The position numbers and the translations under genes are program-made. This document shows positions 1 to 64,000 of a stretch of 64,000 nt of DNA, piece after piece (positions within the stretch are counted from its first letter, which is position 1; each line of letters starts with the position of its first letter). The notes beneath the pieces were generated by a model that was not told the DNA's origin, ran no database searches, and saw only the letters and a program-made list of their open reading frames with translations. This stretch comes from Rhyzopertha dominica (Eukaryota > Arthropoda > Insecta > Coleoptera > Bostrichidae): contig QCXZ01000045.1 in NCBI GenBank assembly GCA_025024175.1, positions 3,784,649 through 3,848,648 on the forward strand. The letters are read 5' to 3'.

Positions 1-2671
1 CGAATTCTAGGCATCACACCGTGATATATATGAACGGTGGTGAAGGTTGCCCAAGTTGAATTTATGAACGCAATGTAAGCGCACCGGCAGGACTCCTACC
101 CTGGTGTATGCATTTCTGAACGCACTCCTACTGTCAGATCCATGGGCGTAAGTAAAAAAGACACAATGGAAGAGTAAAAATTAAAATAAAATAAAACTAA
201 ACTTAAAATAGCGTATAGCTTTCGGTATGAATTACAAAAAATAGGGCACAAATTTATTCTGAAACAAGTTCTAGTGTTATGTTTATCAGAAAGCTACGTA
301 AAACGCCTAGTCACAGACTTCACTTAAACTTCACAGCTTGCTGATGCAAAAGCTCCAGCCAGCTCTCAAGCTTCCGCTGATCCAAATATTCGCACACTCC
401 AACATCAGCAAGACGCTCTCCAGAGTTGTCCCTGATTTACAGAANTGGCCCAACTCAATCCCAAGTGCGCTCGCTATATCGCATAATTTACTTAGCATAA
501 ACTAATTGGCACTGAGCATACAAACTAACCCAATTAAGATAACTATTAAAACGACTTAACCAACTGAGGGCAACTTCGACGAACGGGCATCGTTTGCAGA
601 TGGCGCTGCAAGTTCGCGATGCATCGCCGAACGGCGCATTATACCAATGGTGGAAGAGATAAATGGCGCGTGATTGCGTTCCGATGTGCCATTGTGGCCG
701 TGCAATAAAGAAAAACTTTGGACATAATAGTTTGTTAGGGGATATAGGAGCCGCGTTCCTGTTGTGAGCTTTCACCAAACTACCAGACGAATTATTATTA
801 AGTGTGTTCGTTGTATTTCATTGTATTCTTATATAAGATATAATGAGCATGATTAATTATGAAACACTTGCAATAATTACATTACTACAGGATATATAAA
901 AAGGGGCCAATATGCTGCAGCATTTTTTATTTTAGTTTAGCCTTGTGGATACTTTTTTTGATCTTTTAACACTCAAAAACATCAAGAAATCTAACATCTA
1001 ATCTGCATTCTTTGGCTTGGAAGACGTGCAAAAATTAGCTGACACATTGTTGAAGCAATTCATATATAATAACTTTCTTTATTTTAAGTTTAATCTAGGT
1101 TAATACCAACAGATGAATAGTTGTCCATTAGCAGTATGACGCAAAAGAATAAGAAATAATACTTTATTGGTCAACGAAACTTCACCATTCTTCTTAATGC
1201 GTTTAGAGTTCACATATAATTAAATACTTGCATAATTATACATATCATTGTTGTAGAAATGGTTCTTACCATTACTTAACAACAAACATTTTGGTCCCTG
1301 ATATGCGCTGTGTGGAACACCAGAAGTGATACACTATTATTATTGTGATTAAAAAAATAAACAGTCTCTATTTTTGCTTTTAAAGTACTCTCATAACATG
1401 TAGTCCAAAGAAGTGAGGTTTGGAAGCCCATGTGATAATTCATAGGGTCCCCTTCTACCAATCCGTCTGCCTGAAAATACTGTTTCCATCAGATATTCAC
1501 GGACACGTCTAGCAAAATGGAGAGATGCACCATCTTGTTGGGAACATCACCTTCTACAGGACAAGGAAACAGTACAACGAAATTCGAAACAAATTTGTTC
1601 GATAAACATTTACATATTGCACAGCTTCTAGATTGTGTGCAAATAATATCGATGCTCACTAATAATGCCTGCGAAACATTGAGTTTTTCCGAACGTTAAG
1701 GGTGGACTCTTCTCAATCAGTGTGGATTTTCTGCGCAATAACGACATTTTTCGTTTAACTTACCACGTAACATATACGTCGATTTATCAGAAGTCAGCAT
1801 ATTTTCTATGGTCAGATCGTAACTTGGAGGATAAACATAACAATTTTATGCTTAGAGATTTTTTACAAAACATTAAGTTTGACCTCTTGATTGAATTGTG
1901 GTAGTTCTCCTATGCCTATCGACTTCAAACTGTAAGTTCTGTTAGCAGCCACTTAAAAGATCTCCTTGTCACATAAGTAAGAATGCCCGTCATGAGCTTA
2001 CTACAGCATGCCTACGGCTTATACAAGATCGCAGATACTAAAAATTGCATGAAAAGTACTTCTTAGTAATCGAAACTCATCATACAACGATAAAATTCAA
2101 TAAGTGTCTGATTTTCTTTAGTAAAACGAATTCAACTTGCATATAAAACATGTGTTAGGTTACTTTACAACAAAATTTCCCCAACTTTTATAGGAATTGT
2201 TTCCTTTCAAGATAAGAAGCAACCGGCCATAACATTTGCTTATACTTAGTTTATAAATATCACTCCATTCATTCCTGTCAGTAGCTTCATTTATTAGGTC
2301 AATTTATTGATGTTAGTTTAGCGATAGTTGTATTTACGTATACGTTAAATACATATTTTAACGTACAGCAAAGTGTAATCAAGTACTGCAATAGCATTTG
2401 GTCCTTCGAACACATTATTCAAGCAGGTTAGACGAGATCAGCCTAATCCACACAAAATAAAAAATAGCATAATCATGAGTTTTTACTATTCTATTTATTA
2501 CTTATATACCATTACGCAAAATTAAACCTAGTTACTATTCAGAAAGATAAGTAATTTTAATTTCATCTGGAGACTGACCTGATTAATCAAAACATTTTAA
2601 TAAATACACCAAAGAATGACTGACTTGATATTTAAGTAAACTGCATCAAAACGAATATGCGAATCTATGTA
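1..2671. other. No gene recognised
   Basis: AT-rich sequence. Short open frames at 488-778 (-), 1276-1461 (-), 1517-1699 (+) and 1722-1904 (+) show no recognisable domain, no clear splice borders and no resemblance to known families. A GC-richer patch at about 560-720 has no open frame that looks coding. I see no RNA gene. Confidence 0.5.
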
Positions 2672-3633
2672 GGGTCCGCCATCTAAAACTCCCCAGGCTC
2701 CTATTTTCTTTGTTTTTTTAGGTACAACCTTAAGTTATATGTCAAATTGTAGGTCTTTTTGAACTCTTTAAAAATAGCATAGTGACTGTCCAAAATTTTT
2801 TTGAAGATTTTTGAAGATATTTTGTAAATAAAGTTAATTTTTGTAAATATTTTTTAACCTTACCCAGTATAATAAATATTGCTTTATAGTTGGATGCCGA
2901 CTTTTGTCTTCTCCAATTTGTGTTATTACCATGTATTCGTAATTTTTACTCCTTCTTAGTGAAAAACAAGTAAAAACTAATCGCCGCCATGTTCTGTTNT
3001 AGGGCTGTTCACAATTTTTTAAGTTTTATTTTAGTAGCTTATTNTAGTACAAATTATGCCTACATACTCATCGCTGCACACAAAACCCCAAAATTTTGAG
3101 TAACCTTCAACTAAATCAAGTACAAAGTTCGTTCTAAAGAGAGAGAAGCTAGAAAACGAAGGGCTAGTTTGTTTTCTACATCGCGCACTAGCCTCGTCGC
3201 AGGGTTTCGTTTTCTAGCCTCTCTCTCTCTTTAGAACGAACTTTGTACTTGATTTATTTAAAAGTTACTTAAAAATTTTGTGTTTTGTGTGCAGCGATGG
3301 ATAGTAGGCACAATTTGTACCGTAATAAGCTACTAAACTAACACTTAAAAATTCTGAGCAACCCTATTTAAAGAACATGGCGGCGATTAGTTTTTAATTG
3401 TTTTTCACTAAGGAGCAAAAATTACGCATACATGGTAATGACACAAATTGAAGAAGACAAAAGTCGGCATTCAACCATGAAACAATATTTATTATACGGA
3501 GTAAGGTTAAAAACTATTTACAAAAATTAGCTTTAAATACAAAATATGATAATCTGCAAAAAAATTTTTGGATACCGACTAAGCTATCTTAAAAGAGTTT
3601 AAAAAGACCTACAATTTGACATATAACTTGAGG
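2672..3633. repeat. Long foldback (palindromic) element, copy 1
   Basis: The two halves are inverted copies. The left arm (2721-2770, including AAGTTATATGTCAAATTG) pairs with the right arm (3590-3633, CAATTTGACATATAACTT), and the match continues inward to a GA/CT-rich centre near 3130-3245, where GTTCGTTCTAAAGAGAGAGA faces its complement. The left end carries about 50 bp (starting GGGTCCGCC at 2672) that the right end lacks, so the right tip is truncated or the arms are unequal. No open frame resembles a transposase. A second copy lies at 30120-30990. This fits a non-autonomous foldback/MITE family; the superfamily cannot be told because no clean target duplication is visible. Confidence 0.8.
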
Positions 3634-6477
3634 TTCCATACTCTAGAGAGGAAACCTCTACAGCTTTGCCAAATCGCAACTAGTTCAGTTTCTAATACGG
3701 TGAAGAAATTGAGCGATGGAATCAATCATTTTTAATCTGCCAGTGGGGAAAATCGATATAAAACCAAGAACTATTACAAGAGGCCATGCAACAGATCCTT
3801 CTCAGAAGTTCTAGTACCTAAATGTTTTTGACCGCGGGTAGTCATCTGCTCACAATATAACATTGCAACGTGCCTACATAAAAAAATTGCTTTCTTAACT
3901 GGAACGGCAATATGAATGTGCCATTAATTGCTACAAATCTTGTAGTGAAAAGTACATTTACTTATGCGCTAGAAACAGATTGCGTTCTGTCGGTGCACGT
4001 GTGCCCATTTTTCCAAAATTGTTTTCCATCTTGCTTACTGTTCCTCGCGATATGGGTGGTAAATCTGGACATTTCTCTCTGAACAAGTTACTAAAAACAT
4101 AAAAGCATGTTCCGTGGAGATATGTCGTTTGAATATGATGCATTATTATTTTGAGTAGAAATGTCAAAAACAACACAAATTTGACAACGAACTCCACAAA
4201 ACTGCGAGACATATTAACCAAGGGNTTTAGGTATCCCTCCATCGCCAAATAAAAAAAAACGTATTTGATGTAGCTACTGTATTTATTTCAAGGTACACAC
4301 CTGCACTAGACTTGAACTGAACTGCCTTCCTTCACTGCAATATAATTTGGAGACTCGGTTTACACCCCACAACTGAATTAAAGCCATACTATATCCTCAT
4401 TTTGCGAAAGAGGTAATGCAAACCTAATAACGATAATATTTTACGACACCTTCTCATATGCCGTAAAATTTTATTGGTTATAAATTTAACGTTGACACCG
4501 CCATGTGCATTTTCATCTTCAGTAAACGTTAGATTCTTGCGGAGCATTTCAATTTTGCAAAATGATAGGTTATTGCTAAACTAGAAAGAAATATGCGCAC
4601 CTTGTCAAAGTATTAGAACGAATTTATTCCTTTTACTCTTGTGCAAGTGCAAGAGGGCCTTAATGTTTCAGTTGTTTTATACATCATTTATATTCAACTC
4701 GTTAACAGCGAAATAGATGACTAGTTATCATCTGGAACGGCATGAATTAATTTCATTTAGCACAACAGAAAACTTGTTCGGGATAAATAAATGCCACACG
4801 TCACTTTTTTAAAACTCGGTAGCCGGCTATCTGCTGTCATGTTATAAACCGTTGAAACTGCAGCGTTTGGTGCATGTCTCAGATTTTCATATATTACCAT
4901 GCATATATAAAGTTGCATTTGCATGTTTAAAAGCATGCATATGCAGATTCCGTGAAGTGTACCCCGTCATAAAATTCATATTCATTGGTTGCCTTAATCC
5001 AATCGCTTTGAAAGTTCTGGTAGCAAAAAGTTGCTTTGGGAATGCCCACTTCAAATGACGCTCGAAAATGTATTTTATCGTTTAGCAAGTTGTTATTTTA
5101 TATAGAAAGCTTTTAAGCTGTTATGCGTTTAAAGAATATGGTTCGTATTTTCATTACTTGGCGTGGAAATGGAGAGGTACATGATCATATAAGTATACCC
5201 TCATAAAATCTATTAGGACTAAAATGAACAAATATGTAAGATACAATACATTTTTATTTGTTTATTTACTTCTCAAAAGTACTATTTGCGCAACTGAATA
5301 AAATAATGCCAGCAAGAGTAACTTTGGTTGAGAAAAAGACGACAGGACACTTAATGCTTACAGTTTTGTTGTAATTGACTCCACTATTTTTTTTGTTTTC
5401 TCAATGCACATAATCGAAAAACATCTATCGCTTCAATATTCTTTTTTGCAGCTTTGCTATTTAAGTTAATCTATATCGTTACTAAATATACTTACCTTTT
5501 TTAAAGAAGATAAAGAAGTTTTGATTAATAAGATTAAGTTTACTGCATTTATTAATTTTGAGTATAATTAGCAATCATAAATAATATGATCCTACAGATA
5601 TCTCCTGAAATAACTAAAAGGTTCTCAGGATATATCACACGAAAACAACTGGCTTATTCTAATGTTTATTATTATTTCGCCAAGGATTCTAGGTGTACAG
5701 TAACGAATTTTAAACGCAAAACAATTTAAGCGACCAATAATTTGTGTTTACCTTATCTTTCGATAACCCTAATTGGATGCTATTGGGAATATACTTAATA
5801 AGTAGTAAAAACTACTGAAGCTTTACAAAACTATAAAATGAAGCTACATCAATTTCCGCAAGTTTTTTTTTTCTGTCTTAGTGTTCAACAATCTGCCTAT
5901 TATGCAATAAGTATTTGTTATGATCATCAGCTACGTCTAAATCCAGTGATGGATGATTTATATTGACTTTGTATTTAGGTCTGATGACAACACACGTTTT
6001 AGTACACGCACTTCATCTTAATTTGTCTTTAATTGGTTGACCAGCACAGTTGGATGTACATTAGCTTAGTTCAGCGTATTTAGCACTGAATTGTTAAATG
6101 GTTTTCTGTAAGGACTCCCATTGACTTGTCATGTAAAATGACTTCATTGTTTACAGAACCGTGACGATAGCATCTTACATTTTTGTAATTTCCAACGGAT
6201 AACGATTTTCTAATTAGTTGCAGTACCCCAGGGTTGGATGTTGGATAACAATAGATCTATACTGGTCTCAAGTCCAGTAAAACTGTCGAGTAAAAGTTTG
6301 GATCTGCGGTCAGTTAGCCAGTTAGTTGCTTGCTCTTCGTAAATGTATGACATTTCTACGTTAGGGTTCGATCCAGATGTCTAGGAAGTGTTGTTGAAAT
6401 TGGCATTTTTTTCTCACTAGACAATGTGGGAGGAATATCTTTATTTTGACTACAGCAGTCTTATCAAAAGCTTGTGG
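3634..6477. other. No gene recognised
   Basis: AT-rich DNA with frequent stops in all frames. The frames at 3958-4248 (-) and 4852-5058 (+) have no recognisable motif. Nothing else is supported. Confidence 0.45.
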
Positions 6478-7990
6478 TTATATCAAGGAACGCTGCAGTA
6501 CTCCGGCTCTTGCTGATTTGATTATTAGTCGATGAAATTGCTCAATTGTTCCGTGCTTATCAGGAAATCTAAATTGCAGGTCTGAAATTATTTTTTTTAG
6601 ATTATCTTGTTTGACGTCTAGCTTTAGAGAAGCTTTGAAGTGTTGGTAATAAGCATATTGGTTTGTAGGAGATAAGTGTTTTGTGTATAGTATAGCGTTC
6701 AATATGTACGTTATAATTTTGTAGCACTTTCCCAGTGGTGTTCTTGTAAGATTTTGCCAGTAATCAAGTTAAAGCCAGCACACTTTTTGATATGGATATT
6801 TTCGTGGTGACTGCTTTAGTTTATACGATTGTAACCTTTTGAGAAGGTAAATCTAGTTGTAATGGTATGTCTAAAGATCTGGTCATTTCTTCTACCTCAG
6901 ATGTAAAAAGTTTAAACACATTCTTCGATTACAGATCACTTCCTTTAAGATGTGGTACCCTTTAGGCAGCTAGGTCCTGGTTCGCTGCCATTGTTTCCTT
7001 ATGTCTTTTTTCAGCATTTTTTACTTATTGGAAATAGTTTGCTTTTTTCGGGGCTACTTCATATATAAAGGTTACCAAATATGCTGCTTCTGGTATGCGC
7101 TTTCTGAAGTTGTCAGATAAGTTTTTAGTAGTTGATTTAAGGTGGTTAGGTCATTTACGTTTTCCCTGAGCACATCACACTTTTTTATTGTATAAGGAAT
7201 GCTGTTTTGAAATAACAAGGGTGTGTGTTATGTTATCTACATCAGAAGAAACCGAAAACAATTGTTTCTATCTATTAGAACTCTTTAGCCCGGCTATAGT
7301 TCTAATGCAAACAACACAACACAGAAGTCATGTCCCTTAAGTAGGAGGCCAACGACTGTTTGGCTTTCCCATCCTGACAAGGTTGTTTTTCTTTATTTCT
7401 TTGTTACGGATTTGTGAATGTACAGTAATTATTATCACTATATAGCGTGGTCTGAGTATAAACCAAATGCAGAGGTCTCTGAAATCTGTGAATTTATTTC
7501 TGTGAGATGGCCAATATGTTGGTTTGTCAGTGTTCTAGATTATGTGACAGCATTGCTATGATTATAACTCTGGATACTCAAAGAATTTTTTTCTTAACAA
7601 ATGTATGCCAATAGAAAATTCCTTCAAATTGTCCTTTTTTGTTATTATATTCTGGTGGACAATGACGTTAGTAGCCTATAAAGGATTTTTAGCATCTTTA
7701 TTCTTTTGTTTGTGTCAGATAGTTTTCCTTATTGTCTGTATGTTTTGTATAATACGGTTTGTATGTTGGAATTCTTCGTAATTTCTATACGTGAAATGTT
7801 TTTTTCTGAGATCAAACACAATTCCAACCTTTTGTTCCTTAATTAATATTTTGAGTTCTATTGTGTTTTTGGAGCCCACTGGCCAGTGGTGGCTGGTCAG
7901 ATGAGGAAAGTGCCTTACGGTAAGTTTTATGTCACATTTCAATTTAATAACGTCAGAAGAAAAGAACTTATGTTGTAATTGACATAACAC
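6478..7990 (-). mobile_element. Decayed Jockey-type LINE (gag/EN/RT fragments)
   Basis: Fragments read in the expected order on the minus strand, with many stops and frame changes. About 7990-7715 resembles the poorly conserved N-terminal part of a Jockey gag-like ORF1 (GIVFDLRKKHFTYRNYEEFQ). About 7535-7460 gives PTYWPSHRNKFTD, the PTYWPxxxxxxPD-type motif of the LINE endonuclease. Around 6800 GFNLITGKILQE matches the reverse-transcriptase segment usually read as APGYDLITGKILQEL. About 6702-6478 gives LQFRFPDKHGTIEQFHRLI, the QFGFRxxHSTIEQVHRI block. The YADD catalytic block is not present. The copy is clearly dead and internally deleted. The RT assignment is firmer than the gag one. Confidence 0.6.
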
Positions 7991-8514
7991 AGGTGTATTT
8001 AAGGGCTAGGTATCCCTTGAAGATAGACAACTACATATACAGCGCTGGATAAACAGTTGTCAACACCAACATACTTCTAACCTTTCTATCCACTTACGCA
8101 CAGAAATTCTAGCCTAGCTTTGCAAGGCCATCAGCAAATAGGAATATCGCGCGGATAAGGCGCGAACCCGGGTGTCAACAGGTTGTTTAAGTCATGATCG
8201 AGGCTCTAATCTGAAAGGTTCGTAGGTAGTACGTATTTCCGTCGACTCGAAATTACAATTATAAGTTTCTTTCAGATACCTACTACATAACGTGTCACGT
8301 TTGTGACAATATGTATTTATCTTAACATGGTATCTTCTGGCATCGTTCACCAACAGGGTTGACAGTGTTATTACCAAGGGAATAGCAATACCAATATGGT
8401 TGTAATTTTAATGTCTTTAAAGAGCTAATGTGGCAAACCCATTGCTCACTAAGTATTCTTTTTAATAATCAAAGTTATCACTAGCTTCTATACTTGGGGG
8501 CTTAAATATCCTTA

Positions 8515-8605
8515 TTTGGCCGGCCTCCGTAGTCCATGGTCTACCATAGCCTCTGGGGTGAGAGTTGCAGATTTCCCTAAGAATTAGCCGCTGCCGCTGA
8601 AAGGA
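8515..8605 (+). repeat. Possible tRNA-derived SINE head (relic)
   Basis: GGCCTCCGTAGTCCATGGTC resembles the tRNA-like head and A-box of insect SINEs, in which GTAGTCTAGTGG-type sequence is usual. No B-box (GGTTCGAATCC) follows at the proper distance, so it is at best a diverged fragment and not a tRNA gene. No tail or target duplication was found. Confidence 0.3.
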
Positions 8606-8609
8606 AACG

Positions 8610-11057
8610 TTGAGCCTCACCCTTGCAATGGGTCACGAGCAGCTACTGCCACTGGCATCCCAAATAGCTATTTTATATTTCGTTTCTACTGCTATCACTT
8701 ATACGACTGTAGTAAGTAAAGCATTGTTCCTTTCTTATTCCAAGAGTTTGGCAAGCATTTCTTGTAACTTGACCATGTTGATTGTTGTTGCGTATATTTC
8801 TGGTTGTATATATCGGTATGCTTGGCCTAGGTTTAAATATTTCTTTTATATCTTGAATTGATAACTTTAGACAATATGTTTGGTGTGCCCAAATGCCCAA
8901 ATTTAGTACATTGAGGTATTATTTTCTTGACATTTGATGGTATGCATTTGATGACGCTGCTGTCAATTTTTTTATGTTATATACTGAAGTAACCAGGTAC
9001 GCCGTATTTTCTCTATTTTATTCATATTACGTCTCAAAATGTTAAGTATATATTTCTTATCGGTTTTGGGAAAGGGAGACATTTGCGACCTTTGAAGAAG
9101 TAGGTTCTTAAGTGGACGTGAAAAAAAATTGGATCCAGTTTCGGTGTTCTTTAGACTGTTCACAGATTGGTACTGTTTCAATTTTAATTTTATCGTTTGC
9201 GTTTTTGCATTCTTTGTATTAGCTGTATCCACGCAGCAATAGGTATAGGGTAAGAACTATAGTTATTGGCCCTTTGGAGCGTTGTCGTCAGCTATATATA
9301 ATTATTTGTTCATTAAACTGAACCGTCATGCATGCGTAACAAGTTCACAGTTTAAGCTAAAATTTGTATTCTCAAATCCACAAAAAATAATAGTAAATAT
9401 ACATAAAAATTCAGTCATTGGCACAATAAATACAATTATTAACATCATTAGCGTGCTGTTATTGTCCCCTAGTTTAAATAATTGAAAGGAATGCGGATTG
9501 AATAAGTATTATTTGTAATCAGGTGTCAAAAAGATTTACTTAAAGGCACAAATATGTATTTTTAACAAAACAACATTTTGTTTATCACAAACTTTACATA
9601 CAAAAATGCATTTGAATTACCAGTTTACTGAACCATATTGATTGATATTATCGAGCGCAGCAAATACATTTCACCCCAAAATTGTCATTTGACAGATTCA
9701 TGCTGCATTTCCAACACAGTCCTGTTATGGGTTTTATATTACGTATATATTATGTACATGTCGTGCCAGTATTACTTTTATGTTCTACTTCAGTATCACT
9801 GGTATTTCTTTAGATACTTCTATTTAGAACGTATCTTACTCAGTAACGTCACTTCTAGTTCTCTTCAAATTAACATCAGTACTGATTTCTGAGTCATTTT
9901 CCTTTTTGCGCTTACACGTTTCTTTTTTTTTTATAACCGGTTGTGTAACTCTTGTAGCGATTGCAGTCTGTTTATTTTTTTTGTTTGCTCTTTCTTGTGT
10001 TTTTCTTGTTCTTTCTTTATTTTGTCTTCTTTTTCATTGGTCATTTGTTGCCATTTCTCAGATATTATTACAAAAGCCTTTTTTGTTTTCATTACTTTTC
10101 CTTTTCTTGGATGAGGGTCTGGGTTCTGCAACAAATTTTCAATAGAAGGACTCGGGCATTGTTGACTAGTATTGGACAAATCATGTATAGAAATGACTGG
10201 CAAACCTTGATCCACTAGCTTTCTTAAGATTTGCTGATTTTCTGGGCTGTCATCCGGAATAGAAACACTGAAATTCTCCACCAAGACTTACTTTTAAGCA
10301 TCAGGTCTTCCTGATTACGGTTCTGTAATTTAATGTTGGCAGTATTCGCGTCGTAGGCGTTTCGAGGCAGACGTCTCATCTAAGTTGATCAGGGTGTCTC
10401 GGCAGGAAATGACGCTTCTTCGCTTACCAATAATAAAACGCCTTCTGAGGGCATTAAATCGATAATTGCGTTAGCTACACTGCGGAGTCGGTAAGTTGCT
10501 TAAAAATTTCTAAGTGGATTTGTTTTAAAAGGCTTTCAATATACAGAAAATTGTAGACGACATCAAAGAGCACGTCTCTGACAAATTAATGCCCTGGAAG
10601 GGGCAGGTGACAAAAGGGGGGGAACCAGGTTTCAGTCTTGAGGAGTTGAGTGCTAGTCCGCATCAAAGAAAAGGTAAATTTTGCTGCAAACAAGTTAGTT
10701 ACTATAGCTCTTATGCAGGTGAACCATTTGCACACACATATCTTTGTTTATAAACTAACAACAATCCGTAAAAAATACAGGCTGGATAGCGGCTGTATCT
10801 AAAAAAATATTTGTGCTAGAATCATGCGGATTTTTTTAAACGAATGTGATCACACAGATTTTATTAAAAATAATATGAAGTACATAGTTTCGCCGCTAGG
10901 GAGCGCAATTATAATATATATAATATCTCCGAGAAATCTAAACACAACATTAGTCTAAAACATACCCTTTAGAAGCTGTGTTAACTACTGCTACTACTAA
11001 TTTTGCTTAAGCACTTTTGGTCTAACAGACAGATATAATTTTTGTACTTTTAAAGTG
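8610..11057. other. No firm gene; possible transposase C-terminus on minus strand
   Basis: The frame at 10284-9931 (-), 117 residues, ends in a lysine/glutamate-rich coiled-coil-like stretch after the segment AFVIISEKWQQMTNEKE. This style is common at the C-termini of pogo/Jerky-type DDE transposases, but there is no catalytic domain beside it, so the assignment is weak. The plus-strand frames over the same bases are T-rich shadows. The frames at 8673-8900 and 8972-9232 (-) might belong to the LINE relic below 8 kb but show no decisive motif. Confidence 0.25.
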
Positions 11058-11152
11058 GAATATCTTAATTACAGTGTGGATGACACCATGCCATCTAGTG
11101 GCAATACGGCATCATCCACTCATCTCTTGCGTACACATCGCCTACCTTGGCG

Positions 11153-11160
11153 TATATAAG
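11153..11160 (+). promoter_or_regulatory. TATA-like box inside the ribozyme element
   Basis: TATATAAG lies about 50 bases before the ribozyme core and about 20 before the outer strand of helix I. An internal promoter is expected of a retroelement that must be re-transcribed, but TATA-like strings are frequent in AT-rich DNA, so this is suggestive only. Confidence 0.3.
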
Positions 11161-11170
11161 GGAAGCCAGA

Positions 11171-11274
11171 TCTATGCCATGTTGTCTGCGTTGGGACTAT
11201 AGCTGTGCTGAGGAGGCTTTATAAGCCGAAACAGCTGTTCACAGATTGTATTGACGCAGGCGACATGGCATAGA
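11171..11274 (+). ncRNA. Type I hammerhead ribozyme
   Basis: All universally conserved parts are present in order. Helix I inner 5' strand CTGTG is at 11203-11207; CTGAGGA (the CUGANGA core) at 11208-11214; helix II GGCTT/AAGCC at 11215-11219 and 11223-11227 with a 3-nt loop; GAAA at 11228-11231; a short helix III (A-U and C-G) closed by AGCT at 11233-11236; the cleavage triplet GUU at 11237-11239; then CACAG at 11240-11244, which pairs perfectly with CTGTG to close helix I. Beyond an internal loop, 11171-11192 pairs with 11253-11274 over 22 bp, and the only three departures from Watson-Crick pairing are G-U wobbles. Predicted self-cleavage is after 11239. A very short helix III is typical of Penelope-type hammerheads. 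No core position is mutated, so the RNA is predicted active. The call rests on manual folding. Confidence 0.88.
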
Positions 11275-11298
11275 CGTAATTATTATAGAATATCTTAA

Positions 11299-13440
11299 GT
11301 TTACAAAAACCAAATTCAATAAACTATGGCTCATTTCAAAGCGGTTTTTCAACTTAACCTCAAATAATTTAAAAAATTGCGAATGTTTGACAAGAGGGGC
11401 AGCTATTTAAGAAAAAGTAATGTTTTCCCATATATCTTTAAAAAATTAAATGCATCCTTATAGAGTTCTCTATTTTTTTTACAGTTTTGAAGTTTGATCG
11501 GAAGTAAACTTCGGATATACCCTGATAATGTAACACATCGTTCGTCTTACAGTATACTTACAGCTACGCAGTACATGATTATTTTTAATATTTTGCAATC
11601 TTATACAATATTAACCTAGATTCCTTTAGTATTAAAGAGCTTTCATGGAAAGATTTAACAGCTTAAACATATTTGTACGTCCAAAATTGAACAGGAGGCT
11701 ATGATTTGTTGTAAGTAAACGCAGACAACCGCTGCCAATCGCTTGTCAAGTGCTGTAGTTTTTGCTTTGCGTAAAGTTGAACAAACTGTGCTGTAAAAGT
11801 GGNGCTCTACTGCAAAAAATGCCGTACACAAATACAGAAATTCATTTCAATGTTTTGAAAATGTAGCTATTATTTTCAGGGGCGCATCCGTATCCTTTAT
11901 TAATGTTAGGCTAGATCGATGCATTGCCAACAGGGATGGGATACTAATATTGTTATGTTGTTTTTTACTGTTAGTTTATTGTTAACTGTTTTCTATCGTT
12001 TGATTTTTAATATACTATAAGTAATTTATTGACTAACATATAATGCGTATTTGATATTGCTAATGCTAAATTGAATAGTTTTATCATTAGCAATAGTAAG
12101 CAATAACAAGACTTCATAAATTTACTTCCATCTCTGTGTATGCCGATACAAGTTATTTAATTTCGTGTGATCTGTCTAGGGAGTAGGAAGGTACAATAAG
12201 CAAACCTGATATTATTAGGGAAAACAATGTGTAATATATATAATTTATGAGTAAATGTGTGACCTTTTCTAATACAGCCTGATTTTATTTGAAAAAAAAA
12301 AGAAATAGCTGAACCGCCAAACCGAAATATGGGTTCGCCGTTTTTTTGTGTAATCAAGAAATGAAGAAAGATATCGACTCAGGGTTTAAAATTTATCTTG
12401 CTTGATTAAGGCGCATAACGACTAACAAAAAGGTCTATAGGGTTGCCTTTGATTTTTAAGACATTTGGGCAAAGTAACATTTTTTAGTTAACGCCTCCAT
12501 TGTCGAGCAATAAGCTATACGTTATTCATAATTAAATTGAAATCCATTTTAAAACTAGCCATCATTCGTTGAATTCGCTTAAACTATACTTGATTTATGC
12601 CATGTTAAAAATTTGAAATTTGTATTTTTCATGTTGTCGTTGTCACAGCAACTACAGAAAAAAGGGTTAAAGAAAATTTGTTAAGGAGCTACGTACTTCA
12701 TGATATTTTAAATGAATTCTGTGTGGCCATATTTGTTTAAAAAATTACCGCACGGTTAATTTCCATACTGGGTGACAAAACTAATGAGAGAGAGAGAAAT
12801 AAAGCAATTTATTTCAATCTTAAGGCTTAATCATGGTAGGCGGTTAAATATCTGCATTATTCCTTTTTTAACGTTTGTTGCATTATTTATTAAACATAAT
12901 ATTTGTATTATTTTTTATACTTGTTAAATTATTTGTTTCTTAATAATAATATTATTATTATTATTCTTAATTAATATTTAATAATAGAATACAGAATATA
13001 TCATTTCATTCTATAGAATGCGCTGTAGATTTTACACATTGTTAGAAAATCTAGCTAATCATTTGCATCTTAAAATATCTACCGTTTTAGTACAATACTT
13101 TGGTAAATAAAAAGCCATATCAAAATTAGCTGGAAGGTCAGTCTATGAGTGTTCCTTATATTAGTCCTGAAACAATTTGTAACAAAAACTGTAGCATTAC
13201 CTTTATGGTCTTATCGGATGATTATCAATTCAGTGGCTAGATAGATAGAGATTTACTTCATTCATCCAGGCTTCACAGTGAATTTTGATATCCCGTTCTA
13301 ATATTATCATAGATTAATTAATTTATCTATGATATTATCTACTTGAGTTTTCGGAAATTACTCGTAGATGATATTATCTTCACTTTTGGAATTATTCCAT
13401 TTGCTATAAACAACCGAATTTGAGGTTATAAGTCGGGTGT
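11299..13440. other. No gene recognised; AT-rich with short simple repeats
   Basis: Contains an AT-only trinucleotide-like stretch (TAATAATATTATTATTATTA) near 12940-12985 and a small palindrome around 13300-13335 (ATATTATCATAGATTAATTA). The 12157-12357 (-) frame has no recognisable features. Confidence 0.45.
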
Positions 13441-13443
13441 TGT

Positions 13444-13597
13444 CAAGGAGGAAGAATAGCAGGAGGGAGCGCGGCCGTAAGCCCAATGTAAAATATTTTG
13501 CACCACGCCAGACACCTTTTATTACTCTGTTAGGACTTGCGCAGTCGAGATTTTCTGCAAACCGCTGGCACACGACGCTTATTATTCTTCCTCCTTG
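13444..13597. repeat. Short inverted repeat around a GC-richer core
   Basis: CAAGGAGGAAGAATA at 13444-13458 is exactly inverted at 13583-13597, enclosing about 124 bp that is richer in G+C than its surroundings. Perfect 15-bp arms suggest the tips of a small non-autonomous DNA element. No unambiguous target duplication is visible. Confidence 0.5.
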
Positions 13598-14049
13598 GGT
13601 GTTGTGTTATTATCTACAATAACTGGTTTGCGGGAGTTTTGAATGGTGTGTTGAAACTTAATAAAGCTTATTACATCGCCAAACCCCTTATAAAAATATT
13701 ATTGGATACATATAGTTACTATGAAATAAAAATGTCGCCTTGGCTTAATTTATCTTCTTTCTGTGAATGCCCTTGATCTGTACTATTCAATATTTCGAAA
13801 TATAGTAATTGTTGACTATGTTAACTGCTATGCAGTGTTCAGGAGCAGTTGCATTTAGTATAACACTATTCTTTAAAATGATAAAATATCTTCAGAATAT
13901 GAAAAAATATGTCAAAGACGGCTGTCAATGTTGAGCTATGGATTCCTTATAGCTTAAAGTTAAGTTGGACATTTTTTACCGCATGTCTTAATTTAAAATC
14001 CATCGTTCTTTCGTCATTTCCTTGCTTAATAAATAGCAAATACGTTTAA

Positions 14050-14330
14050 AAATGCGAGATCTATTCAAACGACAGCACACACTGAGGTGGTCCGTTTTGC
14101 TACGTGTGGCGCCTTTCTTTCCTTTTTTGATCGAGGCGACAACTTCCTCTTGGAAAGCGTCAAACGTGAAGTGCCCCCTCGGCACACTGGGATCGCTGGC
14201 TGGTGCCAGGTACTTGACAAGCGGTGGGCATTGTGTTCGTGTTTGCGGTATCGAATTTTGTACGGAGTGACGTTTCAAAGATCGGCATCTTTACCACAGG
14301 CTTGCTGTCGATGAATGCGGGGTTGTTGAT
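14050..14330. other. GC-richer island, unidentified
   Basis: About 280 bp with clearly higher G+C and CpG content than the flanks. Frames are open on both strands (14052-14270 +; 14278-13988 -), and the minus-strand one (YLAPASDPSVPRGHFTFDAF and onward) looks the more protein-like, but no family is recognised and no convincing pair of splice sites bounds it. It could be a lost exon, a conserved regulatory block or part of an unknown repeat. Confidence 0.3.
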
Positions 14331-16192
14331 TTTTCTCTTTTGAAAAGGGGGGTTTAAAAAGCTAATCTCAGTAAAGATCCTTTGAAAGTAAGAAAAGGTT
14401 TCTTGATAAAATTATTTAGTCCTTGAATCTTAACAAAACTGTTCAGATGTAAATGGGACAAATGTTTTTGTATATATGTATGTCAAATGAATTATATTTT
14501 TTTTGTATTAANGATTTGGTAGATACTACTGTACTAACCTGTCGATATTTTTATATTCTCACCATTATTCTTATTCAGAATNGTTTACTAACGGCACGGA
14601 TTGACTGTATCTTCTAAACCTTCAAATTTTTGCATTGAGAAGAAAATGTACAAAGTCACAGAAGATAAATTCACTAAAATATTTGTAAGAAACCCAAAAT
14701 ACCGGCTAATGGTAAATAAACATAAATAATTGTAAAATTCGCCAATAATATGTAGACGTGAAATACAATTTTAATTACGTAAAATATTTGTTTTTACTTT
14801 TTATCTAGTTGTCATGGTAACAATTCTGCAAAGCTGTGTGGCAGGCCTAACATTAAATTTAATGTGCTTACTGATTAAAATTGACAGGGAGCGGATCTAC
14901 CAATTTCACATTGCAAGCTCTAAATGCCAATACTAAGAACCCCGTCACAAAACACAATGGTTGGCCGATATTAACTACTGGGGATGCTTACTGATTAAAC
15001 GAATTCGCGGATTCGAATGCGATTGTAAATGAACATAACATAACTTAATAAAAGGGTGTGTCTTACCTTTATTTGGACGTTACTTACACATTGAGCACTA
15101 TAATCATTTTTCGCAAGAATGAAAAAGCTGCGTTTCAAACAACAAATGTATTTAACAATTAATTAATGAGAATCATGAACATAATAATAATAATAATAAA
15201 CCGTAATCAACAAAACTGATGTATCTCCCAAATATTCTTTACAATATGATATTGATTGAACGAGAATATGACCTTGATCCGTAAAATTAACAACTTTGAC
15301 CTACACACGAGTTTGAACTAATTAACACTGAATTTTCAAAGTACCGGGACATGTGGCTAACTATCTTTTAATCTAACCTTCAAGACTTGGTAACTGACTT
15401 TACTCAACATTTCTCTATACATCGCGAGCTAGACTAGAGGTTACATTGCTTCCGGTATCTAAGAGGATGTAACGTAGACTGAAGTTTCTAACTTTTAAAA
15501 AAAAATATATGTTACTTGCTGGATTTTCTGAACTGAAACCTGATTGGTCAAAACTGCCCCCACTTGCTATTCTCTAAGCGCGGCACTGGTCATATTTTAT
15601 AAGACAAACAATTGGCCAATTATTAAAATGTAATCAAAGCTAACCAAAGCTAAACAATTCTAATCAGACTTATCTAACTCGTGGATATCCCTAATCTGAA
15701 GTTAAGATACCACGCGATATGGTAAGGACTTTGACTACTAATATCTTTCATTCCAATATGCAACATGTAAAAAAAACTTCAGGAAAATTTTACATGGTTA
15801 CGAAATTGTAACTAAATCGGTATTTATTATCCTGAGGAGATTGAGCAATCGAATCAATCATTCTAATCAACTATTGCAGAATGTACTACAAACTAAAATA
15901 TTTCCCGCGCTAACCATTGTAATTTTTAGGCCGTGTACCCCAATCACAAAAGAGATGTAACGGTCACATGCTTCTAGCAACAGGACCAACATTCTCCATC
16001 TGATTGCAATAAAATATCCCGACTGAACTGCAATAACCGATCTTTTTTAACAATGCACTATTGTCTGACTAATTTATGACAGTACCCGAAAATAACAGAA
16101 TTAACAAAATTTATCCCTTTGCTGCAAAATAATGTTTCAAATTTTATCCACATATGTTTTCGACTAGGTTTCAATGACCTTTAACAACCAGT
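14331..16192. other. No gene recognised
   Basis: AT-rich DNA with an (ATA)n tract near 15180-15200. No coding or RNA features can be supported. Confidence 0.45.
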
Positions 16193-16409
16193 CCCTTTAA
16201 ATGGGTTGTGCTTTTTGCGTGCGAAGTTCAATTTGATTAACTGTTACGCGAATTCTGTCCGCACTGTCCGGCCGGATAAACAACAAAATGAGCTGGCTTG
16301 CTAAGGCGACAGGACGCCAATTTTAATTTAACCAATAACAGTATAGTATCAGCCGAATACCTACGAATAGATATGTAAACACACCGAAGAGCCCTTTAAA
16401 TGGGTTGTG
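16193..16409. repeat. 181-bp segment between perfect 18-bp direct repeats
   Basis: CCCTTTAAATGGGTTGTG occurs at 16193-16210 and again at 16392-16409. The 181 bp between them is GC-richer than its surroundings and contains GTCCGGCCGGAT. The repeats may be target duplications of a retroposed unit or remnants of a tandem duplication. No poly(A) tail or terminal inverted repeat is visible. Confidence 0.45.
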
Positions 16410-17147
16410 TCACTACTTAATGTCTCTCTAATTTTAAGCTTCCTTTTTCAAGTGTCACCTCTTGTTAGGATAATTACCGGGTTCTGTAACTTCGGTTATA
16501 AAAATATATTACCTACCTGTATTTACACTTTAAGTATATTTTAGGTCTCACATTCCTAAAGATTAACTGAATCAGTTATGGGTGATAGCAAAGGGCGACG
16601 GGGGAAATTATATCTGCACACTGAGACTGTGTAGCCAGACTTGCTGAAGCATGTACCGATGTTGGAACATTACAGTTTTCTATTGAAATAGGTGTTCACT
16701 GTTTACCGTTGCGAATGTAAAGGCTGCTTGGCTTGTTTCTACTAAATTAACCTTAACCTTAGCCTTAACAGCGGGAGTGGGTTATCAGGCCATTTGCTGC
16801 CGATTTAGAAGAAATTATGTCCAAACAGATTTTACAAACCAGAACATGAGCAACTGACATGAAAAGAATTAATTGATATTGGTAGGACAAAAATTTCCAC
16901 TATTTAACGTGTTCTTTTCTAACAAATATTAATTATTCAAGGTACCCATAATTCTTAATTCTAATGAAAGCTGAAATACCAATCATGCTCCAACAAGCAA
17001 ATATATAACTATTAACTCCATGAAACAATAAGTACATCCCGAGAATATATACAGCTGGCATTCTATGCACTTGCAATTGCCAAAATTAATATGTATTCAC
17101 CAAACCAATTAGAATACCATAATTAAACAAAAAAACTTGTCTTAAAA

Positions 17148-17450
17148 TGCATGTCTATGCTGTACTGTCTGCACCACAAGCAACTGCAGATACATCTATT
17201 TCACTATCATTATAGCTCACCAGTGCAGTGCAGACAGCACGGCATAGAACTGGTTTTGCCTATATACCAAAGCAATGGTATGATGTAAGTAACAATTTAG
17301 ATGGCAATGCCATCTGTCAGCATTACACTGACATGATGACAAAGCCGCCTAGCTGCCATTAGTAGATCCCATAATGACAGCTAGGTGGCTTTGTCATCAA
17401 GTCAGTGTAATACTGATAGATAACATTTCCATCTAAATTGTTACTTATGT
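17148..17450. repeat. Palindromic repeat family B, copy 1
   Basis: Two hairpins lie side by side. The first (17154-17247) pairs CTATGCTGTACTGTCTGCAC with GTGCAGACAGCACGGCATAG. The second (17287-17446) has arms of about 75 bp from AAGTAACAATTTAGATGG to its complement, across a short spacer near 17360-17372. Pieces of the same sequence recur at 52213-52825 and 54930-55041. There is no coding capacity, so this is a non-autonomous mobile repeat. Confidence 0.75.
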
Positions 17451-18109
17451 ATTTTCTTTGTAATAGCCATTCCCTTTTGAAACAACTCGTATTTTACGTT
17501 CATATTGTAGTTTAGCAGGTAGTTTAGCAGGTTTTCCTTAAATACATGGAATACTTACATTTAAAACAAATAAATTTTGCTAGTTTTACAAAGTCAATTA
17601 TAATTAAAGATTTTACTTAAAGAACATTTAATATGTAATACATTAAGGGCAATCATATCAATAACACAACAGAAAAACATTGACAAACAAAATAAATGTA
17701 CAGCAAACAAACTAGAACCACTTAAATGCAACAATACTCAATAGTATTTTTAGTTTTCATTTGTAACAGCATACTGCTTAACCACTGATGATGTTTGATC
17801 CACAAGAAACTTCAAGTGTGTTAGTACACTGTATTGTGTTACATACCAAAAATATAATACACAATGCCTAATTCAAAATATTTTTAACACATTCGACCAG
17901 ATTTAGTTTTATTTTCCGTAAATCGGCTCTTTCTAAGGCCTTTATCCATAACTTCTTTCACTTCGTTCACAAAACTAATTTCTCTTTCTCTTGCCAATCA
18001 TTGAAGAAATTCGAGATTTCTGCACGTAAATACACACTGCCATGATTTAGAAAGGCATAAGTTGTTATTATTTATGACATCCAGTACATCTAAAAATCGC
18101 TAACAAATC

Positions 18110-18190
18110 GCCCCTGAGCATAGGAATAGGCCATAGGCAGTCGCGCTTCCACGCTACCCACTAGGCCAGCTAGGCCGGCCATGTTAGGTT
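18110..18190 (-). repeat. Possible tRNA-derived SINE head (relic)
   Basis: On the minus strand, TGGCCTAGTGG followed by GTAGCG fits the RNA polymerase III A-box consensus TRGCNNAGYNG exactly. The expected B-box is absent or mutated. Probably a SINE fragment; a functional tRNA gene is excluded because no cloverleaf can be completed. Confidence 0.35.
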
Positions 18191-19998
18191 AAGATGCCGT
18201 AACATCCTGACATCTGACTGCAGGATGGCGGACATATTGGGACATATTGCCAGTGTGATACATAAGGTGCAGGGTTGCCATTATACAGAGTTGTGTCTGA
18301 AAGCCTAGAATAAATTTAGTTTTTAAAACCATTGTTAACACCGTTTAGATGTTCTGAGAATCTTGTACGACATTGTAATACCATGTTTATACTTACATTG
18401 TGTAAAGTGACTTCTGCATGAAAAAACTGTAGACGTCACGAAGATATCTATCGGACACCTACACTCTAAAGTCGAATAAGCATCCTTTGTAGTACCTATA
18501 TCCAGTGGATATCTACCTTAAATCTTAGATATACGTCTATGTTTTGGACATAGGATAGACATCTGCTAGCGATAGTGTGTTATGCGGGTTACTATATATA
18601 GCACTGTATGATTGAGTTTATCTCAATGCTCTGTAATGTAACATTTTCAACTCTGGAGTTCTGGCTTTAATTTGAATATTTTGATGTTGAAATATGTTAG
18701 TGATTTTTGTTTTTTTTTCGAAGGGTTCGAACAACTTTATACTGTTTTTACTAATAAAAAAAACCATTGGGTTTTCTGTGATTTTCTAAACGGTGTAGAC
18801 CGTCTACCGTAGAGTGGAAAGCAACTAGTTCGTGGGAAGGTAGTTGATTTGAATGGATGGGTTTGTTGTATCGGTGTTTGTCAGTTTTCTGTATTTGTAT
18901 ATGAAATGTAATCTGGTCAATACTGAGTTTTATATCAAGGATGCAATTGAGCGTTTTTTCCGCTTTACGGCAAAATTAATTTTGAGATAGTTGCCGCGTT
19001 GTAATTAGCTACTAGTCACCAGAATCTGACCTCCGTAGAGAGGTCCGCTCAGAAACTCGCAAATAAAAAACGCCAGGTGGCGTTCAGTNACATTACATAT
19101 AACCTNTGGCATATATGTGTTGCTTTGACCTAAATAGGGATCGGGTCAAAGCTGGCAATACTTATTTAGTAATATATTTGCCTGAAGACCCAATTAAATG
19201 CTTCTTATAATCATTATTCACACAAACAGGTAATAAATATAAATTTGATACTATACTGTAAATATTTTTTGTATTTCTACCTTTGTAAAAGATTGCCCTA
19301 AGCGCGGCCTACTTTATTTTAAGCTTACCTTATGGTAATATTAAATATAATAAATAAAATACATAATTTTTCCACTTAATTAATAGGTATATTTTTCATG
19401 ACGAAATAATATTTTATAAAGGAGTTTAAAAATATTAATTATTTAATCATTAAAGAGCGCATAATAATTGAATAAATCGTATTAACCATGCTGTTTTTCT
19501 TAAACAATGGCCACACAATAAAATGTTACATTTAGAAGTACAGAATACTTGAATGCTGGGGAGAAACAGAATTAAAAAATCTTCGTAGTTGTGTATAAAA
19601 AGACAAAAATGTTTTACGGGTAAACCGTTTGCCATCAGCAATAAGCTTTAATGAATGATAGATAGATCGTACAACAATGGCAGTCTTGTCGTTTATAGAT
19701 CACATATTTCTTAGGAATTTCTAAGGGCTTTCCTCTTTGTGAATAGTACTGTGCCAGCACTTTTTCCACACCTTCAAATGGTTAATAGATCCGGTGTGCC
19801 CATTTATTGTTCTTTACTTGTTCTTAAATTTAATTAATAATCTAATAAATACAGTGATAAAATAATTTTAAATTTGTAATACTATACTAATTAGGCTATT
19901 CCCGATTTCCATTGCCTGTAAACACATGAACATAAACATACAAACGCTTAGAAATCAGCTACTATAAACTGGGGTTTACTACGTTTATGTAAAATATC
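18191..19998. other. No gene recognised; downstream flank of the FAR gene
   Basis: AT-rich DNA 3' of the minus-strand FAR gene. The frame at 19450-19641 (-) has no recognisable features. Confidence 0.45.
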
Positions 19999-20004
19999 TT
20001 TATT
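19999..20004 (-). terminator. Poly(A) signal of the FAR gene
   Basis: AATAAA on the minus strand, 21 bases after the FAR stop codon (20028-20026). It is the first canonical signal downstream and implies a very short 3' UTR. Confidence 0.65.
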
Positions 20005-20025
20005 GAATTAATAGTTTTAACATAT

Positions 20026-20155
20026 TTACACTTCATAAGTTCCAAGTAGAGCTGCATACGATAACCAGTTAATAAGTTTCGTCAGTTTCAACATAAACAC
20101 GTAGAAAAGAAGTAACGCTATGATGCCTACAAATGTGTAATGGATATGCTTCAAC
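20026..20155 (-). CDS. FAR exon 8 (membrane segment, stop)
   Basis: Acceptor ATTGCAG; completes the split Arg codon of exon 7 in phase. Encodes 42 residues, HYTFVGIIALLLFYVFML being a single hydrophobic segment as at the C-terminus of membrane-bound insect FARs, followed by a stop at 20028-20026. Confidence 0.85.
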
Positions 20156-23100
20156 CTGCAATCATAGGTTGATTATCAATTTCGGCAGAATGATTCCAGA
20201 GAAGGGACTCACAAATCAATAAATTATTATCTCTCAATAGTACGTATACTGTGGATTAATATAGCATTTTTTAATAAATGGTAAATGGCCAAAGAACTGT
20301 ATACGGTTTGGTTGGCTAAGTAATTTTAAATTGAATTTCTTCGTTCAACCCTGAAGCTAGCATTAGAATCTTTTAATTTACCTTAGTGCTCTTTGTCGGA
20401 GTTCTTCTGGGGTGCTACTTTCTGGCATAATGTATACTCTTGTAGTGTAGGCAGTTTGTGCATATCTTTCCATGTCGAAGTCATTATAATTCTTCGCTTT
20501 CAATCTGAAATTTTCATAGTCCTTCTCGGGTATTTTGTCGTTAAGCGCCAAGAACTTGTCATGGACGAAAGTCCACTCATTGAAGATAAAATGTGTTAGT
20601 GCCATCATCATCGCTACGTGGACACGTCGTTGTACTTTGTAGAGCCTAAGTAAAACAACATTTTTTATTTCCTTCATTTTCAGCTTCAGTTGTGAAACGC
20701 ATATAAACATCGAAAATATACCATATTTATCACAAACAAAAAGGCTGCAACACTATTCAATAACTATTATTCATGCTAAAACACAAATTTTATCATGTTT
20801 TAACCAAATGCCTTTTAGATTAAAGACAGTGGCGGACTCACTCCGTTAAAGGGCTTCTATTATTATGCCCACAGGTTGACTAGTTATCTCTCCCACTGGC
20901 TTTAAAAACATCTACTAATAGGATAACGTTTTATGACCCAGAATTGGATCATCTGCCCAATAAAAAAGTAAGTGAATTGACTAATATGCTGTTAGCTCAG
21001 TTTCAGGTCCTTACAATAGAAGCTTCTAAAAGTTAAACTATTTATGGGCAAATAGTTGATAAAACTATCTGGTGTCAGCATTTTGAATACACCTATAAGT
21101 TCGATGTTTACACGCCCACTTTAATAAACTTTTAGCTAAAATGAATATGACAAAAGATAATCATTCGAAGTAATTTTATTTCACTGAACCCTTTTTTCGC
21201 TGGTAGGCATATCAAACGCTAATTGGATGTAGGTCTCTGTACTTACTGGCCATACCAACATACGTCCTAGTTCGTAAAGCTTGTGCTAGAGGACTGATTG
21301 ATAAGCAATTTGCATAAAATAGCCCTGAAACCCTGAAAGTCCGATGTAAGATGTGTCCATGTCAAAATTAAATTGAAATAATTGGTATGCTATAGAGAAA
21401 GAAACGTTACACGTTACAAAACCGCAAAATAGTCGATTTTTACAGGACATGAATTTTTTACTGCCTAATATTCTGCCGTGTGTTTTTAAACCCACCTAGT
21501 AAAACCCTTTTATTATGTATTAAATTCGTGCTGCGTGTTGTAATGGAAAAATGAAGTAAAGCTCAATATTGATAAAAAGTCTTTTTTCAACAGCGTTTAT
21601 AAATTTTTGGACTATTGATATCTCAAGACATGAGTTTAAAACTTTTGCAACATAAAAACACGTATCTAAGTAGTATGAATTATCCTACATTATAAATTAT
21701 TAGCAATATAGACATTGCTTTATGACCGGGTTCTTATCATTGTGCCAATGTCAGTTATACTTCCGGTGAAACTTTATGGCAGTTTTATTTTCTGTCGAAT
21801 GAAAGTATATTATGATTTTAAGTTAATCAGCTGTGAATAGCCTAAATTTTGAGAGCAACTGAAATATGAGCGCATGGGTTAATAATATTTCTTTAAACAT
21901 TGACGAATTGTGGAGCCCGTGATTTTGTTGGTAAACTTGTAAATAAACCAGGTTGGCATTTTTTCAGTGTTTCAGATTGATTGATGAATTTTCCAGCAAG
22001 TTCTGGCCTTCTCGAAATAACAATTTTGATTTTTTTAATCGCAAGACAGTTTCAGCAACGTTCCCATTGGAGGAACTCTGGTCTTCTGACAAATTTTCTA
22101 GAATGTTCTTTTTCTTCTCGAAACATCGATTTTTGAGCTCCCCTCCACGAAACGGTTTCGCCAAACTGTCACATTTGAGGATTCTCTGATCTTCAATTAA
22201 ATTTTCCAGAATATTCTGTCATTCTTGAAACATTAAACAGTCCACTTCCTCCCCGCAATGAATTTTTCAGAATATATTTCCCAAAACGCGGATTTCCATC
22301 GCGAGGTAATTTCGGCAATGTGCCACATTTGGGAGTTCTCTAGTGCAAGTTCCTATCTCCATAACTACTCAATGCTCAAACCCACTCTAACCAAAATTCT
22401 CCAATACTGCTGTGAAATTTCGCAATCGGTGCGCACAATGTGCGTAAAACTATGCAATTGTTATAGAATAGTTTCCTCTTAGATATGATCATTTTGACGT
22501 GAACATGTTGGATCTTTCATTTCAAGATACATTTCGTGAACCACTATCGACATGCAATTTTCAATTCAATGCAATTTTTAGCGGTACCAATAAGTACTAC
22601 GGACAATAGCATTTAGCGGTAGCATTTATTATAGAGCATTAAGTATGACTTCTGTATTTGTGAGAAACATTTCCAGCAATCGGATATCGTTGATTTTCGT
22701 GATACAAAAGATGCAACTGACAAAATTATTCAACTAGCAAGTATACGTTCTTTAAATAAAAAAAGATTTGTTATAAGCTTTTCTACAATGCATCGGATCA
22801 TGTTAAAGTTACGGGTGTTTCAAAGGCATAACTAACCTATCACTTTTTTAAATTCACTTATAGCTGGTTGTTATTAAATGAAAAATTAACTATCAGGGTT
22901 ATATGAACGACATGTTTTGGTACTATCAGTAGGTGCTAATGGTCTGATATTTCGCTGTTTAAGAAAAATACATTACCCCACGATATTGAGATCCGTAGAG
23001 GATAATGTGTTTTCAACACTTTTTTCGGCAAGCTATATTCATTATGGTAACCGGTGCACTTTACGATACTTATGTATCCTTAACATTAGTACTTACTTAA

Positions 23101-26100
23101 CTTCCCTTATTTACGCACCCAGATCTAGGTACACTAAATTCGAACATTCAATTCACCCGTACATTTCGCTAAAATCACTTAGATCACCTTTTTCCGTTTT
23201 ATCTCCACTTTACACGTTTTCAAATCAGACTTACTGTGCACCAGTTATTCTGCACGAACATTTAAAAGTAAGGAATCAAAGTTTCCTTTGTGCTCGTTGG
23301 ATACCCCACAATTTGATTGCAACTCACAAAGAGGCCCGTGTAAATTTGGTGCAGATCTACCCTGAATCGCTTCGACAATGGTGCATCCCATTTAATGTAC
23401 ATCATTACAGGTGACGAATGCTGGATCTGCTGCTATGATCCAGAAAAGAAACAACAATCGGCAGTTTGGTTGTTCGAGAAGGAGCAGGCTCCCGCAAAAG
23501 AAGTTCGTGAAAAAAATCGCTACATTTTTTTTTGAATTACTGGGCATCTGTCAACTGTAACTTTAGAGGATCATAGTTTGCTCGACACAAGTATTTCAGA
23601 AAAGCGACCAAAACGAAGAATCATCCTTCATCATGAGATTTGTCGAGCTTATACAGCGGCTGGAATAAACGAATACTCAACTGCCCAAAATATTTAATTA
23701 TTGGGTCACTCGCTATATAGCCCTGATCTGGCACCTACTGGTTTTTTTTTCTGGCCTAAGATGAAGGATAAATTGCGTGATTCCCGTTTTACTGTAGCAG
23801 AAGCTGTCGACGCGTTTAAAACTGAGGTAAATAACTTCAGAAGACTGGAAAAATGGTGAATGGTTCAAACACATGTATAGATTGTAACTGGGTGCTTCAG
23901 AAGTTGGACTTCTCTCGAACGCTCTCGGACTAAGGTCACCGAGTCTTGATAGGTCGGTACCGAGAACGCTTGCGACATATGTGGTTTCTGATAGTTCCGT
24001 TTTCGTTATTGACGGCTGTGGTTGCTAGGCGAAGTTGAAATTCATCAATATAGGCTACCCCATCTCTCACTTGCACCATAGGAAAGAAAATCATTTTGTT
24101 TTTTGTGTTGCCGGATTAAACCTGACGATACAGTTGGCGGTACCTTATAATTCCGTAACCTTATATCGCTTGTACGCATTCCATCTATCTGTGAGGGTAG
24201 AGAACTACTCATAACACAAGCCATGTCCTGTAACGTGCAGTTCCATTGACCTATTTCTAGTAATAGTGCAATGAAATAAAAACACCCACTGTTAGTGGAA
24301 AATGAATTAAGTATAATTTACTGGTAATCTATCTTACCACGAATACGAACGCCGGCCGTTTGCATTAGTTTAGGAACCGAGTGTACATACATAGACATAA
24401 ATAAGAATGAAGGACAATCTTATATAATTGGAAATATTCCAAAAGCAACAGGAAAGAAAGTATTAATGTTGAGTTACATCGAAACGTCATACTAACAGTG
24501 GTTTATGCTTAGCCAGGACCAGCAATCCATCCAAAATCAATGAAGGTAGCACCTGGAACAGCATGGCAATCAAGTAGTGCTCGTATTTGCAATTGGTTAT
24601 TATTGCAGTCGGATACCATATGCTTCTTTCCATTCCTTTCTCTTGGATGATGCTTAGACCTAATGTCATCGAATCTGCTGGACTAATGCTATACGTTTTA
24701 CCACCGCAGCAGTTGTATATGGCTACATCTAAGTTCTTGTTTCTGAAGAAAACTTTTATTTTTATGTCGTACTGTTAAAATTACAGAGAAGTTTGGAAAG
24801 AAACCAATTATTTTACCTGCGGATGCATTCGTACCAAGCTGACACCAGCAACGCTTTAGCACATATATCCACTGGGATGTAGTCGGGAATTATGTCAGGG
24901 TCTGAGTATACTGATCGAATCACACCTACAAAAAATACGAGAATCAGTGTATAAGGTCACATCTTGCTTATAACTGAAATAAAGAAATTAAATATGCATC
25001 TAAAATGGATGGTGGATTATTTAGTTCACTCAACAGTGAGTAGGATACAAAGTAATGAGTAATGATAACACTGCTGTAACTCGAGGGATGTGTCTCGGGT
25101 GGCACTAGTGTCTTCTGTACCTGATAGTGTTTGACTGAGTTGCATTGTGCATCATCTTCAAGCGTAGAAGGCCAGTTAAAGCGCACTAACATGCTTACGA
25201 ATAAAGACCAATGCTCTTGGATAAAAATTGAAGTTGCACGACCTGTTTTTAATGCTTCCTGTAGACCTCAAGAGATTTGTGCACTACGACCTCGTGCAAC
25301 TTCAATTTTTAACCAGGAACGCTGGTCTTCTTCCTAAAAACAGTAAATCACAGAAATCCGATATGCGGTATATTTCCGTACACCTTTCATTTAAAATGCA
25401 TATATATAGCATGTGACAACAAAATTAAGCGGTTATAATTTTCTCAATTTCTTAATTAAGCTGTTGTTGAATATCGGGCCTTTGCATGAGAATCTTATGG
25501 TTAGTCTTTGTCTTCGCCTATCGAAAATCAGTTTTCCAATTTCAGCATTTTTAATTATTTTCATCCACAAACTTTTTATGAATTCAAGGTTGGTGCCTTT
25601 TTCTCCGTTGTAATACAGTAATTTACATATCAAAATCTTTCTAATTCGACTTTGCGGTAGTATTCTTTCTCTTCTTTTCTGGTGCTCTCCATCTTAAATT
25701 GCTTTTATTTCCTTCCCAACATTTTGTACCCGTGCTTTGCAGATTAACGCCTGTTGCGTGTGCCGCATGTTCTTCGGCCTTTTTAAGATCCCCAATAAGT
25801 TGATTTGTTTCAGTTTCTCGATGCATGAAATGGACGATGTTTGCGATCATTTCTCGCGTTTGTCCAAATAGTAAAGTGTCCCAAAACGACAAAGTTCGTT
25901 TAATATCTCACTAGTTCAAAATACAGTCACTAAATAATACATTCCAGAACCGCAATAGGTCGCCAGTGTAAAATAGAGGCGGGATATTTAAATGTTTATA
26001 AACGAGATCGAACCAAATTAGCAAAACTAACCTCAAAGAATAGAGTACTATCAGATATCAAGCAGTGTAATTTGACTTTTCCCTAGGTAATTGGCAACGT

Positions 26101-29100
26101 GCTTTGTGTATCAGAGCCTGATATTTGACAGATCTGTAATCTTTAAGGTTAGGTTTGATTGGTTTCGTTCCCTTTCCCATCTCTCGCCACTATTTTGCCC
26201 TAAAATGGTCGTCTATTGCGGTATTGTAATATGTATATTTAGTGACTGTAGTTCAAACGTAACAAGAATGTAGGCCATCCGGCAACACTGATGAAGAAAA
26301 CCCTAGTTTTGACACTGATATTGACAGAGAGAGGCAGAAGACAAGTAATTTTGATTAAAGACGGACACTAAGTTTGGTTTTAAAACGTATGTTCACCGCA
26401 CGATTGTTCTTGTGGTTTTCAACGAATAAAGAATAAAGTGCATAAAAACGTGAATAATGCCATTTGTACAAAGTGACCAAAAACGGCGCTCACTTCTCCA
26501 TATTTTTTGCGGATCTCCCCATCCAAGAAACTTATCCGCACAAATATTCTTGACGAATTATATCTGATGACAACTCCTTCCTGTCTATACTTGGTGCCTT
26601 TACAAGAATATTCCTGAGTAATGATTTGAAAATGGTTTCGTACTAACTTAACCCACATCAATTCGTATTTTTTAGGCCAAGACTTGAATTTCTAAAAATT
26701 TTATCAGGTTGTGATATCTTTTTTTACGCCCGACTAGGAAGTGAAGGCAATCTCACCCTCTAACACAACTAATGAGTTTGCATGATTCGAATGTGATTAT
26801 TGCATTTGATTTAAACCTTTTCATCAAGTACTTACCTAGACCCACGCCGAAAATCAAGCCCGCTGGGCCATTTAGGCTATCAAACCATCCTGGAAAAGGC
26901 TCCTCGACTGAACAAGTCACTAAAAAAAAATTGTCTTGAAGTAGGCACATGAAGGGTTTATTACGTTTGTACAGGGTGAGCAAATAAGAGAGGTGGTCGG
27001 TCATATCTCATAAACCAGTAGACCTAGAGCATTGAGGTAAAAAATTTCTTAATCAAAGTGACCAAGAGAAACTGCTGAAAAATATTTTCGGGTTTGTAAA
27101 GTGACCCCTAGAGGGCGCTATGGCACATACAATATACAAGATTAATGTTTGCATCATTTTTGGCGTTATAAATGTGTTTGGACTAAAGTCTACCATTTTT
27201 ATTTGGAACATTTTAATATTAATATAGAAAATCGCTAATATTTCATGTTTGGCTTGACCGATTTCAACCAACGAGGTGTCATTTTCAAGAGCAAATGTGC
27301 CTTTATAAAAAACAATTTTAAGTGTCGGAACATATAAGGCGATATAAGGCTGTTTACTTCATTAAAAGAACAATTCAATGTAGACTAAAATGGTGAAAAG
27401 CGCACCTTCATATGTTGTTTTAATCTAAAGATATTAATGATTGAATAGCAGTGATTTTATACAGTATAGCTTTTGAAAAGCTGCCTTGGAACAATAAATT
27501 TAACCAACAGATCAACATATACTAACATACAACATACATTAATACTAAAAACACCAGAGTTGCTATAAATATATAAAAAATAGCGAAACAGTTGAGCAAG
27601 ACAAAAGTCATTTGAACTAAAATTCGGTAACAGTAAACTCAACTAATTCTACTTTTAATTATTAATACTCAAGTGAAGAGTAGCTAAAAATACAAAGTAC
27701 CGCAATAAACATAATAAAAAATAAACTATACTAAACTATCTGAACAAATTATTATTATTAATAAAGGCAAAGTGCAGACTAGCTAACATTATAGAGCTTT
27801 GGAGCAATTTAGGATAATTTACTTTTGTTATGTGTTTGCTCCAATGCTCTATAATGTTAGTCTGCACTTTCGTTTTAATAATAATAAGAATAATTTGTTT
27901 AGTTTGTTTAGTATACGAGGGTGAATGCTTTCAGCGTCCATAATATAAGACAATATTTTGTCGGATAGATCGCTGTCTCTTGAAAACACTGACAAAAAGT
28001 TAATAGTCTGACGTTTCGATTACACCTGTAATCTTTGTCAAAGACGAAGAACCTCAAAATTTGCCTGACACAAGTTCAAACAAAATTTTGTTTTCAATCG
28101 AATGTGTGATTTATTATTTTTGTTTATCTTGTTTGTACTTAGTAATTAGTTCTCTTTATTGTACAGTCTTATTGTTTCTTCTAAGTATGTTTTCTTTTTC
28201 ATTCGTTTTTTGGTTTCGATAGTAATTTGAGAACTCACATGTATGTATATGACATTATTTTTAGGTTTCCATTTTTTTTGTACTACCTACGTTATTTTGT
28301 TTACTTATTTACACAATAATACTGTTTCCCGTATTTCTTTTTTCCAAGCACCACTTTGCGTGCAAACCAAAAAAAATTCATTTGCGCCGCCACTAGTATA
28401 CGATGGTCGGCACGATTTGAGGCTGGCGCTAACGCGTCTCTTCCCCACCGCTCGCCATCATTCATCTGTTTTGCAGTAGCTTGCAAGCGGAAACAGTTAA
28501 AAATTTCCTCATTCGAAAGATTTCAGGTTTTGATAAGATCATTAATAATTTGGGAAATTCTCTCTTTCAGTGTTTTAAGGTGACAGCGATCTTGCCAAAA
28601 ACATATTGTGGATGTTGAAAGCGTTCACCTTTGTAAATGGGAAGTTAAAAAAACAGCCCTGGTATCTTTACAAACTTATAAATCGATGGTCATTGCTATT
28701 AATAGGTTCAGTTCTACATTTCACCTACCTATCGAAATCCTGACAATTACTGCAGAAACCCTCCCTTTACACATATCATTAACAACGTGCTCCGCCATCT
28801 GTTTGGTAATTACGTATGTGTTAGGAATTTCTCCCAGGTATTTAGCTGTGAGAATGTCAATTACGTTGGGATCCATCGTTTCAGCCATCTTAATTGCAGT
28901 CCTCCAATCAGCCAGCGGTGGATACAGCTTCTCTTGTACGACCTTCTTGTCACAGTTACTGTACGTAGTTGACACGTGCACAAACGCTTCAATGTTTTTC
29001 ATCTGAAGGGCTAAGCTTGCCGCTTCCCTAGTTCCTCGGACGTTCATGAGAATGGCGAAGTGTAGATGATCGTCGAATTTAACTGAGGCTGCTACGTGAT

Positions 29101-32100
29101 AGACTATGCTCACGTTGTTGATGAGTGTTTGACGATCTTTTTCACTTATTCCTGTAATATTTATTGGTGTTGTAAGATANAAAAANTGTGGGTAGACTGT
29201 ATCTTTGTTTTTTTTTGTGAACACTATCAAATTCTTCTCGAGAAAAATCAAAAAGCTTTCCTATTTAAANCACTATGCTACGATTTCGAATAAAAAAGTT
29301 AACTATTGTAGACTGTTTCTTGAACACAAATCATATTTAACGTCGATGATATTTTAATGGGTTAAGAGGCATAAGGCTGGCAATACTTTTTCATTTCTTC
29401 TTTTGCCTCTTAACCCATTAAAATATCATCAACGTTAATTATAACAAATTTCAGGCAATAATTAACTTTCTCTATACAAATCATATTACCTGAAATATCT
29501 CAGAAGCCAATGACTGTAGGGTAGTGGTACCTTAGTACTTTTTTGTTTAATTCGACGCTCTTCATCGAGTGCGCTATATATATAAAATGTGATCATTCTA
29601 TTTAAAATAAACTTGAAGTCAATTTTTTGACACATGATGTTCAATTGTTTTTTTTTGTAAACGTCATCAAATCCTTGTCGAAAAATCAAGAAACTTTCCC
29701 ATTTAAACCACTATTCTACGATTTCAAATAAAAAAGTTAAGTTATTGTAGAGAGTTAACGTGAACACCCTGTATATGTTGTGCGTGCCGCAGCCGGAATT
29801 CTGTGCAATGCAAAATATCATGACAGTATACCTACCTTTTAGAAAATAAGGTCTGAATAAACAGTTTTATTTCCACTTGTTTTTATTTTTTCCCGCGTCT
29901 AGAAGCAATATTCGAAGTTCAAGTCAATATGGAATCAATTTCACTTCTAATTAGTTACAACTAGTAACAACGAAATTGCTGCAGACAATACTAGTTTTGA
30001 TTAGTAAAAACCAGTACTTACTGAAGCACTTCGTTGAAATTGGTTTTGACTGCCACATATACCTACATACACGCATTCTTTTTTACCCAAGTACCTATTT
30101 CTACTGAGGCCTTATATACGGGTCCGCCACCTAAAACTCCCCAGGCTCGTATTTTCTTTGTTTTTTTAGGTACAGCCTTAAGTTATATGTCAAATTGCAC
30201 GTCTTTGTGAAGTGAGTGTCCTATTTTTTTTGCAGATTGTGATATTTTGCAAATAAAGTTAATTTTTGTAAATATTTTTTAACCTAACCCTTATAATAAA
30301 TATTGCTTCATAGTTGGATGCCGAGTTTTTTCTTCTTCAATTTGTGTCATTACCATGTATGCGTAATTTTTACTCCTTCTTAATGAAAAACAAGAAAAAC
30401 ATGTTCTGTTATAGGGTTGTTCACAATTTTTTAAGTGTTAATTTAGTAGCTTATTATGGTTCAAATTATGCCTACATACCCATCGCTGCACACAAAACCC
30501 CAAAATTTTGAGTAACTTTTAAATAAATCAGGTACAAAGTCGTTCTAAAGAAAGAGAGAGAGAGAAAGGCTAGAAAACGAAACCCAGCGATGAGGCTAGT
30601 TTGGATTTCTACATCGCACACTAGCCTCGTCGCAGGGTTTCGTTTTCTAGCCTCTCTCTCTGCTTAGAACGAACTTTGTACTTGATTTATTTAAAAGTTA
30701 CATAAAATGTTGAGGTTTTGTGTGCAGCGATGGGTATGTAGGCACAATTTGTACTGTAATAAGCTACTAAACTAACACTTAAAAATTCCTTGTTTTTCAC
30801 TAAGTAGGAGTATAAATTACGCATGCATGGTAATGACACAAATTGAAGAAGACAAAAGTCGGCATTCAACTATGAAGCAATATTTATTTTACGGAGTACA
30901 AAAATTAACTTTAAATACAAAATATGATATTCTGCAATTTTTTTTTAGGAAATACACTAAGCTATCTTCAAAGAGTTTAAAAAGACCCTGAATTTGAATT
31001 TCATCAGATATGGTACCAACATTAAAAATTTAGAATATGTATGCTTAAAACTGTAGCTTTTAAATTCCGAAATGCAATAATTACAGATTGAATACTACTC
31101 CTTACGTGTACAGATCTTGCGACAATAAATACCTGTAAATATTACTAAGATGTTGCGTATCAGACTTTTTTTTAATAGTATTGTTAGTCCTGGTTATGTG
31201 ATACATCTCCAGGATCAGCCTTTTGTTAGTAATTAGCTCTACTTCTAAAATTTTGACATCCCAGTCTATTGAGTGATTGTTATTAAGTACATGAGTGGCT
31301 AGTGCACACCTTTCTCTTTTTTTATTTATGTCACTTTTATGTAGTGATAATCTATTTTTAATCCACTGGGATGTTTGCCCCATATAAATGTTATCGTAAG
31401 TATTGCATTTTAAACTGTATACTACGTTAGATTTATATTGAATTAGAGTTTCTGCCTTTAATTTCGTAAACAAATTTGAGACTTTTTTTATATTACGTAT
31501 AGCAATTTTGACATTTTCTGAATTATAGGTTCTAATTAATTTCATCACACCCTTCCTTTTTAAATAAAAATTTAACAACATTCAAACAGTTATTAATTCA
31601 AAATTCACATCCCCCTTATAAACGAAATACTATTCTCTACTAGTAACCTCCCTCTTGGGGGTATAACGCATATTGACCCTAAAGTTGTCGGAATTGAGGT
31701 AAGATCTATGGGCTCTCGAGACAGGATATATGAAGATAATTCGGTGACAGATGTGATGGATAATAATCAAACTACACATAATTCATTAGATTTGCCAAGA
31801 TATGGATCACTACCCAACATCACAGGCTTAACTCCGAAATTAATTAGAACCTTTAATTCAGAAAGTATCAAAATTGCTATACGTAATATAAAAAAAGTCT
31901 CAAATTTGTTTACGAAATTATAGGCAAAAACTCCAATTAAATATAAATCTAACGTAGTATACAGCGTAAAATGCAGTACTTGCGATAACATTTATGTAGG
32001 GCAAACATCCCAGTGGATTAAAAATAGATTATCACCACATAAAAGTGACATAAATAAAAAAAGAGACAGGTGTGCACTAGTCACTCATGTACTTAATAAC

Positions 32101-34104
32101 AATCACTCAATAGACTGGTATGATGTAAAAATTTTAGAAGTAGAGCTAAATACTAACAAAAGGCTGATCCTGGAGATGTATCACATAACCAGGACTAACA
32201 ATACTATTAATAAAAAGCCTGATACGCAACAACCTAGTAATATTTACACGTATTTATTGTCGCAAGGTCTGTATACGTAAGGAGTAGTATTCAATATGTA
32301 ATTATTGCATTTCGGAATTTAAAAGCTACAGTTTTAAGTATACATATTCTAAATTTTTAATGTTGGTACCATATTTGATGAAATTTGTTACAGCTTTGAC
32401 ATATGTAAAATATTTTTTGACTGAAGGATTTTCAAAGTATTTTATAATTTCGTTGAATTTAAACTGTTCATGAGGAAGACAACATTAATATTTTGGAAAA
32501 TATCTTCATATTATGTGTTAACACTATATACAATTAATCTCAAATTTTTGTAAGTAGAATTTAAAACTTTTATTTTTTTTAATGTTATAGTTATGTTATT
32601 GTAGACGCTCTGAAGGAGACTGAATAGAAGTCGAAAGCTTAGCTCCAGCTTAGACCCAGGTCGACATACCCTTAATTATTTCAATTCTCTACGTTAGTAA
32701 TCGACCGTTACTTTCCCTCGTGTTTATTCTAAAATTTAAATATAAACTTGCTATCACCTTACCTAAATTCAGTTCTGTAACATCGCCTTCTATGGGTGTA
32801 ATTTTATTTAGGGCCTCTGGGTTATCCTCTCTCAATTTCTCAAATAGCTGAAATTTACACACGTAGAAGATATAATGTAATACAGGACAATAATAACAAA
32901 TCGCAATATTACATTTGACGTATTTTATTAAATGGCTCATCTGATATATTGTGCTAATATAAAGATATCAAATAAAATAGACAGTATCTAGTACTTGAAA
33001 GGTGTTGATGTTATGTTGTGAATTACTTTTTTGCACTTGTATCCATATCAATATTTTTTTTTGTAAATTAGACAGTTAACAATTAATTTGGATAGAATTA
33101 GATTTTTAAACATTTAAAAAAGGTTAACTGTTTGATACTAAAAGCGACAGATTCAGGCATTTCTTCAATCACAGAGCTTTGAAATTGATACATAACATTA
33201 GCTAGCCGTACTTTGATATCTCACATTAGGTCGCTTTATTTGCTACTTAGCCGATTTAAAAAATATAAATAAATAAAAATATCTCATTAATCTGTATATC
33301 TTGCCTTGGCGGGAATTGGTTCCAATAATATTAACGACGGCAGTTGTTATAATTCCTACTCATATATTTTGTGGATAACGTTATAGAGACTCGTCTAACT
33401 CCGGCCTACCTGGAAATCGTTTTCGGTTGGCGTTATTCGTATTGCAAAGTCTACATACTTCTCTGTAAACATGTGATACAAACGTATATTTTATTTGTTT
33501 TTTCATTTTAGGGGTTTTGACGTTTCATTAATTTGTGTACAAGTTTGTGTAGACTATTACTTCAGCAACATTTTTATTTATATTATGTCTTGATAAAATT
33601 TAGGTGTTGAATTTGATATGTAATCTAAATCCTACAAACTAAATTGAATTTGATTAATTTAAGCCAACCCAAGTCAAAAGTTAGGAGAGACGAATAAATT
33701 GTATCAAGTTTCTGTTGAACACGTATTGTTTTATTAGAAGCTATATTTTTAGTGCTATCGTGTTTAGGCTTATATAATGGTTATGTTGTCGACTGACAAG
33801 TCTAAGAAGCAAAAACTCGTCATTATTGTTTGTATTTTTATACCAAGAAAATCAAATCGACTACGTTCGTAGTGCAAGTAACAGGATTTTCTATTTTCCT
33901 TACCTTGAGTTCCTTCATTTTCTTTAATCTCTCTTCCACAGTTTTTCCTTTTTTTGCTCTCAAAAGTACATATACCCTACCTACATCCGGACATGACCTA
34001 AGCAGTTTTTCCACAAAAGGTTTTCCCACTACGCCACTGGTTCCAGTTACGAAAATATCGCGTCCAGCAAAAAACTCCGGAACACCAGCTGCTTTGTCGG
34101 CCAT
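20026..34104 (-). CDS. Fatty acyl-CoA reductase (FAR), eight exons
   Basis: Encodes a fatty acyl-CoA reductase, which reduces long-chain acyl-CoA to fatty alcohol with NADPH; in insects FARs supply wax, cuticular hydrocarbon and pheromone precursors at ER or peroxisomal membranes. Coding exons: 34104-33904, 32847-32763, 29151-28729, 26919-26836, 24925-24817, 24742-24493, 20645-20382 and 20155-20026, about 514 residues, the usual FAR length. The Rossmann motif TGTSGVVG is at residues 20-27 and the catalytic YVITK (YxxxK) at about 208-212. The FAR_C-type domain begins in exon 6, and exon 8 carries a hydrophobic segment as in other insect FARs. The start is ATG-GCC at 34104, just before the conserved VPEFFAGRDIFVTG. 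Introns hold many transposon remnants. Oddity: exon 6 ends in phase 0, but the best exon 7 acceptor needs phase 2. Membership in the FAR family is certain; the exact substrate cannot be told. Confidence 0.93.
20382..20645 (-). CDS. FAR exon 7
   Basis: Encodes RLYKVQRRVHVAMMMALTHF, IFNEWTFVHDKF and DFDMERYAQTAYTTRVYIM, matching FAR_C-domain sequence, and ends with the donor GTAAAT in phase 2. The strongest acceptor (T-rich tract ending TTAG) puts the first base at 20645 but needs exon 6 to end in phase 2, whereas it ends in phase 0. In-frame phase-0 acceptors exist upstream (AACTGAAG near 20684, ATGAAG near 20672) but lack a pyrimidine tract and would add 9-13 atypical residues. The start is therefore uncertain. 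Confidence 0.85.
21986..22350. repeat. Degenerate tandem repeat, ~106-108-bp unit
   Basis: Units begin with AATTTTCCAGAA-like sequence at 21986, 22092, 22200 and 22261. Each full unit then has CTTCTCGAAA, a T-rich stretch, CGAAACGGTTTCGCCAA-like sequence and ACATTTGAGGAATTCTCTG-like sequence. Two full units are followed by a truncated one (61 bp) and another nearly full one. It lies in FAR intron 6. Open frames over it (21953-22189 +) are a by-product of the repeat. Confidence 0.7.
23230..23900 (+). pseudogene. Mariner transposase relic
   Basis: Broken plus-strand frames give the mariner transposase order: a degenerate ARWIPHNL block, IVTGDECWICCYDPEKKQQS-like sequence (first catalytic Asp intact), then RPKRRIILHHEICRAYTA where HHDNA should stand (second Asp changed), and SPDLAPTGFFFWPKMKDKLR where LAPxDFFLFP is normal (third Asp changed to Gly). 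Several frameshifts and stops occur. It lies in FAR intron 6, same strand as the window. The sub-family differs from the mariner at 43 kb (HHDNA/SPDLAPCDFF type). It cannot encode an active enzyme. Confidence 0.85.
24493..24742 (-). CDS. FAR exon 6 (start of C-terminal domain)
   Basis: 250 bp. Acceptor TTTTCTTCAG, donor GTATGA; starts phase 2, ends phase 0. Encodes DVAIYNCCGGKTYSISPAD, then YPTAIITNCKYEHYLIAMLF and QVLPSLILDGLLVLAKHKPL, the typical FAR run HxxPAxxxDxxLxLxGxKP. Separated from exon 5 by only 74 bp. Confidence 0.9.
24817..24925 (-). CDS. FAR exon 5
   Basis: 109 bp. Acceptor TTTTGTAG, donor GTAAAA; starts phase 1, ends phase 2. Encodes GVIRSVYSDPDIIPDYIPVD and ICAKALLVSAW, the conserved D-x-I-P-V-D segment that ends the reductase domain. 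It is below the usual open-frame size cut-off but unmistakable. Confidence 0.9.
25914..26258. mobile_element. Non-autonomous DNA element with 8-bp target duplication (family TACAGTCACT)
   Basis: Terminal inverted repeats begin TACAGTCACTAAAT at 25922 and end ATTTAGTGACTGTA at 26250; the similarity runs inward about 70 bp through ACCGCAATAG and a GGCGGGA-type block. Flanks are GTTCAAAA (25914-25921) and GTTCAAAC (26251-26258), a 7/8 match consistent with an 8-bp duplication as in hAT or P superfamilies. 329 bp, no transposase. It sits in FAR intron 4. Two relatives abut at 43.0-44.6 kb. Confidence 0.75.
26836..26919 (-). CDS. FAR exon 4
   Basis: 84 bp. Acceptor is a long T-tract ending TTTAG; donor GTAAGT; phases 1 and 1. 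Encodes VEEPFPGWFDSLNGPAGLIF, matching the FAR block EPxPGWxDNxNGPxG, and ends in VGLG. Confidence 0.92.
27727..27915. repeat. Palindromic MITE
   Basis: Inverted arms of about 80 bp: TATACTAAAC at 27727 mirrors GTTTAGTATA ending at 27915, with AAAGTGCAGACTAGCTAACA facing TGTTAGTCTGCACTTT, and a short AT-rich loop near 27815. Lies in FAR intron 3. Transcribed on either strand it would give a long hairpin. Confidence 0.7.
28014..28041 (-). repeat. Degenerate hammerhead-like motif
   Basis: On the minus strand, TTGACAAAGATTACA, a short loop, TGTAATC and GAAAC. Helix II (GATTACA/TGTAATC) and GAAA are right, but the CUGANGA box reads UUGACAA, so two core positions are lost. Likely a relic of a Penelope-like 3' region. 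Predicted inactive. Confidence 0.4.
28729..29151 (-). CDS. FAR exon 3 (catalytic)
   Basis: 423 bp. Acceptor ATATTACAG, donor GTAGGT; phases 1 and 1. Encodes ISEKDRQTLINNVSIVYHVA, then NVRGTREAASLALQM, FVHVSTTYSNC and finally NTYVITKQMAEHVV, which holds the catalytic Tyr and Lys. All FAR landmarks of this region are in the expected order without stops. The plus-strand frame 28608-29006 over it is a shadow. Confidence 0.94.
29210..29765. repeat. Direct repeat pair in FAR intron 2
   Basis: About 110 bp at 29210-29320 (TTCTCGAGAAAAATCAAAAA, then CTACGATTTCGAATAAAAAA) recurs at 29650-29765 (CTTGTCGAAAAATCAAGAAA, then CTACGATTTCAAATAAAAAA). The second copy runs on to GTGAACACCCTGTATA, whose complement TATACAGGGTGTTCAC is a common terminal type of insect Tc1/mariner-like elements. 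The copies are the same way round, about 440 bp apart. Confidence 0.65.
29337..29438. repeat. Hairpin with 35-bp arms
   Basis: 29337-29371 is the inverted copy of 29404-29438 with one mismatch (centre TTTTAATGGGTTAAGAGGCA), separated by 32 bp. ACAAATCATATT occurs on both sides (near 29326 and near 29475), so the hairpin may be part of a short insertion with a 12-bp duplication. Confidence 0.65.
30120..30990. repeat. Long foldback element, copy 2
   Basis: Starts GGGTCCGCCACCTAAAACTC like copy 1 at 2672 and follows the same order, including the GA/CT-rich inverted centre (30545-30680). Small internal deletions distinguish it. The right arm stops near 30990, where Penelope-like sequence begins, so that later insertion or a rearrangement removed the tip. 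Lies in FAR intron 2. The two small frames within it (30314-30511 + and 30687-30869 -) are mirror images of each other across the foldback and are not genes. Confidence 0.8.
30997..31581 (-). pseudogene. Penelope-like element 3' end with GIY-YIG domain, left copy
   Basis: A 159-residue frame (31581-31102) ends in a GIY-YIG-type endonuclease domain: NVVYSLKCNTYDNIYMGQTS supplies the Y...IYxGQT core, WIKNRLSLHKSDI the Arg-bearing helix, then CALATHVLNNNHSIDW and LILEMYHI with the Glu. This is the C-terminal endonuclease of Penelope-like retroelements. The reverse transcriptase that should precede it is absent. The homologous sequence with the right copy runs from 31545 to 30997. Penelope elements often insert as inverted or partial units. 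Located in FAR intron 2 on the gene's own strand. Confidence 0.85.
31838..32387 (+). pseudogene. Penelope-like element 3' end with GIY-YIG domain, right copy
   Basis: Inverted counterpart of the left copy. The frame has a stop at 31921 (TAG in place of a sense codon after LFTKL) and then reads NVVYSVKCSTCDNIYVGQTS, WIKNRLSPHKSDI, THVLNNNHSIDW and LILEMYHI to a stop at 32278-32280. It retains the Cys pair CSTC, where the left copy has CNTY. One extra codon (WYDV for WDV) is present. About 290 bp between the two copies (31546-31837) is not shared. The endonuclease fold is otherwise intact but cannot be expressed as one frame. Confidence 0.8.
32610..32636 (+). repeat. Degenerate hammerhead-like motif downstream of the Penelope-like copy
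   Basis: CTGAAGGA, helix II GACT/AGTC around GAATAGA, then GAAA. The first box deviates from CUGANGA by one extra base. About 330 bp after the stop of the right Penelope-like copy and on the same strand, where these elements are known to carry hammerheads. Predicted inactive. Confidence 0.45.
32763..32847 (-). CDS. FAR exon 2
   Basis: 85 bp. Acceptor AAATTTCAG, donor GTAAGG; starts phase 0, ends phase 1. Encodes LFEKLREDNPEALNKITPIE then GDVTELNL, the conserved GDV-x-x-x-x-LGL block of FARs. Confidence 0.92.
33904..34104 (-). CDS. FAR exon 1 (start, NADPH-binding motif)
   Basis: 67 codons from ATG to the donor GTAAGG at 33903, phase 0. Carries FFAGRDIFVTGTSGVVGKPF with the TGxxGxxG dinucleotide-binding loop, then RVYVLLRAKKGKTVEERLKK, the second strand typical of NAD_binding_4 FARs. 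An upstream in-frame non-ATG stretch is not conserved in the family, so the ATG at 34104 is preferred. Confidence 0.92.
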
Positions 34105-37100
34105 CGTCTTCGATATTAACAATACTGATGTTTATTACCATATGACTTGCATTTCATGGTCAATACTCTCATTTAAATTATAAAGGCCAAAATCGATTGT
34201 TTCCTTTTTAATGCGTAACTGTAACGCCTTCGAAATTTACTTACAAGTTCTTAATTAATGCATCAGATATAGTACCAGTTTTAGTTAGAATAGCTTATCA
34301 TACTAAACAGTATAATTAACAAACATTAAGCCACCGGCTTCTTCCAACCAATGGCATGTACTTATAAGTTGTTGAAATGCGTCATTTTAGGAAGCGAAAT
34401 GAATTCGACCACGTGCACATGACTAACAGGAATAATTCATATTAATAATTTAAATCAGGTATGAAGCAGTATACTTGGATGCAACGAACCACTAAATGTA
34501 CGAGGTAATTCAGTTTTGTGTTCGCAGCCCTTTATTTTTTTGAGACATATATACTATATACTTGTAAATGGTGCAAAAACCCATACTAGATAATTACCTT
34601 AAGTATGCCATGACGTATCTTAAAATTTCGATATTTCCTTTTTTTGTAAAATGCCATGTACTTTTTACCTGATATTTTAAGATACATTTGCTTCTCTATT
34701 CAGCTATGCAAGTAAAATAAGCTCTTATATAGATAACAGAAATATCCATAAAAATAGTAAAACGTAAACGTAAGAAATAAATGTATTGAAAATATAACAT
34801 CATTTTTGTAAAAAAAATTAAAAAAAGTGATAAATTATTCCATTATTGTTCAGAGTAGCATGTATTTTGCTTCACACCCCTTGAGTGCACACTTTGAGGA
34901 GAAGCTCTCCTTTTAATGTTCCATAATCTATTTTTAAGATCTTCAATAAATCTTCAATTAATAAGAGATGTACAGTCAGCAAAAGCCTTTTTGCAACGAG
35001 TAGTTGTTACCGACACGTTACCGTACTGCAGTTCTCCCTATCGCTAGAGGGTGCTGAGCAGATTTTTGCTTCAAACTCCTTGAGAGGTGGACGATGGCCA
35101 CCTGCTTTTCATCCCATCCGTAAGTTATTAAATACGTTAGTGGTTAAAGAGGCCATAAATTACACCGCAATAAGATAAACATCCCCCAGTAACAGTAGTA
35201 ATTACAGCAATTTCTTACTTGCTAAAGAAATACCATCGTGGTTTTCTTCAACGCAATTTACTTATACAAATTTAATTTGAATAGTTTTATAATTATTTAC
35301 CGTTTGATCCACCTAACATAGGCGCTTATTACCGCATAGCTGCAAAGTTGCTTCTTCTAAAAATTTGTGAACAGAAATATTACACAAGATATAATTACAT
35401 GTTAATAAGTATTATGCCGCTGCAAGCAAAACTAGTTTCCTCATAGGTATAGCTACATTAGTCTTTAATATGAAGTGCTTTTGTTAAACATTACAGTATG
35501 TTTGAAAACACTCTTCAAATTCAAATTTTTAGATACCATTCAGGTGTATAATTGTATATGGTAATTCAATTACCGCAGCCAAAAAATGTTTACAGTACGA
35601 AGAAAACTGCCAATTATGTTGTAGCACATTAGTGGACTATTAATCAAATTTAAAATAGAGTTAAATTTTGAAAATATATTTTTTTTTGTACAGAACTTGT
35701 CATTTTAAATTAAAATGCATTTAACTTCTTTTTGTGGAATAAAATGCTGTTTCATTTAGTTTAATAAATTGTCCTACAATGACAAAAATGTATATTTAAA
35801 TATTTCTAATTAGAATTTCATAACTATCTCTCAAAGGAAAATGAAAATTAACAGTCTGCCTCAAGCCTCAATGGTTATCGACAGAATATAATGCAGATTA
35901 AAATAAGTTGCTAGCTTATTCGTCTCAAATCAATTATTCAAGAGTTGTAGCATTTTCTGCAGTAAAAAATTTAACTACGTATAAACGGTCAATTGACAAT
36001 AACAAATAAAATGAGTGTGTGAGTGAAGTGCTATCTTGAACATTTGGACAGCAGGCGCTTTCAGCTTTCAATAGATGCGTCTTATACTTACTTATACTTA
36101 ATTGTAAAAATTCTTGGAGATTAGGAGGGTAAAAAAATAACCCGAACGAAATTCTTTTGTTGCAGGTATCGATGGGGCAATAACGATTAAATAAATAATT
36201 TAGTATTGTATGTAACAAAAAATGTTAATATTTTTAATGCTCATTACTTCTAATTAAAAACGACTTGTCCGCTGGTCCAGCATAAAATTCAATCATTTCA
36301 TGAAAAATTATAAACACGAGAATGACTCAAAACTAATTTTATTTTTATTATGGATGAAACGATAAAACACTATACCACCATGACAGGAGAAGAATTTAGA
36401 TAAACTAATATTAAATTGTTCAAGAAAATTGTTAACTACAGCAAGTCTATTTGGATCAGCATTCACTTCTGAATTAGCAATTGCATTAATAACATTTTAA
36501 ATGTTTATCGTTTAATGATGGTCATTACACATAAAACGTCGCCTCAGTACAGTTTTTTTTTGAACGATCATTCTTATACGTCAATTACTTTTGAACAAAA
36601 AAAATATTTTTTAAATGAAGGTGCATCAAACTAATGTATTACAAAATGATTAGTTTATTCACAATTACATTACATCATTGTTTCGTAGTTTAACATTTTG
36701 TTATCTAAATTTCTTTTCCGTTAGTCTAGCTTATCAGTTTTCTTCTTTAATACATTTGCACGAATACCTCTATCAGACATTAAGAGGTTCCAAAGCGTTG
36801 GCATAATTCTGCAATGTTACACTAAAAATGTTAATCGCAAGGTTGACAAGTTATTGTTGGAGTAAGTGACAAGAAAATGAGGCAACATCGATAAATTGTC
36901 ATCGAATACCAAGTGAAAACAGAATTCGATACATCGATATAGGCAAACGTCGATTGTAGTTGATGTTGATATAGTTTAGGGGCAAATAAGTAAGAATATG
37001 CGGTAACATATTGCTAGCAGTGTCCAACTTATGAAGCAAATACCCATTTTAGTGAATTTTGTAAAGGCGCTATTGTCCGAACTTTGTCCGTCTTTTTGCC

Positions 37101-40100
37101 TGAAGTCTATCATACACGGCTCGAAAACGGCTTAACGGATCGGGCTCGCGCATGTCTCGTTGGGTATGTCTTTGCCTAACCATGATCAACAGGTATTATT
37201 ATTTACAAATGTGTCTTCTATACTTAAAATGAAATGAAATTAATGTTTTTAAATTTTAAGAAATGGAAGGCAAGCGCTAACGTTTATTTCAGTAATTGTT
37301 TGACGTGCACTAAATCTGTCGCCTCCTCGATGGTTATAGCTTTACAGAAACCAACCCGAAAACATGTATACTGCCTTAGATAGAGCTGTATAAACGTAGT
37401 TATTCGTAGCCGCGAGTGGTAGTCTTCGGACTAATGTTAAAAGTGTAGTAGTTTTTGTGAATTAAAAACATTTTTGTATAGCCTGTATATAAATCAACTG
37501 CTTGTACTCGTACCCGATATTAGAGGTGATGAATTACTAGCTTAGCTCCCTAGCTCTAAATTGCACCAAAAGAGTGAAAAGTAGTAAAATGTCTGCTTGC
37601 AACCTTGCAGGAATTGCAACGAGGGTGCAAATATGCGACCTGGCAAATAGTGACGAATGGAATTCGACGAGTGGATTACATTTGTGTGAGGCATAATACA
37701 AATTCATTATTTTATAGTTTAACATGAAACGTAGATACCTTATGTTTTTATGCCTCCAAGTCTCAGTTTCAATGATCATTTCAGCTTAATCAAAATTACA
37801 TAAGGTAAGGTTTTTATTTAAATACGAGATTTCTGGCTTTTTTCTTTTAAATAATAAGACTTTCACATTCGTGTTTTTACAGTGCCTTGACTTAGATAAA
37901 GGTGGTGTCCATGGTCTGTGCACTTACTCTTGTACTTTCTTAAACATGTTTAGAGAGAGAAATTTCATTTAAGGGCGCTATAGTCAAGTAAAATCTTAAG
38001 TCCCTAGACAGATAGGTATCGCAATTGACTGCCATGTTGGATCCCAAACATGGCGCCAAATTTGAATCCAATGTGTAGAATAATTGTTTAGTTTTTTTTG
38101 GGATTAAATGAAGAAAAAATAAAATTCTGAAAGTATTACATTTTCTAATTTTTAAACCTTATGTGTAAATTAAATATTATAAATATTATTATAGGTCTTA
38201 ACTTTTTTAGAACTTACCATTTAGGTAGCTTTTGACTTTTACTGTTATTTATTATGTATTATAGATTACTTATAAAGAATAAAATATATCGAATATTATT
38301 TCTGTTAACTATATAACTAATAAAAGGATTGGTAGCTTTAATTTCATTTTTTGTGCAAGGTATAACAATATAATCTCTACATCCACATCTGCAGTTATAA
38401 AAAAATAATCAAGTAAAATGTATTTTTTACATTTGTGTGAAAATGAATATTACAATTAACTGTCATTAAAACGTACCTAATTCGACATAAAACTGTATAC
38501 TACTCATACTCTGTAACACAATAATGGAGTCTCTCATTGAAACACTTCTACTATTATTTATTGAGATGTTCTTGGTAGTAACATTATTTTTAACTGAAGA
38601 TAAATTCTGCACTTTACAAAATGTTCCAACACTTTTGCAAATCATGTTACGACAATATTAGTTTAGGATCATGTTCTACAAAGTTTCTATAAATGATCTA
38701 TGCAAAGCGAGCGGCGGTGATTTCTGAATTCTTTGTGCCGCCCTTTTATAACTGCTGCCAAGCTACAAAAAGCACGGAGATCACTGAACATCGATTAGCA
38801 CGATAGTACTGAAGGTTGCAGATCAAGTTACAGTCACGAAATTAATCGCTTTACAATTTACGGTTTTAATTTTTAAAGCTAAGAAATAAAAATAATTATT
38901 GGTACAGTAGGTTTGTGATAACCTCTGCAGTCTACACCGTAACACCGTGGAAGCTTTGTGTAGCACAGCTAACGTCACTACCGCTTATTTTGTTAATTTT
39001 ACCATTGCGGCAGACTAAAAACATTTTTCATTCCATCATAGTACAATTATTTTACAGGCTTATTGTAGCCACAACCTCACAAATACGATACATAACCTAA
39101 AAGTTATACGAAACCGCATCACCGCACAGCTACGAAATGTGAGCTTTATGTAACTCTAAATTGATTAGCCCACAAAACACTACAGAATATGTTGAAAATA
39201 CACGCTCCTACGCGTTTTGACGTTTTTAAATATATCAAATAATTCAACCATCCACAGATGACAAGTATACGTCAAAGCAATTATTGTGCTCACCTTCCTG
39301 AGAGGCGGCAAACTGATTCAATCGATATTTTCCATAAGTGCCCTGCATGCATGAATCATTTATAGAAACCTATACTAACATATTTGTAATGAAAATATAT
39401 TTCCTTAATATTTTCTATTATCTTTTCATTCCCGTAAGGCCTATCCTAAATTGTCAGCTGTCAGTGCCTTGTTCAAGATAAATACCATCCTCCAGATAAA
39501 CTATAATTTTTAGAGCGTTGTTAAACAGATTCAATTAAATCAAAGTACCGACANATATTCTAGATCCAGCATCTCTTTTTACTGTGTCTAGAAATATCAA
39601 ACATTAATGCTCGTTTGAATATGTTCAGATATGGGCGATCCTGAAAATGATAACAAGTCATCGACAGACTCGTGTGATAATATTAATAATAAAAACAACA
39701 GAGGAACGAGGTTCCATCTTTGAAAAGAAAATGTGCATGTTGTAACGGACTAACTGTCTTCTGAAACAGTAGAAGCAGAGGTGAAGGGAAACTAAAAGCA
39801 TGCCATTTATAAACCAGTAAACGGGTACTATGAGCAAACTGCTTTGTCTTTCATATGTTATTATTGTTACTGAAGAATTCCTTGACGTTTCGTATTAACT
39901 TTATCAGCTCTTTGTATTCACCATCCATCCGACTTGTCGCCCTATTAAAGTATTGTCGAATTCGCGCCCGCGTGGCATAACGTTAGCTATGTAGACGATG
40001 CAAATCGTTTAATGAGGCGCCTTCACATATAGGGCGTTGTTCGTTTGTTCGCGAGCACGCATCATCCTGCTGAACACCCTTCACCCCTGTAAAGGAATCA

Positions 40101-41170
40101 TTTCTATTTCACACATAATTATGTGTGTGTATAATCGGGTAATAAAACTGAGGAAAATCTTGTGAAATCGAAGTTCACACAAAATATGACTGTTTATTTT
40201 TTTTAATGTGCCTATATTTAATAAACACATATTGCACAAATTATGTAGTAACTATTTTCCCCAATCGCTGACGATTAAATAAATTTCTTTGTTATTCCGG
40301 TTTTTCTATGGCCTAATGTTTATCGCCTAATATGATGCAAAGGATACATTGATATTTCCCACACATTTTCTTTTTATGGATGCTAACGTAATGTTTGGAA
40401 TTAATGCGCAAGATCTCCCGACTTATAAAACATGTGTATTGGAATGCATTGGCATACCACTTCAGCGATTGTCACGGTCACCAAAGGTTTTGGATAAATT
40501 GCAAGAATAGCCTAGTACCGCTTACCACAAAAAGACATCGATTATTTGATTGTAATAACCGAGGCAGCCATTAAAGATCTTAACAGAGTTGGTGGCTGCT
40601 AGGAAACCGCCCTGGGCACAGATTACAGAGCATTGTTGTAGAGTGGTGCCAACTTCAAATTATGAACGGCCCACTGCTAAGCTGACAACACCGAACTCTA
40701 TAAAATATGGAACATCAGAGAATGGGCATGCGGCATTAAAATAATGTTCCCTTTAGAACAATTCGTATTTCTTCGTATGCATGCGCAGTAGAATGCGCAG
40801 TGTCAGGTATTTTGGTGTTTATGTCACTCTGTCAATGTCATATCTAACAACGACGCTAACAGCTGACGCTACGGTTAAGCGTATTAAATGTAAACTGTAA
40901 AAAATGAAACTTAACCTTAGAAAAATACAGCTTGATAACTGACACTTGGCATCGCAAATGACATTGACTTGACTTGCAATGCAGTGCAGTGGTACAATAC
41001 AAACTCTAAAGAAGATCTCGTACCCAAAAATATGCTTTTATACAAATAAACAAGTAGCACAGGCAGTATATTTTAAAACTCCGACCTACTAATATTAAAC
41101 AGGTTTATTTTGTGGAAACAGACTGATTAATAAAATGTCATTTTCCGTTATTAATATTTAAAAAAAAATG
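34105..41170. other. No gene recognised; upstream flank of the FAR gene
   Basis: About 7 kb of AT-rich DNA 5' of the FAR start. The frames at 35934-36218 (-), 37537-37779 (-) and 38915-39100 (+) have no recognisable domain. GC-richer patches occur at about 37080-37180 and 39950-40090 without coding features. The FAR promoter should lie just above 34104, but no distinct TATA or initiator can be singled out. Confidence 0.4.
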
Positions 41171-42120
41171 CTTTTTCGCTACCGGAAAATTCACCGGAAA
41201 TAATTCATCGATGGAAAATTAAACGAATACAGTTTACCGAACAAAGTTCACCGAACTTGCAATTTTGCGACAGGTCACCGATATACAATTCCCCGAAAAT
41301 AATATTCAGCGAATCACAATTCATCTAAAGTATTATTTGTCGAAAAATCCATGATATAGTAAAGTCATTAACTATTAGACAAAATTTTCTACTTTTGGTT
41401 TCCTCCGTTAATTTGGTACGCAGATGGTACATTTAAAACTGTAACACACCTTTTTTTATCAAATATACCCTACGCGAGTTACAGAACAACAATGCTATTC
41501 CTTTAGTATTTGCTTTGTTACCGGGCATAACTATAGCTGTGTACATTACAGTTCTTCAGAAAGATAAAGAACCTCAAGCAGCAGTCTCGCCACTTACAAT
41601 TTTAATTGGTTCTGAATCCGCTAAGACGGGACATACCAATCTATAAACAAATGCCGATTTTGCTATGAAACTTTGATTGTTACCTGCTTTGGCGTTTGTG
41701 CTGTAGCGTAATTGAGGCATTTGAGCGACTTTGTGACGAAAACGTACAATCTCAGGAAGCTCAGCCTTCTCTGGTGGATACTTAGATCGGTCGGCCTCAA
41801 CTATGTCAACACCGTCGCACACCGCCATTTCCTCACGAAGTGTGGAATTGTTTTTGCAGTGTTCAACAGGGCCTCCCAGAAACGAATAATTCCATAAACG
41901 GATGGCACCGAGCTTTTGAAACTCAAATTGCTGCCGTTCAACCTAGCGTATGGAAATTTATGAGGCTATTCAAAGAAAAAAAGTTTAAACAAGCTGAGAA
42001 TCTATAATAATCATCATCATCAAGGATTGTTATGTAAGAATTGCGTATCTTGGCGAAATGTTAAGGAATTGTATTCGTTCAATTTCCTCTCGGTGAATTG
42101 TTTTCGTTGCATATGAATAT
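41170..42120. repeat. Unit bounded by opposed clusters of a CACCGAA-type motif
   Basis: Left cluster (41178-41350) repeats TTCACCGGAAAT, TTCATCGA, TTTACCGAACA, TTCACCGAACTT, TCACCGATA, TTCCCCGAAAAT, TTCAGCGAAT at roughly 15-30-bp steps. The right cluster (42050-42110) carries the complement: TTGGCGAAAT, GTATTCGTTCAA and CTCGGTGAATTG. Opposed arrays of a short motif near both ends resemble sub-terminal transposase-binding sites of DNA transposons. No exact terminal inverted repeat or target duplication was found. The exon-like frame 41942-41684 lies between. Confidence 0.4.
41684..41942 (-). CDS. Exon-like open frame, unrecognised protein
   Basis: I do not recognise this protein. A 259-bp stretch without stops is bounded by an acceptor-like CGCTAG (whose TAG also closes the frame upstream) and a strong donor, AAAGCAG followed by GTAACAAT. 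It would start in phase 0 and end in phase 1, encoding 86 residues that include FQKLGAIRLWNYSFLGGPVE, REEMAVCDGVDIVEADRSKY and ELPEIVRFRHKVAQMPQLRY. Residue use is balanced and charged, unlike the chance frames around it, and base composition is GC-richer. It may be one exon of a host gene or coding sequence of the repeat-bounded unit it lies in. No neighbouring exon could be identified. Confidence 0.4.
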
Positions 42121-43141
42121 GGCAGATTTTATTTCTGACATTGTCTTTCAGTGCGAATGTATCTTTTTATTCAAGGCGTTCGTGCCATTGTATTCATGAT
42201 GCAGGTTGTTAGTGTCAATGTCTATGCCCTACATTTAATACTGGGGCCATACTAATGTTAACGTATAACGCTTATTATTGTAATCATTAAGGCGTTGTAA
42301 AATGTGGGTGAAATTACACGGTAAACCAAATGTCTACACTTATATTTGAGGTCTAGTCCATACATGACGCGTTTTTTGATAAAATAATTACAAGATGTTG
42401 AAATTTATTATATTATCGCTGGACCAGACAAAAGCCAAGGCTTAGAAGATGTTGGATGATAAAAAATTTCCAATTATCTGGAAATTTCCGATTAATAACT
42501 GAAGATTTTCATTTAGTAAGTAGATATTTGGTATTCTTCAGGTGTTATATGAAAAGTATGAAGATGCATGCTTAATGTTTTTTTTTAATTTTCAGCAAGC
42601 GCTTTTTAATATAAAAATTTCATGTTTATAACTAAAAATTTGCATTTTTAGTAAGTGTACGTTGTAAATTTACCAGATAATAAAACGTTTACTGAAAATG
42701 TTTAAAAGAAAAACAGTATTCTGCATGGCTCTTGAGCGATTTCGTAGTTTTCAATTTCAAGATAGTAACTATAATATTAAAACGCTGCGTATAATGTTCA
42801 TAAGAGAAATATCCACAGCCCTTCAGCGCTTACATATCTTCGCACAAATAACGTCATGCCAGTGTAGTCACAATAACCCAACAAATGATGCGCTTCATCC
42901 CTTTGATGTGTGTCAAAAAAGACCGCCACCCGTGCTATCGTCTAATGTCTAACGCCACAAAGAACATTGCGAATTATCTAAAAAACTCAAACAAAACTGG
43001 ATGAGGGCCTTATATATGACAGTTCTCAAATCTTTAAGATTGGTTTGATAGTTTGATTACCTCTCCTACCTCTTTTATGAAATTTAAATTTCCCGCCGCT
43101 AATTTGCCTTAAAAAGCGGACTATTGCACTACCGTAATATA

Positions 43142-44480
43142 CGAGGCATGTTTTTTAAGTAAGTACCGTTTTGCGATTCCGCCGCCGCAGCGCTACGGTC
43201 GGCGTTCCGCGCATGCGCGCTGCTTACCTACATCTCTTGCCTACGCACTGACGCCATTACAGTTTGATTCTTCATTGTATACGTTGTTTACTAAATGTTT
43301 AAGATGCCTCCGACAATCGTGAATCCCGCCGATTGTGAAGTACGGGCTGTTATACGATTTCTTAGTGCTAAAGGCGTAAAACCGATCGATATTCATCGTG
43401 AGATCTGTGAAGTTTACGGACAAAACATTATGAGTGATGGAATGGTCAGGAAATGGGTGAGAGCATTTAAAGATGGCCGCACAAATGTGCATGATGAAGA
43501 ACGGTGTGGGCGTCCTTCGGTCGTTAATGAAGATTTGGTGCAGAAAGTGAACGAAAAGGTGAGAGAAAACACGAAAACAGACGCTTTACAATTTCATCAT
43601 TGTGCGACTGCTTTCCTCAATATTCTCGTAGTGTTTTTGTATCGCATTGTGACCGAGAACTTGAATTACCGGAAATTGTGTTCACGTTGGGTTCCGAAAA
43701 TGTTGACGGATTTGCACAAAACCCAACGTTTAGGCAGTGCATTGACTTTCCTTGAGCGGTACCACAATGAAGGTGAAGATTTTTTAGACCAAATTGTTAC
43801 TGGTGACGAAACATGGGTGGCCTACGTCACACCAGAATCGAAACAACAATCCATGGAATGGCGACATTCATCATCACTTAAAAAATTGAAGTTTAAGCAA
43901 ACAATTTCTGCCCGGAAAATCATGAGCACAGTTTTTTGGGACAGGAAAGGAGTATTGCTAGTGGAGTTTCTGCCTCGTAATGAGACAATCAATGCAGCGT
44001 CTTATTGTAAGACATTGAACAATCTGCGTCGTGCAATCCAGAACAAAAGACGTGGCAAGTTGAGTAAGGGTATCGTTTTGCTGCATGACAATGCCCGTCC
44101 ACATGTGTCTAATCGGACCAAAGATCTCATCAAATCTTTTAAATGGGAAACTCTAGATCGTCCTCCATACAGCCCTGATCTGGCGCCCAGCGACTACCAT
44201 TTGTTCCTGCACTTGAAGAAACACCTGGGTGGTCAGCGTCTTCAAGACGATAACGAAGTCGAAACATTTGTGATACAGTGGTTAACAAGTCAGGCGGCAG
44301 AATTTTATGAGGAGGGTATTTAAAAACTGCTGCCACGTTATGACAAGTGCCTCAATATTCACGGAAATTATGTAGAAAAGTAGATTAAGGTACAGGCTTT
44401 CATGTAAGATAAAATTATTGCGATATCTTTGCACGTCTTTTTTAATTCCAAAACGGTACTTACTTAAAAAACATGTCTCG
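43142..44480 (+). mobile_element. Mariner-family transposon, nearly full length
   Basis: 1339 bp with terminal inverted repeats of about 32 bp: CGAGGCATGTTTTTTAAGTA at 43142 and its complement ending at 44480 (one mismatch, CGAGGC against CGAGAC). Both ends are flanked by TA (43140-43141 and 44481-44482), the mariner target duplication. It inserted into the older TACAGTCACT element and is therefore the younger of the two. It encodes the damaged transposase at 43295-44323. Confidence 0.93.
43295..44323 (+). pseudogene. Mariner transposase, damaged
   Basis: Cut-and-paste DD34D transposase of the mariner family, acting in the nucleus. The N-terminal helix-turn-helix region (AVIRFLSAKGVKPIDIHREI, then MVRKWVRAFKDGRTNVHDEE) and the linker GRPSVV are clear. 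All three catalytic Asp are kept: D171 in TGDETWV, D265 in HDNARPH and D300 in APSDYHLF, with exactly 34 residues between the last two; WVPKML is also present. Damage: between about residues 94 and 113 the frame is shifted and then restored (the expected RRFTISSL reads in another frame), and a TAA at 44321 replaces a codon before KLLPRYDKCLNIHGNYVEK, removing the last 20 or so residues. Probably inactive although the ends look mobilisable. Confidence 0.93.
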
Positions 44481-45296
44481 TATTTAGTGACTGTAGATCA
44501 TGGTACAGTCACTAAATACATTACAGTACCGCAATAGTACGACATTTTAGGGCAAAATAGCGGCGGGAAATTTAAATTAACAATATCATAATTGTGTAAA
44601 CTAAAAGAATAACCCAAGATAATTCGATCTTGCTAACTAGTGGGGTATGTTTTTTTTTCTCTGAGAAAAGCAATCTTCTTACTGCAAGTTAGAATAATAT
44701 CAACTAAATATAAATTTTATTATTATTTGAAAAAGTTTATTACGAGTAGTTGGACGATATGCTGTGATTTCTTTTGTGGTAGGAGTAAACAACGCTGAAA
44801 TGAAAAATTGAAGATCTGCGACCCATGCAATGAACGAATGTTTTCTCTCTACAAGCTCCCTGTTTCGCGTCGCTTTTGGGAAGGGCGATGATTCATTTCC
44901 TACGTGAGGTAACGTTGTAAACTTTCATGCTGTCAAGGGCATTTTGTTTGTATGAGGCGTTGTATGCTTAGATGACAATTCGAAAGAATAGACATTAAAT
45001 CTTTATAGAATTGCAAAATATACTATATTTTAGGCATTCACAGGGTGGGCTGTAAATTTTGAGCGTTGGCTTGTAACAAATGTAATTCAGCAGGATGAAT
45101 AAAAAAGGAAATCTTTTCGTCGATTAGGCAGATATTTAGAAACAGTTCTGAATGCACACGATCTCTGCCAAAGGCAATACGAGTACTATTTTATTAGTTT
45201 CACACGTTTGCCTACGTGAATGTGCACTGCATATTATATTAAAAATTGAAAACTGATCCATCTTCTCTAAGTGGAGTTATTAATTAATTCTTCAAA

Positions 45297-45977
45297 AAAA
45301 ATATTCTTAAAGTGAACTTCCACTTTATTTTTCAATTGTAAAGCGCTTTCGGCTACATGTTAGCCATCGTCAGTATAAAAATTAAAAGGAAACTAATAGT
45401 TTGACAAAGTCAAAAATCAGAAACAAGCAAACTTGACTACAAACTGAAATGCAACCTACATGCCAGTAACTCAAACGAAACATTAATTTAGATCAAACAA
45501 AGAATTTAGAATAGGACAATTGAAATTACAAAAATCATTTAGAATAGTAAAATTTTGTTCGTTAATAATTTTATAAATCTCTAAAATTTCCAAATAATTT
45601 AATTTAGATGATTTACTATACAAATGTAATGAATTTAGATTGTCATTACATTTGTGTAGTAAATCATCTAAATTAAATTATTTGGAAATTTTAGAGATTT
45701 ATAAAATTATTAACGAACAAAATTTTACTATTCTAAATGATTTTTGTAATTTCAATTGTCCTATTCTAAATTCCTTGTTTGATCTAAATTAATGTTTCGT
45801 TTGAGTTACTGGCATGTGGGTTGCATTTCAGTTTGTAGTCAAGTTTGCTTGTTTCTGATTTTTGACTTTGTCAAACTGTTAGTTTCCTTTTAATTTTTGC
45901 ACTGACGATGGCTAACATGTAGCCGAAAGCGCTTTACAATTGAAAAATAAAGCGGAAGTTCACTTTAAGAATATTTT
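45297..45977. mobile_element. ~680-bp near-perfect palindrome of two Penelope-like 3' tails
   Basis: AAAATATTCTTAAAGTGAAC at 45297 mirrors GTTCACTTTAAGAATATTTT ending at 45977; the arms are about 330 bp each with few differences and meet near 45636. On each arm, reading outward from the centre, is a short C-terminal coding tail (right arm 45640-45792: HLCSKSSKLNYLEILEIYKI and onward, ending FDLN-stop) like the end of Penelope-type ORFs, followed by a 3' region with a hammerhead-like core at 45902-45928 (CTGACGA, GGCT/AGCC, GAAA) and its mirror at 45373-45347. The right-arm core has one extra base before helix II and no proper cleavage site was found. The coding tail differs from that at 31-32 kb, so this is a different Penelope-like family. 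Confidence 0.75.
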
Positions 45978-46129
45978 CTTTTGAAGCATATTATATTATT
46001 TTCTCACTGTCTCAATTCCTAAAATATTGTGTATTATGCACTTAATGAATTAATTTGCATTTATTGTCATTTATTAACATGTTCTTTAACCCTGAAAACC
46101 ACTTTATCTGTATATTTATCTATCACCTT

Positions 46130-47560
46130 TGAATGTTAGGATGATATTTGAGTGCTTAGTGACATGTTATTTTTGTTTTCAATTTTTTGGTACAGGTAGT
46201 GATACAAAATTTCAAAAATTATTCAGTGATCATCTAGCAGTAAAGCAGCTCTATCAAGCAAACCATAGACCACACTGCATTTACATCTTAGGGATTCGTT
46301 TCAATCGCATTGTAACTATGTCAATGTACTTATTGCCGTTTCATTTTATGCATGACTTGTTTGATTGCAAGGCAATTCGCCGCTACCATATATACCGCTG
46401 AGCCGGCTACGTTCGCACAGGGTTGGAGCTATGACGCTAGTGTGCTATTGGCCATACAGGAAGTTGAGGATTGAAATGGGAAGGTGCTTACACTGAATGT
46501 TTCTTCTTCTTTCTCGGATGGGCTATATATAGTTTTTTTTTAATTTTTGCATGTGACAATTCTGATCTCTATGCTTAGGTTACCCTTGCGTGTTGCTGTT
46601 GACGGCTAGGCTTTGCTTTCTCGCGCTGTTATAGTGATATTAACTTCTTTCTCTGCATCCTCCGCAGCTTCAGTGANTTCATCAGGATTATTTTCCCCGT
46701 CTTGTATGTGGACCGTTTTCCTGCGTGTAGCACTTTGTTGTTGACGCTGTGATTTCCTCTTCCCAAAAGCAATATTGTTTGAGGTCGCTTAGGACTGCCG
46801 GGATTCTGTTAGTCCTTTTTATTGATCTGTGTCGTGGTCGCTGTTTTTTCATAGTTTCTGCCAAGCTGTCTATGTGTATTACAGTTTTTCTTCACTTTTC
46901 GCTGGCGGGACTTTTGTTTTTATGTATAGCATCGCCCACGTATATTTGGCGAGCCATCAGTGCGTTTGAAGGGCAGTTTCCTTTTTCCTGGATTTTCTCT
47001 ACCATAACTGTGTGATGTCTTGTAGAGTTCGGTTTGGGCGCTGGTCGGAGACAGACGAGCATTAGAACGGCTCTCTGAGCTTTACTACAAGTGTTTATGA
47101 TTAACAGACTAAATTGTACGCTTAGTGAGTGTTGCACGGTTATATGGTGACGACAAGTGCTTAGCGTGGTAAAGGTGTCTTTCCACCTGAGCACCTATGC
47201 GTATGCCTGAGCCACACGTGGGAACTCATCCAACCAACAACCTACAACAGGGACTAAAATAAGATGGGACGGTATAAAAAAAGTCGACTAACAATAAATT
47301 ATACGCATGTTGCGTGTGCGTAATTAGTAACTGTCTTTTATTATTATTTTTCTTCCAATACAACGGCAAAACGGTAACACGAGCGTATTTTAGGACTGAA
47401 GGGACCGCAGCAGGTACTTTCAGAGGCCGCTGTTTGTTTGTTTCAAGGTCTTGCCATCTGCCATGCTTTAATAACGATAAAAAGGCTCTTCAGCATTACA
47501 CCAAAAACGCAGTAAAATTAGTACGTCTAAAAATAGGTCAAAAACAGTTACCCTGACCTG
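46130..47560. other. No gene recognised; GC-richer patch
   Basis: The region 46400-47200 is GC-richer and has longer open frames (46749-47015 +; 47194-46892 -). The minus-strand frame contains RHHTVMVEKIQEKGNCPSNA, which is protein-like, but no family is recognised. It may be a worn retroelement. Confidence 0.3.
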
Positions 47561-47610
47561 TTCCAACAATAATGATAATAATAATATCAATAATAATAAT
47601 AATAATAAAC
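47560..47610. repeat. AAT-type microsatellite
   Basis: An interrupted (AAT)n tract: ATAATGATAATAATAATATC followed by AATAATAATAATAATAATAA. Confidence 0.8.
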
Positions 47611-47919
47611 CTTAAGCATTCAGGAAATCAAAAAATATATAAACGCTCATCCCGTAGTCTTAACTAACAACAAATGCAAGCCTCGTCTTTTTAGACGTCC
47701 TTCTAGTAAAAAAGAAAAGAAAAGGAAAAGTATGCTCTACAGATACAAGAACTTAATGAAATCGAAAAATAAGACCAAATTAAGAGAAAAAGGAACCGCT
47801 TAGAACGATATTATGCGCCTATGACGCAAGATGAGAGTCGAGTTAAAAGATCATACTCAATTTTACAATTTGCGTTAATAATGTGTTATAGTGTTGCATC
47901 CTTGTGTTTATGGTGCGGT

Positions 47920-48490
47920 TGTTATTGCCATCGTCGTTACAGTGAAGTAGTTCCGTGTATCTAAGCCAATGTGTATAGAAGAAGTTACAATAATTGTGAT
48001 ACAGCAATAACACAAAATCGGGCGAGAGAAATAAGAAGAAAATCAAGAAATCACACCAGACAAAAACATGTGGAAGTTCGGAAGCATACTTGGAAGGAAC
48101 TGTTCAAGACCTACGGCCAAAATACAACTACAAATAAAAGTAACCACTATGATAATGCGATGGAATTAAGCCCACGGCCCTAAAGAATCTCTAATATGTA
48201 TATAAATGTATAAAATGTATAAATGCACACAGACAAGAATGATCCTGTAGAACATAACCCTAAGAGGAGCTCCAGCAAGAGATCGGACAAACATAGATNA
48301 AATCACACAAGGAAACGTCAACATCATCCTGAAAGAACAATCCAAACAAGCTACAGAAATCTATTAACTACATAAAATTCTAAGAGCTTAATTCACTATT
48401 ATGTCCTAATGTTACTTACTTACTTTACTATTGTTGCTGTCGCTATAGTGAAGTAGTTTCGTGTATTTAGTTAAGTGTATACAAGAAATT
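47920..48490. repeat. Diverged direct repeats ~500 bp apart
   Basis: CAGTGAAGTAGTTCCGTGTA near 47940 recurs as TAGTGAAGTAGTTTCGTGTA near 48446; similarity covers about 65 bp, with GTTATTGCC/GTTGCTGTC before it and AGAAGTTACA/AGAAATTACA after it. The basic-residue-rich frame between them (47971-48183 +) is not recognised. Possibly parts of one unknown retroelement. Confidence 0.5.
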
Positions 48491-48929
48491 ACACAATAGT
48501 GGTACATAAAATCCTGGAAGACGGAAACAGTATGCATTGTAAGTGTATTATTGATGTGTTTCTTAACTTGGTAGCATAGTGCGTTTAGTTTAACGTCCGT
48601 TATTATTAGTTTGATTACTTAGAGCACAACTTGGTGACTTGCATTCTTTATGACGGTCTGCGACTGACCGTAGTTTTATTTTTTACTGATGATTTTTTGT
48701 TTGCAAAATTCATATATTTTTTCAAATTGCTACGAATGAAATAGCTCTATATACTAGAATAAGGGGAAATTGGTTTGAATTTTAAATCTGCCATCAATGA
48801 ATAATTGTTTTATTTATCAAACAGGCAAAACTTCAACCTCAATTGTTTGGTATTTTTCCGTTTTACGAAACAAAAAATGACAAAATAGAGATTTTACGTC
48901 TGAGAACTGAACCCTTACGTATTATTTAC

Positions 48930-49330
48930 TTAAAATCACTTATCTCCCTCGACATTGATAGACATCCAACCATAGATACTCCCGAAGGCGGTAAACGCCT
49001 AACAAATGTAGCCCATCGAGGCAAACGGCAGGCAAGGGTCGCACTGATGGTGTGCACTGTAAATAATAGAGGGCGACCTGTCGTTGCAATATTTTTTCGT
49101 CGGCGTGATCTATCTGGCACTGCCTGTTCTGTCGGACTTTGCATAAATTCTCAGGAAACTGAAGCCCTTTCCGCTACGATGATTCCTCGTTCGGGAAAAC
49201 TTATAACAACGGATGCTTCGAGTCCGGGACCGGCTTCAACGTTTCAGGCGGAGGGTGGGAGATTCTTTCCTGGAATTTAAACGGCTGCATCCCGTGCTTG
49301 GTTTAATAAAATTCTGGGTCGTTCTGGGAA
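48930..49330. other. GC- and CpG-rich island, unidentified
   Basis: About 400 bp rich in CG dinucleotides in an AT-rich setting. A plus frame (48843-49280, 145 residues) and a minus frame (49144-48926) both cross it, but neither shows a known domain or clear splice borders. It resembles a conserved noncoding block or an unrecognised exon. Confidence 0.35.
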
Positions 49331-49849
49331 GAAACTGAACAGACGGATTATCGGTGTAACAAACTTTTTGTTGTAGTAAAGTTTAGAATTATCGTTAGTT
49401 AGATAGTTTCTTTTAAAAATTCGCAGAAGTAGGAATAAGTTCCTTAACACTATGTGTTGTGCTTCTTTCTATGTATTAAAATTGTTTTTTTTTTAATTGT
49501 TCATTACGTGAGTCAAGATTTAATGAAGAAGAGCTAAAAGAGTGCATATTTACTATCTTGGAACTCTTTCTTTCTGTTATTTTAAGTTTAAGTTCTAAAT
49601 ATAATTAAAAAAATGCGTTATAGCATTTAAATAACTAAAAATAATAATAAAAATTAATTTTTGTACTAGATTAAAGAGAGCTGGACAGTGTTTGTAAATG
49701 GTAATAAAACAGAAGGCTAAAATTGATCTGATAAACAATGTAACTATTTTTCTGGGGATAGACAGATAAACTATTAAACGTCCCCAACTTGCACAAAATA
49801 TGGCAGTAAAAAATTACCGCTGAACAACCAAACAAAGGAGTACATTTAT

Positions 49850-50640
49850 ACAGGGTATATCACTAAGCGGAAACTGAACCTAGATAAAAAAATTGAATGA
49901 AAATTAATTAAAATTAGATGCATCATAAAATGAAAATATTTTTTAAGACGGCGGACTTTTGTCACACCGGAAGTAAACATGTCATTATTTTAGTCGAAGC
50001 AGTTTGTTTATTTTTGCATCTTTGAACTTTGCACTGAAAATAAATGCCAATAAATATTACTTTTGGCCTAGGTAGCACCATTCCGGAGTTATTTCACATT
50101 TTGTTCAAAATTTTCCGTTTGCAGTGTTTGATGCCATTTTGAAAATCTGCAAAATGAGAGGGATACAATTTCCACACTTCGCTTCCAATAACAGAAAGAA
50201 TTTTCTCAGATTCAGATTTGATAATAAGACTAAGAATACAATTAGATTAAGTGTTCAATATAACCGCAGCTTCACGATAACAAACACGCAACCATTTATT
50301 AGAGATGTTCGAGTTTGTCAAAATACTTTCATTTACGCTGTGAAAGACATACTAAATTGGTTTATCCACAGTTGGTGTTTGTTTATAAACTAATTGCTTA
50401 ACGTGGCCCCACAAAAAGAAGTCAATTATCGTAAAATCTCGAGATCGCACTGGGCGTAGTGTAGGACTTCCAACCCATGTGTTTGAAAATTCTGCAGTCA
50501 AGTACTCCCTTACATCTCAGCGGGATTACGGCTGCGTTCCTACATGTTGGATATGNGCTGTCTCACAGCAAGTGGCACACTTTTTAACATTTCTCCTAAA
50601 TCGTGTGAAACTGTAAGTAGAGCTCGACATTTTCATCGGA
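49850..50640 (-). pseudogene. Relic of an insect DDE transposase (Tc1/mariner-related)
   Basis: On the minus strand near 50470-50370, in broken frames, VRSRDFTIIDFFLWGHVKQL and YKHQLWINQF correspond to the block ARSPDLTxxDFFLWGxxKxxVY of a widespread insect DDE transposase group. Downstream, ENFEQNVK stands where the usual C-terminal GxHFEHLL is found. The far end near 49850 carries TATACAGGGTATATC, a CAGGG-type terminus. Multiple stops and frame changes show it is dead. The left terminus on this strand was not found. Confidence 0.65.
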
Positions 50641-51329
50641 ATAAAAAGATCCAACGATGTCACCCCTTACCTACTATCAGTGTTGTAAAATGACGTTCAT
50701 TTTAAACACTGTGACAAATGACCGTCATATGACCATCATTTTGGTCTAATTCATGTTTGATAATTCGTTAATAATTCACTTTTTTAATACAAATCAAGTT
50801 TTCTTAAAACATTTCAAAATAACTACCATCACAGGCAACAAGAGAAAAAGTAAATTAGAAGTTAAAAAAATAAAAATTAAATAAACAATCAGAAATTTAT
50901 AAAAAAAACAAATAAATAATAATATTATTATTCTTTATTAAAATATTGTATTTATAAAGTCTTTCTTCAGTCTGAATCTGAAACCTCAAAGTTTCTTTCC
51001 AAATCTTGTTGTGCCATTTAAAACCCCATAAGATTCCGTGCTTACTATGGCGCGTGATAGTACTCTTAACATGAATTTTTGTATTTGTTTTAAGATTTTT
51101 ATATATCAGCTTTAATATTTTTTAGTCACAATTGTACTTTATGAATTGTTGTTGAATAGCTAATTTACCTATGAGTTATTGTAGTATTTCAATATTTTTT
51201 ATTATTAGAAAATGATGATTAGTACTGTCATTAGGTATTTACATCAAAATACAATAGACGAATGGAGACACCTGCACATAATTTGATTTTATAAAAGCAC
51301 AATGAGGAAAAGAAAGTACCAGCTATTAA

Positions 51330-51800
51330 ATGTCAGTTCATTAATAGCCGTTTACTCTTCATTCGAGTGAATTTCCTGCTTGTTCTAACTTCCAGCGGCC
51401 GCCTTTTGCAGACAGCGCCGATTGTGTTTGCTAGCGGGATTGCATCAAAGAGGAAGAACATCTTGCTACGGTGCGGGCTGTTTTTCTCATTTAACAAAGC
51501 CGATTTGAATCTTGTTCCTCGACATTCCTTCAGCGACAAAGAACAGGACGACAAAGGAGGACTGATTCATAGCTGCTTTGAACGCTGCTGTATGTCGTAA
51601 AGGAGAAAGGGCATTTGTGTGTAGCACTTCCACATTTACATTCTCAACCTTTAAGCCTACTCAAGCGTCCGTTAAACGTAGAAAAAGGCTTATGAGGACG
51701 TTTCCTTGGTGGAACGAGATTTTTGCTTTGTGCATTGTATTGGGTGTAAACATTTTATGGCAGATAAATCAGAGTAGGCTGGAAATGACGTAAATGTTTC
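51330..51800. other. GC-richer patch, unidentified
   Basis: Frames on both strands (51367-51600 +, 51578-51793 +, 51554-51333 -) cross a moderately GC-rich segment. None has a recognisable domain or splice borders. Confidence 0.25.
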
Positions 51801-52212
51801 TTATATTCATTCCACGAAGCGGTGTAGTCTTCTAAAATTTGTTCTGTCCCGAGGAGGAACAGAGGCGGATTCATACGACTGGAAGCCCCTAGTGGTAAAT
51901 ATTGCGAGATCCCAAATTTCAGTTTTACTTGTATTTTTAAAGAATTACTTAAACCATCTGTATCAGGCTAACAGCTAAGAATCCATCTGAGATTAAAAAT
52001 TTTTACAGTGACTAAATGATGCTAAGAAATGAAAAATAAAATTTTATTTTATATAAATTGCGCCTTCATTGGCAAATTTATAAATTTATTAGGTAGCTTT
52101 GTGAATCTGTTTCAAAATTTCGTGTTGTATACAGTACATTTACGGGTTGAATTTACAAGAAAACAATTACCTTTGATTTTACGCCAATACTGCAAAGAAA
52201 AAACATATTTTT

Positions 52213-52825
52213 CCTAAAATGCTGTGCTGTCTGCAACCATCTGCATATAGATCTATTTCGCTATCATTATAGCTCATTATAGCAGTTTGGGTTTAGTGCA
52301 GACAGCACGGCAAGTTGACGTATGCAGGTGCTTGCCAACTTGCCAGGCTATTTCCTTTAGGAAGTAGTACCAGTTTAGGCAGCTAGGTGGCTTTGTCATC
52401 ATGTCAGTGTTAAAGCCACTATATCTCACAAAGTACCACAATTGTCAGCCATTTTGTTTCCAACTAGTGGTGAGAATCGTTGGAAGTGAGCAAATGAACT
52501 AAAGAAGTGTACTGTAGCTAGTATTCTATACTATTATAGTTCGCTGGCGGTTGTTCATTTCGAATGTCGCATCTGTTTCAGTCAGTATCATACAAGTCCC
52601 TTGCATAGTTTAAAATGAACTAGATCATTTTATTCTGACGAACTAGATTGTTTAGTGATTACTAGCTATAATAAACTACGTTCGTTTGTTTGCTTAAATT
52701 CCACCATTGCCACTTCTAGTTGGAAACAAAATGGCGGGCAATTGTGGCACTCTGTCAGATATAGTGGCTTTAGTCAGTGTAATGCTGACAGATGTCTAAA
52801 TCTAAATTTCTACTTATATTTTGCT
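52213..52825. repeat. Palindromic repeat family B, copy 2 (interrupted)
   Basis: Begins with the family's first hairpin (CTGTGCTGTCTGCA at 52219, mirrored by TGCAGACAGCACGGCA ending near 52312), continues with CTTTAGGAAGTAGT and GGCAGCTAGGTGGCTTTGTC, is broken by the 52411-52772 element, and resumes GTCAGTGTAATGCTGACAGA to about 52825. Same family as 17148-17450. Confidence 0.75.
52403..52780. mobile_element. Foldback element with perfect 8-bp target duplication, nested in family B
   Basis: 362 bp (52411-52772) with 15-bp perfect terminal inverted repeats, TAAAGCCACTATATC and its complement, extending imperfectly to about 60 bp (CCATTTTGTTTCCAACTAG facing CTAGTTGGAAACAAAATGG). Flanked by GTCAGTGT at 52403-52410 and 52773-52780, a perfect 8-bp duplication. 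Removing one copy and the insert restores the family B sequence seen at 17.4 kb. The 8-bp duplication and TAAAG terminus suit a hAT MITE; the tip resembles that of the TACAGTCACTAAAT family. Confidence 0.85.
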
Positions 52826-52999
52826 TGTCTTGAAATCTGCAAATTTGTAATTAAAAGTTTATTATTCTGGTTCGGTGCAAATAAGTTATTTTTCTGTTGA
52901 TTTTTGACTTAGTAATGACTTCAACTTTTTTTATCATGTAAACGGGCTTGTTTTGAGAATTATACGACAGTTTATTGTTGTAAACGTTTACAAAATGTT

Positions 53000-54910
53000 G
53001 ACTTTGGAGTCTGATTCAGTGTTATGATAAGTGTGGGCAAAGTTATCGCTCATTATTGAAAAATAATAAAAACTCAAATGAGAAATTGGAGATACATATA
53101 TGGATTTGAAGAAATGCGAATATTATATTTATATCCATTTCATTACTTAGATGATATGTATATATATCCATATATCCATTAAATGTTGAGGGAAAGTGAG
53201 ATGTACATTATACAGACGTTCCGAATTTAAATGTATTAGGTACCTAAAACCAGCCCTCCATGGCAGAAAATTGAACAAATTCTCAAAAAATAATCTTTAT
53301 TTTTGTACATAAGTTTTTATACTTAATTGTGGTTATCGAAAAAGTATGATTAATACAAACTGCTATTGTTACACGATTAAGAAATGCTAGCATAAAACAA
53401 AAGGTTATAACACAACTTACTGATTTTTCCCAAAATCCATTCGATTCTTACATCAAACAAGCCATTTTTGATTACCACTCGAACAGTAATATCAGCTGCA
53501 TCTTTGATAGCTTTATTATGACGCTAGCACCCATTTTAAAGTCTGCTAGTTTTCAATTTCCCTCAGCTTTATCCCTTTAAGGAAATTTGTCTGCTGTCAA
53601 GATTGATAGTACGATGGTAGTCAATTTATTCGATAACTAGCCGGTAATTAAACAAAAAAACAAACACCTCACAGAACACAGCTCCGTTATACTGCAATAT
53701 GGCGCATGATGGGAACCACGGACCGGAACCAACAGTTCCTTTATTTGCGCTTGCGCATCGGCGTGAGCGCCGACAGAGATAACACGTTAGTCGTATAAGG
53801 GGAGTCATACTGGCGTACCTGCTGGCCCTTTAGTTGCTGGTATATACGAACTACTATACCTACTGGGAATTTGTGGGTATTTTTAGTGAAAGTTTTTATA
53901 GGATGTCAATATTTTTCTTCCTGTTTTTCTTGTTGTGTAATGTAGCTACAATGTCTACGTTACATATATACATATATTATAAATTGTAACAAGTTTATAC
54001 TATGCAAATAAGTGAAAAATTTAAATACCTATGTAGGCAAATTCATTGTATGTATTGCTCAAACCATATTGTGATTGCATATGGAAATTATGCAATACGA
54101 TCTTAAGTCGTTTTAAAATCCATAGTAAGCATATTCTATGTATATTTGATATTGAATAAAAATGACATATGATAAACAATAATATACTATGTATATGCAT
54201 AGAATATACTGTACTTTTTGGAGATAAAATACTCAGGGCCTGCATGAAATATGCACATTGCATATTCACAGAATATCCATAGCACACACGGTACATCAAG
54301 AATAGAAATAAGATCTGCTGTGCATATTTTTTACTATGTGGGATCTATGTAGTTTTTTAAAGCGTTCCTTTTTATTTATTTGGTAATATAAATAATAATA
54401 TAAAAATATAACTTAATTAAGGTTGAATCGTACAAAATTATCGTACATAAATATCTGTTGCGCCGTCTGAAAAAAATTAAAAAATCTGGTGGTGTGCCAA
54501 CAAAAACAGATATGAAAAAAACACGTTGATTAAGGAGTTATCGGCTAGCCTGACCCGGACAATAACGCCTTTTCCTCACAAATTAAGTGGAAAATGAGCT
54601 AAAAGTACTTTTTTATTCCTAACATTAAAATCTTTTTACCCCTCTCTGATTTTTCAGCTTATCCAGCTAGTTATTTTCGTACGAATAACTCCACGCTTGT
54701 TTAGTGTAAATGTATATTTAAACTTTAGGAGTGGATGAAATTTCGAAGTTTATCGTCAACGATTGTGCTGCTTCATTTGCTTCTTCTCTGCAACATTTTC
54801 ACGTTACTCTTAAAACATCTATTTTTCCTAACAACCAGAAAAGACTTCATTTCAAGTAAATCTTTAAACATGCCGATCGAATAGAACTTACCCCTACTGT
54901 GCTGTTTCTC
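53000..54910. other. No gene recognised
   Basis: AT-rich DNA with ATATCCATATATCC-type low-complexity sequence around 53090-53180 and 53960-54300. The frame at 54021-54299 (-) is part of this low-complexity zone. Confidence 0.4.
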
Positions 54911-54914
54911 GAAG

Positions 54915-55056
54915 ATCTTTAAATTAGTAAGAACTTGGGATGGCAATGCCATCTGTCAGCATTACACTGACATGATGACAAAGCCACCTAGCTGCCTTAA
55001 CGGGAACTACTTCCTAAAGGACAGCATAGACATGCATTTTAATCTTTAAATTAGTA
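54915..55056. repeat. Palindromic repeat family B, copy 3, with 15-bp target duplications
   Basis: A 112-bp unit (54930-55041) in the opposite orientation to copies 1 and 2 (GATGGCAATGCCATCTGTCA, then GACAAAGCCACCTAGCTGCC, AACTACTTCCTAAAGG, and finally ACAGCATAGACATGCATTTT). It lies between two perfect 15-bp repeats ATCTTTAAATTAGTA at 54915-54929 and 55042-55056. A duplication this long is unusual for a cut-and-paste MITE and points to target-primed insertion or another mechanism. Confidence 0.75.
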
Positions 55057-55978
55057 TTTATTTAGCTGAGCTAAATAATTTTTCTACTTTAGCATTGCTC
55101 TTTTTCGAGAAGAGATCGTCCATTTAACTACTACAGCTGCTATGCAAAAATTAAGTCACTCTTTTTAATTTTTGCATTATTATTAACCACATAACAATTA
55201 TATTTCTTGTTGCACAATACTTTCAATTTTAAAATAACCGATTTTTAACGGTTTAATTGATCATAAAAATAAGCTTTGTATTTGTCCAATAATTGCAAGG
55301 AAGCAATCTTGATTGTACACTATTATTATTTGCTGTACATCCATTTCTAGTTAGATGTCCGGTAGTAGTAATAATAATTATAATTAAATAAGTTCTAGCG
55401 GATTTAATTGTCTAATGCAATATCTTTACATTAAATTAAGCGCCATTCATACTGCCGTGCTTGTTTTACAGCAATCATGATTAAGACTAATGCTCTTGTA
55501 CAAGTATAACCGTCTATATGCACAGCGGAGCAGTTCCAGGCAATAATGCTCTTGAGTTAATATAGTGCATCAGGTAGTTCCTGTAATATGCCTTATTGTT
55601 TGGCTTAATTGTATGTCGATGGCATCATCAATATGGATGTAATTAATCTAAACAGGGGTGCAATATTATGAAGATAATTGCACGGCTGCGAAAACAGATA
55701 TGTCTACGGAACAAGACCGTCGTATGTTGTATTAAATAAGCCGTCATTGTAAATTGTTACTGCTCAATGCAAATATTTATCTCCAGTTTGAGGGCTCAAG
55801 TTTGAAAGGATTTAAATAACTTGAAATATTATTTACATTAGATGTATTTGAGTATCTTCATCCAAGTATAATTTTGTTTTGCTGTATTATAGTTGAAACT
55901 GTAATTTGAAGCGAAAACAAAAACGTATATTTTCTTCTTATTTAAACAAGACTAAAATAATTGTATTTTCTGTTACAG
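55057..55978. other. No gene recognised; probable intron
   Basis: AT-rich sequence ending in a pyrimidine-rich tract, TTGTATTTTCTGTTACAG, directly before the thrombospondin exon, so it is probably the end of an intron of that gene. Confidence 0.5.
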
Positions 55979-56170
55979 TTGTGGATTGCCAGATGAACCC
56001 GTGGGGACCCTGGTCAGCATGTGACGCCGACTGCGGACCTGGAATGATGTCCAGGTCCCGTACTATAAAGGTGCAACCCCAAAATGGAGGCAAACATTGT
56101 CCAAGCCTTCAGCAACGCAGAGGATGTCACGTTTCCAACTGTCACCATCATCCCGATCCAGCCATTAAAG
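55979..56170 (+). CDS. Exon encoding a thrombospondin type-1 repeat (SBSPON-like)
   Basis: A 192-bp exon in phase 1-1, between acceptor TTCTGTTACAG and donor GTAAGT. It encodes VVDCQMNPWGPWSACDADCG, then MMSRSRTIKVQPQNGG, HCPSLQQRRGCHVSNC and HHHPDPAIK. The WGPWSAC...CG tryptophan/cysteine signature, the RSRTI arginine layer and six cysteines define a TSP1 domain. The form VDCxxxPWGPWSxCxxxCGxG...RxRxxxxxPxNGGxxCPxLxQxRGC is that of SBSPON/RPE-spondin and related secreted extracellular-matrix proteins. A phase 1-1 border is typical of shuffled extracellular domains. The somatomedin-B domain and signal peptide expected upstream, and the C-terminal part downstream, were not found in this window. 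Confidence 0.88.
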
Positions 56171-58919
56171 GTAAGTCACTTTGTTGATTATACATTGTTT
56201 AGACGTTACTATGTTATAATAAATCGATTTATTAGAGTTGAATAGTATGCTCTGGAGAGGCACAATTTAGGCGAACGCACACTTGCTTATTTATTCTAAT
56301 ATCGCTTTTGTGTACTCGTAGTACATGTGGGTAGGTATGTTTTTCATTTTTAAAATTTTATTAACAGCAGGTAATGGAATAAAAGTCGCTACTTTGACCG
56401 CAAACCTATTTTGGCCACAAAATGGCATGGCTGAGTTAGATTTGTTTTTTGTGATTGCCTAAATGTATATAACGACCAAATTGCTTTAAGCAAAAGTTTT
56501 ATATGCGTATATATTGCAGTAGTATTTTTGTCTTTGGAATTAGTGTAGACGACTTTGCTATCAAAGTACTGCCTGTATATGGCTGATCTGAATTGAGTGT
56601 AACAAGTTCCACGTACTAGTCTCTAGATAAAAATGGTTATTGTAGGGTCTGTTCATCTGTAAAACTTTGGATAAAAACATTTATCCATAAATATTTCTAG
56701 TATTGTAACGGAACTTTTCCGTGGAACTCAAAATTTGCTTCTTGCACTGTTTATTATCAATACTTGTATATTAGCATACTAGCTGAATCAGTGTTGAACA
56801 AAATTTGTCTTAGCCGTGGCGAGAATAAAGTATAGTGCGCCAAGTAGCTGATACATTTTGTTAATCTACTGCGCATGACGTCATCTTGGGCGCAAAATGC
56901 AAAACTGACGCGGATCTGGGGATATCATTATTTTAACTGTTAAGTTTCTGTAAGGTTTTGAGTTGCAATTCTGTAGTGCCTTTGTGCAGTAACATAATAA
57001 TACACCAGTTAGAGAAGGTATACACAAAAATAATAGGTATTGGAACAAATAAGAAGTTTACAACTGATGTTATTTGAATATTCTTTAAAATTGCAAAATA
57101 TTTTTTATTGATCTTGCCCACAATTGAATAATATCAAAACCAGGTTTGCATATTTCCACACTATTCAAACTTCTATGTAAAAACGTTTTTTTTTCTTTTA
57201 ACTGCAAGAAAGCGTTTACCAGGAACATCATTCCTTGCTTTTTGGTTTTCGGGAACAATTCATAGAATACTTGAATATCTATAGACAGTGTTCGTAGGAG
57301 TGCTTGAGTGAATTGCTCCTCCTCAACATCTCATCTACTTTATTTAAGTTATTCGTAGACCGCGTTTGGCATGCAGAAATTATATATGAGGTGACTAGTA
57401 AGCCTAGAACTTTGATTTCTATTTTATCCAGTTCAAGTTCAATAAAAATATATTATGGAATAGCCGCAAGTCTGAACAAATTTCGCATTGTTTCGTCTGC
57501 CTTACACGACCATATCATAGACCAAATTAATGTTTTCTTTACAAATAAAGTTTTCGGACACCTGCAGCATGCTCATAGGTCTCTGTGTCAGTTTTTTTAT
57601 CACCCAATAAGAAATAACATGCTATCAAATTGGGAAGCGCATACTTCAGATAGAAATTGATTTTTCTTCAAAGAAAGGTATTCATCAATATTCACTTGCC
57701 ACTTGCTCCTTTAGATCATTAGGGTAGCGTATTTCCGATTATAGGGAAGAAAAACAATAAAATCACAGTTTATAGTCCTTGAAGATGCTCTTCGCCGATT
57801 AAGGCCTCCAAAGTGCTTTTTTTCAGCATGCTTGTCCTGCTTAGTAGGGTCTTCAGGCCCTAATTAACGTATGCCCAAATAAGTTATTATTGTTTAGACA
57901 TTTCTCTAGCTTAGTTACCAAGGAATTAAAATTATAAAATACAAAATAATATTGACATTTGATACGTTTTGAGCAGTACCGACAACGAACACCACTGAAT
58001 ATTTCTGTTTATCTACACAACTATATTTTCTACAGTAAACATTTAAAGTAGAATATTAGATAGTTTATGCGTAGATAATAGCGTAATCTACGTAGCGTAT
58101 TCTACGCGCCTATCACTGCCTTTGCGTCTCTAATATTTTGATAGTTTTTTTATTATGTTGTTTCTACCAATCAATGAAAACGAGCCTCCTACGATTAGAA
58201 ACCTACAGCTTTTGATCAAAATTAAACTTTATTATTATTATTAGAATTAAACACATTTACAAAAAGAGCTTTGAAATCGAGTGTAGCTTGTTTGCTTAGA
58301 ACAATTCATTTAAAAATAGTAATCAAATTTTTACGAGGAAAAGTTTTGTTAACCGCGTCTTTTTTTGTGAACAGAAGGTTTCGAAATGTCTGTTATTGAC
58401 CATTCATGAAAAGGTCCCTGTTTTTCTGCATCGAATTCAATACAAGATTGTTTTTTTTGTATTTATGTCAAGCGACTGCATACCTTTTTCTAAATTAACA
58501 GCTGTTATTTTAAAAAGTATGAATATACCATTATGCATTATTTTGCTCAATAGAATATTATGTTATCTCTTAACAATAAAGGGTTATTATTACTTGGTAC
58601 CTACCAGATAAGTAGAAAACGGAAGCAGTTTATTAGTTTTAGGTTAAAGAAAACAGCTGTTTGATATAATGTAGGTGTTTTCAACTAATCATTTTTAAAG
58701 ACTGATAGAGCTGTCGTTTTGTAGTTGTGGTATAGCCTTTAAGGCCTACAAGATTTGTATGACGGTATTTCAGTAGAATACAATTCAATGTGCTCATAAA
58801 AATATTACCCTGGAGTCAAACTTAAAGGCAACAAAACCTTTTATTTACTTCGCTGCGCGCTAGTGATGAAATTACTTCTTCTCATTTATGAAACAGAATA
58901 CATCCTTCTAAATTAAAAG
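56171..58919. other. No exon recognised; probable intron or flank
   Basis: AT-rich DNA after the thrombospondin exon. The 118-residue frame 57304-57660 (+) starts on a non-ATG codon and has no recognised domain; its complement has stretches faintly like a worn transposase. No further exon of the spondin-like gene was identified. Confidence 0.4.
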
Positions 58920-59510
58920 CGTATGTTGATGCCACGGAGCTTAATATACTCGGTGAGCGGGGGTGTATGATAATTACCCCTCCACCAAATATGCGAACCT
59001 GACAGATGCCGCAAATTGACGAGCACGGTATTTACCCCAAAATCTCATCGAAATTCGATCGCATTCCCCGTAAATTGCTCACATTTGCTCGCAGACAGAA
59101 TTACAACCCATTAACGATGATACCAGATCTTTAAACACAAAGACAGAAATGCGGGCAACAGTGAACATTCGATCAATCATTTAACAAGGCGTTACGTCCT
59201 GTTTATGTGGCGCAGTTACCGCGCCCGTTTGTCGGAAAAACGTTGTTATCCCGGGCTGCGTTCGGGACAAAATCGAAAATGGGGAAATATTAAAGACCGA
59301 AGCTTTTATTTTCCCGATACTGCCGGAGCGGAGCGTCAAAAATAAGAAATAACGACGGCGTTTCGACGTCCTGCAAACCGAAATACGATCGGCGAGACGG
59401 CCGCTAACGGGTATCCCCCTTTTCAAGATAACGAGGAATGAAAGCGCGTTGTCAACGGGTAAAAAGAATCGCGAAGCGCAAACTAAGTTATTTATTCTAC
59501 GTGAAAAAGA
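58920..59510. other. CpG-rich noncoding island
   Basis: About 590 bp with many CG dinucleotides (for example GGCGCAGTTACCGCGCCCG and CGGCGAGACGGCCGCTAACG), sharply different from the flanks. Stops break it in most frames; the 81-residue minus frame (59426-59181) has no recognisable features. A conserved regulatory element or alternative promoter is plausible. Confidence 0.4.
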
Positions 59511-59739
59511 CGCAAACGACTTGAGTATTGTAAGCCAGGAATAAATGACTAAACATGAAACTTAAATTAGTATTTGATACTCGGGCACCCTTATAAAAAT
59601 TACGGTGCTTAAAAAATCAGTGAATCAAGAAGTTTTAGATGAGAATTGGTTGAATATGGTGATATGAAAAAACCAGAGCTTTGACCAAAAAATGTCATTG
59701 TAAAAAGGTACAACTTTTTTCGTAAATCCAAAGCAGACA

Positions 59740-61480
59740 ACAAATCTCCTTATTAGTATATTAAACCAGAATGTGCAAGGCATAAATAATAAAGCAAGAT
59801 ATCTAATGTCCTGTTTTCACAGCGGCAGCATCAGCAAGACGCAGTCTGTTTGTCGAAATATTGGCACTTTGCTAATAATATTTAGCTGCGACAACTGGAA
59901 TACTCTTGCTGTCATGTACCCACGAAGCTCGCACAGAAATGGCATGGCTATATTTGTAAAAAAACAGCATTTGTTTAGAGAATATACTGAACTTAAAAAC
60001 TGTCTGTTGATATGGATATTGAGGTCGTGGGTGTTGAGCTGACAAACAAAAACTGCTTGTGTTGGCATATACAGACCACCGACTGCACATTTCGAAATGT
60101 TTCTAGGCCAATTAGAGAATATTCTAAATAAAATGCAGGCGATTGTATTAATTTTAACATAAATTTCTTACAAAATAAACGCAAAACAGAAGTCATTAAC
60201 TTGTTCGAGACAGGTCGGAGAAACTTTGGCTCATCTAATCTCTGTGGTAATAGATAAATGCTTGGATCGGGAAATGTTTCCTGCATTAATGAAAGTACCG
60301 CGCTTAGTTCCCATACATAAAAAGGACAACCTGATGGTTGCGCAAGCTACATACCTATTTCTCTCCTTCCCAGATATTTGAACACATCATCAATAGAACA
60401 ATTATTATTCCATAAAAAAGTGTATATTGACAAATATACAGCACAATTATAGAAAGCAGCGGTCTGTGACAAGTTCAATTCAGGAAACGTTAACAATAGT
60501 TGATGCAGTCGATAATAATGAAGAAGCATTTAAGTAAAGCCTTTGAGAGAGTGTTGTTAGAAAAGTAAATTTTTGTGCCATACGAGGAAAAGTTCACGAC
60601 TTTATGCAATCATATTTAGACAATAGAAGGCAAGTCGTGGAATGGAAAGGTAGTCAATCCAATCCTACAAGTATAATCCACTGAGTCCCACAAGGTTCAA
60701 TTCTGGGACCCACACTCTTCATTATTTACATGAATCATCTACCTGCGCTCGTGGAGACGACAATACGTGGGTTTCGCTGCATGGCGATGACAATGCGCAC
60801 TATCAATGAAAAAGCTCAATTTCCGATCGCGGAAGCGAAGCAATGGCTTTGTTGCAATGATCTAGAGCCCAACGAAGAGAAAATACAGACTTACATAGCT
60901 TTTCAAATATTAAAAATCAAAATGCTGCTAGACATGGCCTTAATGTGGAAACCGCACATCACTGATTTTGTACAAAAGACGAAGTAGAGCTATTTACACA
61001 ATTACAAAAAATAGCACATCTACCACATTCGAGGCAGCTAATATGTGTTACTATGCAAACTATAACATTACAACTTACGGCACCATGTTTTAGAGAACAG
61101 CTGCAGCTCAAAACGGTTTTTTGCTGCTGAAAAGGGCGTTGTGGGGTTTGAAACAGCGAGATAGTTGCAGGTCTCATTTTGTCTGAGGGAATACTCACCT
61201 TTCCTTGTGTACATCTTAACATGTGTAGAGTATTTGCATAGTAGAATGCGCGATTTCACAAGAAACTGAATTTCATGAATACGGTACAAGAAGATCTGAG
61301 GATAAATATGTGGACTATTGGGACTTTAAATTGTTCATTTCTCTTGGCTAAAGAACGGCAAGTGTTTGGTGGTACCGTTAAAAAAACAGTAAAAAAGAAA
61401 CTAATTAAAAGAGCGTATTATAGCATACAAGATTTCTTGGACGATAATGTATACTATAAGTGATAATAATAGATGTAATG
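59740..61480 (+). mobile_element. Decayed CR1/Jockey-type LINE
   Basis: In order on the plus strand, with several stops and frameshifts: QNVQGINNKARYL (start of the apurinic endonuclease domain, near 59768), MAIFVKK and GIYRPPTAHFEMFLGQLENI (the YRPP endonuclease block, near 60070), then RT pieces LVPIHKKDN, QRSVTSSIQETL (in place of RSxxTxLxExxx), VPQGSILGPTLFIIYMNHLP (near 60690) and a C-terminal tail ending YSIQDFLDDN at about 61460. The Gly before VPQGS is now a stop, and the YADD motif is lost. A CR1/Jockey-clade element is indicated by the YRPP and PQGSILGPTLF forms. It cannot transpose. Confidence 0.8.
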
Positions 61481-61504
61481 TGTGCGTGCTTGTTTTTAAC
61501 ATGT

Positions 61505-61830
61505 ACACAGGGTGTCCCCCATTAAGTGGGCAATAATAATATTTTACAGTATAACTATTTTTTCGAATAACGCCCGCATACTGAGATATTCACTCTTAAA
61601 CGTGGGAGAAAAGAAACAGTTTTTAAAGAATATCTCTTAGATCGGATAATGTAATTTCATCAAATTTTGCTGTTACTGTTATTGTTGCTGGAGGNCTCTG
61701 TCGGTCGTTTAAATGCCTGGTTTAAACGCTGTCTAGCGATAGGTAATAATAGTCCCCGNTAAGGAAGGGTGGATGGCATTGCCAATGCATCANACTGTAT
61801 TCAAGTTCGTTTAAAATCTGGCGGAGCTGA
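61505..61830. repeat. CAGGGTGTCC-type terminus, possible DNA transposon remnant
   Basis: TACACAGGGTGTCCCCCATT at about 61500 is the common terminal motif of insect Tc1/mariner-related elements. The matching opposite end was not found. Three N gaps follow by 61792. Confidence 0.3.
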
Positions 61831-62399
61831 AATCAGTTTTGATGGGATACAAAATGCGATTCATTCCAAGTGTGACTCCACTTCGAAATAGAAAACATTT
61901 TTCCTCGTCCTTTAAAGTCAGTCAGCTAAAGTATTTCCAGAATGTGCACAAAAGAAAATCCTCTAAGTCAGCCCCAGAAGCCAAAAGCAACAACGAAGAA
62001 CTGAGGAATAAGGTCAGAAAAAGTAGGTTTCATATAGCGAAAATATAGCAAATCACAAATCGCAGTAGAGCCAGACACTTAGATATGAGAAATATCAGAG
62101 ATATTCAGTTGTCAAGTCATGGTGGCTTGAAGAGGACGATTATTGGGAATTATCCAGGATGGTCTTCATTCACTTACCAAACTGAGAATCTTATTTCTGT
62201 AATATACAAAATCCATAACAAAATATATGTACTGCTGTTTTGTGTGTTCCTTGTAGTGTATTTCCCTCTTTCCTGTGAAACTTAGTTTTGAGCCAAAGTG
62301 GACCACATAATATGAAAACATTTTTATTCTGGGCCACATCCAAACACTATACTGTCAAGTACTATCAGATCCATTTAACCGCCATTGTTTGTTCTGATA

Positions 62400-63180
62400 C
62401 ATTTGTTTGATTTTGTTCCAATTTTTTTTTGTATTAGTGGTTTTATTTTATTTAAGTATGGTATGTTTGTATATAGTGATATAACGTCTACTGATGCTAT
62501 TATGTAGTGTACATTGTTAATTTTATTTTTAAAGTCATATGAATGTTTTGTGGTGAGTTTTTTTTCCGGTGATGTTTTTTAAGACGTTAATAAATTTTAA
62601 TAGTTTATAAGTTGTGTTCGGTGTATTGTTAATGATTGGCAAAAATAATGAAATAATAAAACAATGGAAAAACAACCAATACAACCGGTTGTTTTTCCAT
62701 TGTTTTACTATTTCATTATTTCTAGGTTGCGTTGTTTGTGTTATGTATTTATTTAATTTCAGGTCATTTGTCATTAAGCAGTTTTAACATTTTTTTGTTC
62801 ATATGCTGTGATTGAGTTTGTGTTGATTTGTGTTTATATATTTCGAGCTTTATTGCTATTTTCTTTTGATTTTATATTATTTATGTGTTCCTGTGGTAGT
62901 TCTTATATTGTGTTTTCTGTTTGCAATAACGTTGTGGATTGGTAGTTCTGATTTCTTTGTGATTGAATAAGCGTATTTGTTCCCTAGTGGCAATGTCTTG
63001 AGATATAACTGTGTCCGAGTTTTGGTTGTGTTGCCTATAATTTTTCTTGTGTGTGTATTGTGTTGTTTATTATGTGTTGTGGTTTTTGTCTTTGTTTCGT
63101 GTACTTGTCAAATTTGTGTATGACGTTTTGTACTAGTATATTCAGTATTTTCTGGATTAATATGTTCTCTATTTTATTAG
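62400..63180. other. GT-skewed stretch, possible worn retroelement
   Basis: The plus strand is markedly rich in T and G and poor in C and A (TTGTGTGTGTATTGTGTTGT). On the minus strand this is an A/C-rich coding-like bias as seen in many retrotransposons, and one 79-residue frame (62774-62535) crosses it, but no motif is recognised. Confidence 0.3.
62643..62721. repeat. Hairpin with 35-bp arms
   Basis: 62643-62677 (AAATAATGAAATAATAAAAC and onward) is the inverted copy of 62687-62721 with one mismatch and a 9-nt loop, inside which ACAACCGGTTGT is itself a palindrome. Confidence 0.7.
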
Positions 63181-64000
63181 TCTTGCAGTTAGATACTTAA
63201 TTTGATACATTGAAAAGGATAACGGAATGGTCAGAAGCAACAAGAGCGTCTTATTTAGGACAAAAAACCCACTTACCTCAACAAAATCTAAACGAATCAA
63301 GCTTGCATAAATTATTTTACGTTTATTGCAGTAGAAAGCAACATGATTGTACCGATAAGTTCGCCATAAATAAATAATATTATAATTTAAAGAGCACCTA
63401 GAATATTAAACGCTCCTATGAAGTATCTACCGGAGAAATGCTTGGCATGTTGGATGTACCCCTCTACATTCATACTTCCAAATTGCGCTGAATGGATATG
63501 CAGACGCAAACAAATTTACGAAGTCTGTCCTCGGACATTGGCGATGCCTCTATATATCAACGGTGGCACAATACGTACCATGCATTCTCTTCCGCTTATA
63601 CGTGCATTTTAAATCGATTGTATGGTAGAAAAACATCAGGGGTCGGCTTAGTGCATATTTACTGCTGACGCTCAAAGCCNTGCAAATACCCATCTCTAAC
63701 CATTTCAATAAATATTTCCGGGCGCCCGCTGCACGTACGGGGGATTTGGGAATGCAAACGTTAAGAGGAGTGCATGTGTACGTTGCTGATGCTGGCTTGC
63801 TATCTTTGGCGAAAATCCCCGGAGGTACCGAAGAGGGATTTAATCTTTTGTTTGTTTTAGATCAGTATGGTTTCGAGTGTTATGTAAGTAGCTTACTACT
63901 GACGGGGGGCACAACTTCCACGAATGACTTTCTATGATACTATACCAGAGTATGGCAAATTCCCAAACTGTATAACGTAGTATGCATTAAATAACTTCGG
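63181..64000. other. No gene recognised; GC-richer patch at 63640-63850
   Basis: Frames at 63418-63612 and 63746-63937 (+) are unrecognised. The patch includes GGGCGCCCGCTGCACGTACG and has one N gap at 63680. It may be the start of something that continues beyond the window. Confidence 0.35.

Follow-up and report, generated by a model that had tools for sequence, protein, structure and literature searches.

We think it likely that positions 11171-11274 of the window, by which we mean the whole 64-kb stretch of DNA analysed here, hold a complete type I hammerhead core in a 219-bp element that was probably placed by target-primed reverse transcription, and whose RNA is predicted to be cut, chiefly as a dimer, after U11239. 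This hammerhead, which we call copy A, is one of four related hammerhead-bearing copies in the window (A, E, B and C).

A complete type I core inside a long stem

The complete type I core of copy A lies at 11203-11244 on the + strand, inside a 22-bp outer stem, and has the following parts.

11171..11192, + strand: outer extension of helix I, 5' arm; 22 of 22 positions pair with 11253-11274
11203..11207, + strand: inner helix I, 5' arm CTGTG; 5 bp with CACAG
11208..11214, + strand: core CTGAGGA, from sequence and descriptor
11215..11227, + strand: helix II, GGCTT-TAT-AAGCC; 5 bp, GGCTT/AAGCC
11228..11231, + strand: core GAAA, from sequence
11230..11239, + strand: helix III with its loop, the 10-nt palindrome AACAGCTGTT; predicted cleavage after 11239
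11240..11244, + strand: inner helix I, 3' arm CACAG; pairs with CTGTG
11253..11274, + strand: outer extension of helix I, 3' arm; partner of 11171-11192

The type I motif CUGANGA ... GAAA ... NUH is present, with three helices round the core and helix I open. Helix III amounts to one C-G pair adjoining the core A-U, and the cleavage triplet is GUU, ending at 11239, which puts the site between GUU and the following C. A preliminary description of this DNA had named the same core parts (CTGAGGA, GAAA and GUU), the 5-bp helix II, the 5-bp inner helix I CTGTG/CACAG and the fully paired outer stem in which 3 of the 22 pairs are G-U, and each was found where it had been placed. Chance origin had also been called negligible. 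A strict descriptor of the full intact core matched once in the window and never in 40 Markov-randomised windows with the same dinucleotide statistics. The simpler pattern CTGANGA-N13-GAAAC occurred once against 0.02 expected, and at least once in 2 of 100 shuffles. A relaxed descriptor gave a second match at 61124, with one core change and a 28-nt helix III containing 3 bp, which may be a chance match. The 104-nt hairpin of copy A as a whole folds at -53.9 kcal/mol (z -7.3), and none of 200 shuffles was equally stable. These results support the broader claim that the genome of an arthropod, probably an insect, carries a type I hammerhead whose core is complete.

The Rfam covariance-model search that had been proposed as a check came out negative, with no match anywhere in the window at gathering score and all four copies below the curated threshold. 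Since that threshold was not reached, we do not assign copy A to an Rfam family. The best match at copy A was to the type III model RF00008, with 26.6 bits where the gathering score is 48.5 (E 0.002 over 601 bases, 0.21 over 64 kb), and with the flanks paired differently. We rejected this type III reading on the grounds that G would have to stand at the cleavage position, which leaves no legal triplet, and that helix I is absent. On its sequence, copy A is a real hammerhead that is well supported as an RNA structure, and for which activity is predicted.

Four related copies share the core and covary in the stems

The other three hammerhead-bearing copies are all on the opposite strand.

7222..7325, - strand: copy E, the same hairpin; core CTAAAGA (1 change), helix III palindrome of 12
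17154..17248, - strand: copy B; core CTGGTGA (1 change), helix III TA-GATG-TA, TATATA box upstream
52216..52316, - strand: copy C; core ATAATGA (2 changes), helix III palindrome of 10

Copy B was found by a one-mismatch descriptor, copy C by a repeat common to it and B, and copy E by blastn with A. Because B and C were aligned by hand with the structure in view, we treat A and E as the unbiased comparison. These two align without gaps over 104 nt, with 66 of 104 positions identical (63%). When the hammerhead structure was laid on this alignment, 65 of 68 cells paired, and 8 pairs had changed on both sides; when the partners were slid by 1-3 columns as a control, only 29-48% of cells paired, with 0-3 double changes. 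The covariation is present in helices I and II. Across all four copies, the structure's pairs are formed in 34/34 cases in A, 31/34 in E, 31/32 in B and 29/34 in C by the hand alignment, 15 of the 34 pairs show a double change somewhere, and the helix III pair is C-G in A and E and U-A in B and C. A further relative, copy D, carries no ribozyme and was excluded from the pair counts, and the shuffle controls ignore the relatedness of the copies. An internal loop that might serve as the contact for loop II expected of a type I hammerhead is present in helix I, where ACTATAG is common to A and E and the 5' side is absent in B.

A covariance model built from A and E only (R1) ranked copy B next after its two parents (48.5 bits, E 1e-10), followed by copy C (42 bits, E 7e-9). 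The opposite strand of copy A scored 38.5 bits, near the 42 bits of C, so the R1 score reflects the stem in large part. R1 gave 39 matches in total, namely A, E, B, C and 35 others; the latter include the four copies' opposite strands and many palindromes, and were excluded from the copy count. Viral contigs, a collection ill-suited to insect repeats and one that may omit records from the window's own genome, were probed with patterns derived from A, from the upstream region of B, C and D, and from A/E, and none of the three patterns had a match.

These properties bear on the reading that the copies are fold-back (MITE-like) DNA repeats, with arms that resemble helix I and a hammerhead core that arose by chance. 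The window is rich in fold-back repeats, ten or so of which match R1 on both strands, and pair counts alone are unspecific: 30/34 pairs are also formed by a long palindrome at 45586, which belongs to the 339-bp inverted repeat at 45.3-46.0 kb. We nevertheless find this reading very improbable. The core, GAAA and the cleavage triplet occupy equivalent positions in all four copies despite their divergence, with 0, 1, 1 and 2 core changes in A, E, B and C, GAAA whole in all four, and a permitted triplet in each (GUU, GUU, AUC and AUA, respectively). Between A and E, these parts are also less diverged than the whole (1/11 positions against 38/104, P ~0.04). We call the copies hammerheads because the core, GAAA and the triplet reappear within the stem, and not on the strength of the pair counts. 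The direct repeats of unequal length described below (11 bp in A and 15 bp in D) likewise speak against a MITE-like origin, as the duplications made by DNA transposons are of fixed length.

Several fold-back structures in the window were recorded in their own right. The inverted repeat at 45294-45981 has 339-bp arms that are 98% complementary with a 10-bp spacer, and this near-perfect palindrome is probably young. Two copies of a ~0.9-kb fold-back element, at 2672-3635 and 30120-30997, are 84-98% alike piecewise and contain internal inverted repeats.

The preliminary description had argued from wobble-only divergence of the outer stem that its pairing was maintained. The conclusion stands, and the argument is weak by itself: three changes would all preserve wobble pairing by chance about 4% of the time (an estimate in which transitions are given twice the frequency of transversions), and among these wobbles pair 22 is a T-G common to A, E and C. 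Maintained pairing is supported far more strongly by the covariation among four copies than by the wobbles. Selection acted on the mobile family, and not demonstrably on the locus of copy A.

The copies belong to a short, probably retrotransposed element

Flanking repeats mark the ends of the element in copy A and in copy D.

11058..11068, strand not assigned: left target-site duplication GAATATCTTAA, perfect 11 bp
11069..11287, + strand: copy A, inserted element of 219 bp between perfect 11-bp direct repeats
11153..11158, + strand: TATATA, a putative TATA box that starts 18 bp before the outer stem
11288..11298, strand not assigned: right target-site duplication GAATATCTTAA, perfect 11 bp
54930..55041, + strand: copy D, a 112-bp relative that has neither ribozyme nor TATA-like box; its 3' end is that of B
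54915-54929 and 55042-55056: perfect 15-bp direct repeats in the flanks of copy D

A direct repeat as good as that of copy A arose in 20 of 5000 randomly drawn pairs of segments with the same spacing. The insertions A and D stop 13 and 11 bases, respectively, past the same stem, and no direct repeats were found in the tried flanks of B, C and E. Copy A has a G+C content of 46.6% compared with 34.4% for the window, and aligns with B over 113 columns at 66%. TATATA is at the same position in A and B, degenerate in E and absent in C. Given the related copies and the direct repeats that flank A and D, we regard the element of copy A as short and probably retrotransposed. Unequal, AT-rich duplications of this kind fit target-primed insertion. 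Copy A is most simply explained as an old insertion whose core is still complete. A tandem satellite at the 11-kb locus was ruled out, as there is no array there but a single unit between the duplications.

Near copy B, a fold-back at 17286-17447 (upstream) has 76-bp inverted arms 10 bp apart. Because parts of it are found again in copy D and at 52.3-52.8 kb, we link the ribozyme family to this fold-back module.

We asked whether the ribozyme at the 11-kb locus could instead have been kept by selection for a host role, such as the processing of a host transcript. Among the four copies seen in the window, A alone has a complete core, as such a role would have it. On the other hand, copy A belongs to a dispersed repeat and has a duplication at its flanks, frames in 9.0-13.5 kb are at most 118 codons long, and the five frames tested round copy A reach no Pfam cut-off (one matches RapA_C far below the cut-off and four have no match). 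Purifying selection cannot be read from a single locus in a single genome, and we give a host role almost no credence. Elsewhere, the window contains an open 342-codon frame for a Mos1-like mariner transposase at 43295-44323 (PF01359, PF17906), and a fatty acyl-CoA reductase fragment whose best named matches are from the insects Pararge aegeria and Anopheles coluzzii at ~50% identity, with six closer ones at 55-66%. An insect host is thus likely.

A different origin is suggested by a pair of fragments in the middle of the window.

31111-31545, - strand, and 31612-32271, + strand: GIY-YIG endonuclease fragments, head-to-head; inverted-repeat arms of 264 and 287 bp

We take these fragments, at 31.1-32.3 kb, to be Penelope-type. 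The copies could then be solo pseudo-LTRs, that is, 5'-truncated ends of a Penelope-like element with the hammerhead between promoter and reading frame, and the ribozyme would belong to an autonomous element. Penelope-like elements do carry hammerheads, have a likely promoter in the pseudo-LTR and insert at AT-rich sites (PMC11167929); here, a TATA-like box lies upstream of the ribozyme in A and B, and the GIY-YIG fragments are within the window. However, tblastn of six GIY-YIG homologues matched only 31.1-32.3 kb, which adjoins none of the five copies; none of the 39 R1 matches lies beside the fragments, from 30.7 to 41 kb; and long fold-back repeats are found upstream of B and C. On these results, in which GIY-YIG was the frame looked for, we consider the pseudo-LTR origin rather unlikely, and prefer a short non-autonomous element, for which Penelope elements are a plausible source of the enzyme. 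As a separate observation, the stretch at 32605-32660, after a GIY-YIG frame, contains CTGAAGGAGACT...AAGTCGAAAGC, similar to the core and helix II of a hammerhead apart from one extra base; no helix I was seen there by eye.

Calculated folds favor the hammerhead in two molecules rather than one

The folding check proposed in the preliminary description did not return the hammerhead as the minimum-energy fold of a single copy A hairpin. The hammerhead fold of the monomer has an energy of -47.8 kcal/mol compared with -53.9 kcal/mol for the best fold, and is thus 6.1 kcal/mol worse. In the best folds of E, B and C, the outer stem forms, and the interior is not a hammerhead.

The palindrome formed by helix III and its loop is 10 nt long in A and in C, 12 nt in E and 2 nt in B, so that three of the four copies have a palindromic helix III and B does not. 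The centre of helix III changes from AGCT in A to AATT in E, which is a paired change only between two molecules. A strand-swapped dimer of A that we specified by hand has an energy of -111.5 kcal/mol, compared with -107.8 kcal/mol for two best-folded monomers, and the unconstrained fold of two copies of A is itself a strand-swapped hammerhead at -113.3 kcal/mol; these energies ignore tertiary contacts and RNA concentration. In the free dimer fold, the core strands are open, helix II is intramolecular and a 10-bp helix III is intermolecular. The cleavage-site U is paired in this fold, and the catalytic core would have to undo that pairing. Because the best fold of the monomer is not a hammerhead and that of two molecules is a strand-swapped one, dimeric cleavage is predicted; the activity of copy A, if any, is probably dimeric as judged from these models.

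The word "intact" in the preliminary description consequently holds for the core, which is complete, and is not supported when taken to mean active, in view of the minimal helix III, the U at the cleavage site and the better competing fold. Hammerheads with U at this position are cleaved more slowly than those with C. A further point against "intact" in the sense of active is that repeat-type hammerheads of Aedes and Nematostella that conform to the core showed no cleavage as tested in vitro, in the portion of the report available (PMC3088659).

Proposed mechanism

We propose the following scheme for the transcription, dimerisation, cleavage and mobilisation of the element. RNA would be started at the element's own TATA-like box or by read-through, and the 22-bp outer stem would form; a start ~30 bp past TATATA would lie within the outer stem's 5' arm, with inner helix I still included. 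The palindromic helix III (AACAGCUGUU) would then bring together two ribozymes, in tandem or on two RNAs, which would exchange their helix I strands. Each ribozyme would cut between GUU and C, leaving 2',3'-cyclic phosphate and 5'-OH ends, and the 22-bp stem could hold the cleaved pieces together. Finally, a reverse transcriptase supplied from another locus, with Penelope-like elements as the leading candidate source, may insert a copy of the processed RNA at AT-rich sites.

More speculatively, the copies might represent an insect lineage of promoter-bearing, single-unit, SINE-like hammerhead elements in which a long, covarying helix I keeps the halves annealed after cleavage, giving a nicked rod. 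We hold this to be doubtful. If true, the product would be a nicked rod ready for tRNA ligase or reverse transcriptase, as opposed to the circles that come from tandem arrays.

Comparison with known hammerheads

Hammerheads in animal repeats are well known, insects included (PMC7229834, PMC7761336 and PMC3088659, each as far as the text available goes), so the general surprise is modest. Among the papers listed by literature searches that did without the species name, none dealt with the copy A element judging by title or abstract, which is a weak negative. What the window adds is a genomic hammerhead family with strong comparative support inside only 64 kb, in which the Rfam curated thresholds miss the complete-core copy and the other three alike.

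Animal non-LTR retrozymes (Cervera and de la Pena 2020) are, like copy A, short repeats with a type I hammerhead; according to the sections available, their RNAs are 170-400 nt with G+C below 50% and duplications of more than 4 bp, and they occur in insects as well (PMC7229834). The unit of copy A is in keeping with this, at 219 bp and 46.6% G+C, with an 11-bp duplication and a type I hammerhead, and by analogy it may work like a retrozyme. Retrozymes, though, are tandem arrays that are said to be without promoters (PMC7761336), whereas copy A stands alone as one dispersed unit and has a TATA-like box. Penelope elements have been argued to be a plausible source of the enzyme, as far as that text goes (PMC7229834). 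The copies resemble minimal Penelope-like hammerheads in their weak or missing helix III, as these are described in the available text (PMC7761336), and Penelope-like elements in the likely upstream promoter and the AT-rich insertion (PMC11167929). They differ in that no GIY-YIG frame lies beside any copy. Helix I is also shorter in the minimal Penelope-like hammerheads than in the window copies. Since copy A has neither the tandem arrangement of the retrozymes nor an adjoining GIY-YIG endonuclease frame as in Penelope elements, we assign it to neither group.

Satellite hammerheads of the newt and of Dolichopoda cave crickets have, in the portions of the papers available, an extended stem I and a dimeric (double) hammerhead, and the Dolichopoda form shows compensatory changes in stems I and II, much as our copies do (PMC2837043, PMC6155905). 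Those hammerheads differ from ours in being located in satellite repeats; the extended form in Dolichopoda adds 19 bp of sequence, and the dimer's stem III there forms within one strand, on the same partial text (PMC2837043, PMC6155905).

There is also a close likeness to the palindromic repeat-type hammerheads that Perreault et al. (2011, PMC3088659) described in Aedes aegypti. In the part of that paper available, these too are hammerheads in interspersed repeats of an insect, with a palindromic helix III and loop such that a dimer gains a 10-bp stem; compared by description, the 22-bp outer stem, the TATA-like box and the duplications are noted only in our copies (PMC3088659). Newt RNAs have been described as cleaving in dimeric form (PMC6155905, PMC7229834), and the same has been suggested for Aedes (PMC3088659). 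The palindromic helix III that marks this dimeric repeat type in newt and Aedes is found in A, E and C, and copy A conforms to this type as well as to the type I motif. The family thus offers a clean test of whether insect hammerheads with a palindromic helix III act only as dimers, and of whether a ribozyme is used in the life cycle of a non-tandem element with its own promoter-like box.
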